A DNA stretch of 64,000 nucleotides from Nitrospira sp. CR1.1 (GTDB lineage Bacteria; Nitrospirota; Nitrospiria; Nitrospirales; Nitrospiraceae), in contig WIAF01000003.1 in NCBI GenBank assembly GCA_014055465.1, positions 186,001-250,000 of the forward strand. Direction: 5' to 3'. Positions 1-64,000 of this stretch are shown here, piece after piece (position 1 is the first letter of the stretch; the number at the start of each line of letters is the position of its first letter). The notes beneath the pieces were generated by a model that was given only the letters and a program-made list of their open reading frames with translations, had not been told where the DNA came from and made no database searches. The position numbers and the translations under genes are program-made.

Positions 1-1
1 A

Positions 2-76
2 GAAGAAATGGGACAGATGCAACAACATGTTCTGACCAGTTTCATCGGAGAGTTACACAACGATCTTCAGCGATGA
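2..76 (+). CDS. C-terminal fragment of a gene cut by the window edge
   Basis: The second forward frame is open from the left edge to a TGA at 74-76 and encodes about 24 residues, beginning EEMGQMQQHVLTSF. The Gln/Glu-rich, helix-like composition suits the end of a real protein, but the piece is too short to assign a family. The next gene starts more than 100 bases downstream with its own promoter-like element, so the two are probably separate units. Confidence 0.35.
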   Translation, partial: EEMGQMQQHVLTSFIGELHNDLQR

Positions 77-154
77 CGTGCTGTCGGCAGCTGCCGATCG
101 ATCTGAACCATCGACCGGCTTCCCGGGCCTGGTCGGATTTCTTTCGTAACCGAC

Positions 155-183
155 TTCTCAGCACGGAGTGAATTTTGTATAAT
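155..183 (+). promoter_or_regulatory. Putative sigma-70 promoter of the secreted OB-fold gene
   Basis: A perfect TATAAT lies at 178-183, with a weak -35 element TTCTCA (4 of 6 consensus) at 155-160, 17 bases upstream. Transcription would begin near 190, only a few bases before the ATG at 193. The TTG at 175, which could nominally start the frame, sits on the -10 element, which argues against it being the start. Confidence 0.5.
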
Positions 184-192
184 CCAACTATC

Positions 193-630
193 ATGCAGCA
201 CAATCATGACAGGGTTTCTCCCCGATCGATGGTGAGAGGCTTCGTTCCGATGCTGTGCACGCTCATATTCTTCCTCTCCACCATGCCGGTCGCTTCGCTC
301 TCTGCGGCAGGCCTCGTGGAAGTCACGGAGCTTCTGGCCCATCCCGATCACTACAATCATCAAGTCGTTACTGTCAGTGGACGTGTGAGCAGCTTCCAGC
401 TTGCCACCAATCGTGATGGGCAGCCGGCGTTCGGCTTTCTTTTGCAGGATACCGCGGGAACGGTGAAAGTGGTGGGTCTGGGAAAGGCGGATGTTCGAGA
501 AGGTGACTACGTCGTGGTCGAAGGAATCTTCAGCCGGCTACGTCAGGCCGGTCGCGCCATTGTCTATAACGAAATCAAGGCCACCTCGGTGCAATCCATG
601 GCCAAAATGAATCCCGACCTCGTGGGATAA
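193..630 (+). CDS. Secreted OB-fold (nucleic-acid-binding-like) protein
   Basis: This is a small exported protein of about 145 aa. A hydrophobic signal segment (PMLCTLIFFLSTMPVASLSA) is followed by a compact beta-rich domain with the order of an OB-fold: HPDHYNHQVVTVSGRV, then GFLLQDTAGTVKVVG, then GDYVVVEGIF. Related domains occur in periplasmic cytochrome-maturation-like and YgiW/tRNA_anti-like proteins, so a periplasmic binding role is likely, but no ligand can be named. The ATG at 193 is preferred over the TTG at 175 because a TATAAT box overlaps the latter. The ATG at 229 would also leave an intact signal peptide. Neither ATG has a clear Shine-Dalgarno sequence, so the message may be nearly leaderless. 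Confidence 0.7.
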   Translation: MQHNHDRVSPRSMVRGFVPMLCTLIFFLSTMPVASLSAAGLVEVTELLAHPDHYNHQVVTVSGRVSSFQLATNRDGQPAFGFLLQDTAGTVKVVGLGKADVREGDYVVVEGIFSRLRQAGRAIVYNEIKATSVQSMAKMNPDLVG

Positions 631-907
631 CCGCTCGTCAGGGCCGATCGTTCCGCCCCACCCGTCACTCCGCAGATTGCCTCTTCTCACTGTCAGTCCG
701 TAGGGCGCGCTTGTTCGCAACTGCGGATCCTGCTCACGAACAAGGCTTGCCCTTCACTCGATTGCCTGCCCGCATGACCTGATCCATGACGAACATCTCA
801 CATGGAATGGTAACACCGCTCGAATCCCTATTGAGGAAGGCGGCACGGTCAGCCATTCATAGCATCTGTACTGGAAGGTGGACAGAGGCGAGTCGAAACG
901 TGAAGCA
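631..907. other. Convergent intergenic gap, no gene seen
   Basis: This is the space between the ends of the forward OB-fold gene and the reverse YcbK-like gene. I see no credible coding frame, strong hairpin or repeat here. Confidence 0.5.
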
Positions 908-1474
908 TTACCAATGCCGGAAAGGCCCTGAATCAAGATGCACAAACTTCCCGCGCGGATAATATCCGACGCCGCCGCAACCAAGTCGCAAGGCAACTTC
1001 CCGAACAGTCCGTAACGGTACTCCGGGAATCTGCACATCAACCGCCTGCCCTGAAACATGATAACTGTGGCGAGCTGCGCGAGTGCCCATTCTGATGAGC
1101 TGTTCGTTATATTCCGGAGAACGGTATCCGGATACGATATGGATGTCCCGCCGCCCCCCGATCCGCTGCTGAACGAGATTCACGAATTCGATGAGATGCA
1201 CATCCATCGTCGTCGTTTCATTCGTATGGTGGCAGCGCAGAAAATGATTGAGCTCGTCAAGCGCCGCCTCATCGTATGCGCCGCTCTCAGTCCGATACGT
1301 GACCGATACGCGTTCTTCGGTCTGCAGATTGTATAAACTGATGCGTCCGGCTGCAAACCGCGACGCTCGCGCCTCTGGGGGCAAAGCGAGGCGGGCGACC
1401 AATAGCGCAGCGCCCACTGTCACCGTACGCAAAAAATCCCGCCGACTTGACAAGGACAGGACCTCGGATGGCAT
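908..1474 (-). CDS. YcbK/DUF882-family Tat-exported M15-like peptidase
   Basis: A periplasmic metallopeptidase-like protein of 188 aa. The start at 1474 has GGGAG six bases upstream and puts a twin-arginine motif (SRRDFLRTVTVGAALL) near the N terminus. The longer frame to 1681 lacks sense as a leader. The mature domain carries the M15/DUF882 signatures VSGYRSPEYN, HSYHVSGQAVDV and KFVHLDSG, which supply the His/Asp/His zinc set of D-Ala-D-Ala carboxypeptidase-fold enzymes. E. coli YcbK (MepK) cleaves peptidoglycan 3-3 crosslinks, so a cell-wall role is likely. Its length matches the family (about 180 aa). It lies downstream of, and on the same strand as, the sigma-54 regulator but 302 bases away, so co-transcription is uncertain. 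Confidence 0.85.
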   Translation of the reverse strand: MPSEVLSLSSRRDFLRTVTVGAALLVARLALPPEARASRFAAGRISLYNLQTEERVSVTYRTESGAYDEAALDELNHFLRCHHTNETTTMDVHLIEFVNLVQQRIGGRRDIHIVSGYRSPEYNEQLIRMGTRAARHSYHVSGQAVDVQIPGVPLRTVREVALRLGCGGVGYYPRGKFVHLDSGPFRHW

Positions 1475-1776
1475 CAGGTTACTCCCAGCGAATAATGTGA
1501 ACGTATCTCGGGCCCGTCCCGGACAGCGTCGTCGTGGTTCGCGCCGAAGACCGGAGGTGGCCTCGTATCCCTTCAGGCCGACTGCACGATGGGACAAACC
1601 CGGTGCAAATGGGCTGACGATGCCTTGGAAGGACCAGACCGGCAGACTGTTCTTCTTAACAAATAGTCGAGAAGCGGTCAATCAATTTACATACATGAGC
1701 GGTCTGCGCCGACTGCGCGATCGTTTTCTCCGCTCTCCTCGCCCGATCTCCTTCCTACGCAGTTCCCGCAGGGTGA
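1475..1776. other. 302-base gap between sigma-54 regulator and YcbK gene
   Basis: I looked for a -24/-12 sigma-54 promoter facing the YcbK-like gene and found none that fits. No gene, repeat or clear terminator was recognised. Confidence 0.4.
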
Positions 1777-3189
1777 TCAATGCTCGGTCATCGACGCGCG
1801 CGGCGAGAGTCCTGGAAACCGGCGCGCCTCAAGGGATCGTTCCATCCCATATTGGCGCAGCCGCCGGTAGAGCGTGGAGCGACTAATGCCCAACTCCTGG
1901 GCGGCTCGGCTTAAATTCCCCTGCGAGAGCGTGAACGCTTTCATGATCAAATCCGTTTCAATCCGCTGCTGATTGACCTTCAGAGAAATTGAGCCGTCAT
2001 CCTGCGGGGCCGCCTGGCAGGGTATATCCAAATCTGCTGCGGTGATATGTGTGCCTTCCGCCATGACCACGGCGCGACCGATCCGGTTGGATAACTCCCG
2101 CACATTACCCGGCCAGGAATAGGCTTGCATCGCCTCCAGCGCCTCACGGGTAAACCCGTATAGATGTTTATTGTAGTGCGCGGCCGCCTGGCGCAAAAGC
2201 GCCATGGCGATCAGCGACACGTCCTCGCCCCGTTCTCGCAAGGGAGGCAGATTGATGTGTACAACGCCCAGTCGATAGTACAGGTCCTCCCGAAACGTCC
2301 CCTTCTCGATGGCTTCCTTGAGATTCACATTTGTGGCGGCAATGATCCGGACATTCATTTCAATCGCCTGATGCCCACCAACCCGCTCAAACGTGTGATC
2401 CTGAAGAACGCGCAGCAGCTTGACCTGCAGCGCGTTGGGGAGTTCTCCGACCTCATCAAGGAACAAGGTCCCACCCTGAGCAGACTCGACCTTGCCATTT
2501 TTCTGTCCGACGGCGCCGGTAAACGCTCCACGTTCATACCCGAAGAGCTCCGATTCCAAAAGGCTTTCCGGAATAGCCCCGCAGTTGATCGGAATGAACG
2601 GGCCCTGTCTCCGCAACCCTCGCGCATGAATGGCACGCGCGGTCACTTCCTTGCCCGTACCGCTTTCGCCGGTGATCAGGATCGGCGCATCGCTGGTCGA
2701 CACCTTACGAATCGCGTCAAAGATCCGGTGTATACTGGCGCTCATGCCGAGCATGCCGCTGAATTCTTCCGGCCCGCCAACCACTGTCGTTCCCCTGGCC
2801 TCCTGCTCCAGATCGGCGATTCGTGCGACCCGCTCTATCCCCTGTTGCAACTGGATGGCATCCAGCGACTTGAGTAAGACGTCGCAGGCGCCGCACTGCA
2901 CGGCACGAACCGCCACACTCCGTTCCGGTCGCCCCGTGTACGCGATCACTTTTCCGGGGTATCCGGTCTGACGCAACGTTTGCAGGATATTCAATCCATC
3001 TTCAGCAGACGGGCGGGATGGTGCATCGATATCCACGAGCATGACCGGATGGGCCTGTTCATGAATAGGCAACAGCGTTTCTGTCGTCCACGTTGCCGTC
3101 GACACCTCGAATGCCTCCCCGATCAATTTCTGCGCTGCGGAAACGGTCGACTCATCAGGTCCGACAATCAATAGACTATGCTTCGTCAT
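1777..3189 (-). CDS. Sigma-54-dependent NtrC-family response regulator
   Basis: This 470-aa transcription activator has three domains. An N-terminal receiver starts SLLIVGPDE and has a probable phospho-acceptor in PVMLVDID. The central AAA+ domain carries Walker A (TGESGTGKEV), the sigma-54-contacting GAFTGA loop and Walker B (GGTLFLDEVGEL). A C-terminal Fis-type helix-turn-helix includes GNLSRAAQELGISRSTLYRR. The start at 3189 is chosen because AGGAG lies seven bases upstream; the frame is open for ten more codons. The receiver lacks the usual acidic pair (it reads GPDE), so its phosphorylation chemistry may be altered. It belongs to the minus-strand signalling block with a histidine kinase, a NarL-type regulator and a degenerate receiver protein. 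No cognate kinase can be assigned from sequence alone. Confidence 0.9.
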   Translation of the reverse strand: MTKHSLLIVGPDESTVSAAQKLIGEAFEVSTATWTTETLLPIHEQAHPVMLVDIDAPSRPSAEDGLNILQTLRQTGYPGKVIAYTGRPERSVAVRAVQCGACDVLLKSLDAIQLQQGIERVARIADLEQEARGTTVVGGPEEFSGMLGMSASIHRIFDAIRKVSTSDAPILITGESGTGKEVTARAIHARGLRRQGPFIPINCGAIPESLLESELFGYERGAFTGAVGQKNGKVESAQGGTLFLDEVGELPNALQVKLLRVLQDHTFERVGGHQAIEMNVRIIAATNVNLKEAIEKGTFREDLYYRLGVVHINLPPLRERGEDVSLIAMALLRQAAAHYNKHLYGFTREALEAMQAYSWPGNVRELSNRIGRAVVMAEGTHITAADLDIPCQAAPQDDGSISLKVNQQRIETDLIMKAFTLSQGNLSRAAQELGISRSTLYRRLRQYGMERSLEARRFPGLSPRASMTEH

Positions 3190-3295
3190 GATTCGGCTCC
3201 TTTCGGCAGGTAAGACCACAGGCGCCGGTCAGGCAGACCATCGTCTCACGCGCTGCAAGATAAGGGTGCGGGCTCTCGTCCGGCTTAACGGCTTG

Positions 3296-3685
3296 TTACG
3301 ACAGCGGCGACGGGGGGTCCAGCGAGTCGCACATAAACACATCGGCGCCGAAGGGCTTCGCCAGCGCTGGGAATGCCCCATTCGCCTGCTGAACGGTCCG
3401 ATCCAGCATGGCAATGATCGGCACTTGCGGGCAGGTTCGTTTCAGATGGGGAACCGCCATATGCAGGGGCGTGGAGAATGATGACAGTCCGACCACAATT
3501 ACATCCGGACGCAGTTCCTTGAGATGATGCTCTAATTGTGGGACAGCAGACGTCATGGTGGCTTGGTAGCCATGCAGAGCGAACCAGTCGGCATATCGAT
3601 ACCCGCTGGCGACGTCCTCGTAAATCACCGCCACTGTCGGCCGCTTTCCTGAGCGCGCACCCTTGTTGCCCGTTGATCGCACCAT
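3296..3685 (-). CDS. Stand-alone degenerate receiver-domain protein
   Basis: This 129-aa protein reads as a single CheY-like receiver fold: a beta1 stretch (PTVAVIYEDVASGYRY), a beta3 stretch (RPDVIVVGLSSFS), PIIAMLDRT and LAKPFGADVF with the conserved Lys-Pro. The Asp that normally ends beta3 is replaced by Gly (VIVVG), so it probably cannot be phosphorylated in the standard way. It has a GGGGGAG ribosome site just before its ATG. It lies between a sigma-54 activator and a small orphan gene in a signalling operon, so an adaptor, sink or ligand-sensing role is plausible. Confidence 0.65.
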   Translation of the reverse strand: MVRSTGNKGARSGKRPTVAVIYEDVASGYRYADWFALHGYQATMTSAVPQLEHHLKELRPDVIVVGLSSFSTPLHMAVPHLKRTCPQVPIIAMLDRTVQQANGAFPALAKPFGADVFMCDSLDPPSPLS

Positions 3686-3710
3686 AAGCTCCCCCCACAG
3701 ATGGATCGAA

Positions 3711-3965
3711 TCAGGTTGCGGTGTGAACGTTTGCGAGTTGAACCAACCGCTGCTTCATTTGCGGTCCCCACCACGTGAGATCCTGCAACATTGCAGCTTC
3801 CCTCGGGCTTAGGCTGAGCAGGATATCCGACCAGCCTTGACGAAACGATCCCGTTCCGCGATCCACAGTTGAGCGCTCGGCCGCCGGGTGGCCTTGCGCC
3901 GCGTCAAAAAGGGCCACCAATGTCGTCGTATTGGAGATCCAGGCCCTTGTCATCTCGGAGAGCAT
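3711..3965 (-). CDS. Small hypothetical protein in signalling block
   Basis: An 84-aa frame between the NarL-type regulator and the degenerate receiver gene. It contains WSDILLSLSPREAAMLQDL and WWGPQMKQRLVQLAN, mostly helical and without membrane segments. No recognised domain and no good Shine-Dalgarno sequence were seen. Co-orientation and close spacing (25 bases to the next gene) are the main support for it being real. Confidence 0.45.
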   Translation of the reverse strand: MLSEMTRAWISNTTTLVALFDAAQGHPAAERSTVDRGTGSFRQGWSDILLSLSPREAAMLQDLTWWGPQMKQRLVQLANVHTAT

Positions 3966-4074
3966 AGGCCCGGAGGGTCAGTGAGGCTATCGGTTGGGAC
4001 GCGATTCTTGTGTCACAATCAGACAGTGCGAAGACGTCATGGTTAGTTCGACAACTCTCCTCTTCTGAAGGCCA

Positions 4075-4722
4075 TCACACGACGAGGCCATGTTGCAAGG
4101 CATACCGGGTCAGCTCGGCGTTATTTTTCAAATTCATCTTGTCTAGAATTCTCGCACGATACGTACTGATCGTCGTGACACTGAGATGAATACTCTCAGC
4201 GATATCACTGACGGTTTTCCCGGAAGCAATGAGGCACAACACTTCATATTCCCGATCCGACAATCGCTCATGCGGCAGCTTATCGACCCCGGTTCTCACC
4301 GTTAACGCCAGCGCTTCACCCACGGAGGCGCTGACATATTGCCCGCCCGCCATGACTTTTTTCGCGGCATGGACTAACTCCTCCGGCGCACTGGCCTTCG
4401 TGAGATACCCCGCCGCGCCGGCTTTGAACATCCGTATGGCATACTGATCTTCAGGATGCATGCTCAAGATCAAGACCGGCAGAGTGGGCGCCAGTTGCTT
4501 CAGTTCCTTCAGTACCTCCGGGCCACTCCGTCCGGGCATGCTGATGTCCATCACCACCAGATCATAAGCCTGTTCGCGAACCCGGTCGAGCATCTCCTGG
4601 GCGTTTCCACACTCGGCCATGCTGGCGCCTTCGAACCCCTCTTCAAGGATGTCCTTCACCCCACGCCGAAAGGAGGGATGGTCATCGACCACTAGAATTC
4701 GCACGGTGGCTGTATCTCGCAT
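4075..4722 (-). CDS. NarL/FixJ-family response regulator
   Basis: This is a 215-aa two-domain regulator. The receiver starts VRILVVDDHPSFRRG and has its phospho-acceptor Asp in LVVMDISMPG plus the switch region LILSMH. A LuxR-type helix-turn-helix follows (LSDREYEVLCLIASGKTVSD, then TISTYRARILDKM). The start at 4722 is preferred because GGAGG sits six bases upstream; an upstream in-frame ATG at 4737 lacks one. It begins about 30 bases after the stop of the multi-PAS HisKA_3 kinase on the same strand, the classic arrangement of a NarX/NarL-type pair. It should therefore be the kinase's phosphotransfer partner. Confidence 0.93.
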   Translation of the reverse strand: MRDTATVRILVVDDHPSFRRGVKDILEEGFEGASMAECGNAQEMLDRVREQAYDLVVMDISMPGRSGPEVLKELKQLAPTLPVLILSMHPEDQYAIRMFKAGAAGYLTKASAPEELVHAAKKVMAGGQYVSASVGEALALTVRTGVDKLPHERLSDREYEVLCLIASGKTVSDIAESIHLSVTTISTYRARILDKMNLKNNAELTRYALQHGLVV

Positions 4723-4752
4723 CGTTTCCTCCATCAAGCCCTATCCCTTTCC

Positions 4753-7700
4753 TTAACGAGGCAATTGCAACGTAATGGTCGTCCCGTGATCTTCCAGCGT
4801 GTCAATCTGCACATCTCCTCCGAGAAGCCCGGCGCGCTCCCGCATTCCCAGCAAACCGAACGATCGAGCGTCAGCAAGCCGATCCTGGGGAATTCCTCGT
4901 CCATTGTCGCGGACCTGCAGCAACAATCCCACACCCTGGTCTTCCAACTGCACATGGACTTCCGTGGCCTGGGCATGGCGGGTGACATTTGTCAGCGCCT
5001 CCTGACAAATGCGAAACACGGCAGTGGCCTGTTCCGGGTCTACCCGCAAATCCTCATGACTGACCGCACAGTGACACGGAATCCCGGTACGGCGCTGAAA
5101 ATCACGGCATTGCCATTCGATCGCCGCGACCAGGCCCAGATCATCCAACACACCCGGGCGTAATTCCGCGACGATCCGCTGCACGGACGTGATGGTGCTG
5201 TCGACCTGCTCCTTCATGCCGCGAATCTTGTCATCCACCTTGGCGCGGTCGCGCGGAATCAGCCGCTCCCCCAACAGACCACCCAATCGAGACAGATCGA
5301 TTTTCAGGCAGGTCAAGCCGACTCCCAGTTCGTCGTGCAACTCTCGCGCAATGCGCCCGCGCTCTTCTTCACGAATCCCCTCCATCCGTCCTGAAAGTTT
5401 GCGCAGCCGGCGCAAGGAATCCTGCAACTGCGCCTCGGCGCGCTTTCGATCCGTCGTATCTTTGAACACGACGACGGCGCCGGCAATGTCACCCCGTTCC
5501 GAAATGGGCGTACTCACATATTCCACGGGAAAACTCGTCCCATCCTTGCGCCAGAATGCGCTGTCCACCTGCTCCCGGATTTCACCGTCCCGAATCGTGT
5601 CCGCAATCGGGCAACGCAGTTCTCCGAACGGTTGTTCGCACAGATCAGGAGGGAAGACCAGGGGATGCATCGATCGGCCGATCATCGCCTCCGCCTCCCA
5701 CCCGAACATGTTGGCCGCCGCCGGATTCACGAACGTCAAACGTCCCCCGCGATCGACGCCGTAGATGCCTTCTCCTGCAGAGTTCAGAATCACTTGATTG
5801 TGATAATGCAGGCGATCCAGTTGTTCCTCCGCCGACCGCCGCTCGCTGATGTCCCGCATAATGATGGTGAAAAAGAGGTCCGATCTCCCCTTCCAGGACG
5901 TCACGCTCAACTCCAAGGGAAACTCGTCCCCTTGTTTCCGGCGACCGATGAGTTCCAGAGTTTTACTCGTGAATTGCACACGTTCGAGCACGCGGACCCG
6001 TTGAACGTTGCGTTCCAGCTCCTCGTGATACTGTTCCGGAATAATCATCGTCACAGGCTGTCCGATAATGTCTTCGGCCGAATACCCGAAGGTCGCCTCC
6101 GCGCCCTTGTTCCAAAAAGCCACCTTCATCAGGGCGTTGACGAGCACAATGGCGTCCTTGGTCGATTGCACGATCGACCGCAACCGCTCCTCGCTGATCC
6201 GAAGCGCATCTTCGATCCGTCGGCGCTCGGTCACATCGCGGATGATCCCCAATACGCCGACCACGCGCCCTTGGCGCATTTGCGGGGTGCCGACAAATTC
6301 TCCGGTCACATACCCGCCTTGTTTCGTGCTGATTTGCATCGAACAGGTCAGCGGGGTGCCGCGCTCAAGGATCGCCTGCAGGACATCCTGACAAAAGCCT
6401 GCATCGTCAGGATGCAGCAGAGCCGCAAGCGGTTCTCCGATCCATTGCGAACGGGACCAGTTCGTCACCGTTTCAAAGGCCTGGTTGAGGGAGGTCATGG
6501 TCGTGTCGGCCGAGAGCGTGAAGATGATATCCCGCGCCCCTTCCACCAGACTCCGGAATCGATATTCCGATTCAAACAGCGCATCCTGCGCCCGTTTGAG
6601 CCAGGTGATATCATGAAACACCATCACGGTTCCGCTTAGCAGTCCCGCCTCGTCCCTGATCGGTCTGGCATTAATACTGACCCAGCGCCCCGGAACATCG
6701 TGCGAAGCCCGCATGTAGACTTCCAGCCAATCGACCTTTTCCCCTCTCAACGCGCGCGCCAGCGGCCACTCTTCGCGCTGGAATCGCGTCGCCGTGTCGC
6801 CATGAAAAAACTCGTACCGATCAACCCAGTCGATCGGCGGGATGTGTCCAGGAGAAAAACCCACAATACTTTCGATGGCAGGATTGGCCATCACCAGCCG
6901 TCCCATCGCATCGGTCACGACGACTCCGTCTCCCATGCTTCGCAACACGGAGTTGACGATTCTGGTCTGCTCAGTTAAGGCCTGCTCGGACCGTTCCAGC
7001 GCTTCAGCCCGATCCCTAAGCGCCCGTTCCGCCTGCGCAATCCCCGCCGATTGTGTCCTGACGGCATCCTCATAGACGCGGAGCAACTGTTCCGCCACGG
7101 CTAAGCGGGATTGATGCCGAAGACTTGTCGCCGGCTCAGACAGTGATCCAGCGTGATGAATCACAGCATTGTCCGGGGAAGAGGCCTCATCAAATGCCAG
7201 GAGGGAAGTTTTCAAGCTGAGGGCGAGTGATTTGCACAGCGCCGCGGTCTCACGCGGAACCGGCGTCCTGGAAAACAATATCACGGCGAACAAATCGCGC
7301 GACGGCAGGATCCCGCCGAAACACAACACTGACTTGACCCCGTACTTCCCGACAAACCCGTCCTGCACCGGCACATAGGGACTGCCCTTCGCATCGGGCA
7401 CATAAAATACGTTGTAGGTCTTCTCTTCCAAATCGACCAGCCATTCACCATCCGGTCTCACAGCGAACTCCGTGGACACGCCAAACTGATGCAGGAGTTG
7501 TGAAAACATCGGGAACTGTTTCACGAAATCGGCGCTGACCATCGGAATAACTCGGTACCGGTGAGAACGATCGACCCGATTCCAATCCGGCTCCGCGCCG
7601 GTTGAGGCGACGAGTGTGAAACACCTCAAGTCGGGAAACGGAGCGATCCCTCCGAGCTGCTCCCGGACTAACTGCTGACGTTCGGAATCCAAGCGGCTGT

Positions 7701-7893
7701 AGGAAATGGTTTTGAAACAACGGACCAGGACACAATCCTGTTGTCCTGTTTCCGGATCGCCGAGCGCGCTGAAGAGATAGTGTACGGCCTTCGACGCCGC
7801 CTCCTGCAAAGAACTCGACTGCTCGCCCAATTGACGCAAGACAGCCGAACACTCGGTCATCTCCAACAGGGAAAAGCGAGCCAGACTATACAC
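4753..7893 (-). CDS. Multi-PAS NarX-type sensor histidine kinase
   Basis: A soluble 1046-aa kinase with no membrane helix, so it senses a cytoplasmic signal. Residues 1-240 form a domain I do not recognise, perhaps GAF-like. A coiled linker (about 260-310) is followed by four PAS domains at roughly 315-430, 440-555, 565-690 and 695-815. A HisKA_3 dimerisation domain has the phospho-acceptor His in ARELHDELG, and the C-terminal HATPase_c carries the DNGRGIP nucleotide motif. The likely start is a GTG at 7893 with GAGG eight bases upstream. HisKA_3 kinases pair with NarL-type regulators, and one follows directly. The four PAS repeats suggest redox, heme or flavin sensing, but no cofactor ligand can be assigned with confidence. 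Confidence 0.9.
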   Translation of the reverse strand: MYSLARFSLLEMTECSAVLRQLGEQSSSLQEAASKAVHYLFSALGDPETGQQDCVLVRCFKTISYSRLDSERQQLVREQLGGIAPFPDLRCFTLVASTGAEPDWNRVDRSHRYRVIPMVSADFVKQFPMFSQLLHQFGVSTEFAVRPDGEWLVDLEEKTYNVFYVPDAKGSPYVPVQDGFVGKYGVKSVLCFGGILPSRDLFAVILFSRTPVPRETAALCKSLALSLKTSLLAFDEASSPDNAVIHHAGSLSEPATSLRHQSRLAVAEQLLRVYEDAVRTQSAGIAQAERALRDRAEALERSEQALTEQTRIVNSVLRSMGDGVVVTDAMGRLVMANPAIESIVGFSPGHIPPIDWVDRYEFFHGDTATRFQREEWPLARALRGEKVDWLEVYMRASHDVPGRWVSINARPIRDEAGLLSGTVMVFHDITWLKRAQDALFESEYRFRSLVEGARDIIFTLSADTTMTSLNQAFETVTNWSRSQWIGEPLAALLHPDDAGFCQDVLQAILERGTPLTCSMQISTKQGGYVTGEFVGTPQMRQGRVVGVLGIIRDVTERRRIEDALRISEERLRSIVQSTKDAIVLVNALMKVAFWNKGAEATFGYSAEDIIGQPVTMIIPEQYHEELERNVQRVRVLERVQFTSKTLELIGRRKQGDEFPLELSVTSWKGRSDLFFTIIMRDISERRSAEEQLDRLHYHNQVILNSAGEGIYGVDRGGRLTFVNPAAANMFGWEAEAMIGRSMHPLVFPPDLCEQPFGELRCPIADTIRDGEIREQVDSAFWRKDGTSFPVEYVSTPISERGDIAGAVVVFKDTTDRKRAEAQLQDSLRRLRKLSGRMEGIREEERGRIARELHDELGVGLTCLKIDLSRLGGLLGERLIPRDRAKVDDKIRGMKEQVDSTITSVQRIVAELRPGVLDDLGLVAAIEWQCRDFQRRTGIPCHCAVSHEDLRVDPEQATAVFRICQEALTNVTRHAQATEVHVQLEDQGVGLLLQVRDNGRGIPQDRLADARSFGLLGMRERAGLLGGDVQIDTLEDHGTTITLQLPR

Positions 7894-8143
7894 AGGCGGG
7901 CCCTCGGGTGAACGATGGGGGATGACTGATCAACGCGCCACTGATTGACGTGTCGGGAGATGCCGGGTCGTGAGGGAGGGCGCGTACCGGAGAACTCTGG
8001 CCTTTCAACGCGAGGCGCAGAACCACTCTGAAGGCGAGTCTAGTAAAGAGCGCCAGGCTTGTCAAGGCGCGTAGATCGCAGAAAGACGTGACGCGTCATC
8101 GAATGGAACAGACGATCCATCACAACGTGACACAGAGCAGGCG

Positions 8144-8572
8144 CTATGGCTCTCGCGAAGGAGGATCCAGTCCGAGGGCCTGCGACAACAACGCCGCGTC
8201 GGAGGCATACGTCAGTCTCCGTAAGGCTTCCATCCGCTCGACCCATTGCACCTCTTCTACTTCTCCGTCAGGGATACCGGTCAGTTCGAGCGGTTCCATT
8301 TTGAACCACACAACCGTTTTGCGGTATCGACGGCCCTCTCGTTGGAACCAATATTCGGTCGTGGAGAGATCGGCCTCAATACGGCAACACCAGCCCGTCT
8401 CTTCAAGCACTTCCCGCAATGCGGCCTGCGCCGGAGTTTCACCGGCATCGAGCCGCCCCTTCGGAAATGACCAGACCGGACGACCTTTGATGTCGGACAC
8501 TCGAACCAGCAGGACATCCTGTTCCCGCAAGACCACGCCGCCTGCCGATCGGACCAACCCTCCTTCAGCCAT
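8144..8572 (-). CDS. Nudix hydrolase
   Basis: A 142-aa Nudix-fold pyrophosphohydrolase. The Nudix box runs from GRLDAGET to REVLEETGW with the expected Gly, Arg-Glu and Glu-Glu metal-binding positions. An internal start at 8572 with AGAGGGG upstream is preferred; the longer frame to 8653 would overlap the next gene. The substrate cannot be told from the sequence. The tyrosine-rich strand region (STTEYWFQREGRRY) resembles diadenosine-polyphosphate and NTP-type family members. The short-chain dehydrogenase gene lies 50 bases upstream on the same strand, so the two may be co-transcribed. Confidence 0.88.
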   Translation of the reverse strand: MAEGGLVRSAGGVVLREQDVLLVRVSDIKGRPVWSFPKGRLDAGETPAQAALREVLEETGWCCRIEADLSTTEYWFQREGRRYRKTVVWFKMEPLELTGIPDGEVEEVQWVERMEALRRLTYASDAALLSQALGLDPPSREP

Positions 8573-8622
8573 GCCGCGCCCCTCTCTGCTGACGCCCTTT
8601 CGACCCGCCGGAATGCGCCGGC

Positions 8623-9480
8623 TTACCCACGGCGCGACAGTCCCAAAAACCACGCAAGGAGACGATCCTGAGCGCCATCAGGCAGCAGCCACTTCAGAGC
8701 CGCTCTGAATCGCGCATCTTTGCCGACCAGGTACCGCGCACGCGGGCATGGCACGGTCAACGCGCGCGCGACCACCCGGGCAACGGTATCCGCAGGAATG
8801 GCACGGGCGGCCGCCCCGGCCATCACGTCCTGCAGACGCGCTAAGGGTTGCGCATACAGGGCCAGCGATTCCGGCGCAACCCCGCCAAGTGTACGCGTGG
8901 CCGACAGCGTGGCCCGCTGCCAAATCTGTGATTGGATGGCGCCGGGTTCGACCAACGACACTGTGATTCCCCAGGGCGCCAGTTCCAATCGCAAGGCATC
9001 ACTCATCGCTTCAAGCGCAAATTTTGATCCACAATAGGCGCCGAGAAACGGTGTGGCCGCCAACCCGGCAATCGAACTGATATTCACGATGCGTCCTCGT
9101 GCCCGACGCAGCAACGGGAGCACTGCCTGCGTCACGGCCAGCGCCCCGATGACATTCACCTCAAACTGTGTCCGCACTTCCGCAAGAGGCAGCAGTTCCA
9201 ACGGGCCCGCAATGGAGATCCCGGCATTGTTCACGAGGCCGGCCAATCCGGCTTCAGGCAAGGCCTCAGTCAATGTTCGATTCGCCGCCGCGATCGAGGC
9301 GGGATCGGTCACATCGAGCATCAGCACACGAAGACGATCGGATGTCGAACGCGCCAAGGCTTCGCCATCCTCCTTGCGCCGGACGCCGGCCCACACCGTA
9401 AATCCTAACCCATCAAGATGCCGCGCGCAGGCCGCTCCGATGCCGGACGATGCCCCGGTGATGACGATGGCTCCTTGCAC
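8623..9480 (-). CDS. Classical short-chain dehydrogenase/reductase
   Basis: A 285-aa NAD(P)-dependent oxidoreductase. It has the N-terminal dinucleotide motif GASSGIGAA, the structural NNAG motif, the catalytic Ser in IVNISSIAG and the catalytic Tyr/Lys pair in YCGSK. The basic residues after the first beta strand (GVRRKEDGE) suggest NADP(H) preference. The substrate is unknown; the overall style (SLVEPGAIQS) is that of the DltE/retinol-dehydrogenase-like group of classical SDRs. It is on the same strand as the Nudix gene 50 bases downstream. Confidence 0.9.
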   Translation of the reverse strand: MQGAIVITGASSGIGAACARHLDGLGFTVWAGVRRKEDGEALARSTSDRLRVLMLDVTDPASIAAANRTLTEALPEAGLAGLVNNAGISIAGPLELLPLAEVRTQFEVNVIGALAVTQAVLPLLRRARGRIVNISSIAGLAATPFLGAYCGSKFALEAMSDALRLELAPWGITVSLVEPGAIQSQIWQRATLSATRTLGGVAPESLALYAQPLARLQDVMAGAAARAIPADTVARVVARALTVPCPRARYLVGKDARFRAALKWLLPDGAQDRLLAWFLGLSRRG

Positions 9481-9732
9481 TGACCTGCTCCCGCTGTTGA
9501 CAGATTGTTCGCCAGGCGAGCCCGCGCGCCGGCGGTTTCAGTCACGCCCGAGAATATCATGCGCACGGGGTAAGAGGCATCAGAGAGTCCGACAGAAGAA
9601 CCCTCTCAGGATTTTCAGTAGGGAATGCGCCGCGCGAAGAAAAGAGTTCAGTATTTTCGGTTGCTTGTTCGACACGCGCTGATGACATGCGACGACCCCG
9701 GAGCGAGCGTTCACCCTGCTGGTCAGCCGGAT

Positions 9733-9760
9733 TTGACAATCAGGCATCCTCATCTAGACT
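9733..9760 (+). promoter_or_regulatory. Strong sigma-70 promoter placed for a leaderless transcript
   Basis: A perfect TTGACA at 9733-9738 and TAGACT at 9755-9760 are spaced by 16 bases. The expected transcription start, about seven bases past the -10 element, coincides with the ATG at 9767. No Shine-Dalgarno sequence precedes that ATG. Confidence 0.6.
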
Positions 9761-9766
9761 TGATTC

Positions 9767-10450
9767 ATGCGCACACACACCATCTATTCCAGAAGCGGCA
9801 CAGCGTTGAACATCGTGATGCTCCTTGCCGTCTCGCTGTTCTCCTGGTTTGCCCTCCTCCCCTCCCCCGCACATGCCAGTCGAACTCTCGTCGTGCCGAT
9901 CTCTGTCGCGACGTATACCGAAGACCAGGTGGGCTTCCCGACGTTCGTGATGAAATGGGACGAGGGTGCTCAGCCGGACCCGTTGGCGTTGCGATGGGGG
10001 CGCAGTCAGGTTCCTGTTCGAGGAACCGGCATGACATCAATCCAGCAGGCCTTTCAATTCGCCGTCAATCGTCTGCAATCCTCCGTTCGCCCGACCGGCA
10101 CCGTGTCCCTCTATGCGACCTTTACGGGTCCCCTCAGCGCGGGAGGTGCAACGGCGGAAGCGGCTTTGGCAATCGGATTCCTCGCTCTGCTGAAGGGTGA
10201 CCACCTGAAGCGGGACATTACGATCACCGGCACGTTGGAAGGCGATGGTCGAATCGGGCAGGTGGATCAGGTGGCGGAAAAAACGATTGCCGCCGCGAGA
10301 GCAGGCTACCACGTGCTGCTAGTGCCGCGCGGGCAATTTTATGCGCCTCGAATAAATCGCGTCAGTTTGACTCAGGAGGCGAACGTCCTGGTCCGCGAAG
10401 TGGACACGATCGAAGAAGCCTATGAACTCATGACGGGAAAGAAACTCTAG
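9767..10450 (+). CDS. Secreted Lon/S16-like domain protein
   Basis: A 227-aa protein with an N-terminal signal peptide (MLLAVSLFSWFALLPSPAHA) and a domain resembling the Lon proteolytic (S16) fold. GPLSAGGATAEAALAIGFL matches the GPSAG serine region, and GDGRIGQVDQVAEKTIAAAR matches the following helix that carries the catalytic Lys in Lon. By my alignment the first Lys of Lon's GGLKEK is Ala here (VAEK). The Ser-Lys dyad may therefore be broken, or use the neighbouring Lys. Signal-peptide-bearing S16-like proteins are better known from archaea (COG1750). Its role is unknown. The preceding promoter and lack of a ribosome site suggest leaderless translation. Confidence 0.65.
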   Translation: MRTHTIYSRSGTALNIVMLLAVSLFSWFALLPSPAHASRTLVVPISVATYTEDQVGFPTFVMKWDEGAQPDPLALRWGRSQVPVRGTGMTSIQQAFQFAVNRLQSSVRPTGTVSLYATFTGPLSAGGATAEAALAIGFLALLKGDHLKRDITITGTLEGDGRIGQVDQVAEKTIAAARAGYHVLLVPRGQFYAPRINRVSLTQEANVLVREVDTIEEAYELMTGKKL

Positions 10451-10538
10451 TCCTGCCCCTGTCCATCCGCTGCACGCCGTTCAGGCAAGCATTCCGTGCC
10501 ACCCACGACATCCGCGCAGAACTCTTCCAGACCGGCTC

Positions 10539-13013
10539 CTACATCCAATTGTTGATGAGGAGAAATGCCGCCCAGAAACTCGGGTGCGCGTGACCGCGTT
10601 GAGAGAGAATTTTTTGCTGAGCCCGCTGCAAGGCCACGGCCTTTGAAATCGCGGGGTCCTGCAGTTGCCGGTAGAATTCCGAGACGAGTTCCGTGGTCGT
10701 TTCATCGTCCGAGGTCCACAAACTCGCCAGCGCCGTCCGTGCCCCTGTCTTGACGGCCACCCCCGTCAACCCGAGCGCCGCGCGATCATCTTCAGCGGCA
10801 ATTTCGCACGAGCTGAGCGTCAGCAAATCCAGCGGCTGCTGCCGATATTGCTGAAGTCCCACCAGCTGCGACAGTCTGTCCATCGTGATTTTGCCGTCAT
10901 GCGCCAACACAAACGAATCTCTCGCCTCGGCGCCCATGACGGTGCGGGAGGCCACATGGACGATTCCCAATCCCTGGTCCTTGATCTCTTCCTCCAACGC
11001 CGGCGAAGAGAACTGTTTGTTCATCAGCAGCTTCCCGCCGTACATCGTTCTGATCGCCTGCACTTCGGTCTCCGCATATCGCGGAGCAGGCTGGCCCTCG
11101 ACCGACTCAGTCAAACCGACCGACAGGAGACTCCCTTTGCGGCGTTGAGCGGGACTCATATCGGTTAGCGCCAGGCTCGGCGTGACAGCCACGGCGAGTG
11201 AGTCCACGAGAAAGTGTCGGCCATCGTGCAAGGCCCCCATCGGAATGGTCCTGAGCGATCCCTCGGCCACCATCACGAGAGTGTGCACACCGGCCCCTTG
11301 CAAATCCTGCTGAATGGGCCCCACCAGCCACCCGTGCAGGGTCTGCGCCGAAGACAGGTAATTCTGTGATTGCGAATCCTGAATCAGCCGCCTGAACGAA
11401 CGAATTTCCTGCGTCAGCTTCTCTCCCGTCACAGGAACCCTGACTTGTTTGAGTCCGGTGGAAGTTTCCAAGAGCAGTTCGAGCCGGTCGGGGAACGCAA
11501 TCGGATAGATCACCGCGGTGCCGGGCGCCAGTGCGCCTGCGCCTCGATGACTCGCCACCGTGGCGACACAATCGTCCTGAAAATAATCCTGCAGCTCGGC
11601 CGCCCGCGAGACCTCGATGACGTCTTTCACCTGCACGAGCAACTGTTCATTCTGGTCCGGCGTCTTCGCGACTGCCGCCCGCCGCAACAACACATCCTCA
11701 TACTCCACAAACAACGGCGCCACGGACTCGTAGTACGAATGATGCCGCCCCTGATACCCGACGGAATATTCATAACGGATCGGCTTCAGCAGCGTCATGG
11801 CGCGCTGATAGGCGGCCAGGGCCTCCTCGTCCTTGCCCTCCGCGCGCAACAACCTCGCCGTTTGCCATTGCCAGCGGTAGAGCGATTCCGGCGCATTCAC
11901 TTTTTGGGCGGCAAAGGCGGCCTTCCGTGTATACTCCAACGCCTCAGGATTCCGATGTTCCTGTTCCCGCAACCCGCCCAGATAACCCCACGCATATGAT
12001 TGACCGCGCGCATCGCCAACGCGTCCGGCAGCTTCACCGGCCGCCGTAAAGGCATCCGCCGATTGTCGCAACAAGCCGGCTGCAGACCCGGCGGAAGCCA
12101 CGGCCTCCGTTGCGCGGCCCTTCGCCGCATCCGACTTCTTTGCCGTGCCGGATTTCCCCGTCCTGGCGGCAAACAACTCCTGATATCCAAGGCCGATATT
12201 CAACAACCCCGCGGTTTTTGCTTGTCCGTCTCCCAGCGATCGGACATCCGACCAGGCTTGATCCAAATGGCGATGCGCTTCCCCCAGTTGCTGATTCTGG
12301 AGCAACGCCATCGCGCCATTGATTTGCGCCGTGGTTGCCAACGCCTGTTGCTGGGTCTCGGTGGCCAGCGTCCGGCTTTCCGCATACACGTCGATCGCTT
12401 CGGCAAACTGCCGGCGAGCCGTCAGGGCATTACCCAGATCGTTCAAAATCCCGGCCACCAGAACAGGCTTTTGTTCCTCCCGCGCCAGCGTCAAGGCTTT
12501 GGTCAAATGTTCGGTTGCGGGTTCATCTTTTCCGAGCACATGGAAGGTATTGCCGAGCTGAGCGAGAATCGTCGCCGTGAGACCGCGCTCACCGGCCTGC
12601 TCCGACAATTTGAGCGCGGCTTGCAAGGTCCCCTGCGCGCGACGGATCTGCCCCTCCTGCTGAAGCGCATGCGCGACGTTGATCAAGGCCTGACTTTGGA
12701 ATTTTGCCTGCCCGTTTTCTTCGTACCCGCGCGCGGCATTCATCCAGTGCGCGGCCGCCCGGGCAAAGGCACCCTGCTGAAACTGCGTGGCGCCCTGCCG
12801 CATTTCTTGGGCAGGCGTAATCGACGACGCGCCAGAGCCGCCCAACAATTCCAGCGTCAGCCCGTTTGCAGGCCAGGCGAACCCGCCCAACACAAGCACG
12901 CCGAGGCTCAGCATCGTCAACGGCGAAGACAGCGTGCGCGGACCGGCCGGATCAGGAACCCCATGGCTCCGCTTCATGCCGCGGCGAGTGATCATGTTAC
13001 GCTTCGTTGGCAT
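10539..13013 (-). CDS. TPR-CHAT caspase-like protease, linked to TPS secretion
   Basis: An 824-aa protein with a signal-like N-terminal hydrophobic stretch (about residues 29-52). A long tetratricopeptide region (about 65-430, repeats such as ARAAAHWMNAARGYEENGQA) and a C-terminal CHAT domain follow. The CHAT catalytic pair is present: His686 in GIVHVAS and Cys736 in LTLSSCEIA. Further typical motifs are AVTPSLALTD and ALASLWTSDDETTTELVSEF. CHAT domains are caspase-family cysteine peptidases; TPR-CHAT proteins are peptide- or effector-cleaving modules. AAGGAGG lies before the start at 13013. The gene follows the TpsA-like gene by 18 bases, so the two are almost certainly co-expressed, and cleavage of the exported partner or a related substrate is a reasonable guess. 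Confidence 0.88.
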   Translation of the reverse strand: MPTKRNMITRRGMKRSHGVPDPAGPRTLSSPLTMLSLGVLVLGGFAWPANGLTLELLGGSGASSITPAQEMRQGATQFQQGAFARAAAHWMNAARGYEENGQAKFQSQALINVAHALQQEGQIRRAQGTLQAALKLSEQAGERGLTATILAQLGNTFHVLGKDEPATEHLTKALTLAREEQKPVLVAGILNDLGNALTARRQFAEAIDVYAESRTLATETQQQALATTAQINGAMALLQNQQLGEAHRHLDQAWSDVRSLGDGQAKTAGLLNIGLGYQELFAARTGKSGTAKKSDAAKGRATEAVASAGSAAGLLRQSADAFTAAGEAAGRVGDARGQSYAWGYLGGLREQEHRNPEALEYTRKAAFAAQKVNAPESLYRWQWQTARLLRAEGKDEEALAAYQRAMTLLKPIRYEYSVGYQGRHHSYYESVAPLFVEYEDVLLRRAAVAKTPDQNEQLLVQVKDVIEVSRAAELQDYFQDDCVATVASHRGAGALAPGTAVIYPIAFPDRLELLLETSTGLKQVRVPVTGEKLTQEIRSFRRLIQDSQSQNYLSSAQTLHGWLVGPIQQDLQGAGVHTLVMVAEGSLRTIPMGALHDGRHFLVDSLAVAVTPSLALTDMSPAQRRKGSLLSVGLTESVEGQPAPRYAETEVQAIRTMYGGKLLMNKQFSSPALEEEIKDQGLGIVHVASRTVMGAEARDSFVLAHDGKITMDRLSQLVGLQQYRQQPLDLLTLSSCEIAAEDDRAALGLTGVAVKTGARTALASLWTSDDETTTELVSEFYRQLQDPAISKAVALQRAQQKILSQRGHAHPSFWAAFLLINNWM

Positions 13014-13031
13014 GACATCCTCCTTGGGGAA

Positions 13032-14306
13032 CTAGCACCCCTGCCATGATTCCATAAGTTGTGCGGTCGTCTGCCCCTGAATCTGCGTGGCGGCTGGTGC
13101 GGGAGCCCCGGGCTCGGCGTCGCCGCCGATTTCCTCCAGCACAACGGGCGCCGCCAGGGATCGTCCGGGCTCCGACGGCGTCACATCACGCGAGGCCTGC
13201 ACCAGGCTGCTGAATTCGCCGTCTTTCCGTGCCGCACAACGGCTGGTCAATAATGGCGCCGGCGGGGCCGGAGCCTCCTGGGGAAGCACCATGGCTGCGC
13301 GATTCAAGAATGCCACCGGTTCGATAGGATTCGCCGGATTGAGGGTGGCCGCATTCGCGGCGGGAAGGGGCGGAAGCCCCCCAAGATTCACTCCCACGAC
13401 TTGGATTTGCGTCACCCGTTGCGTAAACGAATTGGTCGTCGTGTTAACCTGCGCGCCCGTCGGCACGGTGACATTCGGACTCACATCAATGGAAGCAGGA
13501 ATCACTCCGCCGCCGCCCGCGACAATCAGCGTTCCAGGCAACGCTTGGACTTGCCCGTTAGCCGATGCCCCGGAAAAAGGATTTCCAACAAACGGATTGG
13601 TGCTCATTTCCCCGCCCGAGCTCGTACTGCCGAGAATGACTCGCTGTGCGCTGATCCTCGATCCGTTGATCTGAATGCCTCCCCCCATCAACCCCAGCAC
13701 AGCCCCGGTCTGCAGTACCGTTGAAGGAGACGAGAGCACGATCGAACCGTAGGGCCCCTGACCTAAAAATCCAAATGCCACCGGTGAACCGACGGTTAAG
13801 TTGTCGAAGGCCAGGAAGCCGGGGGTCGCGGTAAAGATGCCGCCATCGCTCAAACGCAATTGCTGAGCGGTGCTGAAATAGGCAGATCCGGATACATTCA
13901 AATGGGCGGAAGGGCCGAACACGATTCCAGCAGGATTCAGGAAGAACAGGTTTGCGTTGAGCGCCTGGACCGTGCCGTTAATGTTGGACGGCGATCCGCC
14001 GATCACCCGACTGATGACGTTGGACACGCCGCCGGGATTCACGAATGCCGCGACATCTCCTGTGCCGACGGAGAACTGATTGAAGCTATGAAAAAGGTTG
14101 GGTCCACCTCCCGGTCTGGTCCCGCCAGTAATGTTCGTGGTATTGCCCGAGGTGTTCAGAGACGTTCCAAGACCGCCCGGGCCGGAAGGGGTTGCGACAA
14201 TGTTCGTGGCCTGCCCGTAGGCGATTGACCCGGTAGAGCCCATGAGCATCAGGAAGGCGAGAAACCCACGAACCAACAGCGGCGATCCTGCGGGGCGACA
14301 TATCAT
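13032..14306 (-). CDS. Short TpsA filamentous-haemagglutinin-like exoprotein
   Basis: A 424-aa exported protein. The start at 14306 has GAGGAG seven bases upstream and gives a signal peptide (FLAFLMLMGSTGSIAYGQA). The N-terminal TPS domain is clear (NITGGTRPGGGPNLFHSFNQ, then NLFFLNPAGIVFGPSAHLNV, an NPNG-like motif) and continues to about residue 250. The long beta-helical repeats of typical TpsA adhesins are missing. Instead a Pro/Ala-rich tail contains LLTSRCAARKDGEFSSLVQA, which resembles the Cys/FSS tail motif of cyanobacterial-type haemagglutinin proteins, and ends with Cys. It should be exported through the TpsB pore encoded upstream and lies next to a CHAT peptidase. Confidence 0.87.
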   Translation of the reverse strand: MICRPAGSPLLVRGFLAFLMLMGSTGSIAYGQATNIVATPSGPGGLGTSLNTSGNTTNITGGTRPGGGPNLFHSFNQFSVGTGDVAAFVNPGGVSNVISRVIGGSPSNINGTVQALNANLFFLNPAGIVFGPSAHLNVSGSAYFSTAQQLRLSDGGIFTATPGFLAFDNLTVGSPVAFGFLGQGPYGSIVLSSPSTVLQTGAVLGLMGGGIQINGSRISAQRVILGSTSSGGEMSTNPFVGNPFSGASANGQVQALPGTLIVAGGGGVIPASIDVSPNVTVPTGAQVNTTTNSFTQRVTQIQVVGVNLGGLPPLPAANAATLNPANPIEPVAFLNRAAMVLPQEAPAPPAPLLTSRCAARKDGEFSSLVQASRDVTPSEPGRSLAAPVVLEEIGGDAEPGAPAPAATQIQGQTTAQLMESWQGC

Positions 14307-14630
14307 GGTCAATCTCCTCATGTGATAAGAGAGGCCCCCTCTCTTACCTTAAACGGTGCGCAACTTCAACACGCCCTCAGCCGTCCCACCCACGGGTGGA
14401 GGGGGAACAGATCGGGCCGATTGGCCCTGGACATTCACCCCTGGTGCGATCGACCCGTTCGTCTGCTGCATGATGCGCCAGCAGGCGGTTTGAAGATCCT
14501 CGCCAAGACCACAGCCATGTACACTCGATGACACCCTGCGCGCCCTCAGCCGGAGCGCGCGCAGCCGCCGAAGGCTGCCCGGCTTTCCATGGCCGCCTTA
14601 TTCATGACGATCCGTCGCGACTAACGCGGG
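14307..14630. other. 324-base spacer between tpsB-like and tpsA-like genes
   Basis: No coding frame is supported. The segment holds one arm pair of a palindromic repeat right after the tpsB stop (14594-14628). Otherwise I see nothing clear; the TpsA gene may have its own promoter here. Confidence 0.5.
14594..14628. repeat. Palindromic repeat copy 1 (degenerate)
   Basis: The left arm CGCCTTATTCATGACG (14594-14609), a 3-base loop and a degenerate right arm (14613-14628) form an imperfect hairpin directly downstream of the tpsB-like stop. The same left arm and loop position recur at 51903-51937 with a nearly perfect right arm, which marks a dispersed element. Confidence 0.6.
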
Positions 14631-16439
14631 CTAGAACGCCTCTACCACCAGTTGCAGATGGATGCCGTGATCCTGCAGGTTATTGCGGTCGGTATCGTAT
14701 CGCTTTAGCTGTTTTCCATAATAAAGTTCGAAGTGACTCCCGCGCCAAAAATTCCAGATGACACCGGCGCCAAGACTCGCCAATGTTTTCGGAGGAGTAC
14801 CGGGTGTTTGGGCGGTCGTCTGCCAGCCATGCCCCAAATCGAAAAAGGGCGCGAGAAAGACGGAGTCCACACCGGCTTTCGTCGTATACACCGGAACCCG
14901 CGCTTCGATCGATACCATGGCGGCATTGTCACGGATCAGCGTGAACTCCCGATAACCACGCACGCTATACCGGCCACCGACCGCAATCTGTTCGAGCGGG
15001 AACAGGTGATCGTTGGACAATTGCACGACTCCCCGGCTAACCAATTGTGTCCGCCATAAGGGAAGCTGGCGGATCCACTGGGCTTCGCCCAACCAGGAGA
15101 AGAACCGCGCATCCGGCAGGTTCGGATCACCATTGGCGGTCGCCCCTATTGCGCCGACACCAACGGAGAACCGTGATAACAGGGAGATCACCTGTTCAGC
15201 AGAACGCTGGGCATATTCCTGACCGAAACGCAGTGAGGTCACGCGGAACTTTCCGTTCGGCGCCCCGGTGATCAACTCAAAGGGGTTCCCGCCTAACGTA
15301 CTCTCATTCCTGGCATGTTCGCCCGTGAGAGAAAACGCCAGTTCCCGGTCGGCCTTCCGGATGACGGGATGCCTGACCGAAAGCCCGAATATCTGAGCCT
15401 TATTCTTGATATCCAAGGAATCGAACGGCGACTCCTCGACCCCGAAATCAAAGCGGCGATATTGCAGCGCGACCGTCGTATCGCGAGGCCCCACCGGAAT
15501 TTCGTATTTAAAATTGAGCATCGGGTTGACCCCGGCCGAACGCCCATATTGCAAACTCAGCGTATCGCCGAAGCCCAGCAGGTTCTGGTGGGCGAGCGTG
15601 ACGAATCCTTGTTCCGCACCGACGACGGGAGATTGATAGTTATTGAATTCCAACCAAGCCTTTAACGGATTGGCTTCTTTCACTTTCACATTCAGCGTGT
15701 TTTCTCCGATGGTCGCGCCCGGCAACAGTTCGGCATTGATCCGTTCGACCCTGGGATTGGCTTGTATCACGCGCAACCGGTCTTGGAGCGCTTCAACATG
15801 CAGCGGAGGGCCGGCCGCCAAATTCACCCGGCTCTGAAAATACGAGGGCCGGAACCACTTGGTCTCCTCGACGTTGACCTGCGTAATCTTTCCCTCGATG
15901 ATCTGCATGGTCAGCGTGCCGTCCGCGACATCCTGCTCCGGAACCACCGCGCCGGACGTCACATAGCCGTGGTTGACGTAGTAGTACGTGAGCGCGAGGC
16001 GCAACGCTTCCAAATCTTCCGCCGTCAACGCTCGATTCGTATAGGGAGCGGTGATTTCCGACAGCTGTTGCGAGGTAAAGGCCGTATTGCCGACCAAACG
16101 GATATCCTTGACCATGATCTTGGGTCCCTTCGCCGCCTGATCGAGCGCGCCGGGGGGAGTTGGTGTCGGAAGTTCAAGCGCAGGAGGCTGTGCCGGCGGC
16201 GGCACGACAGGCAACTGAGGTGGTTTCGGAGGTAACGGGCCGAGCTGCTGTGAATAAGCCGGCACGACCAGCGCGCCAGCCACTACTAAAGCCGCCACAC
16301 CCGCAAGGGTCCCGCGCCATCGATGCAGAACATTCCCGCGCGTCGAACGACGGGATGAGCTGCCAGACACCGCCGGACCGCCGTCAGCCGCCACGGACAT
16401 TTCCGGTTCCTGCCCCACCGACTTCTTCACACAAGCCAT
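14631..16439 (-). CDS. TpsB outer-membrane transporter (ShlB/FhaC family)
   Basis: A 602-aa outer-membrane pore of two-partner secretion. The start at 16439 has GGGGAGG five bases upstream. A hydrophobic export segment (GTLAGVAALVVAGALVVPAY) and a Pro-rich linker are followed by POTRA domains (KIMVKDIRLVGNTAFTSQQL, then DGTLTMQIIEGKITQVNVEE) and a C-terminal beta barrel. The barrel includes the FhaC-type motif region NDHLFPLEQIAVGGRYSVRGY with VRGY, and ends in alternating aromatic strands (HLQLVVEAF) with the usual terminal Phe. It should export the short TpsA protein encoded 324 bases downstream on the same strand. Confidence 0.93.
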   Translation of the reverse strand: MACVKKSVGQEPEMSVAADGGPAVSGSSSRRSTRGNVLHRWRGTLAGVAALVVAGALVVPAYSQQLGPLPPKPPQLPVVPPPAQPPALELPTPTPPGALDQAAKGPKIMVKDIRLVGNTAFTSQQLSEITAPYTNRALTAEDLEALRLALTYYYVNHGYVTSGAVVPEQDVADGTLTMQIIEGKITQVNVEETKWFRPSYFQSRVNLAAGPPLHVEALQDRLRVIQANPRVERINAELLPGATIGENTLNVKVKEANPLKAWLEFNNYQSPVVGAEQGFVTLAHQNLLGFGDTLSLQYGRSAGVNPMLNFKYEIPVGPRDTTVALQYRRFDFGVEESPFDSLDIKNKAQIFGLSVRHPVIRKADRELAFSLTGEHARNESTLGGNPFELITGAPNGKFRVTSLRFGQEYAQRSAEQVISLLSRFSVGVGAIGATANGDPNLPDARFFSWLGEAQWIRQLPLWRTQLVSRGVVQLSNDHLFPLEQIAVGGRYSVRGYREFTLIRDNAAMVSIEARVPVYTTKAGVDSVFLAPFFDLGHGWQTTAQTPGTPPKTLASLGAGVIWNFWRGSHFELYYGKQLKRYDTDRNNLQDHGIHLQLVVEAF

Positions 16440-16863
16440 CAAGGCCTCCCCTCTTTCTTGATGACGGGGCACGGAGATTCGTGAACCAGTGCCCGTAAAA
16501 TCATCTGCTCGCGATCATTGTTCCGCAATGACACCGCTGCTGCCCTACGCATCACGCACTCTCGGGAAACAACACGAAGTCGCACGGCAGTCGTCTATCA
16601 GCCGAGACGATACGTAGCTGTTTGGAAAGTCCGTCCTGGAAGGGTCTGCTTATAACATGTCTCGAAACAAAATACTCCTGGGGCCACGAAGTTTTTTGGT
16701 CAGGAATGAAGATGGATCAGGTTGGCACAGAGGGGGAGTCAGGAGCGAGGACAGGTCCGGTGGAGCAGGCCATATGGGCGGCAGTTGCGCGTGGAACGAT
16801 CTTTTCCATCAAGCCCTGTCCCGCGGACACGATCTACGTATCGCCGAATGGGTCCCAGCCGCC
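16440..16863. other. 424-base gap upstream of the TPS cluster, no gene seen
   Basis: It lies between the tryptophanase stop and the tpsB-like start, both on the minus strand, so it should hold the TPS promoter. I could not pick out a convincing -35/-10 pair or a terminator. The short forward frames here look like chance. Confidence 0.4.
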
Positions 16864-18291
16864 TCATGACAAGGGCGCAGCCGCGAATCCCGCGCCGGGC
16901 CAGAAAATCCCGGCAGGCACTTCTTCCTCGAATCGGGCGGTAAAATGCCGCAACCGGGGAGCTTCATAGGTCATGACTAACCCTCCGATGGAGTCCCGGC
17001 GGTGGTGTAAATCGATCAGCGCGTCTGCCACAAAGGATAGATGCTGGTTCGTATAGACCCGGCGGGGAATCGCCAATCGCACAAGCTCAAGTTCCGGACA
17101 GATCGCCTGCCCAGTCGCCGGATCCCGCTTTCCGAACATCACGGTTCCGATCTCGACCGTGCGAATGCCATAGTCCCGGTACAGCGCCACGGCAAGGGCT
17201 TGCGCCGGGAATTGGGATTGTCGCAGATGCGGGAGAAATTCTTTCGCATTCACATAGACCGCATGGCCTCCGGTCGGCTTCACAATCGGCACGCCGCCCT
17301 CTTCCAGCAAAGCCCCCAGCGCCTGCACCTGTCCGATGCGATAGCGGAGATACTCCTCATTGAGTACTTCCTCCAGCCCTCTGGCCATCGCTTCCAGATC
17401 ACGGCCCGCCAGTCCGCCATAGGTGGGAAATCCCTCCACGAGAATCAGCATGTCGGTGACCGCCTGCGCCCATCGCTCATCATTGAGGGCCAGGAATCCG
17501 CCGATATTGACCAGGCCATCCTTTTTGGCTGACATAAGACAGCCGTCGCCTAGGCGGAACAGTTCTCTGGCTATGTCACGAATTGGTCTGTCCGCATACC
17601 CCGGTTCGCGCTCCCGGATAAAAAAACAATTCTCTGCAAACCGGCAGGCATCGAAGAACAACGGGATGCCGTAACGATTCAGCACCTGCCTCGTCGCGCG
17701 GATATTTTCCATGGAGACCGGCTGGCCTCCCGCGCTGTTGTTGGTGATCGTGATCATGGCAAAGGGGATCCGTGAAGGCCCGACCAACTCGATGGTCTCT
17801 TCGAGTCGAGCGATATCCATATTGCCCTTGAAGGGCAATTCGCAATGCGGATCGTACGCCTCTCTGATCACCAGATCCTTCGCCTCCGCCTCCTGGTGCT
17901 CGACATTGGCCCTGGTCGTATCAAAATGAATGTTGTTCGGCACGCACATACCCGGTTTGACGACCGTGGAAAACAGCACATGTTCTGCCGCCCGCCCTTG
18001 ATGCGTCGGGATCACGTAGCGGTAGCCGAAGAGGGAGCGTACGACCGCTTCGAAGTGATGGTAATTTTTACTGCCCGCATAGGACTCGTCGCCGAGCATC
18101 ATCCCGGCCCATTGGGAATCGCTCATGGCCGACGTGCCGCTATCCGTCAGCAGATCGATGGCCACGCTCTCGGCGGGGACATGGAAGAGGTTGTACCCCG
18201 CTTTGCGGAGCAATCGATCGCGCTCTTCGCGGGTGGTCCGCTTGATGGGTTCGACGACTTTGATCCTAAACGGCTCGGACGGGAAGTTCAC
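16864..18291 (-). CDS. tnaA: Tryptophanase (beta-eliminating lyase)
   Basis: A 475-aa PLP enzyme cleaving L-tryptophan to indole, pyruvate and ammonia. A GTG start at 18291 with AGGAGG seven bases upstream gives NFPSEPFRIKVVEPIKRTTR, aligning with the start of E. coli TnaA. The PLP lysine is Lys257 in SAKKD. Other family blocks are IDLLTDSGT, IPTHQGRAAEH, NNSAGGQPVS and FPTYGGLAGRD. Tyrosine phenol-lyase has an Arg that binds the phenol hydroxyl (Arg381 in Citrobacter). The equivalent residue here is Ile381 (RTVEIG), as in tryptophanase, so tryptophan is the better substrate call. The gene overlaps the upstream HTH regulator by 26 bases, implying translational coupling. Confidence 0.88.
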   Translation of the reverse strand: MNFPSEPFRIKVVEPIKRTTREERDRLLRKAGYNLFHVPAESVAIDLLTDSGTSAMSDSQWAGMMLGDESYAGSKNYHHFEAVVRSLFGYRYVIPTHQGRAAEHVLFSTVVKPGMCVPNNIHFDTTRANVEHQEAEAKDLVIREAYDPHCELPFKGNMDIARLEETIELVGPSRIPFAMITITNNSAGGQPVSMENIRATRQVLNRYGIPLFFDACRFAENCFFIREREPGYADRPIRDIARELFRLGDGCLMSAKKDGLVNIGGFLALNDERWAQAVTDMLILVEGFPTYGGLAGRDLEAMARGLEEVLNEEYLRYRIGQVQALGALLEEGGVPIVKPTGGHAVYVNAKEFLPHLRQSQFPAQALAVALYRDYGIRTVEIGTVMFGKRDPATGQAICPELELVRLAIPRRVYTNQHLSFVADALIDLHHRRDSIGGLVMTYEAPRLRHFTARFEEEVPAGIFWPGAGFAAAPLS

Positions 18292-19249
18292 GGATCGACC
18301 TCCTGAAGTAGGCCAACTGCTCGTGAAACGGACCGGATCCATGGTAGTCGAATACGTATCGGGTCATGTCGAACAGCGGCGCCGGGTCGAGTTCCCGGAT
18401 CATCTCCGGCTTCCAGGAAATCTGCAGACGATTGATCATCGTAATGGGCGTCGGCGTGCCGACCATCCCGAGCGGCACGCTCCCGTACGTTTGGGAAAAA
18501 ATCAAAATTTCTCGATCGAACATGGCCGTATTCATATCGTCGGCCGCGCCGTATTTCCTGAAGTCCTCTTCCAATCGCTGAAAGGCGGGCGAATGAACCA
18601 GCGCCTCCCGGAAGGCATAAAACACCTTCACGCCCGCGCGCCGCTGGTCATCCATCACCTGAATGGCATCGGCCACGGTCGCGTCGTCCTGCATTTGTTC
18701 CTGCGTCAGAATCAGCAGCCGCCGGATCCGGACGTGTCGCCGCGCCGCGGCCTGATTCGCCAGCAGATAATTGGGATACAGCGCTTCCCCTTTTTTCCAG
18801 ATATTCCAGCGTTCCATCATGGCATCGACGGACTGTTCCGCCGTCTCCATGAGCCGCACCGCCTCTGCGTTCGCCGCCGCCCCTTCGTACGTCAGGGTTT
18901 GCGCCTCCAATTGTTTCAATTCCCGGCCGATGGCTTCCACCTTCTTCGGCAGATAGCGCGGGCGCTTCGGCACATGCAGCATGACATCCACCGCCGTGAG
19001 AGCCAGGGTCCAGTATTCCTTGGCCTGTTTCGGAGCCTTGTCTTTTTGCGCGATCAGCAGCAGCTCTACCGGATTTTTATCCAGCAGCTTGGCCATCCTA
19101 ATGCACAGTTCCGGTTTGGGAATCTTCAGGCCGCGCCGCATCAGGTTGGCTTCCGGCTGCGCAATGCCCAGTTTTTCGGCCAGCGCATAATCACTGCTCA
19201 AGTCATACCGATGCTTGACCGCGTCAAAGTACCTGGCAATTTCCATCAT
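18266..19249 (-). CDS. HTH-domain regulator-like protein coupled to tryptophanase
   Basis: A 327-aa protein. The first 70 residues form a phage-repressor-like helix-turn-helix (SSDYALAEKLGIAQPEANLM, then PKPELCIRMAKLLDKNPVEL). A helical middle (about 75-170) and a C-terminal alpha/beta region (RRHVRIRRLLILTQEQMQDD, GVKVFYAFREALV, DREILIFSQTYGS) follow; I do not recognise this region as a standard ligand domain. The start at 19249 has GGGAG close upstream. Its end overlaps the tryptophanase start by 26 bases. A regulator or sensor of the tryptophanase/fatty-acid operon is the natural guess, but no ligand can be proposed. Confidence 0.6.
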   Translation of the reverse strand: MMEIARYFDAVKHRYDLSSDYALAEKLGIAQPEANLMRRGLKIPKPELCIRMAKLLDKNPVELLLIAQKDKAPKQAKEYWTLALTAVDVMLHVPKRPRYLPKKVEAIGRELKQLEAQTLTYEGAAANAEAVRLMETAEQSVDAMMERWNIWKKGEALYPNYLLANQAAARRHVRIRRLLILTQEQMQDDATVADAIQVMDDQRRAGVKVFYAFREALVHSPAFQRLEEDFRKYGAADDMNTAMFDREILIFSQTYGSVPLGMVGTPTPITMINRLQISWKPEMIRELDPAPLFDMTRYVFDYHGSGPFHEQLAYFRRSIRELPVRAV

Positions 19250-19334
19250 CCCGCTCCCGGCAACTGGTGATCTTTACCGAACCCGGCGATCCACAGACAC
19301 ACACCGTTTTCACCGTGCCCGGCCGACGCCGTGT

Positions 19335-21257
19335 TTATCCTCTCGCAAAAACACCCGCCATCCGTGTCTCAATGGCCGCCGGGCCCTGTTCAAGGGCTCG
19401 ACAAGGAATGATACCCGCTTCCAGCCAGTCGGCTTGTCCGGACAGAATGGCTTTCGCCAGGGGATACAGCCTGGCATCATCGTCCCACGACGACCTGCGC
19501 AACGAGAGTAACGGCTCCGGATTGAATGCGGCGCTGGTTCTCGAACAGAAGTAGCTGACGAGCTGATCCATATGCGGTTGGCCGCGCTGCTCCTGCTGCG
19601 ACTTGTACCACAGCAAGGTTTCGACGGCAAAGAGATGCATGGCCGCGCTCACCAGACGCGTCATCAACCGTTGCTTCCGAGCCAGTCCGTGTCGGTCTCT
19701 CGCGGCAACCCATAACGTCGTGCGCGCCAGCTCGCGACTCTTTCGCGCCACGAAACGCTCCCACAATCGATCGAACGAGCCGGCTTCAGAGTCCTGCTCG
19801 TATACCGTCAGACCGCCGAATGACCTGGCCGCCGTGTTGAGAAAGAAGGGCGCCGCCCGCATCATGTCGGCTAGGTGGCCGTTCAGAAAGGCTTGACCAT
19901 GCGTAAAATACTCCGCGAGACCTTCCCTCCCGATCCAGAGAGTGAGGATCCCGTTGCTGCCTTCCCAAATCACGTTGATGAGCGCGTCACGTATCATCCG
20001 TTCAATCGGCGCCGGCAGATCGCCATGGAGACGAAGGGACTCCGGCGTCTCAAATGCGCGCCCGCCATAGATGCGGAACAGATCGAGCAACGATTCCAGG
20101 AGCCATTCCGTCGCGAGGATTTTGGCAGCCGCGGACTCCAACCGCACATCCTGCTTCGTATCGGCCCAGATGCCGGTGATTTTCACGATGGCTTCCAACG
20201 CCAGCACCCGCGAGGCCATCAAGACGATCTTCCCCCCGATGTCCGTGTGTTCGCCGATAGGACGATCGTATTGCACGCGCTGCTGCGCGCGCAGGCGAGC
20301 CAACCAGAGACACTGTTTCAGGTTCCCGAGGCAGGCGGCCGGCAGCGTGAGTCTCCCCACCGTCAGGCTTTCCAGGGCGCGCCGCAGGCCATCGCCTTCT
20401 GCTCCGAGCCGGTCCGCGACCGGCACCCACACCTCCTGCAGATGCACCTGGCCGTTATAGATGCCCCGCACGCCCATAAACCTGAGCCGGGTGCAGGTGC
20501 AGCCCCGCGCCTGTGTATCGACCACAAAGGCCCCGAACCGCCGCTCCTCCTTGGGGCGATGGATGTCATGAGGCGCCTCGACAATTTGCGCAATCACGAC
20601 AAGTAACGACGCCAGAAAGGCCCGGTTCCCGCGCGGGGCGTTGGTCGTATACAACTTCTCGCCGGTCAGCCGGTAGCCAACCAGAACACCGTCTTCACGA
20701 ACCGGAACCGCATAGGTTTTGAGCTCCCAGATATCGCACCCGGCATCCTTTTCCGTCAGCGCGAATCCGGAAATGTCTCCCTTGGCCAGACGGGGCAGCC
20801 ATCGCTGTTGTTGTTCCGGATTCCCGACCAGCTTCACCGGTTCGGCCACCCCGATCGAATTGTGCGCCGACAGCAGGACCGTGGTGGCCGCATCATGACT
20901 GCCGAGCAAGGTCGCCGCCTCGTGATATTCCGATTGAGACAACCCAAGCCCGCCGAACCTGTGCGGGATCTTGATGCCGAATGCCCCGATCTCTTTCAAC
21001 GCGGTGAACACCTCATCGCCGATCACTCCCTCCCGGTCGATCGTTTCGGGGTCCACTTTCTCAATCAGGAGATGACGGAGGGTGTCGAGAAATTCGCCGG
21101 CCGCCGCGCTCCTGGAAGGCAGCGAAGCCTGCGTATACAGATGCCGTCGAACGTGTCCCTCGAACAGGCCCGAGAGAAACCCGGAATAGACCCGCTTGTC
21201 ACGAGCGGCTTCGGCCGCCGCGAGCGATCCTTTGAACATGCTGTCGTTTTTCGCCAT
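19335..21257 (-). CDS. Long (VLCAD-like) acyl-CoA dehydrogenase
   Basis: A 640-aa FAD-dependent acyl-CoA dehydrogenase, longer than the usual 380-aa form because of a C-terminal helical extension like that of VLCAD/ACAD9. The start at 21257 has GAAGG five bases upstream; the longer frame is an artefact. Seen motifs are GAFGIKIPHRFGGLGLS, the FAD/substrate region FALTEKDAGCD and the catalytic base Glu in NVIWEGSNGIL. The extra C-terminal region starts near residue 430. It lies in the minus-strand beta-oxidation operon 22 bases after the patatin gene, and has a paralogue of the same architecture at 49887-51884. Confidence 0.88.
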   Translation of the reverse strand: MAKNDSMFKGSLAAAEAARDKRVYSGFLSGLFEGHVRRHLYTQASLPSRSAAAGEFLDTLRHLLIEKVDPETIDREGVIGDEVFTALKEIGAFGIKIPHRFGGLGLSQSEYHEAATLLGSHDAATTVLLSAHNSIGVAEPVKLVGNPEQQQRWLPRLAKGDISGFALTEKDAGCDIWELKTYAVPVREDGVLVGYRLTGEKLYTTNAPRGNRAFLASLLVVIAQIVEAPHDIHRPKEERRFGAFVVDTQARGCTCTRLRFMGVRGIYNGQVHLQEVWVPVADRLGAEGDGLRRALESLTVGRLTLPAACLGNLKQCLWLARLRAQQRVQYDRPIGEHTDIGGKIVLMASRVLALEAIVKITGIWADTKQDVRLESAAAKILATEWLLESLLDLFRIYGGRAFETPESLRLHGDLPAPIERMIRDALINVIWEGSNGILTLWIGREGLAEYFTHGQAFLNGHLADMMRAAPFFLNTAARSFGGLTVYEQDSEAGSFDRLWERFVARKSRELARTTLWVAARDRHGLARKQRLMTRLVSAAMHLFAVETLLWYKSQQEQRGQPHMDQLVSYFCSRTSAAFNPEPLLSLRRSSWDDDARLYPLAKAILSGQADWLEAGIIPCRALEQGPAAIETRMAGVFARG

Positions 21258-21279
21258 ACATGCCTTCTGCCGCTCCGGA

Positions 21280-22500
21280 TCAGTTGGCCTTGCGCCAGAC
21301 GGCGCCGACGCCTCCGATACGCGCAGGCATGGCTGCGTTTGGCGCAACCCGCGGGGCGGACATCGACGCGACATGATCGAGCCGGGCAAGGCACTGCCCG
21401 GCGCGTGTTTCGAAGCGGGCCCGCGAAATGGCCATGCCGTGGCAGGCAAACTGCTCACATAAACCATCGAATTGATGTCGGACCAGGGTCATGACCGAGA
21501 CATACCCGGCGCGCAGGAGATGGACGCGGTCGCGGTAACTCAGAAAACTTCGTTCGAACAACAGCGCATCTTCCTCCACCGGTGAAATGACCAGGACTTC
21601 CTTGGCGGGATAGTCGCGCTGGAACCACTCCAAGGCTTGGGAGAAGCGGGCATCAAAGTTGATCCGCGACGCCTGTTCGCCGATGGACAGAAACCCCCGA
21701 TCCCGCAGCCGCCCGGCGGTACTGCCGGCGCCGGGCAAGTCTTCCGGCAGCCGGCGCTGAGGATGACGCGCCATGGGATTGATCATGATCATGAAATCCA
21801 CGCCTTTTTGAACGGCGACTTCGAAGAACGCCATGCGGCCGATTCCCGCATCGATATAGTCACGCCCCTGGATACGGACCGGGCAGAAGTAAATGGGAAC
21901 CGCCGAAGAGGCCGTCACGGCGCGGGAAATCGGCACCTCCCGCCATCCTTCATCCCCGAACATGACACTCTCGCCCGTTTCCAGATCGATGGCCGGGATA
22001 TACAGCTCCTTCGACAGCCCCGCAAAAGAATTGCTCAGGCCTTTGGCCTTGTACAGGCCGGCGAGATAGTGGGCGAACGGCTCCAGCGTATAGATCCCGC
22101 CCGGCAGCGCATCCTGGGCCTTGTCGAGCAGGTCGATAAGCGTCATCTCACGGTAATGCCGCACATAATATTTCAGGAGCGGCACCAATTGGCGCGTCAC
22201 GCGCCAGAACGTCTTGAGCCCTTCTCCAATGGCAGGGGAAAACACATTGCGATGATCGAAATAATAGGGCCTCGTACCGGAGAGATTCGTGTCAAGAATT
22301 TCCCGCGGCCTCACGCCATTGGCGATCAATGACACAGCCGCCGCTCCCGCGCTCACACCGACGTAGAGATCGAGGTCGTTCATGGTCACGCCGTCCTCGA
22401 ACAGGTCATCCAATGCAGTCAGGGCGCCGACCTCAAAGAGGTAGCCCGTAAAGCCTCCCCCGCCCAAGGCCAAGGCCCGCTTGCCACATGTTGGCGCCAT
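21280..22500 (-). CDS. Patatin-like phospholipase
   Basis: A 406-aa lipid acyl hydrolase. It has the glycine-rich oxyanion segment ALGGGGFTGYLFEVG, the nucleophile elbow GVSAG and the second dyad residue in YIDAGIG, the Ser-Asp dyad of patatins. AAAGGG precedes the start at 22500. Its position between an enoyl-CoA hydratase and an acyl-CoA dehydrogenase in the beta-oxidation operon suggests that it frees fatty acids from membrane or storage lipids for activation by the acyl-CoA ligase of the same operon. No signal peptide was seen, so it is cytoplasmic. Confidence 0.88.
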   Translation of the reverse strand: MAPTCGKRALALGGGGFTGYLFEVGALTALDDLFEDGVTMNDLDLYVGVSAGAAAVSLIANGVRPREILDTNLSGTRPYYFDHRNVFSPAIGEGLKTFWRVTRQLVPLLKYYVRHYREMTLIDLLDKAQDALPGGIYTLEPFAHYLAGLYKAKGLSNSFAGLSKELYIPAIDLETGESVMFGDEGWREVPISRAVTASSAVPIYFCPVRIQGRDYIDAGIGRMAFFEVAVQKGVDFMIMINPMARHPQRRLPEDLPGAGSTAGRLRDRGFLSIGEQASRINFDARFSQALEWFQRDYPAKEVLVISPVEEDALLFERSFLSYRDRVHLLRAGYVSVMTLVRHQFDGLCEQFACHGMAISRARFETRAGQCLARLDHVASMSAPRVAPNAAMPARIGGVGAVWRKAN

Positions 22501-22536
22501 GACGCCCTTTCATCTGCGGAGTTGCCTGCACAGACC

Positions 22537-23325
22537 TTAACGGTCCGTGAATTGCGGCTGCCGTTTCTCCAAAAACGCCGCCAGGCCTTCCCGCTTATCC
22601 TCCGTCCCGCACAGACCGCCGAACAGACGCGCTTCCAACGCCAAACCTTCCGGCAGGCTCATCTCTGCGCCGCTGCGGATGGCCCGCAACGACGCCCGCA
22701 AGGCCGGCAGGCTTTTGGAGGCTATCTTTCGGGCCAGGCCTTGCGCCTGATGCAACAGATCCTCCGGCAGGATGACCTGAGACACCAACCCGAGCGACTT
22801 CGCCTCCTGCGCGGAGATCGGATCTCCGGTCAAGATCAATTCCAGCGCCTTGGATTGACCGACAATCCGGGGAAGCCGCTGCGTCCCGCCGAATCCCGGC
22901 ATGATGCCCAAATTGATTTCCGGCTGGCCCAACCGGCTGCCCTCCGCAACGAGCCTGATATGACAACACAGGGCCAGCTCCAATCCGCCCCCCAGGCAGA
23001 TGCCATTAATCGCGGCAATAACGGGTTTTTCCAGAGACTCGATCCGGTTCAGGATGGCCTGACCTTTCAGCGCGACGGATGCGCCTTCCTGTGAGGAGGA
23101 AATCGCGGCCAGCAGGCGGATGTCTGCCCCGGCGATGAAAAACCGGCCCGTGCCGGTCAGCACCACCGCTTTGATGGCGTCATCCTCGGCCACAACCTCA
23201 ACCACCTGGCTGAGCTCGGCGAGCAGTTCCGGCGTGAGTGTATTGGCCGGAGGATGGTGAATCGTCACGGTTGCCACTGCGCCATCACGGTGACACGCGA
23301 GCATCGAACCGGCTGTGGTAGTCAT
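22537..23325 (-). CDS. Enoyl-CoA hydratase (crotonase family)
   Basis: A 262-aa crotonase hydrating trans-2-enoyl-CoA. The oxyanion segment AGADIRLLAA is present, as are both catalytic glutamates of true hydratases: one in GICLGGGLELALCC, the other in QPEINLGIMPGFGGTQRLPR. The start at 23325 has TGAGG five bases before it and sits just after the stop of the 3-hydroxyacyl-CoA dehydrogenase gene. The two would act in sequence in beta-oxidation. Confidence 0.92.
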   Translation of the reverse strand: MTTTAGSMLACHRDGAVATVTIHHPPANTLTPELLAELSQVVEVVAEDDAIKAVVLTGTGRFFIAGADIRLLAAISSSQEGASVALKGQAILNRIESLEKPVIAAINGICLGGGLELALCCHIRLVAEGSRLGQPEINLGIMPGFGGTQRLPRIVGQSKALELILTGDPISAQEAKSLGLVSQVILPEDLLHQAQGLARKIASKSLPALRASLRAIRSGAEMSLPEGLALEARLFGGLCGTEDKREGLAAFLEKRQPQFTDR

Positions 23326-23332
23326 GTCAACC

Positions 23333-24580
23333 TCACCTCATTCGAGCAAGGGTTGGTTCGTAGGAAAAGAATCCCCTTCCTGCCGCCTGTCCCGTAAACC
23401 CGGCATCCACCATGCGACGCAACATGGGCGCAGGCCAGAACCGGATGCCTTCGCTTTCCTTCAGCGCTTCCAATTCCTGCAACACGTGATCGATGCCGAG
23501 CTGATCAGCCAGATGCAGCGGACCGATCGTCTCGCCTGGAAATCCCGTTCCCGCCGCCATCGCCAGATCGATATCGCGCGAGGAGGCAATGCCTTCCTGC
23601 AGCGCAATGACCGCCTCATTGACCATGGCCAAGAGAGGACGCATTCGGGTCCATTTCATCGCATGCCGCCCGGAGGCCTGCCACACTCGCGCTCGCAAGC
23701 GTTCCAGATTGTGATCCGCCTCGCCTTGCCCGCCGCCGCCGTAGTCGTAAAACCCCTGCCCCGCCTTGAGGCCGGTCCGTCCCGCCTTGACGAAGGCCTC
23801 CAGCAGCGGCGCCGGCGCCATCCTGGGCCCGTAGGAACGGTGAAGAATGCGCGCGACGTCGAGCGCGATATCCAGTCCGACCGTATCAAGCAAGGCACAT
23901 GGGCCGACAGGCATGCCGAAGGACACCAGGTCCTGGTCGATCTCTTTGATGGAGACATCGCCGCCCTGAAGGCACCAGACAGCTTCATTCAAATAGGGAG
24001 AGAGCAGTCGATTGACGAGAAACCCCGCGCACTCCTTCACGATCACCGGCTGTTTCCTGAGGCTTTCTGCAAACCCGACGACGTCATCGACGGTTTGCGG
24101 ATCGGTGCCCAGGCCGGCAATGACCTCCACCAGCGGCATCGCATAGGCCGGGTTGAAAAAATGCAGCCCGATGACCTTGCCCGGTCTCCTGGCGGCTGAT
24201 CCGAGGGCCGAGATGGAAAGGGCGGACGTGTTGCTGGCGAGAATGGCGCTGCGTGAACAGATCCGATCAAGCTCCTGGAACACCGACTGTTTGAGCCGCA
24301 ACTCTTCTGAAACCGCTTCGATGACGAGATCGGCATCGTCGAGCCCCTCCAGGTTCGGCGATGCCGTCACCAGCAGCATTTTTTCTTCCACTTGTTCGGG
24401 CGTCATCTTGCCCTTCGCGGCACGGGCCTCATAGATCGCCCGTACGGATTCGACACCCCGCCTGGCCAGAGATTCGTCTCTATCCGCCAACACCACCGGC
24501 AGACCGGCAAAACTCACCACCTCCGCAATTTGTGCCCCCATGGTGCCGGCGCCAACCACTCCGACCTTGTAGATATACAT
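23333..24580 (-). CDS. 3-hydroxyacyl-CoA dehydrogenase
   Basis: A 415-aa NAD-dependent dehydrogenase with an N-terminal Rossmann domain (VGVVGAGTMGAQIAEVVSFA) and two copies of the C-terminal 3HCDH domain (about 185-280 and 300-410). The length exceeds the 285-aa single-domain enzymes and matches the dehydrogenase half of FadB-type proteins. The catalytic His is in IGLHFFNPAYAMPLVE and the Glu in the same block. The start at 24580 is preferred because the fold begins right there (MYIYKVGVVG). It is part of the minus-strand beta-oxidation operon, between thiolase and hydratase. Confidence 0.92.
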   Translation of the reverse strand: MYIYKVGVVGAGTMGAQIAEVVSFAGLPVVLADRDESLARRGVESVRAIYEARAAKGKMTPEQVEEKMLLVTASPNLEGLDDADLVIEAVSEELRLKQSVFQELDRICSRSAILASNTSALSISALGSAARRPGKVIGLHFFNPAYAMPLVEVIAGLGTDPQTVDDVVGFAESLRKQPVIVKECAGFLVNRLLSPYLNEAVWCLQGGDVSIKEIDQDLVSFGMPVGPCALLDTVGLDIALDVARILHRSYGPRMAPAPLLEAFVKAGRTGLKAGQGFYDYGGGGQGEADHNLERLRARVWQASGRHAMKWTRMRPLLAMVNEAVIALQEGIASSRDIDLAMAAGTGFPGETIGPLHLADQLGIDHVLQELEALKESEGIRFWPAPMLRRMVDAGFTGQAAGRGFFSYEPTLARMR

Positions 24581-24636
24581 CGCGTCACCCCGTCCTCCGG
24601 ATGCCCTCCTCCATCGCCTGTCCTGCGCCGCATTCG

Positions 24637-24657
24637 TCACTCATCACTCACCACTCA
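24637..24657 (+). repeat. Short heptad repeat between thiolase and dehydrogenase genes
   Basis: Three consecutive 7-mers (TCACTCA, TCACTCA, CCACTCA) sit in the short gap between the genes. This is the kind of extragenic heptad tract that recurs, with a different unit, at 34154-34181. Confidence 0.55.
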
Positions 24658-24667
24658 ACCCTTCCCC

Positions 24668-25858
24668 TCACACCTGCTCCAGAACCATCGCGGCTCCCTG
24701 CCCGCCGCCGACACACATGGCCACTGCGCCCAGCGCCGCGCCGCGCCGCTGCATTTCGTATAGGAGCGTGATCACCAGCCGCGCTCCGGTCATGCCGACC
24801 GGGTGCCCCAGCGCAATGGCGCCGCCGTTCACGTTGACAAGATCCCGTTTGAGTCCCAATACACGCTCCACCGCGAGGCACTGCGCGGCGAACGCTTCGT
24901 TCACTTCGAACAGGTTCACATCCGCCAGGTTGAGGCCGGCACGCTTGAGGGCCAGCGGCAGCGCTTCCGCGGGCCCGATGCCCATGCGGGTGGGCTCCAC
25001 GCCAATAAAGGCGTAACTCCTGATGCGGCCGAGCGGGCGGCGCCCCAAATCGCGGGCGCGCGCGGCAGACATCACCATCGCGGCGGCCGCGCCGTCATTG
25101 AGCGGACAACTGTTCCCCGCGGTCACGGTCCCGCCTTCCTTGAACAGAGGCGGGTACAGCGCGAGCTGCTGTTCGGTCAAACCGACATTCGGACCTTCAT
25201 CCTGAACCACCGCGACCGGCGGGACCTCGCGTCCCGCCACCGATTTCGGCACCATCACCGGGAAGACCTCATCCTTGAGCCGTCCTTCCCGCATGGCTTT
25301 AAAGGCCCGGCGATGACTCTCGACGGCAAAGTGATCCTGCTCCTCATGACTGATGCCGAATTCCTCCGCCAGATTCTCCGCCGTCAGCCCCATCAACTGA
25401 CCGCAAAACGCATCCGTCAATCCTTCCCAGATGCTGTCGATGAATTCCGCGTGGCGAAGTCGTTTCCCCCATCGCATGTCCCGCGAGACGAACGGTGCGC
25501 GGCTCATGCTTTCGACTCCCCCGACCACCTGCACATCCGCATCTTCGCTTTGAATGTTTTGATACGCGTTCACGAACGGCTGGAGGCCGGAGGAACAATT
25601 CCGCTGCACCGAATAGGCTGGCGTGCGCACCGGCAGTCCGGCCATGAGGGCGATCACACGCGCGACGTTGTACGCGTCGCTGGTATGTCCCACTGAACCC
25701 ATGATTACTTCGTCGATGAGCCGGGGATCCAACTCGGCGCGCGCGATGACTTCACGCACCGCCAGCTCGCCCATCCTGTGCGGCGTGAGATCTTTCAACG
25801 CGCCGCCGAAGTTGCCGATGGGTGTTCGAGCGCCGGCGGCAATGACGACCTCTCTCAC
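24668..25858 (-). CDS. Acetyl-CoA acyltransferase (thiolase)
   Basis: A 396-aa thiolase that cleaves 3-ketoacyl-CoA. The nucleophile Cys lies in [12 protein letters not shown], the His in [16 protein letters not shown] and the second Cys in [14 protein letters not shown]. The GTG start at 25858 has AAGGAG six bases upstream and gives [15 protein letters not shown], the normal thiolase N terminus. Family length is about 390 aa. It follows the acyl-CoA ligase gene by 20 bases and precedes the dehydrogenase, completing the degradative spiral in this operon. Confidence 0.93.
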
Positions 25859-25877
25859 GGAAGACTCCTTTCCGCTT

Positions 25878-27593
25878 TCACATCGCCTTGCGCGGCGCCT
25901 CTGTGCTCGCGACAGGAACAGCCCCCTCATCGCGCAAGGCCCTTCGCAGCACTTTGCCAATGATGGTCCGGGGCAACCCGCTGCGGAATTCAATGCCCAC
26001 CGGCACCTTGAACCGCGCAAGAGACATACGGCAGTGCTCGATCAGCTCCCGTTCAGTCACGGAAGATCCCTCGACCGGCACGACAAACGCCTTCACCGCT
26101 TCACCGTAATGACGGTCGGGGATGCCCACGACTACCGCTTCGCGCACCGCCGGATGCTGGAACAGGATTTCTTCAACCTCCCGGGGGTAGACGGTCTCGC
26201 CCCACGGCTTGATCACGTCTTTCTTGCGATCCAGGAAAAAGAAAAATCCCTGTTCGTCCCGCCTGACGATGTCTCCGGTGTGAAGCCAGCCGCCTCGCAA
26301 GACGGCTTGCGTGTCCGCCTCTTTCTTCCAGTATCCCTGCATCACCTGGGGCCCGCGGACGATCAGTTCGCCGGCCTCTCCTGTCGGAAGCTCTTTGAGT
26401 CCGGTCTCCACATCCACGATCCTCGCGTCCGTATCCGGAAACGGTAATCCCATCGATCCTGCGGGATGCGGTCCTTCAATCGGATTGCAATGAGTCGTGG
26501 GGCCAGCTTCGGTCAGGCCGTAGCCTTCGGAAATTTTTACTCCGCTCAGACGTTCAAATGCGGCTTGCACCTCGCTCGGAAGCGGGCTTGCACCGCAGAG
26601 ACAGACCCGTATCGAATGCAGGTCATACCGGCCGACCTGCGGAACGTCGGTCATCATCGAGAACATCATCGGCACGCCGGACATGATGGTCACGCGATGC
26701 TGCTCGATCGCCTTCACCGCCTCGTCGGCATGAAAACGCGGGAGCAGAATGATGAGCGAACCGGTCGCTACCGCCAGATTCTGGCACGTGTTCAACCCGT
26801 AGCAGTGGAACAAGGGTACGGCGCCGAGAAACACTTCTTTGCCCTCGCGAAAATTGGAGCACCAGAAGCGGCCTTGCAGGGTATTGACCACCACATTGCG
26901 ATGCGTGAGCATCACGCCTTTGGGCGTGCCGGTGGTCCCGCCGGTATACTGGATCTGCGCCAGCGCGCCAGGTTCCAGGGTCGGAAGAGGCTCCGTATCA
27001 GCCGCTCCTTCTCCCGTTTCCCGTTCGATCAAGTCACAAAAGTCATGCACCGGCGGCTGCTTCTCGATCACAATCCAGCGTTTCGTCCAGCGGGCCTTGA
27101 TCGGGTAGAGCCATCGTTTCAGGGGCGGGAGAAAATCCTTCAGGCTTGTGATGACGATCCGGTGCGGCAAGTGGGTGCGTTCACGTATGGCGTGGATGCG
27201 CGGGTAGAAGAGATCCAAGGCAACGATGGTCTCGCTGCCGGCATCGCTCAGTTGGCTCTCAATTTCACGCTCGACGTACAGGGGGTTCGTGGGCGTCACG
27301 ACGCCTCCCGCCTTTAATACGCCATAGTAGGCAATGACCGCCTGCGGGATATTCGGCAACATGAGCGCAACCCGATCGCCGGTCTGGACGCCCAACCGCC
27401 GCAGAGCCAGCGCGAAACGGGTGCTCAGATCGTTCAGCTCTTTGAAAGACATGCACGTGCCGTAGAAAAACAGGGCGGGTGATTCGGGAAACCGGGAAGC
27501 GGAGCGCCGCAGCAGGTCCGGAATCGTCCATTCCGGATAGTCGGAGGTAGCGCAAACACCGGGATCATATCGACTGATCCAAGGCCGCGGCAT
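25878..27593 (-). CDS. Long-chain fatty-acid--CoA ligase
   Basis: A 571-aa adenylate-forming ligase that activates fatty acids with ATP and CoA. It carries the P-loop-like AMP motif [18 protein letters not shown], the A5-type motif [30 protein letters not shown] and the C-terminal catalytic Lys in [16 protein letters not shown]. The start at 27593 has GGGAGG five bases upstream. The length and motif wording match FadD-like enzymes. It is the activating step for the operon's beta-oxidation genes. Confidence 0.92.
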
Positions 27594-27626
27594 CTGATCC
27601 TCCCACCCCTGGGCCGATCAGGGAGG

Positions 27627-28385
27627 TTACCCGCGCAGCTCACTCCCCAGCCCGTGCATCGGTTGGAGCCGTGTCTGTGCGGCACCGGCCGGCTTCCGTT
27701 CGAGTCCCATCCAAAACCCTTCGAGATAGTCGAGAACTGCGTTCACGCCGAGACGAAAATCGTCTTTCTCTGTGTCCGACATGGGCGCATGGGAGACACC
27801 ACTCGCGCCATCGATGGCGCCGACCGCCTGCTCCATCGCCCGTTCGTGCTCAGACTCAAGTTGGCGATGAAATACAAAATACGTCATGTCCATCGCGGCA
27901 TACCGCGTGGCCTGCAAGTGCATCAGCCCGGGAATCAGACGATCCCACATGGTGATGGCCATGTGTTCCAGGCCAAAGGACGCTCCCAACGCCATCGCAT
28001 GGTTGCCGCTGCCGTAGAGACTTTCCATCCCTTCGATATAGGCTCTGGTGGAGGGCCGCATCGGCGTGGTCATCGCGCCGTGAATGTCGATCCCCAGCGA
28101 TCGGAGAAAGTTCCGATACAACAACTCATGCCGGTTCTTGACGGTACCGTCGCCGAGTTCGGAATAGAGCACTTTCGTCAATTCATCTGCCACGGCTTCA
28201 TCTTCGGTGTTGACCAATTGGGCGGCGAGGATGCGCGGGAAGAACCGCGAGAAATTATAAAATTCGACGGCGAACTCACGAAATTCTTTGTCGGTCACAT
28301 CGCCGGCGAAAAAACGGTCGAGGTAGGAATTATTGATCGCGCCATGTCGAAGCACGTCCGAGCGCACTTGTTCGTAAAACGACAT
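27627..28385 (-). CDS. Heme-oxygenase-like diiron protein (PqqC/CADD-like)
   Basis: A 252-aa all-helical protein of the iron-containing redox enzyme (HDO) family. The start at 28385 has GGAGG six bases upstream. Metal-binding-type residues appear in the expected helices: NTEDEAVADEL, NRHELLYRNFL, then the pattern YFVFHRQLESEHERAM typical of the final helix of CADD/UndA-like enzymes. Such proteins use O2 at a diiron site for diverse reactions (UndA makes 1-alkenes from fatty acids; CADD makes p-aminobenzoate). It is the first gene of the beta-oxidation operon, next to an acyl-CoA ligase, so a fatty-acid or amino-acid derived substrate is possible. The exact reaction is unknown. Confidence 0.75.
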   Translation of the reverse strand: MSFYEQVRSDVLRHGAINNSYLDRFFAGDVTDKEFREFAVEFYNFSRFFPRILAAQLVNTEDEAVADELTKVLYSELGDGTVKNRHELLYRNFLRSLGIDIHGAMTTPMRPSTRAYIEGMESLYGSGNHAMALGASFGLEHMAITMWDRLIPGLMHLQATRYAAMDMTYFVFHRQLESEHERAMEQAVGAIDGASGVSHAPMSDTEKDDFRLGVNAVLDYLEGFWMGLERKPAGAAQTRLQPMHGLGSELRG

Positions 28386-28440
28386 CGTGCACCTCCGCCG
28401 CCGTCCCGGGACGCCTGTCGGTCCTCTGCTCCTGCGCATA

Positions 28441-28455
28441 TGTGTCGGCGACACA
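28441..28455. promoter_or_regulatory. 15-bp palindrome, candidate operator of the divergent operons
   Basis: TGTGTCGGCGACACA is a perfect 7-1-7 inverted repeat in the shared control region. It lies about 55-70 bases upstream of the leftward operon's first start codon and downstream of that operon's predicted -10 element, a good position for a repressor. Confidence 0.5.
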
Positions 28456-28470
28456 CATCATCATGACCAA

Positions 28471-28500
28471 ATAATACAAAATCTATATTGAATGATGCAA
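28471..28500 (-). promoter_or_regulatory. Putative promoter of the leftward beta-oxidation operon
   Basis: Read on the minus strand, TTGCAT (28500-28495) and TATTAT (28476-28471) are separated by 18 bases in an AT-rich stretch that contrasts with the GC-rich surroundings. It faces the diiron-protein gene starting at 28385. Confidence 0.5.
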
Positions 28501-28517
28501 CTATTATGTTGTAGAGT
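28488..28517 (+). promoter_or_regulatory. Putative promoter of the rightward catabolic operon
   Basis: TTGAAT at 28488-28493 and TAGAGT at 28512-28517 have an 18-base spacer; each matches consensus at four of six positions. It overlaps the back-to-back leftward promoter, so one regulator could control both operons. Confidence 0.4.
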
Positions 28518-28596
28518 GTGGTCATGCGTGACCGAACGATGCACTGCGGCGCGCACAATCGGCTGAGGTTCCCTATCACGCCTGGGAGGAACCGCC

Positions 28597-29196
28597 ATGA
28601 AAGAAGCCATCGGGGTTGATCACGTCACGTTATGCGTGAAGAATCTGGCGGCCACCAAATATCTGTTCACCCATGTTCTGGGATTCGAGGTCATCTGGTC
28701 CGCCCAGGACGTGGGAAGCGACAAGTCCAGCATGGACACCGTCGTCGTCCAACGGGGCGAGGCCAAAATCGCCTTGATGCAGGGCAGAAATAAGGAACGC
28801 AAGTCTCAGATCTGTGAATTCGTCGAGACCTATGGCGAAGGCGTGCAGCATGTGGCCCTTGAGGTCGACGATATCGAAGCGGTGTGCCGCGAATGGGAAA
28901 CCCGCGGGGTCCGGTTCAGCGGAGACATCAAGGATGGGCGGGACGGTTTCGGCCCACTCCGGCAGCGGTTCACGTACCCGCTGTTCCCCGGCTGCGGATT
29001 GTTTCTCGAACTGACGCAGCGGCAGCATGGCCATGAAGAATCGAAGACGTTCGTCCGCGCCACGGTGGAATCTCTGTATCGCGACATCGAACGGGATCAG
29101 ATCAAAGGGGTGACCCGGACGATCATCGACTATGAGACGCTGCCGCTTCCCTTCGAGGAAGAAGCGGCAGCGGCGTCCCTTCGCCATGCATCGTAA
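28597..29196 (+). CDS. Single-module 4-hydroxyphenylpyruvate dioxygenase-like enzyme
   Basis: A 199-aa vicinal-oxygen-chelate protein matching only the catalytic C-terminal half of HPPD, which is normally about 350 aa with two modules. The three iron ligands are visible: His9 (VDHVTLCV), His85 (GVQHVAL) and Glu138 (LFLELTQR). The HPPD-type closing helix is also there (TFVRATVESLYRDIERDQIK). HPPD turns 4-hydroxyphenylpyruvate into homogentisate; homogentisate dioxygenase and fumarylacetoacetase follow directly, which supports that reaction. GGGAGG lies eight bases before the ATG. It opens the rightward operon. Hydroxymandelate synthase or another VOC dioxygenase is the main alternative. Confidence 0.75.
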   Translation: MKEAIGVDHVTLCVKNLAATKYLFTHVLGFEVIWSAQDVGSDKSSMDTVVVQRGEAKIALMQGRNKERKSQICEFVETYGEGVQHVALEVDDIEAVCREWETRGVRFSGDIKDGRDGFGPLRQRFTYPLFPGCGLFLELTQRQHGHEESKTFVRATVESLYRDIERDQIKGVTRTIIDYETLPLPFEEEAAAASLRHAS

Positions 29197-29233
29197 GACA
29201 TCGAGCCGCACCTGACCTGTCAGGAGGTTCCCG

Positions 29234-30349
29234 ATGTATCTGGTCAAAAAAGGCGCCGCTCCCGATCAGGCCCATGTGGGAATTCCCGAGGGCCTGCATG
29301 AAGAGGAGCACGGTCGCCGCGGATTCAGCGGCCCCTCCTCGCACCTCTATCATCGACACCCGCCGACCGGTTGGAGCCGCATCGAAGGCCCGCTCCGGCC
29401 ACGCGCGTTCACCTGCACTGAGCTGCCGGCTCCTGATCAACGCGCTGCCGACCGGCGGCCGGTCACGATTTTGCAAAGCACGGATGCCCGCGTGTCTCTT
29501 TCACGACGCGCGGCCACGATGACGCATTTCGTGCGCAACGCCGACGGGGACGAAATCGTGTTTGTCCATAGCGGGCGCGGGACGTGGGAGACCGATTATG
29601 GCTTGCTGCGGTATGAGCCGGGCGATTATCTGGTCATTCCGAAAGGCACCACCTATCGCATCCATGTGGATCACCAGGAAGAGCCAGGCCTGTTTCTGAT
29701 CATTGAGACACCGGATCCTGTGGAGGTGCCCGACCGAGGGCCTCTCGGCCGGCATGCCTTGTTCGACCCGGGGGTCATCGTGGCGCCGGAACCGGCCCCG
29801 CCCCCGGATGATGCGAACAGCCGGCGGGAATGGGAAGTTCGAATCACACGGGAGCATGAGGATACGCGCGTCTATTATCCCTTCTACCCCATGGATACCG
29901 CCGGCTGGAAGGGCGACCTGTGGGTGGCCAAGTTGAACGTGCGCGATTTTCGTCCCGTGACCAGTCCTCGCTACCATCTCCCGCCCAGCGTGCATGCCAC
30001 GTTTCAAGCCGGAGGCCTCCTCATCTCAACCTTTGCGCCGAGACCGCTGGAGACCGATCCGGACGCCTTACGCGTCCCCTTCTATCACCGCAATATGGAC
30101 TACGACGAAGTCCTGTTCTACCACCGGGGAGAGTTCTTCAGCCGGGCCGGCATTCAGGCCGGCATGTTGACGCTGCACCCTCAGGGCATTCACCACGGGC
30201 CACAACCGCAGGCGATCGCCGCCAGCAAAGGAAAGGACCAGACCAATGAAGTCGCCGTGATGATCGAATCGCGCCACGCATTTCAGGTCATGCCGGAATT
30301 GGAAACCGTTGAACTGAAGGATTACGCGATGAGTTGGAGCCGGCCATGA
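29234..30349 (+). CDS. hmgA: Homogentisate 1,2-dioxygenase
   Basis: A 371-aa cupin-fold iron dioxygenase opening the homogentisate ring to maleylacetoacetate. C-terminal metal-site motifs are visible: FYHRNMDYDEVLFYHRGEFF and LTLHPQGIHHGPQP. It is shorter than the roughly 430-aa human and Pseudomonas enzymes but in line with the shorter bacterial branch. AGGAGG precedes the ATG at 29234. Its stop overlaps the FAH start (ATGA), so the two are translationally coupled. A maleylacetoacetate isomerase gene, needed between the two reactions, is not present in the window. Confidence 0.88.
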   Translation: MYLVKKGAAPDQAHVGIPEGLHEEEHGRRGFSGPSSHLYHRHPPTGWSRIEGPLRPRAFTCTELPAPDQRAADRRPVTILQSTDARVSLSRRAATMTHFVRNADGDEIVFVHSGRGTWETDYGLLRYEPGDYLVIPKGTTYRIHVDHQEEPGLFLIIETPDPVEVPDRGPLGRHALFDPGVIVAPEPAPPPDDANSRREWEVRITREHEDTRVYYPFYPMDTAGWKGDLWVAKLNVRDFRPVTSPRYHLPPSVHATFQAGGLLISTFAPRPLETDPDALRVPFYHRNMDYDEVLFYHRGEFFSRAGIQAGMLTLHPQGIHHGPQPQAIAASKGKDQTNEVAVMIESRHAFQVMPELETVELKDYAMSWSRP

Positions 30350-31350
30350 AACTTGTCAGTTTCCAGGTCCGTACACCGGTCGGGACTTTCACCAGAATCG
30401 GCGCGCTCCAGGCTGGATCGATCATCGATCTCAACATGGCCTATGCCCGGCTACTCGCCGGCCAGGGGGAGCCGCGCCCGCGCCGTCTCGCCGATGCTCA
30501 CGTCCCCGCCACGATGTTGGAGTTTTTAGAAGGCGGCCCTTCCGCAATGGCTGCAGCGAGGCGCGCGCTCGCCTTCGTGACAGAAGGCAATGCATCACTG
30601 ACGGGCCCGGCGGATGAAACGATCGTCTATGATGCGACCGACGTTCACCTGACGGCGCCGCTTCCAAATCCGGCTTCGCTCCGGGATTTTATCGCCTTTG
30701 AGGCGCACATTGCCGCCACGTCGAAACGGCGGGGCCAACCGATTCCTCCTGAATGGTACAAGGCGCCGGTGTACTACAAGGGAAATCATCGGACCATTGT
30801 CGGGCCGGATCATGCGCTTCCATGGCCATTAAACACCCAGAAGCTGGATTACGAATTAGAGCTGGCCTGCGTCATCGGGCGCGGTGGTATTGATGTGGCG
30901 GAACGCGACGCAACGGAGTACATCGCCGGTTATACGATCATGAATGACTTCAGCGCGAGAGATATCCAGTTTCAGGAAATGGCCTGCCGGCTCGGTCCGG
31001 CGAAGGGAAAAGATTTCGCCACCGCCATCGGGCCCTGCATCGTCACACCCGATGAGATCCCGGACCTCGCCTCGCTGCACATGATTGCGCGCATCAACGG
31101 GGAAGTCTGGTCGCAGGGACGCTTCGGGTCGATCCATTGGTCGTTCCCTCAAATGATCGAGCATGTGTCGCGGGGAGAAGCCATTTATCCCGGCGACCTG
31201 CTGGGCTCGGGGACGGTCGGCGGCGGCTGCGGCCTGGAACTCGACCGATACTTACAGCCGGGAGACCGCATCGAATTGGAAATCCAACCGATCGGCATTC
31301 TCAGAACCATGATCGCCGGCCCCAACAAGACCGCGCGCGAGGAGGCATGA
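30346..31350 (+). CDS. Fumarylacetoacetate hydrolase family protein
   Basis: A 334-aa FAH-fold hydrolase. The start at 30346 overlaps the HGD stop as ATGA. The family's metal and catalytic positions appear in LDYELELACVIGRGG, MNDFSARDIQFQEM, GKDFATAIGPCIV and LLGSGTVGGGCGLEL. It should split fumarylacetoacetate into fumarate and acetoacetate, the last step of tyrosine breakdown, as expected next to HPPD and HGD. FAH-family members also act on other 2,4-dioxo acids, so the exact substrate rests on context. Its stop overlaps the next start (ATGA). Confidence 0.88.
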   Translation: MKLVSFQVRTPVGTFTRIGALQAGSIIDLNMAYARLLAGQGEPRPRRLADAHVPATMLEFLEGGPSAMAAARRALAFVTEGNASLTGPADETIVYDATDVHLTAPLPNPASLRDFIAFEAHIAATSKRRGQPIPPEWYKAPVYYKGNHRTIVGPDHALPWPLNTQKLDYELELACVIGRGGIDVAERDATEYIAGYTIMNDFSARDIQFQEMACRLGPAKGKDFATAIGPCIVTPDEIPDLASLHMIARINGEVWSQGRFGSIHWSFPQMIEHVSRGEAIYPGDLLGSGTVGGGCGLELDRYLQPGDRIELEIQPIGILRTMIAGPNKTAREEA

Positions 31351-32108
31351 TGCCAGCGGCCACAAAATCTTCGGCAGCCGCCGCCACAGAGCTGGTGGAA
31401 CGGCAACGGGCAATCTATACAGGGTCGGAGCTCGACATGAGGTTGAAACACCTCATTCGCGACACTCCGCGCGCCACCCTTTCGTCATGGGATATTCAGC
31501 GTCTGCTGCGCGCTTCGCGCGCGGTCTATTTCGACAGCCATGTGGAGGTGGTGTCGGGCCACCATACGGAGGTCTACCTGCGATTCGAGTCCATCGCGCG
31601 ATGCCCGGACCTCGTGACGATTATCGCGTTGAACATGGCGGAGTGGATCCTCCAGACGTTTCAGCAGGACCCGCCGGCCGGCATCATCACCACCTCGTCC
31701 GGCGCGCGCCTGCTTGCGGAACGAACCTGCGAGATCCTGGCGCCGCACCTTTCCTTGCGCGCCCTGTTGACTCCCTTCAATCACGACACAGGCAAAATCG
31801 GCACCGAGATCGTCAACGGGACGGTTGATCCAGGAGAGCGGTTTCTCGCGTTGAACGACATCACCACACGCGGCATGTGTGTCAACAAACTGGGAACGGT
31901 CATCACTGATCGCGGGGGGCGCCTTGCGGGCATGATGGTGTTTGCCAGACGAGACAGCGGCCAGTTTCCGCTCATGGATGAGCTGACGGCCACCTATCCG
32001 TTTTACTTCGGGGTGGATCTGGACATGCCGCAGTGGGAACCGGCCGATTGCCGTGCCTGCCGGGAGGGAAAACCGTTGGTGTCCTGGAGGGACCTGCCCG
32101 CGCTTTGA
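31347..32108 (+). CDS. Type I phosphoribosyltransferase-like protein
   Basis: A 253-aa protein resembling orotate phosphoribosyltransferase. It has a substrate-side beta region (VEVVSGHHTEVYLRFESIAR), GIITTSSGARLLAERTCEIL and a PRPP-loop-like stretch FLALNDITTRGMCVNKLGTV. The usual acidic pair of the PRPP loop reads Asn-Asp here, so PRPP binding may be weakened. A Cys pair (DCRACREG) sits near the C terminus. It overlaps the FAH stop by ATGA (an ATG at 31350 has the better-spaced GGAGG). Its place between tyrosine-degradation and 2-oxoacid-dehydrogenase genes is unexpected for a nucleotide enzyme; the function is unknown. Confidence 0.6.
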   Translation: MMPAATKSSAAAATELVERQRAIYTGSELDMRLKHLIRDTPRATLSSWDIQRLLRASRAVYFDSHVEVVSGHHTEVYLRFESIARCPDLVTIIALNMAEWILQTFQQDPPAGIITTSSGARLLAERTCEILAPHLSLRALLTPFNHDTGKIGTEIVNGTVDPGERFLALNDITTRGMCVNKLGTVITDRGGRLAGMMVFARRDSGQFPLMDELTATYPFYFGVDLDMPQWEPADCRACREGKPLVSWRDLPAL

Positions 32109-32144
32109 CGCGATATCGCGAACCGTTCGATAGAGGAGGCAGCT

Positions 32145-33146
32145 ATGAACCAGGCCGTTGTCGCGCAGGACATCAAACGCAGCGACCTCCTTGAGATGTA
32201 TTCCTACCTCCGATTGACCAGAAGCTTGGAGGACCGGATTACGGCCCTGTACCGGCAAGGCCGGATTGTCGGCGGCGTCTATACCAGCCACGGCATGGAA
32301 GCGATCGCCGTCGGGTACGCCTCGGCATTACATCCGGACGACGTGATCGCCCCGTTTCATCGCGATATGGGCGCCTTCCTGATTCGCGGCTTTTCTCCCG
32401 GTGAAATTATCGCCCAATATCTCGGCAAACAGGCGGGACCCACGAAAGGCAAAGACGGCAATGTCCACATGGGAGATCTCACACGCGGAGTGATCGGCTT
32501 CGTCAGCCACCTGGCCGATAACATGCCGGTCGCGGCCGGCGCGGCGCTAGCCTTCAAAATCAGAGGGGAGTCCCGCGTGGCCTTCGCCGGGACCGGCGAC
32601 GGCGGTACGAGTCGCGGCGACTTTCACGAAGCCATGAACTTCGCGGCGGTGAGGAAACTGCCGGTCGTGTTTTTCTGCACCAACAATCAATATGCCTACT
32701 CCACGCCGGTTCGTTATCAAATGGCGATTACCGATGTGGTCGAACGGGCCAAAGCCTACGGCATGCCGGGCGAGATCGTCGATGGCAACGATGTGGCCGC
32801 CGTGTACCTGGCTTCCCGGCGAGCCGTTGCAAAGGCCCGGTCCGGCGAGGGGCCGACCTTTCTCGAATTCAAAACCATGCGCATGCACGGCCATTCCGAA
32901 CATGACGCGGCGGCATACGTCCCGCGTGACTTGCTGGAGGAATGGAAAACCAAAGATCCGATCCTCCGCGCCGAACAGCTGCTCACGCAGCTGGGTTACG
33001 GAGATGAGTCCTACTTTCACGAGGTGGGGGAACGCGCCAAGAAAGACGTCGAGGCAGGAACCGAGTTCGCCGAACAGAGTCCGCTGCCGGAGGGTCGGGA
33101 AACGCTGGTCGGCGTGTTCGCCACCGAAGACGAGGTGCAACCATGA
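32145..33146 (+). CDS. 2-oxoacid dehydrogenase E1 alpha (branched-chain type)
   Basis: The 333-aa thiamine-diphosphate-binding alpha subunit of a heterotetrameric E1. The ThDP/Mg motif runs from GDGGTSRGDFHEAMNFAA to NNQYAYSTP, whose wording (GDFHEAxNFAA, STP) matches branched-chain 2-oxoacid dehydrogenases better than pyruvate dehydrogenase (GAANQG). A conserved RMHGHSEHD loop follows. It would decarboxylate the 2-oxoacids of Leu, Ile and Val. GGAGG lies before the ATG at 32145. Its stop overlaps the E1 beta start (ATGA). E2 is encoded downstream; no E3 (lipoamide dehydrogenase) is present, so that subunit must come from elsewhere. Confidence 0.85.
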   Translation: MNQAVVAQDIKRSDLLEMYSYLRLTRSLEDRITALYRQGRIVGGVYTSHGMEAIAVGYASALHPDDVIAPFHRDMGAFLIRGFSPGEIIAQYLGKQAGPTKGKDGNVHMGDLTRGVIGFVSHLADNMPVAAGAALAFKIRGESRVAFAGTGDGGTSRGDFHEAMNFAAVRKLPVVFFCTNNQYAYSTPVRYQMAITDVVERAKAYGMPGEIVDGNDVAAVYLASRRAVAKARSGEGPTFLEFKTMRMHGHSEHDAAAYVPRDLLEEWKTKDPILRAEQLLTQLGYGDESYFHEVGERAKKDVEAGTEFAEQSPLPEGRETLVGVFATEDEVQP

Positions 33147-34135
33147 CCACCGCTTCCACCGCCCAAGAGGTCACCTATGTGGACGCGATTTCGCAGGCGT
33201 TGAACGAAGAAATGGGTCGTGACGAGCGGGTATTTCTCATGGGTGAAGATATCGGCACGTACGGCGGCGCGTTCAAGGTCACGCAAGGCTTCCTGGAGAA
33301 ATACGGCGAATGGCGCGTATTGGATACGCCCCTCTCCGAATCCGGCTTCGTGGGCGCCGCCATCGGCGCGGCCATGATGGGATTGCGCCCGGTGGTCGAA
33401 ATGCAGTTCGCCGACTTCATCTCCTGCGCCTTCGATCAGATCACCGAAGTTGCCGCCAAAAATCACTACCGCTGGGGAGCGGCCGTTCCTCTCGTGATCC
33501 GGGCGCCGTTCGGCGGCGGCGTGCACGGAGGTCCGTTTCATTCCGAATGTCCGGAAGGGTGGTTCTTCCATTCGCCCGGTCTCAAGATCGTTGCGCCGTC
33601 GACGCCCTATGACGCGAAAGGCCTGTTGAAAGCCGCCATTCGGGACCCCAACCCGGTGCTCTACTTCGAACATAAATTTCTGTATCGGCGGATCAAGGCG
33701 ATCCTGCCGGAGGAAGAGTACATCGTGCCTCTCGGGAAAGCGGACGTGAAACGGCCCGGCCGCGACATCTCCCTCATCACCTATGGAGCGATGGTCCATC
33801 TGGCCCTGGAGGCGGCGGAGCTGCTGCACCAGGAAGGGATCGACCTGGAGGTGGTGGATCTCCGGACCCTCATCCCGCTCGACAAGGAGACCCTGTACGA
33901 ATCCGTCTGCAAAACCAGCAAGGCAATCATCCTCCACGAGGACAACAAGACCGGCGGCATTGGAGCCGAAATCTCAGCACTGCTGACGGAAGACTGTTTC
34001 GACTGTCTGGACGGGCCGATTCTTCGCATCGCCCCGCCCGACACGCCGGTGCCGTTCAGTACGCCGTTGGAGGAATTCTTTCTACCCAAAGTCAGCGACA
34101 TCGTCGCGGGAGCCAGGAAACTGGCGGCCTATTGA
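33143..34135 (+). CDS. 2-oxoacid dehydrogenase E1 beta
   Basis: The 330-aa beta subunit partner of the preceding E1 alpha. Typical blocks are FLMGEDIGTYGGAFKVTQGF, VLDTPLSESGFVGAAIGAAM, FGGGVHGGPFHSE and LEVVDLRTLIPLDKETL. It forms the substrate channel and binds E2. It starts inside the alpha stop (ATGA) with GAGGTG upstream, so the subunits are made in step. A 94-base spacer with a heptad repeat separates it from the E2 gene. Confidence 0.9.
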   Translation: MTTASTAQEVTYVDAISQALNEEMGRDERVFLMGEDIGTYGGAFKVTQGFLEKYGEWRVLDTPLSESGFVGAAIGAAMMGLRPVVEMQFADFISCAFDQITEVAAKNHYRWGAAVPLVIRAPFGGGVHGGPFHSECPEGWFFHSPGLKIVAPSTPYDAKGLLKAAIRDPNPVLYFEHKFLYRRIKAILPEEEYIVPLGKADVKRPGRDISLITYGAMVHLALEAAELLHQEGIDLEVVDLRTLIPLDKETLYESVCKTSKAIILHEDNKTGGIGAEISALLTEDCFDCLDGPILRIAPPDTPVPFSTPLEEFFLPKVSDIVAGARKLAAY

Positions 34136-34153
34136 AGTGCACATGAAGAAGCT

Positions 34154-34218
34154 GTCAGCGGTCAGCCTTCAGCCGTCAGCAGAAGAACGTCTGAAGCGGA
34201 GAGCTGACTGCTGAGAGC
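34154..34218 (+). repeat. Heptad repeat with inverted partner between E1 beta and E2 genes
   Basis: Four head-to-tail heptamers (GTCAGCG, GTCAGCC, TTCAGCC, GTCAGCA) at 34154-34181 are followed by a loosely inverted partner (GCTGACTGCTGAGAGC, 34203-34218). The tract fills most of the intergenic gap and can fold into an imperfect hairpin. It interrupts an otherwise tightly packed operon. Confidence 0.65.
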
Positions 34219-34229
34219 CTGAGGTGACC

Positions 34230-35396
34230 GTGGCAACCGACATCGTCATGCCGCAGCTGGGGGAAAGCATCGCTGAAGGGACCCTGGTGAAGTGGCTGAT
34301 CCAGCCCGGCGGCGCAGTCGAAAAAGACCAGCCTCTCCTGGAGGTGGAAACCGAAAAGGTGGCACTCGACGTGCCATCTCCGGCTGCGGGATTCCTTGCG
34401 GAAGTGATGGTGCAAGAAGGCGCCACCGTACCGGTGGGCACGTTGCTCGCCAGGCTTGAGACCCAACCGGCGGAAGGAATCGTCAGTCGGGTCGGAGGCG
34501 TGGGTGTGCGCGCGAAACAGATCCGGTCACAGGGCGAGCCGCACTATTCGCCAGCCGTCAGGCAACTTGCGAGGGAACATCAGGTGGACCTCGCCCTCGT
34601 TACAGGCACAGGCGAGGGCGGCCGGGTGACGAAGCACGACCTGTTGGGTTATGTCGCCGCGCGGCGAAAGCCCGGTTCCGAACCGCCGCGCACAGATCAG
34701 GCGCCATCCGGCGGCCCTGAGCATCACGAGATTCAGGACGAAATTATTCCGATGACCCAAATGCGGAAGACCATTGCCGACCGCATGGTCCTCAGCCGCC
34801 GCACCTCCGCCCATGTCACGACCTTTTTTGAAGCCGACTTCAGCGGCATCGACACATTTCGCGCCGGGCGTCCATTGACCTACCTGCCTTTTGTCATCAG
34901 CGCCGTCACTCGCGCCATGCAGGACCTGCCGTTGTTGAATTCCTCCTGGCGGGATCACGGTATCGCAATCAAGAACAACATCCACATCGGCATTGCGGTC
35001 GCACTCGAAGAGGGCCTCCTGGTGCCGGTGATTCGGCATGCCGGCCGGAAGGGACTCACACAATTGGCGCGCGAGGTCGCGGACCTGGCGGAACGGGCCA
35101 GGAACAAACGGCTGACGCCCGATGAAGTGCTCGACGGCACGTTTACCATCACGAATCACGGCGGGTTCGGCAGCCTTTTCAGCACCCCGATTATCCATCA
35201 GCCGCAGGCGGCTATTCTCGGAATGGGATCGGTCCAAAAACGCCCGGTCGTGATCAACGACGCCATCGCCATCCGTCCCATGTGTTACCTGAGTCTCTCG
35301 TTCGACCATCGGATCATCGACGGCGCGACGGCCGATCGATTCATGGCCAAGATGAAACACCATCTCCAACAGAGCGACTGGGAGAAACTGTTGTGA
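34230..35396 (+). CDS. 2-oxoacid dehydrogenase E2 (dihydrolipoamide acyltransferase)
   Basis: A 388-aa E2 with one lipoyl domain (lipoyl Lys in EVETEKVALDV, about residue 43), a peripheral-subunit-binding domain (YSPAVRQLAREHQVDLALVT, then GGRVTKHDLLGYV) and a catalytic acyltransferase domain. The active-site motif is SLSFDHRIIDGATADRFM (HRxxDG). The GTG at 34230 is preferred over the GTG at 34224 because GAGG is five bases upstream and it gives the family-typical ATDIVMPQLGES start. It passes the acyl group from E1 to CoA. Its stop overlaps the thiolase start as GTGA. Confidence 0.92.
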   Translation: MATDIVMPQLGESIAEGTLVKWLIQPGGAVEKDQPLLEVETEKVALDVPSPAAGFLAEVMVQEGATVPVGTLLARLETQPAEGIVSRVGGVGVRAKQIRSQGEPHYSPAVRQLAREHQVDLALVTGTGEGGRVTKHDLLGYVAARRKPGSEPPRTDQAPSGGPEHHEIQDEIIPMTQMRKTIADRMVLSRRTSAHVTTFFEADFSGIDTFRAGRPLTYLPFVISAVTRAMQDLPLLNSSWRDHGIAIKNNIHIGIAVALEEGLLVPVIRHAGRKGLTQLAREVADLAERARNKRLTPDEVLDGTFTITNHGGFGSLFSTPIIHQPQAAILGMGSVQKRPVVINDAIAIRPMCYLSLSFDHRIIDGATADRFMAKMKHHLQQSDWEKLL

Positions 35397-36598
35397 ACGC
35401 CAGGCACCAACCCGTCATCGTCAGCGCGGTGCGAACCCCGATGGGGAGCTTCAACGGCCGATTCAGTTCGATTCCGTCAACCCAATTGGGAAGCATCGCC
35501 ATCGCCGGCGCGCTGAAACGCATTCACATGCCGGGGGAACAGATCGACGAGGTGCTGATGGGATGCGTGCTCAGCGCCGGGCTCGGCCAGGCTCCCGCCA
35601 GGCAGGCCGCAATCGGAGCCGGGCTCCCGCACAAAACCGGAGCCGTCACGGTCAACAAAGTCTGCGGCTCCAGCCTGCAGACCGTCATTATGGCGGCCAG
35701 GGCCATCGCCCTGGGTGACGCGCAGATCATCGTCGCAGGCGGGATGGAAAATATGACCCGGGCGCCTTTTCTGCTGGAAAAAGCTAGACAAGGCTACCGA
35801 CTCGGGCACGGAGAACTGACGGACAGTTTGATCAAGGACGGACTCTGGGATGTATACAACCAGTTCCACATGGGCAACGCCGGAGAACTCTGCGCCGCCA
35901 CCTATCATTTTTCCCGGCAGGAGGTCGATGACTTTGCCTTGGAAAGTTACAGCCGCGCGCGTGAGGCCATCACCGGCGGTTCATTCACCAGGGAGATTGT
36001 CCCCGTCGAGGTGCCACAGAAAAAAGGCGCGCCGCTCATCGTCACGGACGATGAGGAACCGGACCGGGTCGATCTCTCAAGGCTGCGGCAATTGAAGCCC
36101 GTCTTCAAGGACGACGGAGTCCTGACGGTCGGGAACTCCCCTTCCTGCAATGACGGCGCGGCGGCATTGGTCGTCATGGCGGAAGAGGAGGCCCACCGGC
36201 TCGGATTGACTCCCATGGCTCGCATAGCGGGGTATGCCGGCGCCGCGCTCGCGCCGGAATGGTTCACCATTGCGCCCGTGGAAGCTATCCAGCGGCTCTT
36301 GAAGCAGACGGGGCTTGCGGTCAGCGACATCGACCTATTTGAAATCAATGAAGCTTTCTCAGCCGTGTCCTTGGCCATCAACCGCGAGCTCGGATTGGAC
36401 GCCAAGAACGTCAACGTCAACGGCGGCGCGGTCGCCCTGGGGCATCCCATTGGAGCCACCGGGGCGAGGATCCTCACCACCTTGGTGTATGCCATGGAGG
36501 CGCGTGATGCCCGCCGCGGACTGGCAAGCCTCTGTATCGGCGGCGGAGAAGCACTCGCGCTCCTTGTGGAGCGGCCGAAAAAAATGCAGCATCAGTGA
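35393..36598 (+). CDS. Acetyl-CoA C-acetyltransferase (thiolase)
   Basis: A 401-aa thiolase. The GTG start at 35393 overlaps the E2 stop (GTGA) and gives NARHQPVIVSAVRTPMGSF, a normal N terminus. The active-site Cys is in VNKVCGSSLQTV, the His in NGGAVALGHPIGATGAR and the second Cys in ASLCIGGGEALALL. It probably splits acetoacetyl-CoA or 2-methylacetoacetyl-CoA formed by the neighbouring leucine, tyrosine and isoleucine routes. It is distinct in sequence from the thiolase in the leftward operon. Confidence 0.92.
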   Translation: MNARHQPVIVSAVRTPMGSFNGRFSSIPSTQLGSIAIAGALKRIHMPGEQIDEVLMGCVLSAGLGQAPARQAAIGAGLPHKTGAVTVNKVCGSSLQTVIMAARAIALGDAQIIVAGGMENMTRAPFLLEKARQGYRLGHGELTDSLIKDGLWDVYNQFHMGNAGELCAATYHFSRQEVDDFALESYSRAREAITGGSFTREIVPVEVPQKKGAPLIVTDDEEPDRVDLSRLRQLKPVFKDDGVLTVGNSPSCNDGAAALVVMAEEEAHRLGLTPMARIAGYAGAALAPEWFTIAPVEAIQRLLKQTGLAVSDIDLFEINEAFSAVSLAINRELGLDAKNVNVNGGAVALGHPIGATGARILTTLVYAMEARDARRGLASLCIGGGEALALLVERPKKMQHQ

Positions 36599-36635
36599 GG
36601 ACGCGGGAGCGGAAACAGCAGGCGTGGAATCACCC

Positions 36636-37520
36636 ATGACGATTGACGACATCAAAACCATCGGGGTCATCGGCGCGGGGCAGATGGGGCGCGGGATCAC
36701 TCAGGTGCTGGCGACCGCCGGGTGGAATGTGCTGCTGGTCGATGTAACGGAAGAGGCGCTGGAGGAAGCGACCAGAAAAATCTGGCAGGGCATCACGAAA
36801 GCCGTGGAAAAAGGAGCGTTGCGGGGCGATCAGGCCGGATCGGCCATGGCAATCATCCATCCGATACGGCACATGCAACGGCTGCGGGAGGCGCAGGTGG
36901 TAATCGAAGCGATACCGGAGGATCCCGTCATGAAACGGGCGCTCTTTGCGCAACTGGGGCAGATCTGCGAACCCTCTACCCTGTTGGCCAGCAATACCTC
37001 CTCGATTTCTATTGCCGGCCTGGGCACGGTGTCCGGCCGCCCCGACCGTGTCGTCGGCATCCATTTCATGAACCCTGTGCCGGTGATGCGACTCGTCGAG
37101 GTCGTCCGCGCCATCGGCACCTCCGAGCAGACGATGCACCTCGCGCGTGAACTCGTTCGACGCGCAGGAAAAACCGCCGTCGTCTGCAAGGATTTTCCCG
37201 GCTTCATCGTCAACCGGGTCCTCATTCCCATGATCAACGAAGCCATTTTCGCGCTGGAGGACGGAGTGGCCACGGCGGAAGCCATCGACCTGGCGATGGT
37301 GGAAGGCACCAACCACCCTGTGGGTCCGCTGGCGCTGGCAGACCGCATCGGCCTGGATACCGTCCTCGCCATCTGCGAGGTGCTGCATCAAGACCTGGGG
37401 GATCCGAAGTTCCGCCCCTGCCCCCTCTTGCGAAAATACGTGGAAGCCGGGTGGCTCGGGAGGAAAAGCGGGCATGGATTCTATCAGTACGGAGATCAGC
37501 CGGCGATGCACCTGACCTGA
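36636..37520 (+). CDS. 3-hydroxybutyryl-CoA dehydrogenase
   Basis: A 294-aa NAD-dependent dehydrogenase with a Rossmann motif (IGVIGAGQMGRGITQVLA), the catalytic His in VVGIHFMNPVPVMRLVEVV and the single C-terminal 3HCDH domain (PGFIVNRVLIPMINEAIFAL). Length and wording match short-chain Hbd enzymes, unlike the longer two-repeat dehydrogenase of the leftward operon. The start at 36636 lies 38 bases after the thiolase stop; the Shine-Dalgarno sequence is weak. Together with the thiolase and the mutase it forms a unit handling C4 acyl-CoAs. Confidence 0.9.
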   Translation: MTIDDIKTIGVIGAGQMGRGITQVLATAGWNVLLVDVTEEALEEATRKIWQGITKAVEKGALRGDQAGSAMAIIHPIRHMQRLREAQVVIEAIPEDPVMKRALFAQLGQICEPSTLLASNTSSISIAGLGTVSGRPDRVVGIHFMNPVPVMRLVEVVRAIGTSEQTMHLARELVRRAGKTAVVCKDFPGFIVNRVLIPMINEAIFALEDGVATAEAIDLAMVEGTNHPVGPLALADRIGLDTVLAICEVLHQDLGDPKFRPCPLLRKYVEAGWLGRKSGHGFYQYGDQPAMHLT

Positions 37521-37551
37521 CGTTTCTGTTCCGTGATTGGAGGAACGCGTC

Positions 37552-39147
37552 ATGAATGAGCGGAAATCCCGATTCACCTCACTCTCCGGTCTGGATATCG
37601 AACGGTGTTACGGTCCCGATCATCTCAAGGGCTGGAACGCCGAACGGGACCTCGGCCAACCGGGTGCCTTTCCCTACACCCGCGGCTGCTACCCAGGCAT
37701 GTACCGCAGCCGGCTCTGGACCATGCGGCAATTCGCCGGGTTCGGCTCCGCGGACGACACGAACAGACGCTTTCAGTATTTGTTGGACCACGGTCAAACC
37801 GGACTCAGCGTCGCCTTCGACCTGCCGACCCTCATGGGTCTCGACGCTGATGACCCCCTGGCGCGCGGCGAAGTGGGCTATTGCGGGGTGGCCGTTTCAT
37901 CCCTCGCCGACATGGAGCGGTTGTTCGACGGCATCCCCCTCGATCAGGTCACGACCTCCATGACGATCAATGGACCAGCCGCCGTGCTCTTCGCCATGTA
38001 TCTGGCCGTGGCCGAAAAACGCGGGATCCCGTTCGACCGGCTGGGCGGCACGATTCAGAACGATATTCTGAAGGAGTACATCGCCCAGAAGGAATGGTTG
38101 TTTCCGCCGGAACCGCACCTGGCGTTGATTGTCGACACGGTCGCCTATTGCGCAGCTCACGTCCCGAAATGGCATCCGATCAGCATCAGCGGGTATCACA
38201 TCCGGGAGGCAGGCTCGACGGCGGTTCAGGAACTGGCCTTCACGCTCTACAACGGGCTGACCTACGTCGAGGCAGCCGTGAAGTCCGGACTCGACGTGGA
38301 TGCGTTTGCGCCGCAGCTATCTTTTTTCTTTAACGTCCACAATGATTTTTTTGAAGAGATTGCGAAATTCCGCGCCGCCCGGCGACTCTGGGCCCGGGAA
38401 ATGGAACGGCGGTACCATCCGAGAAACCCCCGGTCGCTCCAGCTCCGCTGCCACGCCCAAACCGCCGGTTGCTCCCTCACCGCGCAACAGCCGTTGAACA
38501 ACGTGGTGCGCACCACGCTGCAGGCCCTCGCCGCCGTGCTCGGCGGCACCCAATCCCTCCATACCAATTCGATGGACGAAACCCTGGCCCTGCCAACGGA
38601 AGAAGCCGTGAAGCTGGCGCTGCGGACGCAGCAGATCATCGCGGCGGAAAGCGAAACCGTCAATGCGGTCGACCCGTTGGGCGGGTCCTATTTTGTCGAG
38701 TCGCTGACGAACCGCCTGGAAGAAGGCGCGCTGGAACTTTTCCGGAAACTGGACGGGCTGGGCGGCATGGTGTGCGCGATCGAGCGCGGCTTTCCACAGC
38801 GGGAGATCCTGGATGCATCACAACGGTACCAGCGCGATATCGAGCGGCAGGAACGGAGCATCGTCGGAGTGACCGAGCATAAAGAGGAGGAGCATCGATC
38901 CATTCCCATTCTGAAGATCGGACCGGAGGTGGAACAGGAACAGGTGGCGCGCCTCTGCGATCTCAGAAAATCCCGCGATCCCTTCAAGATGGCCGGCTCG
39001 CTGGAAGAGCTGCAGGAAATGGCAACCTGTCATCAGAATCTCATGCCGGCATTGATTGACGCCGTGAAAGCAAAAGCGACACTCGGCGAGATTTGCGCCG
39101 CGCTGAAGGAAGTTTATGGGACCTATCGAGAACCGGTGGTATTGTGA
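37552..39147 (+). CDS. B12-dependent acyl-CoA mutase, large (catalytic) subunit
   Basis: A 531-aa TIM-barrel subunit of the methylmalonyl-CoA mutase superfamily. It lacks the B12 domain, which is encoded separately at 40045. The start at 37552 has GGAGG upstream. Seen blocks are [61 protein letters not shown] and [17 protein letters not shown]. Compared with Propionibacterium methylmalonyl-CoA mutase, Tyr89 (RGCY) and His244 are kept, but the carboxylate-binding Arg207 is Gln (KEYIAQ). Isobutyryl-CoA and 2-hydroxyisobutyryl-CoA mutases also have Gln there. I therefore infer a substrate without a second carboxylate, although automatic annotation would say methylmalonyl-CoA mutase. Confidence 0.88.
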
Positions 39148-39205
39148 GGCCGCGCCGCGGCTGATTGGAACGTGAGAAGCGGGATCTGAAGAAGATCTGT
39201 GGGAT

Positions 39206-40054
39206 ATGAAACTCGGAGCGTTTGACATCTATCCGGTGACCGATGGCCGGTTCAGGCTCGACGGCGGGGCCATGTTCGGTGTCGTGCCCAAAACCCTCTG
39301 GCAAACATGCTGCCCGGCGGATGAGCTGAATCGCATTCCGCTCAGCCTGACCTGCCTGCTCATCCGGGCCCACGGCAAGTACGTCTTGGTGGACACGGGT
39401 CTCGGCGATAAGGAGGATGCAAAGTTTGACTCGATGTTTGCCGTTGAACGGACGCCGACGCTGCAGCAATCCCTCAATCAGCGGGGCCTCAGTCGCGACG
39501 ACATTCATCTGGTGGTCAATACGCACCTGCACTTCGACCATGCCGGAGGCAATACAACGAGCGACGGGACCAGCGGAGTGATCCCGGCGTTTCCCAAGGC
39601 GACCTACTATGTGCAGCAGGGCGAATATGCCGATGCGACCCAGGCCAACGAACGAACCAGGGCCAGTTATCGCCGCGACAATTTCATGCCGGTGGCAGAA
39701 GCGAATCAGTGGGCATTTCTCCAGGGTGATACGGAACTGCTGCCTGGCGTGACGGCCGTCGTCACGACCGGGCATACGCGGTGCCATCAGAGCGTTCAAG
39801 TGGAATCTGAAGGCCGGGTCGCGTTTTTCCTGGGCGACCTCATTCCCACGGTGTCCCATCTGCCTCTCCCCTACATCATGGGGTACGACCTCAATCCCAT
39901 CCAGACACTCGACAGCAAACGACGGGTGTTGGAGCGCGCCTGCGAAGAACATTGGTTGTTGATCTTCGAACACGACCCGCTGGTTCAAGCGGGATACGTC
40001 AACAAAAACGTGGATGGAAAATATGTCCTCCAGGAGGTGAACCTATGGCCGTAG
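39206..40054 (+). CDS. Metallo-beta-lactamase-fold hydrolase
   Basis: A 282-aa MBL-fold enzyme with the zinc motif [10 protein letters not shown] (HxHxDH). Further metal ligands lie in [20 protein letters not shown] and LIFEHDP. No signal peptide was seen, so it acts in the cytoplasm. It sits between the two mutase subunit genes and overlaps the small-subunit start by ten bases, implying coupled expression. Thioesterase, lactonase or glyoxalase-II-like roles are all possible for the fold; a clean-up hydrolase for acyl-CoA by-products is a guess. Confidence 0.8.
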
Positions 40055-40452
40055 CGGCAACACCCCTGCGTATCTTGATCGGCAAGGTGGGATTGGACGG
40101 GCACGACCGGGGTGTGAAGCTGGTCGCCCGCGCGCTCCGTGATGCGGGGATCGAGATCATTTACACCGGACTGCACCAGAGCCCCGAACAGATCGTGGCC
40201 ACCGCCATCCAGGAAGACGTGCAGGCCATCGGCCTCAGCATCCATTCCGGCGCCCATAATTCGTTATTCCCCCGGATTCTGGGACTTCTTCGGGAACAGG
40301 GCGCGGGAGACATCGTGCTCTTCGGCGGAGGCATCATTCCCGACGAGGATGTGCCGCGCTTAAAGGCGGCAGGTGTGCAGATGTTATTCCGGCCCGCCAC
40401 ACCGATGAACGACATCGTGGAATTTGTGAACGGGCTTCGAGCCGAATGGTGA
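40045..40452 (+). CDS. B12-binding small subunit of acyl-CoA mutase
   Basis: A 135-aa cobalamin-binding domain with the DxHxxG signature in [16 protein letters not shown], giving the His that binds cobalt from below. The supporting motifs are GLSIHSGAH and [10 protein letters not shown]. It matches the C-terminal domain of fused mutases and the small subunits of Icm/Hcm-type enzymes. The start at 40045 has AGGAGG upstream and lies inside the end of the MBL gene. It pairs with the large subunit at 37552. Confidence 0.92.
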
Positions 40453-40465
40453 GAGGATTCCGGCC

Positions 40466-42070
40466 ATGCGTGTCCTGAACAGCTCGGTACGGCGAGAATC
40501 GGAAGATTTCCGGCGGGGTCAGGCTCATTACGAAGGCCTAATAGCCGACCTGCGGAAACACCTGGCGCTGGTGCGGGCAGGCGGCTCGACGGACGCCCTT
40601 GCGCTCCACAAGCAACGCGGCAAACTGACCGCTCGCGAACGGATTTCCGCGCTGCTCGACCCCGGCTCGCCCTGGCTGGAACTGAGCCCGCTCGCCGCCT
40701 TCGGCCTCTATGACAATCAGGTTCCGTCGGCCGGACTGATTACCGGCATCGGCTCGGTGTCCGGGCGTTCCTGTGTCATCGCAGCCAACGATGCCACAGT
40801 CAAAGGCGGCACCTACTTCCCCATGACCATCACCAAACACCTTCGCGCGCAGGCCGTCGCGCTGGAGAACCGGCTGCCCGCGATCTACCTCGTGGATTCC
40901 GGAGGCGTGTTTCTCCCGATGCAAGCCGATGTCTTCGCCGACAAGGACCATTTCGGACGGATCTTCTTCAATCAGGCGCGCATGTCGGCGGCGGGCATTC
41001 CTCAAATCGCGGTCGTCATGGGCATGTGCACAGCCGGCGGCGCCTATGTGCCGGCGATGTGTGATGAGAATGTCATCGTCAAAGGAACCGGCACGATCTA
41101 TCTGGCCGGACCGCCTCTGGTCAAAGCCGCCACCGGCGAGGAAGTGACCGCCGAGGAACTGGGCGGCGCTGATCTGCACACGCGCCTGTCCGGCGTCAGC
41201 GACCATCTGGCGGAAGACGACCACGATGCCCTGGAAACCTGCCGTTCGATCATGGCCACCCTGGGACGGCGGCCACCGAGGCTTCGCCGGGAGCCAATCG
41301 ACGAACCTCTCTATCCCGCAGAGGATCTGTACGGACTCATTCCGGCCAACCCCCGCCAAAAATGGGAAGTCCGAGAGGTCATCGCACGGCTCGTGGACGG
41401 GAGCCGCTTCCATGAATTCAAGGCGCGTTACGGCTCCACGCTGGTCTGCGGCTTCGCACAGTGGATGGGGCACCTGGTGGGGATCGTCGCCAACAATGGC
41501 GTGCTCCTCTCGGAATCGGCGCTGAAAGGCGCGCATTTCGTCCAGCTCTGTTCCCGGCGCCGCGTGCCCCTCGTCTTTTTGCAAAACATCACCGGCTTCA
41601 TGGTCGGAAAAGACTATGAGAGCCGCGGCATCATCAAGGACGGCGCCAAGATGGTTCAGGCAGTCTCGACCGCGGAAGTCCCCAAGTTCACGGTCCTGAT
41701 CGGCGCTTCCCACGGAGCAGGCAACTATGCTATGTGCGGGCGGGCATACAGCCCCAGATTCCTGTTCACCTGGCCCAACGCCCGCATTTCGGTGATGGGC
41801 GCGCAACAGGCTGCGCAGGTGCTGGTCACGGTGAAGGAACAACAACGGACGCGGGAGAAGGCCGCCCTGGCGGATGACGAACGCCGCAAAATCACCGATG
41901 CCACCGTGCGGCAATACGAGCAGGAAGGCAGTCCGTATTTCAGCAGCGCCCGCCTGTGGGATGACGGCATTCTTGATCCTGTCGACACGCGCCGCGTCCT
42001 GGGCTTGTGCCTGGATCTCGCAGCATCCACGCCCGTGAAGGAAAGCCGGGCGCCCGTGTTTCGTATGTGA
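40466..42070 (+). CDS. mccB: Methylcrotonyl-CoA carboxylase beta (carboxyltransferase) subunit
   Basis: A 534-aa biotin-dependent carboxyltransferase. The wording [70 protein letters not shown] and [14 protein letters not shown] follows human MCCB closely. The length is identical to the family norm (about 535 aa). Propionyl-CoA carboxylase beta subunits read differently in these blocks. It carboxylates 3-methylcrotonyl-CoA in leucine breakdown, feeding the hydratase and HMG-CoA lyase that follow. The biotin-carrying alpha subunit is not in the window. Confidence 0.9.
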
Positions 42071-42089
42071 GCAGCTATAGGAGGTCAGC

Positions 42090-42938
42090 ATGCAGCGATT
42101 CACCACCCTCGCGCTTGATTCGAATGGCGATATTGCGCGGGTGACGCTCAATCGACCCGACCGTCGCAATGCCTTCGACGGCCGGATGATGACGGAGCTC
42201 AGAGAAGCGTTCGAAGACCTGGCGCAGGATCCCTCGCTCAGAGGAATCGTACTCGCCGCTGCCGGGCCGGTTTTTTGCGCCGGAGCCGATCTTCAATGGA
42301 TGCAATCCGACGGGCCGGTCCAAGACACGCTGGCGATGCGCGACGCCCATCAACTGCTGCGCATGTTTCGCACCATCGATGAGTCCCCTTGTCCCGTGAT
42401 CGCCCGGGTGCAGGGATCGGCGTTCGGAGGGGGACTCGGCCTCATGGCGGTCTGCGACATCGTGGTGGCGGCGGAGGATGCGATGTTTGCTTTGAGTGAA
42501 CCCAGACTCGGCTTGATTCCCGCCGTGATCACGCCATTTCTGTTACACAAAGCGGGCGAATCGTTCCTCCGGCGGTACGGGTTGAGCGGCGAGACATTTT
42601 GCGCATCGACTGCCCAGCGATACAACCTGGCGCATGATGTCGTCCCTCAACGCAATCTGGATGATCGCATCACCGAATTGACCGACGCAATCATGCGGCT
42701 GGCTCCCTCTGCGACCAGGGAAAGCAAATTGATGTTTCACCGGATGCGGTCCTTGCCGGAGAAGGAGCGGTTCGCACTGGGCCCGGAATACCATGCCCGC
42801 GCTCGCTGCGCGCCGGAGGCCGCCGAGGGACTTCGGGCCTTTCTCGAAAAACGGCTCCCCTCGTGGGCCAAGCCGCGCGAGCGGAAGCCACAGCAGGAGG
42901 CGACCACGTCGGACGATGTTGTCTCTCGTCACAGATGA
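42090..42938 (+). CDS. Enoyl-CoA hydratase/methylglutaconyl-CoA hydratase-like protein
   Basis: A 282-aa crotonase-family protein. It has the N-terminal LNRPDRRNAFDGRMMTEL, the oxyanion region FCAGADLQWMQ and GSAFGGGLGLMAVCDIVVAA plus LSEPRLGLIPAVITPFLL. Its position between methylcrotonyl-CoA carboxylase and HMG-CoA lyase points to 3-methylglutaconyl-CoA hydratase (LiuC-type) in leucine degradation. The GAGADLQWM wording also fits that group. AGGAGG lies before the ATG at 42090. It ends in a Lys/Arg-rich tail overlapping the next gene by 23 bases. Confidence 0.85.
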   Translation: MQRFTTLALDSNGDIARVTLNRPDRRNAFDGRMMTELREAFEDLAQDPSLRGIVLAAAGPVFCAGADLQWMQSDGPVQDTLAMRDAHQLLRMFRTIDESPCPVIARVQGSAFGGGLGLMAVCDIVVAAEDAMFALSEPRLGLIPAVITPFLLHKAGESFLRRYGLSGETFCASTAQRYNLAHDVVPQRNLDDRITELTDAIMRLAPSATRESKLMFHRMRSLPEKERFALGPEYHARARCAPEAAEGLRAFLEKRLPSWAKPRERKPQQEATTSDDVVSRHR

Positions 42939-43863
42939 CTCCCGCCGCTTGCCTGTCCGGATCACTGAGGTGTCGCCTCGTGACGGGCTGCAACATGAAG
43001 CGGTGTTCGTGCCGACGGCGCGCAAGATCGATCTGATCAACGCCCTGTCGCAAACCGGCGTGGCGGAAATTGAAGCCGGTTCCTTTGTCTCGCCCGCCGC
43101 CATTCCGCAACTGGCGGACTCCGACGAAGTCTTCCGCGCCATCGAACGAACCCCCGGCGTGACCTATTCCGCCCTGGTGCCGAACGAACGGGGCCTTGAA
43201 CGGGCTCGGGCGGCGGCGGTGCGGAAGATCGCCGTGTTCACAGCCGCCTCGAACAGTTTCACGCGCCATAACATCAAGGCGACCGTGCACGAATCCCTGG
43301 TCCGCTTCAAGCCGGTGATCCAGGGAGCTAAACGAGACGGCATGCTGGTGCGGGGCTATCTCTCCACGGCCCTGTGGTGCCCGTACGAGGGTCGCATGGC
43401 GCCGCTGCTGGTGCTGGATGTCATGATGCGGCTGCTCGATCTCGGCGTGGATGAAGTCTCTCTGGGAGACACGCTCGGCAAGGCCTCGCCCGCCGATCTC
43501 CGCGCCTTGCTCGATACCGTCATGCCGCGTATCGAACCGCTCCGCCTGTCGCTCCACGTGCATGACACCTACGGCATGGCCATCGCCAATGTGCTCACGG
43601 CCTGGGAGGACTATGGGATCACCGCGTTCGATTGCTCGGCAGGCGGCCTGGGCGGCTGTCCCTCTGCGCCCGGCGCATCCGGCAACGTTGCGACGGAAGA
43701 CGTGGTGTTCGCTCTGAAGGCATCCGGCGCTTCGGTCCCGGTAGACGAAGGGCTCGTGGTCGGCTGCGCACACCGGTTGAGCGCATGGATCGGACACCCC
43801 CTGCGCTCGCGGCTTTCACACATATTGCCGCCCGGCATTCAGCAACCGGCCCTAAAGGTGTGA
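42916..43863 (+). CDS. Hydroxymethylglutaryl-CoA lyase
   Basis: A 315-aa TIM-barrel lyase splitting HMG-CoA to acetoacetate and acetyl-CoA. It begins near VRITEVSPRDGLQHEAVFVP, has AEIEAGSFVSPAAIPQLAD, the metal-site His pair in LHVHDTYGMAIAN and the catalytic Cys loop GGLGGCPSAPGASGNVATED. The ATG at 42916 lies inside the end of the hydratase gene. The only nearby purine-rich site is distant (about 16 bases), so translation is probably coupled. It is the last step of the leucine branch in this operon. Confidence 0.92.
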   Translation: MLSLVTDDSRRLPVRITEVSPRDGLQHEAVFVPTARKIDLINALSQTGVAEIEAGSFVSPAAIPQLADSDEVFRAIERTPGVTYSALVPNERGLERARAAAVRKIAVFTAASNSFTRHNIKATVHESLVRFKPVIQGAKRDGMLVRGYLSTALWCPYEGRMAPLLVLDVMMRLLDLGVDEVSLGDTLGKASPADLRALLDTVMPRIEPLRLSLHVHDTYGMAIANVLTAWEDYGITAFDCSAGGLGGCPSAPGASGNVATEDVVFALKASGASVPVDEGLVVGCAHRLSAWIGHPLRSRLSHILPPGIQQPALKV

Positions 43864-43864
43864 C

Positions 43865-44683
43865 ATGAACCCGGTCACTGCAGGTCGATCATTCTTCACG
43901 CACAATGCCGCCGAGCTCGCGAAACAGGTAGGAGCCGGTCATATCAGAGCCGTGGCGCGCGTCATCAGCTTGCTCGAAAACCGGGACCCCGCCGGAACGG
44001 CGGTGCTGACACAGTTGGCGCCTTCGCCGAATCGCGCCTTCGTCATCGGCGTCACCGGGTATCCCGGCACGGGAAAGAGCGCCTTGATCGATCAGCTGAT
44101 CATCGCCTACCGCCGCCTGGGACAGAAGGTTGGTGTGCTGGCGGTGGATATTAGCAGCCCGGTGACGGGCGGCGCCGTGCTCGGCGATCGCATCAGAATG
44201 CAGCGGCACGCGGATGATCCACAGGTCTATATCCGCAGTATGGCGACACGCGGCCACCAAGGCGGGCTCGCGGAAGCGACGGGGCAGGCATCCCGGGTCC
44301 TGGACGCCGCTGGTTATGGCGTGATTCTGATCGAGACAGTCGGCGTCGGGCAGAACGAACTCGAGGTCATGCATGCCGTCCATACGGTGGTGGCGGTCGT
44401 CGCGCCGGGACTCGGCGACGACGTCCAGGCGATGAAGGCGGGACTGTTGGAGATCGCGGACATCGTCGTGGTGAACAAGGGTGATCGGGAAGGGGCGGAT
44501 GCGGCCCTGCGCGATTTGCGTGAATGGTGCAAGACGGTGATTCGCACCGTTGCGGTGACGGGGGACGGTATCGCGGAACTGATTGCGGTCATCGCCGAGC
44601 ACGAACGGTGGCGGGATCTGGACAGCCCGGAACTCCATAAGCGGAGAGGACTTTTCATCAATCGCGGGTCGAGCGCAGGATAA
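43865..44683 (+). CDS. MeaB/ArgK-type G-protein chaperone of B12 mutase
   Basis: A 272-aa P-loop GTPase that protects and reloads adenosylcobalamin mutases. Walker A is GVTGYPGTGKSALID. The switch regions are VDISSPVTGGAVLGDRIRMQ and LIETVGVGQNE, and the base-specificity motif is VVNKGD. The protein is shorter than typical MeaB (about 330 aa) and lacks much of the C-terminal dimerisation arm. AAAGG precedes the start, one base after the lyase stop. Its presence with both mutase subunits argues that the mutase is functional. Confidence 0.9.
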   Translation: MNPVTAGRSFFTHNAAELAKQVGAGHIRAVARVISLLENRDPAGTAVLTQLAPSPNRAFVIGVTGYPGTGKSALIDQLIIAYRRLGQKVGVLAVDISSPVTGGAVLGDRIRMQRHADDPQVYIRSMATRGHQGGLAEATGQASRVLDAAGYGVILIETVGVGQNELEVMHAVHTVVAVVAPGLGDDVQAMKAGLLEIADIVVVNKGDREGADAALRDLREWCKTVIRTVAVTGDGIAELIAVIAEHERWRDLDSPELHKRRGLFINRGSSAG

Positions 44684-44688
44684 CTGTT

Positions 44689-46107
44689 GTGGCGTTTGCC
44701 GTGAGGTGGCGCATGCTGGCCGACCGCCTAGCGCACTATACGCAGTCGCTCCGGTTTCATGACCTGCCCGGCGACGTGGTCCATGAGGTGAAGCGGCGCA
44801 TCCTGGACAGCCTCGGGTGCGCACTTGGCGCCTGGACTGCGACCCCGTGCAAGATCGCCCGCGAGATGGCGCTCACCGCAAAGGTTCCCGGCGGGGCGAC
44901 GGTGTGGGGAACAAATCAGAGGACCCTTCCCGACCTCGCGACCTTCGCCAACGGAGCCATGGTCCGTTATCTCGACTTCAACGATACCTATCTGTCGAAA
45001 GAGCCGGCCCATCCCTCGGACAATCTCGCGGCGGTCCTCGCTGCCGGCGAAACAGCCCATGCTTCCGGCAAGGCCGTTATCCAGGCTCTCACCGTATCCT
45101 ATGAAATCCAATGCCGGCTCTGTGACGCAGCCGCCCTGCGGCCCCGGGGCTGGGACCATGTCACCTATGGACCGGTCTCGTCCGCGCTCGGCATCGCCAA
45201 CGTCCTTCAGCTCACGGAAGCGCAGACCCGGCAGGCCGTGAATCTGGCCGGCGTGGCCAATATCGCCCTGCGTCAGACCAGGGTCGGCGACCTGTCGATG
45301 TGGAAGGCCTGCGCGTTTTCCAACGCGGCGCGCAACGGCATGTTCGCCGCCCTGCTCGCCCGGCGCGGTATGACCGGGCCCGCCCCGATTTTCGAAGGCG
45401 ACAAGGGGTTCATGAAGCTGGTCTCCGGCCTCTTCGAATTGCCGATGTTGGGCGGAGAGGCTATGCCCGGGGGAGAGCCGGTGCCTTTCAAAATTCTCAA
45501 CACCTGCATCAAACACTTTCCCGTGGAGTACCACGCCCAAAGCGCCGTCGAAGCCGCCCTGGCCTTGCGGGCGGAGCTGATCGCGACGCAAGGACGGGGC
45601 TACCTCGCCGAGCTGGCCGATGTGGAGATCGGCAGTTACGATGTCGCCATCGAAATTATCGGCCGTGACCCGGAAAAATGGCAGCCCTCGACGAGGGAAA
45701 CGGCCGACCACAGCTTCCCTTATTGCGTGGCGGTGGCCCTCGTCGACGGCCGCGTGACCATGAATTCCTTCAGCCCGAAACGGCTGCGAGATCCGCGTCT
45801 TCACGAGCTGATGAAGAAGATCCACGTCGTCAAGCTGCCGGAACTCGAACACCGATACCCGACCACAATGCCGACCCGCCTCACGATCAGGACTGCAGAA
45901 GGATCGACGTACAGCCGGCAGGTGGATCAACCGCTCGGCCATCCAGGCCATCCGTTGTCTGATCGGGAAGTGGAAGACAAACTCCGTCGCCTGGCATCCA
46001 GGCGTCTCGACCGCCCACAACTTCACCGCCTGCTCGATTTCGTCTGGCGCCTTGAAGCACAGCAGGACATCGCCGCGATGATGCCGCTGGTGAGGGTGCG
46101 ATCATGA
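44689..46107 (+). CDS. prpD: 2-methylcitrate dehydratase (MmgE/PrpD family)
   Basis: A 472-aa MmgE/PrpD-fold enzyme. Conserved blocks are RRILDSLGCALGAW, MVRYLDFNDTYLSKEPAHPS, WDHVTYGPVSSALGIA and STRETADHSFPYCVAVAL. It would dehydrate 2-methylcitrate in the methylcitrate cycle. Adjacent PrpB and PrpC homologues support this over the aconitate-decarboxylase members of the family. A GTG start at 44689 has AGGA eight bases upstream; an ATG at 44713 is the alternative. Its stop overlaps the prpB start (ATGA). Confidence 0.9.
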   Translation: MAFAVRWRMLADRLAHYTQSLRFHDLPGDVVHEVKRRILDSLGCALGAWTATPCKIAREMALTAKVPGGATVWGTNQRTLPDLATFANGAMVRYLDFNDTYLSKEPAHPSDNLAAVLAAGETAHASGKAVIQALTVSYEIQCRLCDAAALRPRGWDHVTYGPVSSALGIANVLQLTEAQTRQAVNLAGVANIALRQTRVGDLSMWKACAFSNAARNGMFAALLARRGMTGPAPIFEGDKGFMKLVSGLFELPMLGGEAMPGGEPVPFKILNTCIKHFPVEYHAQSAVEAALALRAELIATQGRGYLAELADVEIGSYDVAIEIIGRDPEKWQPSTRETADHSFPYCVAVALVDGRVTMNSFSPKRLRDPRLHELMKKIHVVKLPELEHRYPTTMPTRLTIRTAEGSTYSRQVDQPLGHPGHPLSDREVEDKLRRLASRRLDRPQLHRLLDFVWRLEAQQDIAAMMPLVRVRS

Positions 46108-47042
46108 CCAACGATCAATCGACCGGCGACAAAGGGCAACGATTGCGTGAGGTATTGGCCAGGCGCACGGTGGCCGTCCCGGGAGCCTGCAATGCGTTGA
46201 CCGCCATTCAAATCGAACGGGCCGGATTTGAAGCCGTCTACGTGTCCGGAGCCGCCGTATCCGCCGCGCGGGGCCTGCCGGACATCGGCCTCATTTCGTT
46301 GGCAGACATGGCTGAAGAGGCGGGCGCCATTGCGAGGGCGGTGGCGATTCCCGCCATCGTCGATGCGGATACGGGATACGGGCCTCCTTCAATGGTGATG
46401 GACGCCGTCCGGGAATTCGAACGCGCCGGACTCGCCGGTATGCAGATCGAAGATCAGGAGGCGGCCAAAAAATGCGGGCATCTGGAGGGGAAACGCATTG
46501 TTCACACCGGCGATATGGTCGCCAAGATCACTGCCGCCGTGAGCGCGAGGCGCAATCAGAATTTTCTGATCGTGGCGCGCACCGATGCGCGAGCCGTCGA
46601 TGGACTCAAGGCCGCAATCCAACGGGCGCAGGCCTATGCTGAGGCCGGGGCGGATATGCTGTTTCCAGAAGCTCTCTTGTCACCTGAAGAGTTCGAGACC
46701 TTTTCACGAGAAATACGGAACGCGGGCATCCGTGCGCCGCTGATCGCCAACATGACGGAGTTCGGCCGCACGCCTTATCTCAGCGTGGACGAGTTTCACG
46801 CACTGGGGTATCACGCGGTGCTGTTTCCTGTGAGCACGTTACGTGTCGCGGCCCGGGCGGTCGAACAACTGCTATCGGAGCTGAAGTTCTTCGGCTCCCA
46901 GCGGAATTGGCTCGATCACATGATGACCAGGCAGGAGTTGTACGACCTGATTCGCTACGAAGATGGCGCAGCATCGATGCGGAGGTCCCATGAACCAGAC
47001 CATGCACGAGCAGCCCGTGGTGAAGGCCCCGGATCATCCTGA
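46104..47042 (+). CDS. prpB: Methylisocitrate lyase
   Basis: A 312-aa member of the isocitrate-lyase/PEP-mutase barrel family that splits 2-methylisocitrate to pyruvate and succinate. The catalytic loop Cys is in AKKCGHLEGK (KKCGH signature). Substrate and metal positions lie in YVSGAAVSAARGLPD, IVDADTGYG and QIEDQEA. The start overlaps the prpD stop by ATGA. Its last 18 codons lie inside the start of the prpC-like gene, an unusually long overlap that may extend a non-conserved tail (MRRSHEPDHARAARG). Confidence 0.92.
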   Translation: MTNDQSTGDKGQRLREVLARRTVAVPGACNALTAIQIERAGFEAVYVSGAAVSAARGLPDIGLISLADMAEEAGAIARAVAIPAIVDADTGYGPPSMVMDAVREFERAGLAGMQIEDQEAAKKCGHLEGKRIVHTGDMVAKITAAVSARRNQNFLIVARTDARAVDGLKAAIQRAQAYAEAGADMLFPEALLSPEEFETFSREIRNAGIRAPLIANMTEFGRTPYLSVDEFHALGYHAVLFPVSTLRVAARAVEQLLSELKFFGSQRNWLDHMMTRQELYDLIRYEDGAASMRRSHEPDHARAARGEGPGSS

Positions 47043-48168
47043 GTACAGCCCGGGGCTGGAGGGTGTCATCGCCGGGGAATCGGCGATCTGCCAGGTGGAT
47101 GAAGGAGCAGCGGGACTGCGGTATCGAGGGTATGCGATCGGCGACCTCGCCGACCGGAGCAGTTTTGAAGAAGTCGCCTACCTGCTGCTCTTCGGTCGTC
47201 TCCCCGTACAAAAGGAGCTGGAGGAGTTCTCAGATCAGCTGGCGCGCAATCGTTCGCTCCCCGAGCAGGTGCAACGCTTCGTCGAGAGCCTGCGTCCCGC
47301 CATGCATCCGATGGACCTGTTGCGAACCGGGATTTCCCTGCTCGGGCTGAACGATCCCGATACGCAAGACGGGTCCCGCGCGGCGAATCTCCGCAAATCA
47401 GTCCGATTGCTGGCTCAAATCCCGCACCTGATCGCCGACAGCTACCAGGTCATGGCTGGCCGGCAGCCCGCGAGGCCGGACACACGGGGGAGCTTCGCCG
47501 AGAACCTCCTGTCACTCGTCGCAGGACGCCGGCAGGGTACGGTCGGCGAGGCCATGGCGCAGGCGCTGAATGTCTCATTGATCTTGTATGCGGAACATGA
47601 GTTCAATGCCTCCACCTTTGCCGCCCGGGTCACCGCGTCCACCCTCACCGACCTGCATGGCGCCATCACGGCGGCAGTGGCCGCGCTGAAAGGCCCCCTC
47701 CATGGAGGCGCCAATGAAGCGGTGGCCGCGATGTTGATCGAGATCGGCCGACCTGAGCGCGTGGAATTCTGGCTGCGCGAGACCCTCGCGCACAAGCGGC
47801 GGGTGATGGGCTTCGGCCATCGCGTGCTCCGGCAAGGCGACGCCCGGTCGGCCATCATCCAGCGCCACGCCGAACGATTGAGCGATCTCTGCGGCGATCG
47901 GAATTGGTATCAGATTGCCGCCACGCTCGATCGGCTCATGCTGGAGGAAAAGGGACTCCGCCCGAATCTCGATTTTTATACGGCCGTGGCTTATCTCCTG
48001 ATGGGCATCCCGCGTGAACTGTCCACGCCCTTGTTCGTTTGTTCACGCATTACCGGCTGGTGCGCGCATGTCATCGAGCAGCAGGAACACAACCGTTTGA
48101 TCAGACCACGGGCGCTCTATACGGGCCCCGCGCCGAGGGCGTATGAACCTCTTGAGCGACGCGCATGA
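46990..48168 (+). CDS. prpC: 2-methylcitrate synthase (citrate synthase family)
   Basis: A 392-aa citrate-synthase-fold enzyme condensing propionyl-CoA with oxaloacetate. Catalytic His residues sit in PLHGGANEAVAAML and MGFGHRVLRQGDAR, and the catalytic Asp in RPNLDFYTAVAYLLMGIP. The start at 46990 has GGAGG four bases upstream. The call as methylcitrate rather than citrate synthase rests on the prpD-prpB neighbours. It would detoxify propionyl-CoA from Ile, Val, Met or odd-chain fatty acids. It overlaps the next ligase gene by 26 bases. Confidence 0.88.
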   Translation: MNQTMHEQPVVKAPDHPEYSPGLEGVIAGESAICQVDEGAAGLRYRGYAIGDLADRSSFEEVAYLLLFGRLPVQKELEEFSDQLARNRSLPEQVQRFVESLRPAMHPMDLLRTGISLLGLNDPDTQDGSRAANLRKSVRLLAQIPHLIADSYQVMAGRQPARPDTRGSFAENLLSLVAGRRQGTVGEAMAQALNVSLILYAEHEFNASTFAARVTASTLTDLHGAITAAVAALKGPLHGGANEAVAAMLIEIGRPERVEFWLRETLAHKRRVMGFGHRVLRQGDARSAIIQRHAERLSDLCGDRNWYQIAATLDRLMLEEKGLRPNLDFYTAVAYLLMGIPRELSTPLFVCSRITGWCAHVIEQQEHNRLIRPRALYTGPAPRAYEPLERRA

Positions 48169-49861
48169 CCATATCCAGCAGGCTCGCGACGCGGCGGGAC
48201 GCGCGACGGATCTGCCCTGGGTGTCGTTCGCGGAGTTTTTTCGATCACGCGTCTACGACCCGCAGCTCGCCGCCAGGAATTTCCTGACCTTCTGCGACGA
48301 CGATCGCCGTCTGCGCCGGACCTATACCTATGCCGAACTGGGAACGATCGTCGAACGGCTGGCCGGGGTCTTCCATTCCAGGTTCGGCCTGACCCGGGGA
48401 GACCGGATCGCCACGCTGCTCTTCAACCATGATGTGACGGTGCTGGCCTATTTCGCGGCCTGGACGCTGGGAGTCGCGGTCGTACCGATCAACATCGAGG
48501 AGCCGCGTGAGAAGAAACGCTACATTCTGGAACATTCGGAGGTGTCAGCCGTCGTCTGCTGGCAGGACGCCTATGACGAACTGTGCGCGCTCCAATCGGA
48601 CATTCCGGGGTTGCGCAATGTTATCGCCCTCGGAGACGCCGGTCTGCTCGACAGCAACAGGATCGGGAAGAAGCCACCTCCGAACGGCGCGGCCCGCTCT
48701 CGCCGCCTCTCTCCGTCGACGTCGCAGCTCGACGATCATGCGCTGATCGTCTACACCTCCGGCACAACCGGCCCGCCCAAGGGGGTCATCCTGACGGTGG
48801 CCAATCTCTTGATCGATGCGGATGCCATCGCGGGCTGGCACACCTTCGGCATCAATGATCGTGTGATGTGTGTCCTGCCCATCCACCATGTGAATGGCAT
48901 TGTCGTCACGCTGATTACCCCGTTGTACTGCAAAGGCAGCCTGGTGCTGAACCGGAAATTTAAGACCGAGAGTTTCTGGCGAAGGGTCCATGAGGAACAG
49001 GTCACCTCGGTCAGCGTCGTTCCCACGCTGCTCGAATTTCTTCTCGATGCCGGCGAGGACCTCGCCCCCTACGATTTGACCCGTCTCGGCGGCGTGATCT
49101 GCGGCGCCGGGCCGTTGTTGAAGGATACCGCTATACGCTTCGAAGATCGTTTCGGGGTCCCGATCCGCCATGGATATGGCCTGTCCGAGACCACCTGTTA
49201 CTCCTGTTTTCTGCCGAACGATTTGACGCAGGAGCAGCACCGTCACTGGCTCACCGGATATGAGTTCCCCTCCGTCGGAGTGCCGCTCCGCCACAATATG
49301 ATGACGATCCTGGACGACCGGGGACAGTCTCTGCCCCAGGGCGCCCGCGGAGAGATTTGCATTCGCGGGCGCACCGTCTGTGCCGGCTATTTTCATCGGG
49401 ATGATGCCAACGAAGCTGCCTTCCGATGGGGATGGTTCCGCTCAGGCGATGAGGGATTCTATATCCCTGACGACCGGGGGCGGCCGTTCTTTTTTGTGTC
49501 GGGACGCCTGAAGGAACTCATCATCCGCGGCGGGGTGAACATTTCTCCTTTGGAAATCGATGACGTCCTGAAGACGCACCGGGCCGTGAAATTTGCGATG
49601 GCCCTGCCGTTCGAGAACCGCTACTACGGCGAAGAAATCGCGGCCTATGTGGTGCCGAAAGATCCCGCTTCCGCCCCGAGCGAAGCCGAGCTGTTGGCGC
49701 ATTGCCGCACGCGGCTCCCCTTCGCCAAACAACCGAAAGTCGTGCTGCTGGGTGATGACGTGCCCTACACCTCGACGGGGAAACCCAAGCGGTTGGAGTT
49801 AAAAGCCAGGTTGGCAGGAATCCTGGCCCAGTATCGTGACAGACAGTTCAAGGATCAGTGA
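48143..49861 (+). CDS. AMP-dependent acyl-CoA synthetase/ligase
   Basis: A 572-aa adenylate-forming enzyme. Motifs are IVYTSGTTGPPKGVILTVAN, GYGLSETTCYSC, FRSGDEGFYIPDDRGRPFF and the C-terminal catalytic Lys in PYTSTGKPKRLELKARL. It starts inside the prpC-like end with GAGGG close upstream. It is clearly distinct from the FadD-like ligase of the leftward operon. The acid it activates cannot be read from sequence; context suggests a short, branched or aromatic acid that feeds the operon. Confidence 0.88.
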   Translation: MNLLSDAHDHIQQARDAAGRATDLPWVSFAEFFRSRVYDPQLAARNFLTFCDDDRRLRRTYTYAELGTIVERLAGVFHSRFGLTRGDRIATLLFNHDVTVLAYFAAWTLGVAVVPINIEEPREKKRYILEHSEVSAVVCWQDAYDELCALQSDIPGLRNVIALGDAGLLDSNRIGKKPPPNGAARSRRLSPSTSQLDDHALIVYTSGTTGPPKGVILTVANLLIDADAIAGWHTFGINDRVMCVLPIHHVNGIVVTLITPLYCKGSLVLNRKFKTESFWRRVHEEQVTSVSVVPTLLEFLLDAGEDLAPYDLTRLGGVICGAGPLLKDTAIRFEDRFGVPIRHGYGLSETTCYSCFLPNDLTQEQHRHWLTGYEFPSVGVPLRHNMMTILDDRGQSLPQGARGEICIRGRTVCAGYFHRDDANEAAFRWGWFRSGDEGFYIPDDRGRPFFFVSGRLKELIIRGGVNISPLEIDDVLKTHRAVKFAMALPFENRYYGEEIAAYVVPKDPASAPSEAELLAHCRTRLPFAKQPKVVLLGDDVPYTSTGKPKRLELKARLAGILAQYRDRQFKDQ

Positions 49862-49886
49862 TTGAATAGACCGGGTGAGGTCATTC

Positions 49887-51884
49887 ATGAGCACGCTCTT
49901 CAAAGGATTCGAACGGATCGAGGAAGCGCGGGAACGCTTGACCGGGGCAAGTTTTCTCGCCGGACTGTTTGACGGCCGGCCGGACTTCGAGTTGCTGCTG
50001 ACGCCTCCCGAGCCTCCCGAGGAACAAGCGGCCGGCGCCGCCTTCTGCAAACAGGTCGAGGTGTTTCTGCGGCAGGAGGTGGATCCGGATGAGATCGAGC
50101 GCGAGGCGAAAATTCCCGAATCAGTGATTCAAGGCCTGTTCAAACTCGGAGCCTTGGGCATGAAAATTCCGAAGGCTTATGGCGGGCTGGGCTTCTCCTC
50201 TACCAACTATGGCCGCGTCCTCACGGTGATCGCGAGCTGGAGCAACATTCTCGCTTTGACGGTGGCCGTGCCCCAATCCATCGGGATCGCCATGCCGATC
50301 CTCCTGTTCGGCAGCGAAGACCAGAAGCAGAGGTATCTTCCGCTGGTGGCGACGGAAGCCCTTTCCGCATTCGCCCTCACGGAACCGCTGACCGGCTCCG
50401 ACGCCGCGAATGTGCGGACCCAGGCGGTCCTCGACGCCACCGGCGGCCACTTCATTGTGAACGGCGAAAAACTCTGGTGTACGAATGGGCCGATCGCGCG
50501 GTATGCCACGCTCATCGCCCGCGTTCCGGCGCGACGCGTGGTACGCGATGGACAGACGACATGGATGCCGGCGCCAGAGGGACATGGAGCCGACGATCGG
50601 GTTCACACAGCCTTCATCCTGGACATGTCCGCGCCGGGCGTGCAGGTCCGTCAGCGCTGCCAGTTCGAAGGGTGCCGCGGGATCGAGAACGCCCATATGA
50701 CGATGCAGCAGGTTCGGGTTCCAGTCGAGAACGTGATCGGCGAGGTGGGGAAGGGGTTGAAGTATGCCCTGACGATCCTGAACGTGGGGCGCGGGATCAG
50801 CATTCCGGCCATTTGTCTCGGCATGGCAAAGCAGGCCTGGCACCCCACCCTGGATAGGGCCAACGCCCGGGTCACCTTTCACAAACCGCTGGGCGAACGT
50901 CAAACCCAGCAGATTCGGCTCGGAGACATGGCCGCTCATCTGTATGCCATGGAAGCGCTCTCGATGCTGGTTTGGCGACTGGCCGATCAACACCGACATG
51001 ACATCCGCATTGAAGCCGCAGTCGCCAAAATCTTCTGTTCCGAGCACACGATTCAATTTCTACGCGATGCGCAAATTCTGTTCGGCGGCATGGGGTACGA
51101 AACCGCTGCGTCCAAAATGGCGCGCGGCGAAGCGGCCTTCGGGATCGAGCAACTCGTGCGCGACGCGGAGATGTATCGCATCGGCGAGGGAGCCACGGAT
51201 ATCCTTCGGCCGTTTATCGTGCGTGAGGGGTTGAGCCATCATCTGGATCGCGCCAAACCGCTCTATTCCGGGGAACTTTCCATCCTCGACCAGCTCAAGC
51301 AGGTCGTAAAGCTGGCCGGGTTTTATGCGCCCTGGTACCTGCGGCAATGGCTGAGACGCCCGTTGCCGACCGGTCCGACCTTTGTCCATCCGCAGGTCGG
51401 GCCTGTCGTCAGATATGTCGAACGAACCGGTCGACGCCTGGCGCGCGAAATTTTCTATGCGATGGTGCGCTTCCAGGCCTCGTTTCAAGATGAGCAACGG
51501 GTGCAGAACCGGATTGAATCCGTCGGAGAAGATCTGCTGGCGCTGGTGGCCACAGTGCTCTATGCCGAGCAACAGACCAGATTCGAGGGGCGAACGACGG
51601 TGTGGGAGTTGGCCGATGCCTTTGAGGTCGCTGTACGGCAACGAGTGACGCAACGGCTCAGTGAAATCCGGCGTCATCGCGATGGCATCACAGCGGCGAC
51701 CGGCAGGCAGGCGCTGAAGGGTTATTATCCCGGTCTCTCGGAAGGCATCGTTCATCGCCGATTGGACGATTACCGCCGCACGCAGAACGTGAGGGAAGCC
51801 ATGCCCACAGCCCCCGACCACATGCCGGTACAGATGGCGGGCACGCGTGCATCGCAGACCAACGGGGTTGACGCAGACGACTGA
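49887..51884 (+). CDS. Long (VLCAD-like) acyl-CoA dehydrogenase
   Basis: A 665-aa FAD acyl-CoA dehydrogenase with a C-terminal extension of about 200 aa after the catalytic domain, as in VLCAD. The start at 49887 has GAGG six bases upstream. Seen blocks are GALGMKIPKAYGGLGFSSTN, AFALTEPLTGSDAANVRTQA, FGGMGYETAASKMARGEAAF and the catalytic Glu in RIGEGATDILRPF. The catalytic base is at the usual Glu376-type position, not the Glu254 position of isovaleryl-CoA dehydrogenase. It is the last gene of the rightward operon, followed by a strong hairpin. Confidence 0.9.
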   Translation: MSTLFKGFERIEEARERLTGASFLAGLFDGRPDFELLLTPPEPPEEQAAGAAFCKQVEVFLRQEVDPDEIEREAKIPESVIQGLFKLGALGMKIPKAYGGLGFSSTNYGRVLTVIASWSNILALTVAVPQSIGIAMPILLFGSEDQKQRYLPLVATEALSAFALTEPLTGSDAANVRTQAVLDATGGHFIVNGEKLWCTNGPIARYATLIARVPARRVVRDGQTTWMPAPEGHGADDRVHTAFILDMSAPGVQVRQRCQFEGCRGIENAHMTMQQVRVPVENVIGEVGKGLKYALTILNVGRGISIPAICLGMAKQAWHPTLDRANARVTFHKPLGERQTQQIRLGDMAAHLYAMEALSMLVWRLADQHRHDIRIEAAVAKIFCSEHTIQFLRDAQILFGGMGYETAASKMARGEAAFGIEQLVRDAEMYRIGEGATDILRPFIVREGLSHHLDRAKPLYSGELSILDQLKQVVKLAGFYAPWYLRQWLRRPLPTGPTFVHPQVGPVVRYVERTGRRLAREIFYAMVRFQASFQDEQRVQNRIESVGEDLLALVATVLYAEQQTRFEGRTTVWELADAFEVAVRQRVTQRLSEIRRHRDGITAATGRQALKGYYPGLSEGIVHRRLDDYRRTQNVREAMPTAPDHMPVQMAGTRASQTNGVDADD

Positions 51885-51902
51885 TCGCTCAGTCCCCAGG
51901 CC

Positions 51903-51937
51903 CGCCTTATTCATGACGAACCGTCATGAGTAAGGCG
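51903..51937. terminator. Strong hairpin after the rightward operon (palindromic repeat copy 2)
   Basis: CGCCTTATTCATGACG and CGTCATGAGTAAGGCG form a 16-bp stem with one mismatch and a 3-base loop, 18 bases after the last stop codon. There is no U-tract, so it may be a bidirectional or protein-assisted terminator, or an extragenic palindrome that protects mRNA ends. The left arm is identical to that at 14594-14609. Confidence 0.65.
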
Positions 51938-52086
51938 AGTCACGTTTCGAGACCGGCGCCCGGAGCCGGAGGACCCGCGGCGCATTCGTACAGGACGGTG
52001 AGGGGCCTGGGGCGAGCCCGCCGGCCGAAGGCCTGTCGCAGCAGTACACCGGCGAGTGCAGCAGACATGCTCATGGAGAAGGCGGA

Positions 52087-53016
52087 CTAGCCCTTTCCAA
52101 GGCCCAGACCGGCGATCACCTCGACCTTCAATGGCGGGTTGGTGCCTCCCATCACCAGGTTGCGCATCGGGAAGGGAATTTCGATACCTTGGGCATCGAA
52201 TGCTTTTTTGAGACGGCGCCGGTATTCACGTCCGACTTTCCATTGCTCAATCGGTTTCGTTTTGATTCGCGCGCGAATCGTCACGGCGCTATCGGCAAAA
52301 TTTTCGACCCCGACGATTTCAATCGGTTCAAGGATCAGCGCGCTGAAGTCCTGGTCCTGGCGCAGTGCTTCGCCCACCGCCCGCATGACCTCCACTACCC
52401 GATCCGTATCCTCACGATAGGCCACGCCCATATCGAGGACGAATGCCGACCAGTCTTTGGTCATATTGGACAAGGAAGTGATCCCGCCATTGGGGAAAAT
52501 ATGCACCACCCCGGAGAAATCGCGTAACGAGATCGTTCTGAAGGTAATCGTCTCAACCTGCCCGCCCGTCCCGTTGATCACGGCAACATCTCCGAGCCGG
52601 ATCTGATCTTCCAGAATGATGAAGAATCCGCTCATCAGATCGCGGACCAAGTGTTGCGCGCCGAAGCCGACGGCGAGGCCCAGAATGCCGGCGCCGGCCA
52701 AAATCGGGGCAATATCCAATCCCGCCACTTGCAGCGACTCAATGATGATGATCGCCCAGAGCGCCGACAATGCGATGGTTCTCAGAATTCCCGTCAGGGT
52801 AGCCGCCCGCTTGGCAGCCACTCCTGACTCCTGGTCCGGCTTATCGCTGGCCACAATCATCACTCGTTCCACCTCGCGCAAACCCAGGCGCACGAACCGA
52901 ATCGCCACGTACCCGATCGCGAGTACCAAGACGATCCGTAAACTGGCGAGGCCCACGCTGGTGGCCATGCTGATCAGCCATGGCCCGGCGGTCTCGATCG
53001 AGAATCCGGTCATCAT
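52087..53016 (-). CDS. MscS-family mechanosensitive ion channel
   Basis: A 309-aa small-conductance channel. Three membrane segments lie at about residues 20-42, 75-100 and 105-125; the last is the Gly/Ala-rich pore helix (LAGAGILGLAVGFGAQHLVR). A beta domain (GDVAVINGTGGQVETITFRT, then IFPNGGITSLSNMTKDWS) and an alpha/beta C-terminal domain complete the MscS fold. AAGGAG lies seven bases before the start at 53016. It protects cells from hypo-osmotic shock or transports small solutes. It is convergent with the catabolic operon. Confidence 0.93.
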   Translation of the reverse strand: MMTGFSIETAGPWLISMATSVGLASLRIVLVLAIGYVAIRFVRLGLREVERVMIVASDKPDQESGVAAKRAATLTGILRTIALSALWAIIIIESLQVAGLDIAPILAGAGILGLAVGFGAQHLVRDLMSGFFIILEDQIRLGDVAVINGTGGQVETITFRTISLRDFSGVVHIFPNGGITSLSNMTKDWSAFVLDMGVAYREDTDRVVEVMRAVGEALRQDQDFSALILEPIEIVGVENFADSAVTIRARIKTKPIEQWKVGREYRRRLKKAFDAQGIEIPFPMRNLVMGGTNPPLKVEVIAGLGLGKG

Positions 53017-53205
53017 CGATATGCTCCTTTCACAGTATCGGTCAGGATCCGGCAGGCGGTCCTCCTGCCGTCATGGCACTGGCTGCTGCGTCGTTACTCC
53101 TTGGATAGATTCGGCATCAGCAGCGTCCCGGCCCTCGTCGTGATCGCGTCCTGACGACGCAAGCCCGGCGTCGACGTGCCGCGGCCAACAGCGCGCCAGG
53201 CAGGA

Positions 53206-54459
53206 TTACTTGGCAATGGTGATCGCCGGAGTCGGGGTCTTTGAAATGTCGGTAACCGTCATTTGAAAGAGTTGCGCCAACACACGGAAGGTGCCGAGAT
53301 TCCACGGATCCAACCTGCCGTCGTCATGGGAGGCCTTGCCGATCGAATACCAGCGGTCTTCGAACTTCACGGCAAACGCGGCATTGTCCGGTCGTGAGGC
53401 GGTCTCGCCGATATCCAACGTCCGCACGGGATTCAGCACGACGGGCCCCGTACGCTCGTCGGAGTCGACCTCGAATTCGGGATCGGCGGCAATGCCGTTG
53501 GCCAGAAATCGCATGATCTTGTTGAAGCTTCGGATGACCAGAAATCCATGCAGGGGATAGTCTCCGCCAGGACCGTCCGGCCGGATGTCGATGAGAATGT
53601 AGTTGCGCGGATACCGCTGCGCCTCCTCATGCAACAACCGGCGTTCCTCATTGGGCAATTGCATAGGATCGTAATTGGTGATCACGGTCCTCCCGGTAAC
53701 CTGCCGTCGGACGGTCAGGAACGGTTCCTCGCTGGTCCCGCCGATGGCATACCCTCGATCCATCGCGTCGAGAATTTTATCGAGCCCTCGCACCAGGTCG
53801 CCGGAGCCCGATCGTGCGGAGAGCGGCAGTGCCACCGTCTGTTCGAAAATTAGTGGCGTGATTTGTAACTCACGCGAGAGATTCAAAGCCGAGAGATGCA
53901 TGACGCGACGGCGGAACTCCCGATACTCGCCGGAAAAAAACGGCATATTACGATAAAACGCGGCTTCTCCGTACCCGCTGACCTGGATACCGCTCGCCAT
54001 CAGACGAAGGATAATCCCGGGTTCGACGCCCTGCTGAAACATGAAGGTCACACGGCTTTCGTCGAACGGAGTGAGGATGCGGCTGGTAAACTCCTCGCCT
54101 TGAATCGGGATAATCGTCATCGTCGGACGTTCGGCCATGCTGCCGCCGAACGAAAGCCCCAGCGAATCCGGACCCGGGGACACAACGGAATGCGTCAAGC
54201 CGGCGCTCGCCTGGAATTCAAACGTCGCCGCCACACTCGACACCCCGGTGAAGTGCTGAGGAAGAAAATGCCGTGACCGGGCGATGTTGAGCAGCAACAT
54301 TTCAGCTTCAACCCGCCCAACCGCTCGATCATATTCAAGCACGGCCTGGTGAAGCGCAATCGGCGAGAGGCATCCCGCCGACAGAAGAGAGAGCAGCCCG
54401 ACCATGACGGCGCTCAGCGCGGTTCGCAGACATGACGGCTGCCTCTCGCACACCTGCAT
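53206..54459 (-). CDS. Lipoprotein of unknown function
   Basis: A 417-aa protein with a lipoprotein signal (VMVGLLSLLSAGCLSP, lipobox LSAGC). The start at 54459, just after the stop of the TPR gene, places the signal at the N terminus; the longer frame to 54675 runs through that gene. The mature part has LEYDRAVGRVEAEMLLLNIA, then beta-rich stretches. No known domain was recognised. Short spacing suggests it works with the TPR protein in the envelope. Confidence 0.75.
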   Translation of the reverse strand: MQVCERQPSCLRTALSAVMVGLLSLLSAGCLSPIALHQAVLEYDRAVGRVEAEMLLLNIARSRHFLPQHFTGVSSVAATFEFQASAGLTHSVVSPGPDSLGLSFGGSMAERPTMTIIPIQGEEFTSRILTPFDESRVTFMFQQGVEPGIILRLMASGIQVSGYGEAAFYRNMPFFSGEYREFRRRVMHLSALNLSRELQITPLIFEQTVALPLSARSGSGDLVRGLDKILDAMDRGYAIGGTSEEPFLTVRRQVTGRTVITNYDPMQLPNEERRLLHEEAQRYPRNYILIDIRPDGPGGDYPLHGFLVIRSFNKIMRFLANGIAADPEFEVDSDERTGPVVLNPVRTLDIGETASRPDNAAFAVKFEDRWYSIGKASHDDGRLDPWNLGTFRVLAQLFQMTVTDISKTPTPAITIAK

Positions 54460-54466
54460 CGATCGC

Positions 54467-55846
54467 CTAGGGCTCCAATGCCGCAAGTTGTTTCCGCACC
54501 GCCTCCACCTTGTCACGATGATCCGGTTGTGATTCAGCCAGCCTGATGTACCTATGGTAAGACTGAATCGCCTCGCCGCGCTGATTGCGCGCGATGAATG
54601 CCTCGCCCAAGTTGTAGTAGGCGACAGGATCATTGGGCTGCAACGAGGCCGCCGCACGAAATGCCGCCAACGCATCGTCGACCTGCCCCTTGTTCAACAA
54701 GGCCACCCCAAGATTGTTCTGGGCCGCGACACTGTTCGGTGTCGCCTGCAGCGCTGAGCGGTATGCCGCAATCGCCCCGTCGAGATCTCCCTGCTTCTGC
54801 AATAGCACAGCCACCGCTTCCTGCGTGGGGGCGTGGGAAGGCTGATGCATCAACATGGCTCGATACTCCGCCAGCGCCCCTGCGCTGTCGCCGGCCCGGT
54901 CGAGAAGCTGCCCCACGTCGTAATGCAAAGCCCCTTGCCCGGGATCCAGTTTCAACACTTCGCGGAACGCCGCCAACGCCCCGCTGAAGTCCCCTTTGGC
55001 CTTCAGTGCCAGGCCAAGGTTGTAATGGGCGTCCGCATTCTCGGGCTGCAAACGGATGGCGGTGTGACCAGACCCGATGGCGCCGTCCAGTTCCCCCTTC
55101 GCCAACAAGGCGGCACAGAGGTTCACGCTGTACAGGGCGGCCGCCGACCCGGCCTGAAGCCGTAATGCCGCGCGATACTCCCAGATGGCCTCGTCGAGCA
55201 ATCCCTTTCGTTGCAGGACCAAACCCAGGTTGTTATGGGCCGTGGCATTGTTCGGTTGCAGGCGTAGGGTTTCGCGGTATTCCTCGATCGCTCCGTCGGC
55301 ATCTTCCTTTGCCTCCAACGCCAACGCGAGATTGTGATGGGGGGCGGCATTGCCTGGCTGAAGCCGGATCGCATGCCGATAGGCCTCGATCGCCTCGTCA
55401 AGCTTCCCCTTTTCGCTCAACGCCACGCCCAGGTTGTTGTGAATGGCGGCAAACTCCGGTTGCACGCTCAGCGCGGCTCGATATTCCTGAATGGCTTCAT
55501 CGAGAGCGCCCTGCGCCGCCAGAGAAAGCCCCATCGCGTGGTGAGCCTCGGGAAAGTCAGGCCGCTTGTGGAGCGCAGCCTTGAATGTCTCCACCGCCTC
55601 TGCGTAGCGACCCTTCGCATGAAGCGCCACACCACCGTAGTACAGGCTCTCGGCTTCGCCGGTGTGCCTCCCCGGCCGCGGCTTCTGCGGAATGATTTGA
55701 GGACTGGACGAGCGTGCCCGCTGCCCGGACCGTTTCTTCGCTACCGGTTTGACATCGTGGCCCAACGCCCCCGAGAGCGGAGCGACAAGGCAGAAGGCAG
55801 CGAACACGGCAATGGAACAACGAGCGAAGGACCGAGTCATAGTCAC
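54467..55846 (-). CDS. Exported TPR-repeat protein
   Basis: A 459-aa protein with a signal peptide (CSIAVFAAFCLVAPLSGALG), a basic linker and about eleven tetratricopeptide repeats from residue 65 to the end, such as EAIQEYRAALSVQPEFAAIH and AIEAYRHAIRLQPGNAAPHH. TPRs serve as protein-docking scaffolds. A GTG at 55846 and an ATG at 55840 are equally possible starts; neither has a strong Shine-Dalgarno sequence. It is followed after seven bases by the lipoprotein gene, so the two probably form one envelope-located unit. Confidence 0.88.
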   Translation of the reverse strand: MTMTRSFARCSIAVFAAFCLVAPLSGALGHDVKPVAKKRSGQRARSSSPQIIPQKPRPGRHTGEAESLYYGGVALHAKGRYAEAVETFKAALHKRPDFPEAHHAMGLSLAAQGALDEAIQEYRAALSVQPEFAAIHNNLGVALSEKGKLDEAIEAYRHAIRLQPGNAAPHHNLALALEAKEDADGAIEEYRETLRLQPNNATAHNNLGLVLQRKGLLDEAIWEYRAALRLQAGSAAALYSVNLCAALLAKGELDGAIGSGHTAIRLQPENADAHYNLGLALKAKGDFSGALAAFREVLKLDPGQGALHYDVGQLLDRAGDSAGALAEYRAMLMHQPSHAPTQEAVAVLLQKQGDLDGAIAAYRSALQATPNSVAAQNNLGVALLNKGQVDDALAAFRAAASLQPNDPVAYYNLGEAFIARNQRGEAIQSYHRYIRLAESQPDHRDKVEAVRKQLAALEP

Positions 55847-56031
55847 CCGTGGGCAAGATCAAAAGGTGGCTATCTTGCCGACCGAAGGCAAACAAATCAA
55901 GCCCCCGCAGACCGCATTCTCCTGCTCAATCCGGTCACACGCGCCACAGTTTTCCTCACGCGTTGGTAGACACCTCTGGGCCTATTCGGCTATGATAGCG
56001 ATTCGTTTCAGCCAGCCTTCGATACGACCGT

Positions 56032-56107
56032 GGCGGTGTAGCTCAGTTGGCAGAGCAGCGGACTCATAAGCCGCGGGTCACCCGTTCAATCCGGGTCACC
56101 GCCACCA
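56032..56107 (+). tRNA. tRNA with CAT anticodon (Met, or Ile2)
   Basis: A full cloverleaf can be drawn. Acceptor GGCGGTG pairs with CACCGCC, the D stem is GCTC/GAGC and the anticodon loop CTCATAA has CAT at 56065-56067. The variable loop has 5 bases, the T arm is ACCCG/CGGGT with loop TTCAATC, and CCA is encoded. The anticodon stem is GCGGA/GCCGC, leaving an A-G mismatch next to the loop. Elongator methionine is most likely; a lysidine-modified tRNA-Ile2 cannot be excluded. Confidence 0.93.
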
Positions 56108-56432
56108 AAAAACCCTTCAAAGCATCACATGGTCACTTCGCATCGAGCCCCATCCAGGATCGGTGTTCCATCACTATTTGAGCACCATTCCGAAAGGGAT
56201 GGAAGCAACGCAGACGCAGAACCTGCGGGATTTCACCGCTCTCGGGGACAATACTGGTAGATGGCGCGAGATAGAGTGACGCCCAACAGTTCAACGTGTG
56301 GTAGACGAGACGCACACCTGGCCGACACCGCCGCTGACATGATGCAACTTGCCCTGGAAAGACTCTCTCCACTCACCCACAAGAGAAGTGAACAACCGGT
56401 CTCGAGGATTTTTGCTAGAACCTCCTCTGGAT
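56108..56432. other. 325-base gap after the tRNA, no gene seen
   Basis: It separates the forward tRNA from the end of the reverse DUF3365 gene. Small open frames exist on both strands but none has a ribosome site or recognisable protein pattern. Confidence 0.4.
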
Positions 56433-57194
56433 TTACCGAACCGCGAGCTGGTTCATCTCGATTTTTACGCTGATCGCACCGCCCAGTTGACCTTCCTTGC
56501 CTCCCTCCTTGGAATAACCGGTAAGATCCCGCTCGCCTTTTGGCTCTCCGTGGCAACTCAAACACGCCTTTTCGTAAAAGAGCGGCAACAGGACTCGCAC
56601 GCTGTTTCCGCCCTCTATCTTGCTGATGACGGTCTCCTGATTGCCCTGAAACGTTGCCGCACTCAGTTCCTTCATGTGTTCCACCTCAAACGAGTCGGGT
56701 TTGTTATTGGCATTGCGGAGAAGGTGTTCAGGAGCTGTCTGCTTCAAATAGACACCGGACCATTTCTGAAATCGCGTGGCCGCTTCCGTGCCGAATGTGG
56801 CGGGAATGAGTCCCTTGTATTTAAGCCCCTTCATTTTGAGCACGGGCTGAAAACTCTCCACGGTCTTTTTACTTTCCAGCAACAACCGTTCCAACAATCG
56901 TTTGGCCAAGGCCGGCACACTCGCGCTCGGCAAATCATCCAGGTTATGTCCGGTGCGCTCTTTAAAAATGGCCGTCATGTGGGTGGCGAACAGTTCCTGA
57001 GTAAATGCCGTCTGCGCGTTTTCCGGATCATTGATCAGCGCTTGATTGCGTCCGATCGCCACTCGACCGGAATCGAGCAAAATCGCCAGGAGCCGTGCGG
57101 TCTCCGACACATCGGAGGCAGAGTCGTCCGCAGCAGCACTCACACCCTGCGGGAGACAGCACAATACGACGAAACACCATAGGAATACGCGCAT
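56433..57194 (-). CDS. DUF3365 c-type heme protein
   Basis: A 253-aa periplasmic protein. The start at 57194 has AAAGGGG upstream and gives a signal peptide (RVFLWCFVVLCCLPQGVSAA). The DUF3365 (Tll0287-like) domain fills the rest and includes one covalent heme site CxxCH in EKACLSCHGEP, near residue 213. Related domains act as redox or gas sensors, often at the front of kinases; this one stands alone. The frame upstream to 57506 lacks support. Confidence 0.85.
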   Translation of the reverse strand: MRVFLWCFVVLCCLPQGVSAAADDSASDVSETARLLAILLDSGRVAIGRNQALINDPENAQTAFTQELFATHMTAIFKERTGHNLDDLPSASVPALAKRLLERLLLESKKTVESFQPVLKMKGLKYKGLIPATFGTEAATRFQKWSGVYLKQTAPEHLLRNANNKPDSFEVEHMKELSAATFQGNQETVISKIEGGNSVRVLLPLFYEKACLSCHGEPKGERDLTGYSKEGGKEGQLGGAISVKIEMNQLAVR

Positions 57195-57712
57195 ACTACC
57201 CCTTTCTTTCCGTATAAGGCCTTCTCGGTTGACTGACCGATCCATATGATCGGCGCTGCTCAATTTATACCAGCCGGCAACATACGCAGGACAACTTAGC
57301 GTGAGGCTTGTAGCCGGCTGATTGATGCTCATCTCCATCATATTGCTATTGCACGGGCCGAACAATAGGACAGCTTCGAGGAATGCTCCCGGGATGGGGT
57401 TGCCTACTCGAACGGCTGAACCAGCGGGCAGGCACGGCCAGCCGGGGAGAGTTCTTGTACTTATTACGGGAGGGCGAACCGTTACGACTGGATGAAGCCT
57501 GGACACCCCACAGGCAGGCCTTCAGGTAAGAGCAAACGGAGGCGCCGATGTACGGCAGACGGTGTCCAGCGAGGGCATCCGAGATGTGATTGGTCGCAAG
57601 CCTACCCCCGGAGAGGACAACTGCGGCTCGCCCACGACTGTGAAAGCCACCGATACGGAGAGAATCATTCGTGCATGCGTCCGGTCAGGTTTGTTTTGCG
57701 CCAGAAATCCCT
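57195..57712. other. 518-base gap upstream of the DUF3365 gene
   Basis: No coding frame is credible. CTGGACACC at 57499-57507 and GGTGTCCAG at 57561-57569 form a 9-bp inverted repeat 53 bases apart. Otherwise nothing was recognised; the DUF3365 promoter should lie at the left edge. Confidence 0.4.
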
Positions 57713-57895
57713 TCAACCACAGCAGCCGGACTCAAACTGCCGGCGCTGGTAGGCGAAGACCAGACAGCGGATACAAACCTCCCGCACCGTTTTGGCCTGC
57801 TCATCGGAAAGAGGTGTTCTGCGCATGACAAGCTGCCCGCAATCGGCACAGCAACCGGCTGTCGTCGCATCAATGTCAGAAGAGACAGGCATCAT
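57713..57895 (-). CDS. Small zinc-ribbon-like protein
   Basis: A 60-aa protein with two Cys pairs, GCCADCGQLVM and REVCIRCLVFAYQRR, and a Cys-rich end (FESGCCG), consistent with a small zinc ribbon. GGAGGG lies nine bases before the ATG at 57895. The start overlaps the end of the coiled-coil gene by 20 bases, giving a three-gene unit with the S24 repressor. No function can be assigned. Confidence 0.6.
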   Translation of the reverse strand: MMPVSSDIDATTAGCCADCGQLVMRRTPLSDEQAKTVREVCIRCLVFAYQRRQFESGCCG

Positions 57896-58124
57896 GGCGT
57901 TGGACCCTCCTATTTTCTCGAACGGGATGCGTGGTGGTCATAGTTGGCTTCATTCCACTCAGAAGTGTTCGCAAGCGGGAGCCGCCGCTCCATCCTTGAG
58001 TCATGCCCTTCGTGATCTGTAACTCGCGCTGCAATTCCCCGATCCGGCCGTTCAGCCGGACGATCATACGCTCCAGTTCATCCACCCGTTCGACCATTAT
58101 GTGTTGCGGCTGAGTCATCATCAT
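57876..58124 (-). CDS. Small coiled-coil protein downstream of S24 repressor
   Basis: An 82-aa protein with a heptad-patterned helix (MVERVDELERMIVRLNGRIG, then ELQRELQITKG), then a flexible tail. An excellent AAGGAGGG site precedes the triple ATG at 58124. It begins 12 bases after the repressor stop, so it should be co-regulated. It could be a partner or anti-repressor, but no evidence beyond position supports that. Confidence 0.65.
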   Translation of the reverse strand: MMMTQPQHIMVERVDELERMIVRLNGRIGELQRELQITKGMTQGWSGGSRLRTLLSGMKPTMTTTHPVRENRRVQRHDACLF

Positions 58125-58136
58125 GCCCTCCTTGGA

Positions 58137-58688
58137 TTATGCGTTCTCGCAATGACGAATCACCCCGACAAGGACTCCTTCGATGGCGAATTCATCGGTG
58201 GGTGTCACCAGCAAAGGTTTCATCGTGGCATTGGCTGGATGAAGTTCGATGGACCGCTCCCGCTGAAAATAGGTCTTAATCGTCGCCTGCCCGTTGACCA
58301 GGGCCACCACCGTTTGGCCGTTGTGCGCGGTCGGCTGCTTCCGGATCACGACCAGATCGCCCGGTAGAATCCCATCTTCGATCATCGACTCGCCTTTAAC
58401 CCGGAGCGCGAAGGTCTCTCCGGCCCGCACCATGCTGGGAGGCACATCCACCCATTCGGATTGAGTCACGGGTTCGATAGGCACTCCGGCGGCCACCATC
58501 CCTGCCATGAGCACCTGTGTCCTGTTCGCCAGCTGAGTCATGGCTACTTGAACTGCTCCGCTGATACGGCGCATCCCGGATTCGTAGCGAGCCACAGAGA
58601 CGCGAGTCGTATGCAACGCCTCGGCAAGCTGCTCCTGCGTGAACCCCAACTGCTCCCGGTAACTTCGAAATTGTTTTGGCGTCATCAT
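58137..58688 (-). CDS. LexA/CI-like XRE-S24 transcriptional repressor
   Basis: A 183-aa repressor. The N-terminal XRE helix-turn-helix is LGFTQEQLAEALHTTRVSVA. The C-terminal S24 auto-peptidase domain has the catalytic Ser in KGESMIEDGILPGDLVVI and Lys in GQATIKTYF; AAGVPIEPV contains an Ala-Gly pair at the expected self-cleavage position. The ATG at 58688 is preferred. A perfect palindrome lies across it, so the protein probably represses itself. LexA proper uses a winged HTH, so this is a CI/UmuD-type regulator rather than canonical LexA. Damage or stress control of the downstream small genes is inferred. Confidence 0.85.
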   Translation of the reverse strand: MMTPKQFRSYREQLGFTQEQLAEALHTTRVSVARYESGMRRISGAVQVAMTQLANRTQVLMAGMVAAGVPIEPVTQSEWVDVPPSMVRAGETFALRVKGESMIEDGILPGDLVVIRKQPTAHNGQTVVALVNGQATIKTYFQRERSIELHPANATMKPLLVTPTDEFAIEGVLVGVIRHCENA

Positions 58689-58705
58689 GTAACCAATGGT
58701 TACAT
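58687..58705. promoter_or_regulatory. 19-bp perfect palindrome over the S24 repressor start
   Basis: ATGTAACCAATGGTTACAT is an 8-3-8 inverted repeat that includes the repressor's first codon. It is a strong candidate for an autoregulatory operator. On the minus strand a TTGACA occurs at 58724-58719, so the palindrome would cover the -10/start area of a promoter. Confidence 0.65.
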
Positions 58706-59114
58706 AACAGGAACGTCTTGTCAACCCGTCCGTTCATCATTTTCTTGACTCATGCGTTCTCTTCTCTCAGCGCTGTTTTTGCGGCCGGAAGCGGTAAAAT
58801 CCGGCGAAACCGTTGAGCTTCTGTGCATAAGTCAAGAGCCATTCTGCCCGGTCCAACAAATAATCTCAGTGTCCACAGCAGAAAACCGCAAATCCAGCCC
58901 AAGTGTACAAATATGAATGCTAATACATACACATCGAACGACCACCCCTATATATTGTGGTCGCACAATGTATCTTCTCTATGCTTAATAATTAGGCAAC
59001 CTGGTGCGAGGCGTGGATTAGCAGTACTGTTCGCATGCGCCTGGAGGACTATCAACAGAGATATCCACAGATTTTGGGGAGAGGGTTTTTTTCGAAGAAT
59101 TGTCGTTTTCTTGA
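58706..59114. other. AT-rich regulatory gap between repressor and TraT-like genes
   Basis: About 400 bases with clearly lower GC than the rest of the window. It holds overlapping inverted repeats at 58939-58969 and a few DnaA-box-like 9-mers (58822-58830, 59061-59069). No open frame looks real. Confidence 0.5.
58939..58969. promoter_or_regulatory. Overlapping inverted repeats in AT-rich gap
   Basis: CGACCAC (58939-58945) pairs with GTGGTCG (58957-58963), and ATTGTG (58954-58959) pairs with CACAAT (58964-58969). The two are mutually exclusive foldings, or an operator plus a stem-loop. Confidence 0.45.
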
Positions 59115-59143
59115 TTGAAACCTCTGAACCATTCACCTAGAAT
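59115..59143 (+). promoter_or_regulatory. Sigma-70 promoter of the TraT-like pair
   Basis: TTGAAA at 59115-59120 and TAGAAT at 59138-59143 have the ideal 17-base spacer; each matches consensus at five of six positions. It predicts transcription from about 59150 and supports the ATG at 59199 as the start. Confidence 0.7.
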
Positions 59144-59198
59144 CGCGCCGCGACTTCGTCTCACTTGCACGGATGTGTGGCACATTGGGGAGTGGCAC

Positions 59199-59918
59199 AT
59201 GGCAGGAGGCTCACTCCGAGGTTTCCTGGCTGTTATCCTCCTTACCGTGGGCTGCAGCGCCAACGTCCGGGACACAGACCTCCTGGCCAGCAACAGCGTC
59301 ATGCTGGCTCCTTCGACCGCGCGAACCGTCTTCCTTCAAAATCGCAACTCTTCCGATAACCAAGACGTGTCCTTGCACGACCTGGGGTTACGCCTGGGCG
59401 CAAAAGGGTACCAAGTCGTGCAGGATCCCCAGGCAGCAGCCTATGTCGTGTTGACGAACATCGTCTATTGCAACCAGACCAAGATTGAATTGCCGGTGGA
59501 AGACATGGTCGCCGGCGGGTATGGATCGGGAATCGGTAGTTCCATCATGTCCGGGCTCCATGGATTGACGGGCATGGCCGGTATGGCCGGGCCGCAGGGT
59601 GCTCTCATCGGAGGCGCCGCCAGCCTGGGGCTCAATGCGGCCGAGGGAATCGGACAGGCCATGGGTAATATGTTCGGCGGACCATCCCGGCCCGACGCCA
59701 ATGAGAACATCAACTATGCCTGTGTCGCCGATCTCCAAATCACCGATTTGGGGGCCACAGGAGGGATGTTGCCGGTATCGCACCCGGGTTCGCCGCCTCC
59801 TTCAGGGGTCTACCAAACCAGGTTGGCGGCAAACGTGCATCAAAAGAAACTCGATGAACAGGAAGCCACCCCGCTGGTTCAACAACGGCTGAGCGCCGCA
59901 GTGGCGGGGCATTTCTGA
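59199..59918 (+). CDS. TraT-like lipoprotein 1
   Basis: A 239-aa outer-membrane lipoprotein. The start at 59199 has GGGGAG six bases upstream, and the lipobox is LLTVGC. The TraT-like core reads PSTARTVFLQNRNSSDNQDV, KGYQVVQDPQAAAYVVLTNI, a Gly-rich hydrophobic centre (GMAGPQGALIGGAASLGLNA) and VHQKKLDEQEATPLVQQRL. On F-type plasmids TraT blocks mating-pair formation (surface exclusion) and complement. No other conjugation gene is nearby. It has a tandem paralogue 13 bases downstream. Confidence 0.88.
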   Translation: MAGGSLRGFLAVILLTVGCSANVRDTDLLASNSVMLAPSTARTVFLQNRNSSDNQDVSLHDLGLRLGAKGYQVVQDPQAAAYVVLTNIVYCNQTKIELPVEDMVAGGYGSGIGSSIMSGLHGLTGMAGMAGPQGALIGGAASLGLNAAEGIGQAMGNMFGGPSRPDANENINYACVADLQITDLGATGGMLPVSHPGSPPPSGVYQTRLAANVHQKKLDEQEATPLVQQRLSAAVAGHF

Positions 59919-59931
59919 TCATACCGGCAGG

Positions 59932-60678
59932 ATGTCTGACATGACGGCAATCCGGTCCATGAATACGGCGATAGCCATGTTGGTCGGTCTGCTCATGCTC
60001 ACCGGCTGCAGTAATATCTTGCGTTCTGGGCTGGTCAATGATTCCTCGATCCTTCTGCCCCCCGGCGCCGCACGGACCATCTATGTGCAAATCCGCAACA
60101 CCTCTGAAAACCAAACCGCAACCCCGACTGATATTCCGTCCCGGCTGCAGGCAAAAGGCTACCACGTCGTCACCGATCCGATGGAAGCCGCCTACTGGCT
60201 GCAAACCCAGGTGATCTATTGCCACAAAGCGGGTGATGGCGTGAGACCGGAGGCGGTAGCCAAGGCCGGCTTCGGCGCGGGTATCGGCAGTGGAGGAACT
60301 CCGCTCGCGAATGCCGGCGGTTTCGACATGGACGCCATGGGCGGGATGTTCTCAGGAATGCCCGGCGGCGGCGTACACGCGCAAGCCATGCGTGTCATGG
60401 CCATGGGCGAAGGCGGGATGCCGGACATGAATGCCATGATGCGAATGGCCATGAACGGCCGCGGCGGTTACCCCGGACTGGCCCAGCCTCAACCGAGCGG
60501 CGACGTGATCTACCTATGTGTGGCCGACGTCTTGGTCACGGAACAGGGGAAGAACGGTCCGGCACGGACCTACAAGATGCGGTCGGTCGCCCACGTGCTG
60601 CAAAAACATCTGAACATCGAAGAAGCCACACCGATCGTGCGCGAGAAGTTCGGCGCCAGCATCACCGGCGCATTCTAG
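59932..60678 (+). CDS. TraT-like lipoprotein 2
   Basis: A 248-aa paralogue of the preceding gene with lipobox LLMLTGC and the matching blocks PGAARTIYVQIRNTSENQTA, KGYHVVTDPMEAAYWLQTQV and VLQKHLNIEEATPIVREKFG. The central region is Met/Gly-rich (MDAMGGMFSGMPGGG) instead of the hydrophobic TraT centre, so this copy may sit differently in the membrane or bind metal. An ATG at 59941 is an alternative start with AGGA upstream. Confidence 0.85.
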   Translation: MSDMTAIRSMNTAIAMLVGLLMLTGCSNILRSGLVNDSSILLPPGAARTIYVQIRNTSENQTATPTDIPSRLQAKGYHVVTDPMEAAYWLQTQVIYCHKAGDGVRPEAVAKAGFGAGIGSGGTPLANAGGFDMDAMGGMFSGMPGGGVHAQAMRVMAMGEGGMPDMNAMMRMAMNGRGGYPGLAQPQPSGDVIYLCVADVLVTEQGKNGPARTYKMRSVAHVLQKHLNIEEATPIVREKFGASITGAF

Positions 60679-60753
60679 CAGGGCCGGTGAACAACCTCTC
60701 GACAAGGCAAACACAACGGGACTTGGGATCGCGGACACAACCAGAAGCCCACC

Positions 60754-61848
60754 CTAGTCAGCTTGCCTCGACACCAAATGGACGGCTCCGGCCTTGATCG
60801 CGGCTGTGATGACGATCCCGGTGGCTAGTTTGAATTCCTCCGCCGTCGATCTCGTCACCATGGCCACGAGAGGAAATCCGCAATCCAAGGTGACCCGCGC
60901 CACCGCTCCCAACATGGTGATTGCCTGCACCGTACCCGTGAGGTGATTGCGGGCGCTACTCCCGGAGGCTCGCCCCTGCTCCAGCATCACATCTTCCGCC
61001 CTGATGCAGGCAAACACCTCAGGCCCGATCGACGCCGGCTCGAGAGCCATGAGGGTCGTTCCATTCACGCTCACACGCAACATGCCGCCGATAGCCTCCA
61101 CGACCCGTCCCTTCACCACCGTATCCACTCCGACGACGCGGGCCACGTCCGCATTCTGCGGACGACTGAACACGTCGATCGGCGCGCCGACCTGCAAGAC
61201 TTCTCCCGCGCTGATGACCGCCATGACATCGCCCAGCGTCAGGGCCTCGGCCCAGTCATGCGTCACAATCATCGAGGGCAGCGCCAGCTGCTTCAGGAGG
61301 GCCCGCAGTTCATCACGCAAATGCAGCCGGGTCGGCGCATCCAAGGCCGAGAGGGGCTCATCCAGCAGCAACAAGAGCGGCCGGGGCGCCACGGCTCGCG
61401 CCAGGGCGACACGCTGTTGCTGGCCTCCGGACAGTTCTCTGGGCTTCGCCTGCTCCAATCCGCGCAGTTGAAACAGCTCCATCACTTCCTCCACCCGTTT
61501 CTTTCGTTCCGCGGAAGGAAGATGGCTCAGTCCATAGGCGATATTGCCCGCGACCGTATAGGTCGGAAACAGGGCATAGTCTTGCGACATGTAGCCGATA
61601 TGGCGAGCCTGGGGCGGCACACGAATCCCCGACGCAGTCTCCAGCCACAGCCTCGACACAAACCGGATCGTGCCTTCCTCAGGCCATTCAAGCCCCGCCA
61701 CGCATCGCAGAATGGTCGTCTTCCCCGACCCCGACGGGCCGAACAGAATCAGGACCGTCGCCCCCTCGAGCGGGTAGCGGATCTGCGCGCGAATCGGCGC
61801 CCGACCGGGGAACGTCTTCACCAGATGGATCGTTATTTCTGCGGCCAT
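60754..61848 (-). CDS. modC: Molybdate ABC transporter ATP-binding protein
   Basis: A 364-aa ABC ATPase. Walker A is LFGPSGSGKTTILR, the signature is RELSGGQQQRVALARAVAPR, and Walker B is LLLLLDEPLSALD. Two TOBE-type segments follow in the C-terminal third (VVKGRVVEAIGGMLRVSVNG, then VARVTLDCGFPLVAMVTRS), typical of ModC. The ATG at 61848 is preferred over a GTG at 61857. It overlaps the modB end by 16 bases. It powers molybdate, or possibly tungstate, uptake for molybdopterin enzymes. Confidence 0.93.
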   Translation of the reverse strand: MAAEITIHLVKTFPGRAPIRAQIRYPLEGATVLILFGPSGSGKTTILRCVAGLEWPEEGTIRFVSRLWLETASGIRVPPQARHIGYMSQDYALFPTYTVAGNIAYGLSHLPSAERKKRVEEVMELFQLRGLEQAKPRELSGGQQQRVALARAVAPRPLLLLLDEPLSALDAPTRLHLRDELRALLKQLALPSMIVTHDWAEALTLGDVMAVISAGEVLQVGAPIDVFSRPQNADVARVVGVDTVVKGRVVEAIGGMLRVSVNGTTLMALEPASIGPEVFACIRAEDVMLEQGRASGSSARNHLTGTVQAITMLGAVARVTLDCGFPLVAMVTRSTAEEFKLATGIVITAAIKAGAVHLVSRQAD

Positions 61849-62507
61849 GCTGCCCACACGTTTCGATTGACAGCGTACACGAGAAGCAGCACGGCATACG
61901 AGACCACAAACAGGAACAAGGCGGTCCTCGCCGCGCCCGCATAATTCAACGCCTGCACTTCATCATAAATATCGATGGACACGGTGCGCGTGGAGCCTTC
62001 GAGGTTGCCGCCGATCATCAATACGACGCCGAACTCGCCCATCGTATGGGCAAAACTCAACACCGCGCCGGTCACCAGCCCGGCTGTCGACAGCGGCAGA
62101 ATCAGTTTGAAAAAGGTCTGAAGTTTTGACACCCCCAACGTCCAGGAGGCTTCAATGACCCGCCGATCGACCTGATCAAAGGCCGCGGCAAACGGCTGCA
62201 CCGCAAACGGCAAACTATAGAGCATGGAGCCCAGGACCAGGCCTTCAAAGGTGAACGGCAGCGGATGGCCGACCAACCCGGCATAGAGTCGCCCGAACGG
62301 ACTGTGGGGACCGATCGCGAGGAGAATATAAAAACCCAGGACGGTGGGAGGGAGCACCAGCGGCAATGCGACCACGGATTCGATCACAAATTTCCACCGC
62401 CAGCGGGAAAAACTGAGCCAGTAGGCGATGGGGAGGCCGACGAACAGCAGCGCCAGCGCCGTGAGACCGGCCAATTTGCACGTCACCCAAATCGCAACCC
62501 AGTTCAC
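61833..62507 (-). CDS. modB: Molybdate ABC transporter permease
   Basis: A 224-aa inner-membrane permease with about five helices. Its coupling loop carries the EAA-type motif in EASWTLGVSKLQTFFKLILP, and it has the ModB wording LPLVLPPTVLGFYIL and SFAHTMGEFGVVLMIGGN. The GTG start at 62507 gives the usual ModB length; the longer frame to 62582 adds a soluble leader with no support. It is followed by modC with overlap. No periplasmic binding protein (ModA) gene lies in the window. Confidence 0.93.
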   Translation of the reverse strand: MNWVAIWVTCKLAGLTALALLFVGLPIAYWLSFSRWRWKFVIESVVALPLVLPPTVLGFYILLAIGPHSPFGRLYAGLVGHPLPFTFEGLVLGSMLYSLPFAVQPFAAAFDQVDRRVIEASWTLGVSKLQTFFKLILPLSTAGLVTGAVLSFAHTMGEFGVVLMIGGNLEGSTRTVSIDIYDEVQALNYAGAARTALFLFVVSYAVLLLVYAVNRNVWAAWPQK

Positions 62508-62588
62508 TCGCCTGCCAGCCTCTAGGAGATCGTTCCCGACCGGCCCATAGTAGGGAGGCCGGTCGGGAAGATCAACTCCCAACGAGGC

Positions 62589-62792
62589 TTACTTACCGAT
62601 CATCACTTCGGTCGCCTTCACGGCAACGGTGACGCTGTCGTTCACCTTTAGGCCCATGCTCTTGACCGAACCTTCCGTGATGGCCGCCACAAAATCCAGA
62701 TTGCCCACCTTGACGGTCACTTCGGCCATCGCGGCGCCCTCGGTGATGCGAGTGATGGTGCCCTGAAATTGGTTCCGTGCGCTGAGTTTCAT
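62589..62792 (-). CDS. Molbindin (Mop) molybdate-binding protein
   Basis: A 67-aa single-TOBE protein: SARNQFQGTITRITEGAAMA, then VVITEG-like AAITEGSVKSMGLKVNDSV and AVKATEVMIGK. This is the length and pattern of Mop molbindins, which store molybdate as hexamers in the cytoplasm. It lies between modB and the HTH-TOBE regulator. A good GGAGG precedes the ATG at 62792. Confidence 0.93.
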   Translation of the reverse strand: MKLSARNQFQGTITRITEGAAMAEVTVKVGNLDFVAAITEGSVKSMGLKVNDSVTVAVKATEVMIGK

Positions 62793-62802
62793 GCTGTCCT
62801 CC

Positions 62803-63201
62803 TTAGTTTTTCACCACCATGACCTCGGTTGCTTTGACAAGGGCCACGGCGGAGTCTCCGATCCGCAGACCCAGTTCTTCAAGCGCATCCCGGGTGATCA
62901 CAGCGGTGATCAAATGTGGTCCGATATCGATATCGACTTGTGCCATAATGGCATCCCGTTTGATCGCCGTCACTCGCCCGACCAGCTTATTCCTGCCGCT
63001 CACGTCTTCCGTGCCGGCCTTTTTGGTTCCCAGCCACTCGTCGAGCAGAGCCCGCTTAAAGCGGTACCGGCCTCCGATTTTCGGCGCTCGAATTTTCCCC
63101 TCCCAGATGTACCGGTAAAACGTCGGGAGTGTGAGGCGCACATAACGGGCCGCTTCCCTGGCCGTAAACACGTCCCCTGTTCCCGCTCGCTTGTGAGGCA
63201 T
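62803..63201 (-). CDS. Excisionase-type HTH plus TOBE molybdate regulator
   Basis: A 132-aa protein. Residues 9-60 form a MerR/excisionase-like helix-turn-helix (VFTAREAARYVRLTLPTFYR, then IRAPKIGGRYRFKRALLDEW). Residues 68-132 form one TOBE domain (GRNKLVGRVTAIKRDAIMAQ, then ALVKATEVMVV). ModE, the known molybdate regulator, uses a winged helix and two TOBE domains, so this is a different build for the same likely task. The start at 63201 has AAGGA upstream. It lies between modC2 and Mop/modB/modC1 and would be expected to control them. Confidence 0.82.
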   Translation of the reverse strand: MPHKRAGTGDVFTAREAARYVRLTLPTFYRYIWEGKIRAPKIGGRYRFKRALLDEWLGTKKAGTEDVSGRNKLVGRVTAIKRDAIMAQVDIDIGPHLITAVITRDALEELGLRIGDSAVALVKATEVMVVKN

Positions 63202-63240
63202 GCTGAGAGGTCCTTCATTCAACCTGATCACCATTCGCAC

Positions 63241-63452
63241 ATCATGATCGGCTGATCACATTCTCACCTCCTTTCACCCTGGCGCCACGATTCGAAGTCG
63301 GCACCTGCGATCTCTGCGTACCTTAGCAAGATCGACTGAGAATTGGAGGTGAGTCGCGTGAGAATTTATCGATAGTGAAAATCCATCCGTGCCATGGCCT
63401 CGCAGGAACGACGCAGGACGCTCATCTTTCGCTCAGGCAAACGTTCCCCGGG
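63241..63452. other. Gap upstream of the HTH-TOBE gene with near-palindrome
   Basis: TGATCGGCTGATCA at 63245-63258 pairs at six of seven positions and lies about 45 bases upstream of the regulator's start; TATCGATA occurs at 63367-63374. Either could be an operator. No gene was seen. Confidence 0.4.
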
Positions 63453-64000
63453 TCAGTGGTCCTGGCGCGAAACCAGGTGCACCGCGCCGGCTTTAATCAC
63501 CGCGATGACGTCCTGGCCGGGAACCAATTGCAAATCCTCTACCGATGACCGGGTCACGGTGGCGACCAGCGGAAAGCCGCAGTGCAATGTCACCCGCGCT
63601 AGCGCACCCAACGTGGCGACGGCCATCACCGTCCCTGCAAGCTGATTGCGCGCGCTGCTCGCGGCAATGGGACCGCGTTCCAATGCGATATCTTCCGCCC
63701 GGATACAGACGTACACATCCGGCCCGCAGGCTTCTCCCTCAATGGCGTTCACCACGACACCGTTGACGTCGACACGCAGCATCCCGGCAGCCGCCCACAC
63801 CACCCGCCCCTTGACCACCGTTTCCACGCCCACGACATGCGCCACGTCGGCATTCCGCGGACGACTGAAGACGTCCAAGGGCGTGCCGGTTTGCAAGACC
63901 TCCCCTCCGCTCACCACGGCCATGAGATCCCCCAGCGTCAGCGCTTCGGCCCAGTCATGCGTGACGATGATCGACGGCAGCGCGAGTTGCTTGAGCAGGC
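63453..64000 (-). CDS. modC: Second molybdate ABC ATP-binding protein (3' part only)
   Basis: The frame runs without a stop from 63453 to the window's right edge, so only the C-terminal part (about 182 aa) is seen. It starts in the region after Walker B (SIIVTHDWAEALTLGD) and contains two TOBE-like segments (VVKGRVVWAAAGMLRVDVNG, then ARVTLHCGFPLVATVTRS). It closely parallels modC at 60754-61848 and ends in the same wording (KAGAVHLVSRQ). A recent duplication of the transporter ATPase is likely. Confidence 0.9.
   Translation of the reverse strand, partial: LLKQLALPSIIVTHDWAEALTLGDLMAVVSGGEVLQTGTPLDVFSRPRNADVAHVVGVETVVKGRVVWAAAGMLRVDVNGVVVNAIEGEACGPDVYVCIRAEDIALERGPIAASSARNQLAGTVMAVATLGALARVTLHCGFPLVATVTRSSVEDLQLVPGQDVIAVIKAGAVHLVSRQDH

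Follow-up and report, generated by a model that had tools for sequence, protein, structure and literature searches.

Can the reaction of HPPD, which converts 4-hydroxyphenylpyruvate to homogentisate, be carried out by one VOC domain instead of two? Herbicides and drugs target HPPD, and no catalytic role has been reported for its N-domain (PMC6750108). Were a one-domain HPPD to occur in nature, it would provide a minimal scaffold for probing the role of that domain and would let one ask whether HPPD had a one-domain ancestor. Such an enzyme is suggested by a 199-aa open reading frame from Nitrospira, a major nitrite oxidiser, which a first-pass annotation had described as a half-size, perhaps minimal, HPPD. 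It lies in the window analyzed here, 64,000 nucleotides of contig WIAF01000003.1 from a 4.44-Mb Nitrospira genome that is 99.99% complete. The features of the locus are as follows:

27627..28454, minus strand: divergent haem-oxygenase-like iron protein (BesC/CADD-like); PF14518, 84 bits; PDB 7twa, E 6e-9
28584..28590, plus strand: ribosome-binding site GGGAGGA, 6 bases 5' of the P0001 ATG, as read from the sequence
28597..29196, plus strand: single-domain HPPD-like VOC protein, 199 aa (P0001); ATG start; Fe ligands His9, His85, and Glu138
29234..30349, plus strand: short-form homogentisate 1,2-dioxygenase (HGD), 371 aa (P0002); TIGR01015, 71.2 bits; HgmA_N and HgmA_C
30346..31350, plus strand: fumarylacetoacetate hydrolase (FAH) family protein (P0003); PF01557, 187 bits
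31347..32108, plus strand: phosphoribosyltransferase-like protein; weak pyrE match; no Pfam family; same place in relatives

P0001 matches only the catalytic domain of HPPD

Comparison of P0001 with six relatives gives dN/dS values of 0.03-0.12, indicating purifying selection on a real gene and ruling out a chance open reading frame at 28597-29196. Near-identical genes on named contigs belong to Nitrospira metagenome-assembled genomes. All hits of a contig scan with the single P0001 sequence were close relatives, with Nitrospira in nine titles and Nitrosospira in one, and a search of viral contigs found no further relatives. An AlphaFold2 model, for which the ten closest sequences served as input, was poor (pLDDT 45).

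The best NCBIfam model for P0001 is TIGR01263 (88.1 bits, profile positions 155/156-263), with the match in relatives extending to positions 300-349 of 353. Profile positions 1-154 and 264-299 have no match in P0001 or its relatives, and a search for a separate N-domain match in the source genome and in the relatives found none. Alignment of the P0001 family to seven full-length HPPDs with hhalign (probability 99.5%, E 4e-22, 160 columns) spans HPPD residues 164-354, skipping the segment after about residue 269. Both comparisons are restricted to the C-domain, confirming the earlier observation that the protein aligns only with the catalytic half. The best solved-structure matches are also HPPDs, at E 1.3e-16 for the single sequence and 6.5e-23 for the family profile, against 1.5e-6 at best for named epimerases. 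The methylmalonyl-CoA epimerase model TIGR03081 is second best at 53.8 bits, below its cut-off of 114.95, and Pfam assigns P0001 only to general Glyoxalase/VOC families.

In addition to the N-domain, P0001 lacks a segment of ≈35 aa inside the C-domain (profile positions 264-299). This segment is present in all two-domain proteins of the alignment and is absent from the Nitrospirota single-domain proteins shown, from the NRPS-type ones, and from the f9 ones. The P0001 score lies well under the curated TIGR01263 cut-off of 277 bits, which is set for a full-length model, and a protein of 199 aa with no N-domain match has one VOC domain in place of the two that define HPPD. Because P0001 falls outside TIGR01263 on both score and domain number, we describe it as working like HPPD.

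The gene is part of a probable homogentisate operon

Immediately downstream, at 29234 and 30346, are the HGD and FAH-family genes that the first-pass annotation had reported. P0002 is a short-form HGD and scores below the TIGR01015 cut-off (71.2 of 510.75 bits). Its motifs RYHLPPS, FYHRN..DE, and HHGP align in all six HGDs compared, P0002 and five relatives; by analogy to human HGD, we take these to be the His/Glu/His iron ligands and the catalytic His region. In Vibrio, Tistrella, and Variovorax, relatives of P0002 with 44-46% identity have a full-length HPPD as neighbor. The 46% identical Vibrio protein is encoded on a plasmid, in an operon of HPPD, HGD, and FAH-family genes followed by a 222-aa protein that, judged from its first residues, we read as an isomerase. 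The same gene set makes up VC1344-VC1347 of Vibrio cholerae, a genetically demonstrated tyrosine-catabolism operon in which mutations in VC1345 produce pigment, with the role of the gene borne out by complementation (PMC3114702); this likeness is one of gene content and order. P0003, in turn, is 50% identical to the FAH that adjoins a full-length HPPD in another Nitrospirota genome, G271.

All neighborhoods inspected in full share the gene order HPPD-like, HGD, FAH, phosphoribosyltransferase-like, and dehydrogenase genes E1a, E1b, and E2 usually come next. The phosphoribosyltransferase-like gene (31347-32108) stands between FAH and dehydrogenase E1a in several relatives. Upstream, the haem-oxygenase-like gene at 27627-28454, whose homologs start near 28385, is a conserved divergent neighbor of P0001. 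In the cyanobacterium Kovacikia, a distant relative of its product is likewise encoded after HPPD-HGD (L096 5223-6146).

Phenylalanine hydroxylase and a GST-type maleylacetoacetate isomerase were sought and are absent from the Nitrospira genome, so the route is not textbook-complete. The maiA-type isomerase is likewise absent from 11 of the 12 other genomes checked, including G271. It may be that FAH accepts maleylacetoacetate itself, or that a different isomerase exists.

P0001 and HGD co-occur across Nitrospirota

The P0001 gene (E below 1e-80) is found in 52 of 395 Nitrospirota genomes, and the downstream-type HGD is found in 54, among them all 52 with P0001. The two genes share a contig in 51 of these 52, where they are adjacent, on the same strand, and separated by tens of bases to under 200; in the remaining genome (G002), each lies at the start of its own contig. 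Fisher's test for this co-occurrence gives p 3.7e-63 uncorrected for relatedness and, since related genomes are not independent, shows only that the association is tight.

Two genomes have the HGD without the P0001 gene. The contig of one (G368) ends inside HGD. The other, G271, encodes a full-length HPPD (387 aa, 253 bits) in an operon with the order HPPD-FAH-HGD. In the sole genome with an intact HGD locus and no P0001 gene, then, a full-length HPPD takes its place, and no other of the 395 genomes has an HPPD that matches TIGR01263 over its length. A full-length HPPD elsewhere in the source genome, which the first-pass annotation had named as a sign against its reading, was looked for in the 99.99% complete assembly and not found. 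P0001 would fill the homogentisate step in Nitrospira, where TIGR01263 finds no HPPD above its cut-off.

The iron site is conserved and the substrate pocket is mixed

All three proposed iron ligands hold across the family. His9 and His85 are present in 46 of 46 unique relatives and Glu138 in 45, the single exception being a Val in the fragmented genome G010 (L028). These three ligands are found across VOC enzymes, methylmalonyl-CoA epimerase among them, and so are insufficient in themselves to call P0001 an HPPD. Gln71, Gln84, Gln123, Phe125, Phe136, Phe152, Val157, and Leu160 are also invariant among the 46 relatives. The C-terminal gating helix noted earlier is borne out as well, with the region at about residues 150-169 aligning to the HPPD closing helix. 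In the Arabidopsis HPPD numbering, which we assume here together with PMC6750108, the three ligands align with His226, His308, and Glu394; Gln71, Gln84, Gln123, and Phe125 with Gln293, Gln307, Gln379, and Phe381; and Phe136, Phe152, Val157, and Leu160 with Phe392, Phe419, Phe424, and Leu427.

Within the HPPD substrate network (Ser267-Asn282-Gln307-Gln293 plus Asn423 and Phe424), P0001 keeps both glutamines and differs at the four other positions, with Thr48 for Ser267, Met61 or Gln62 for Asn282, Thr156 for Asn423, and Val157 for Phe424. Mutations in HPPD lower its efficiency about 3722-fold for Q293A, 99-fold for Q307A, 160-fold for N282A, and 12-fold for S267A (PMC6750108). The Variovorax HPPD, which scores above the TIGR01263 cut-off and lies in an HPPD-HGD-FAH operon, itself has Thr, no Asn, and Ala at three of the changed positions. 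With kept and changed residues mixed in this way, the pocket alone does not fix the product, and gene context carries the most weight.

One alternative is an enzyme of the hydroxymandelate synthase (HMS) type, which would use the same substrate and first steps and then hydroxylate the benzylic position to give 4-hydroxymandelate. Val157 and Tyr161 at the P0001 closing helix do resemble Ile355 and Tyr359 of HMS (PMC3720870), and an aliphatic residue at the Phe424 position is a mark of that enzyme. The nearest plasmid single-domain relatives, at 32-35% identity, moreover lie in peptide-synthetase clusters with aminotransferases, as would fit makers of arylglycine or mandelate. P0001, however, belongs to no mandelate or arylglycine cluster: no peptide synthetase, mandelate oxidase, or aminotransferase adjoins it, HGD and FAH stand 3' of its gene in every relative examined, and it retains the HPPD-type Gln71 where a Nonomuraea HMS-like protein has His. 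We therefore regard an HMS-type product as very unlikely.

The four altered pocket residues could instead point to a related Fe(II) 2-oxo acid dioxygenase that acts on another aromatic substrate and feeds a homogentisate-like ring cleavage, a reading with which the low score of P0002 (71 of 510 bits against TIGR01015) would agree. A short HGD is no bar to the HPPD reaction, however, given that the Variovorax short HGD (45% identical to P0002, 65 bits against TIGR01015) is preceded by an HPPD above its own cut-off, and that the Vibrio relative of P0002 lies in an operon with the tyrosine-catabolic gene order. A different substrate is accordingly improbable.

A VOC isomerase or epimerase, such as the missing maleylacetoacetate isomerase with homogentisate supplied from elsewhere, is suggested by the lack of a maiA-type gene, by the epimerases among VOC enzymes, and by the 53.8-bit epimerase match, but we give this role little credence: G271, with no maiA and a closely related FAH, dispenses with such an isomerase and carries a full-length HPPD where the P0001 gene stands, and two aligned epimerases lack the closing helix and the HPPD glutamines, apart from a GVQH motif in one.

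P0001 lies outside the two-domain HPPDs

A maximum-likelihood tree built from catalytic domains groups the two-domain HPPD and HMS proteins in one clade (98/92). The Nitrospirota single-domain proteins fall outside it, a position that is unchanged when the longest rows are left out. A topology with them nested within HPPD is weakly rejected (p-AU 0.034), although branch lengths are large and the test has limited strength; NRPS-type and Nitrospirota single-domain proteins may form a single clade (p-AU 0.13). This position makes a separate single-domain lineage likelier than a cut-down HPPD. P0001 probably represents such a lineage and is unlikely to have arisen by simple truncation of one of the HPPDs sampled. 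Of the half-size HPPD first proposed, the one-domain HPPD is well supported by context, whereas the cut-down origin is not, as the tree places P0001 outside the two-domain enzymes. Tentatively, and with the arguments close to balanced, we suggest a lineage of single-domain arylpyruvate dioxygenases that was never fused to an HPPD N-domain and that performs the HPPD reaction in Nitrospirota.

Proposed function

Homology, ligand conservation, gene context, co-occurrence with HGD, and substitution by a full-length HPPD in one genome support the HPPD reaction. On these sequence-based grounds, we consider it likely that P0001 is a one-domain enzyme that converts 4-hydroxyphenylpyruvate to homogentisate, a variant of the known HPPD kind. 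Searches of open-access literature found no report of a single-domain HPPD or a single-domain HMS. Within the VOC superfamily, P0001 would be a 2-oxo acid dioxygenase that depends on Fe(II), with substrate, product, and chemistry assigned by analogy to HPPD. His9, His85, and Glu138 would hold Fe(II), to which the 2-oxo acid would bind in bidentate fashion. O2 would then drive decarboxylation, and the resulting Fe(IV)-oxo species would hydroxylate the ring as the side chain migrates, in a pocket closed by the C-terminal helix. HGD would open the ring of the product, and FAH would hydrolyze what results. As in other one-domain VOC enzymes, P0001 is probably a homodimer. If this assignment is correct and the lineage was never fused to the N-domain, the HPPD reaction can do without that domain and the ≈35-aa segment, and the single-domain lineage may be similar to what existed before the domain duplication in HPPD.

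Comparison with known systems

The 2-oxoadipate dioxygenase HglS (DUF1338) is a VOC-fold enzyme whose central domain carries out an HPPD-like decarboxylation-hydroxylation; it differs in acting on another substrate and is described as lacking sequence homology (PMC7286885). Also widespread in the phylum is another single-domain VOC protein, about 206-213 aa long (L042, source genome C1:394000-406500, ORF 6016-6657, minus strand), which adjoins an aldehyde dehydrogenase and a saccharopine-dehydrogenase-like gene. Pfam gives it no DUF1338 match; its context makes us suspect that it is a small 2-oxoadipate dioxygenase acting in lysine breakdown. A role of this 206-aa relative as a partner subunit of P0001 is not supported, as its locus is lysine-type and on another contig, and it persists in genomes without the P0001 gene. 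Genomes from another family of the same class encode VOC proteins of 171 aa that show a QIFTKP motif and a closing helix like those of HPPD (L087 2007-2522 and L088 4554-5069); a search of these genomes for a homolog of the P0002 HGD found none.

Single-domain VOC proteins of NRPS clusters occur in Vibrio europaeus (WP_102300553.1), Rhizobium, and Bradyrhizobium, and in S. meliloti as a fusion to chorismate mutase. They share with P0001 the single domain, the HPPD-type closing helix, and the missing ≈35-aa segment, but are only 32-35% identical to it and belong to a secondary-metabolite context. HPPD/HMS-like proteins of this kind are encoded in plasmid clusters of Vibrio, Rhizobium, Bradyrhizobium, Paraburkholderia, and S. 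meliloti (L050 7692-8474, L051 7917-8459, L052 7917-8462, and L053 and L054 7914-8462), with prephenate dehydrogenase following the S. meliloti fusion. They are possibly one-domain makers of mandelate or arylglycine.

HMS belongs to the same superfamily branch and has, like P0001, an aliphatic residue and a Tyr at the closing helix. Unlike P0001, it is a two-domain protein with a different gene context and a different residue at the Gln71 position. HPPD itself shares with P0001 the catalytic-domain fold (by profile match), the His-His-Glu iron site, the closing helix, the HGD/FAH operon, and the equivalents of Gln293, Gln307, Gln379, and Phe381. P0001 differs from HPPD in its lack of the N-domain and of the segment at profile positions 264-299, in the altered Ser, Asn, Asn, and Phe of the substrate network, and in a C-terminal tail of about 30 aa.
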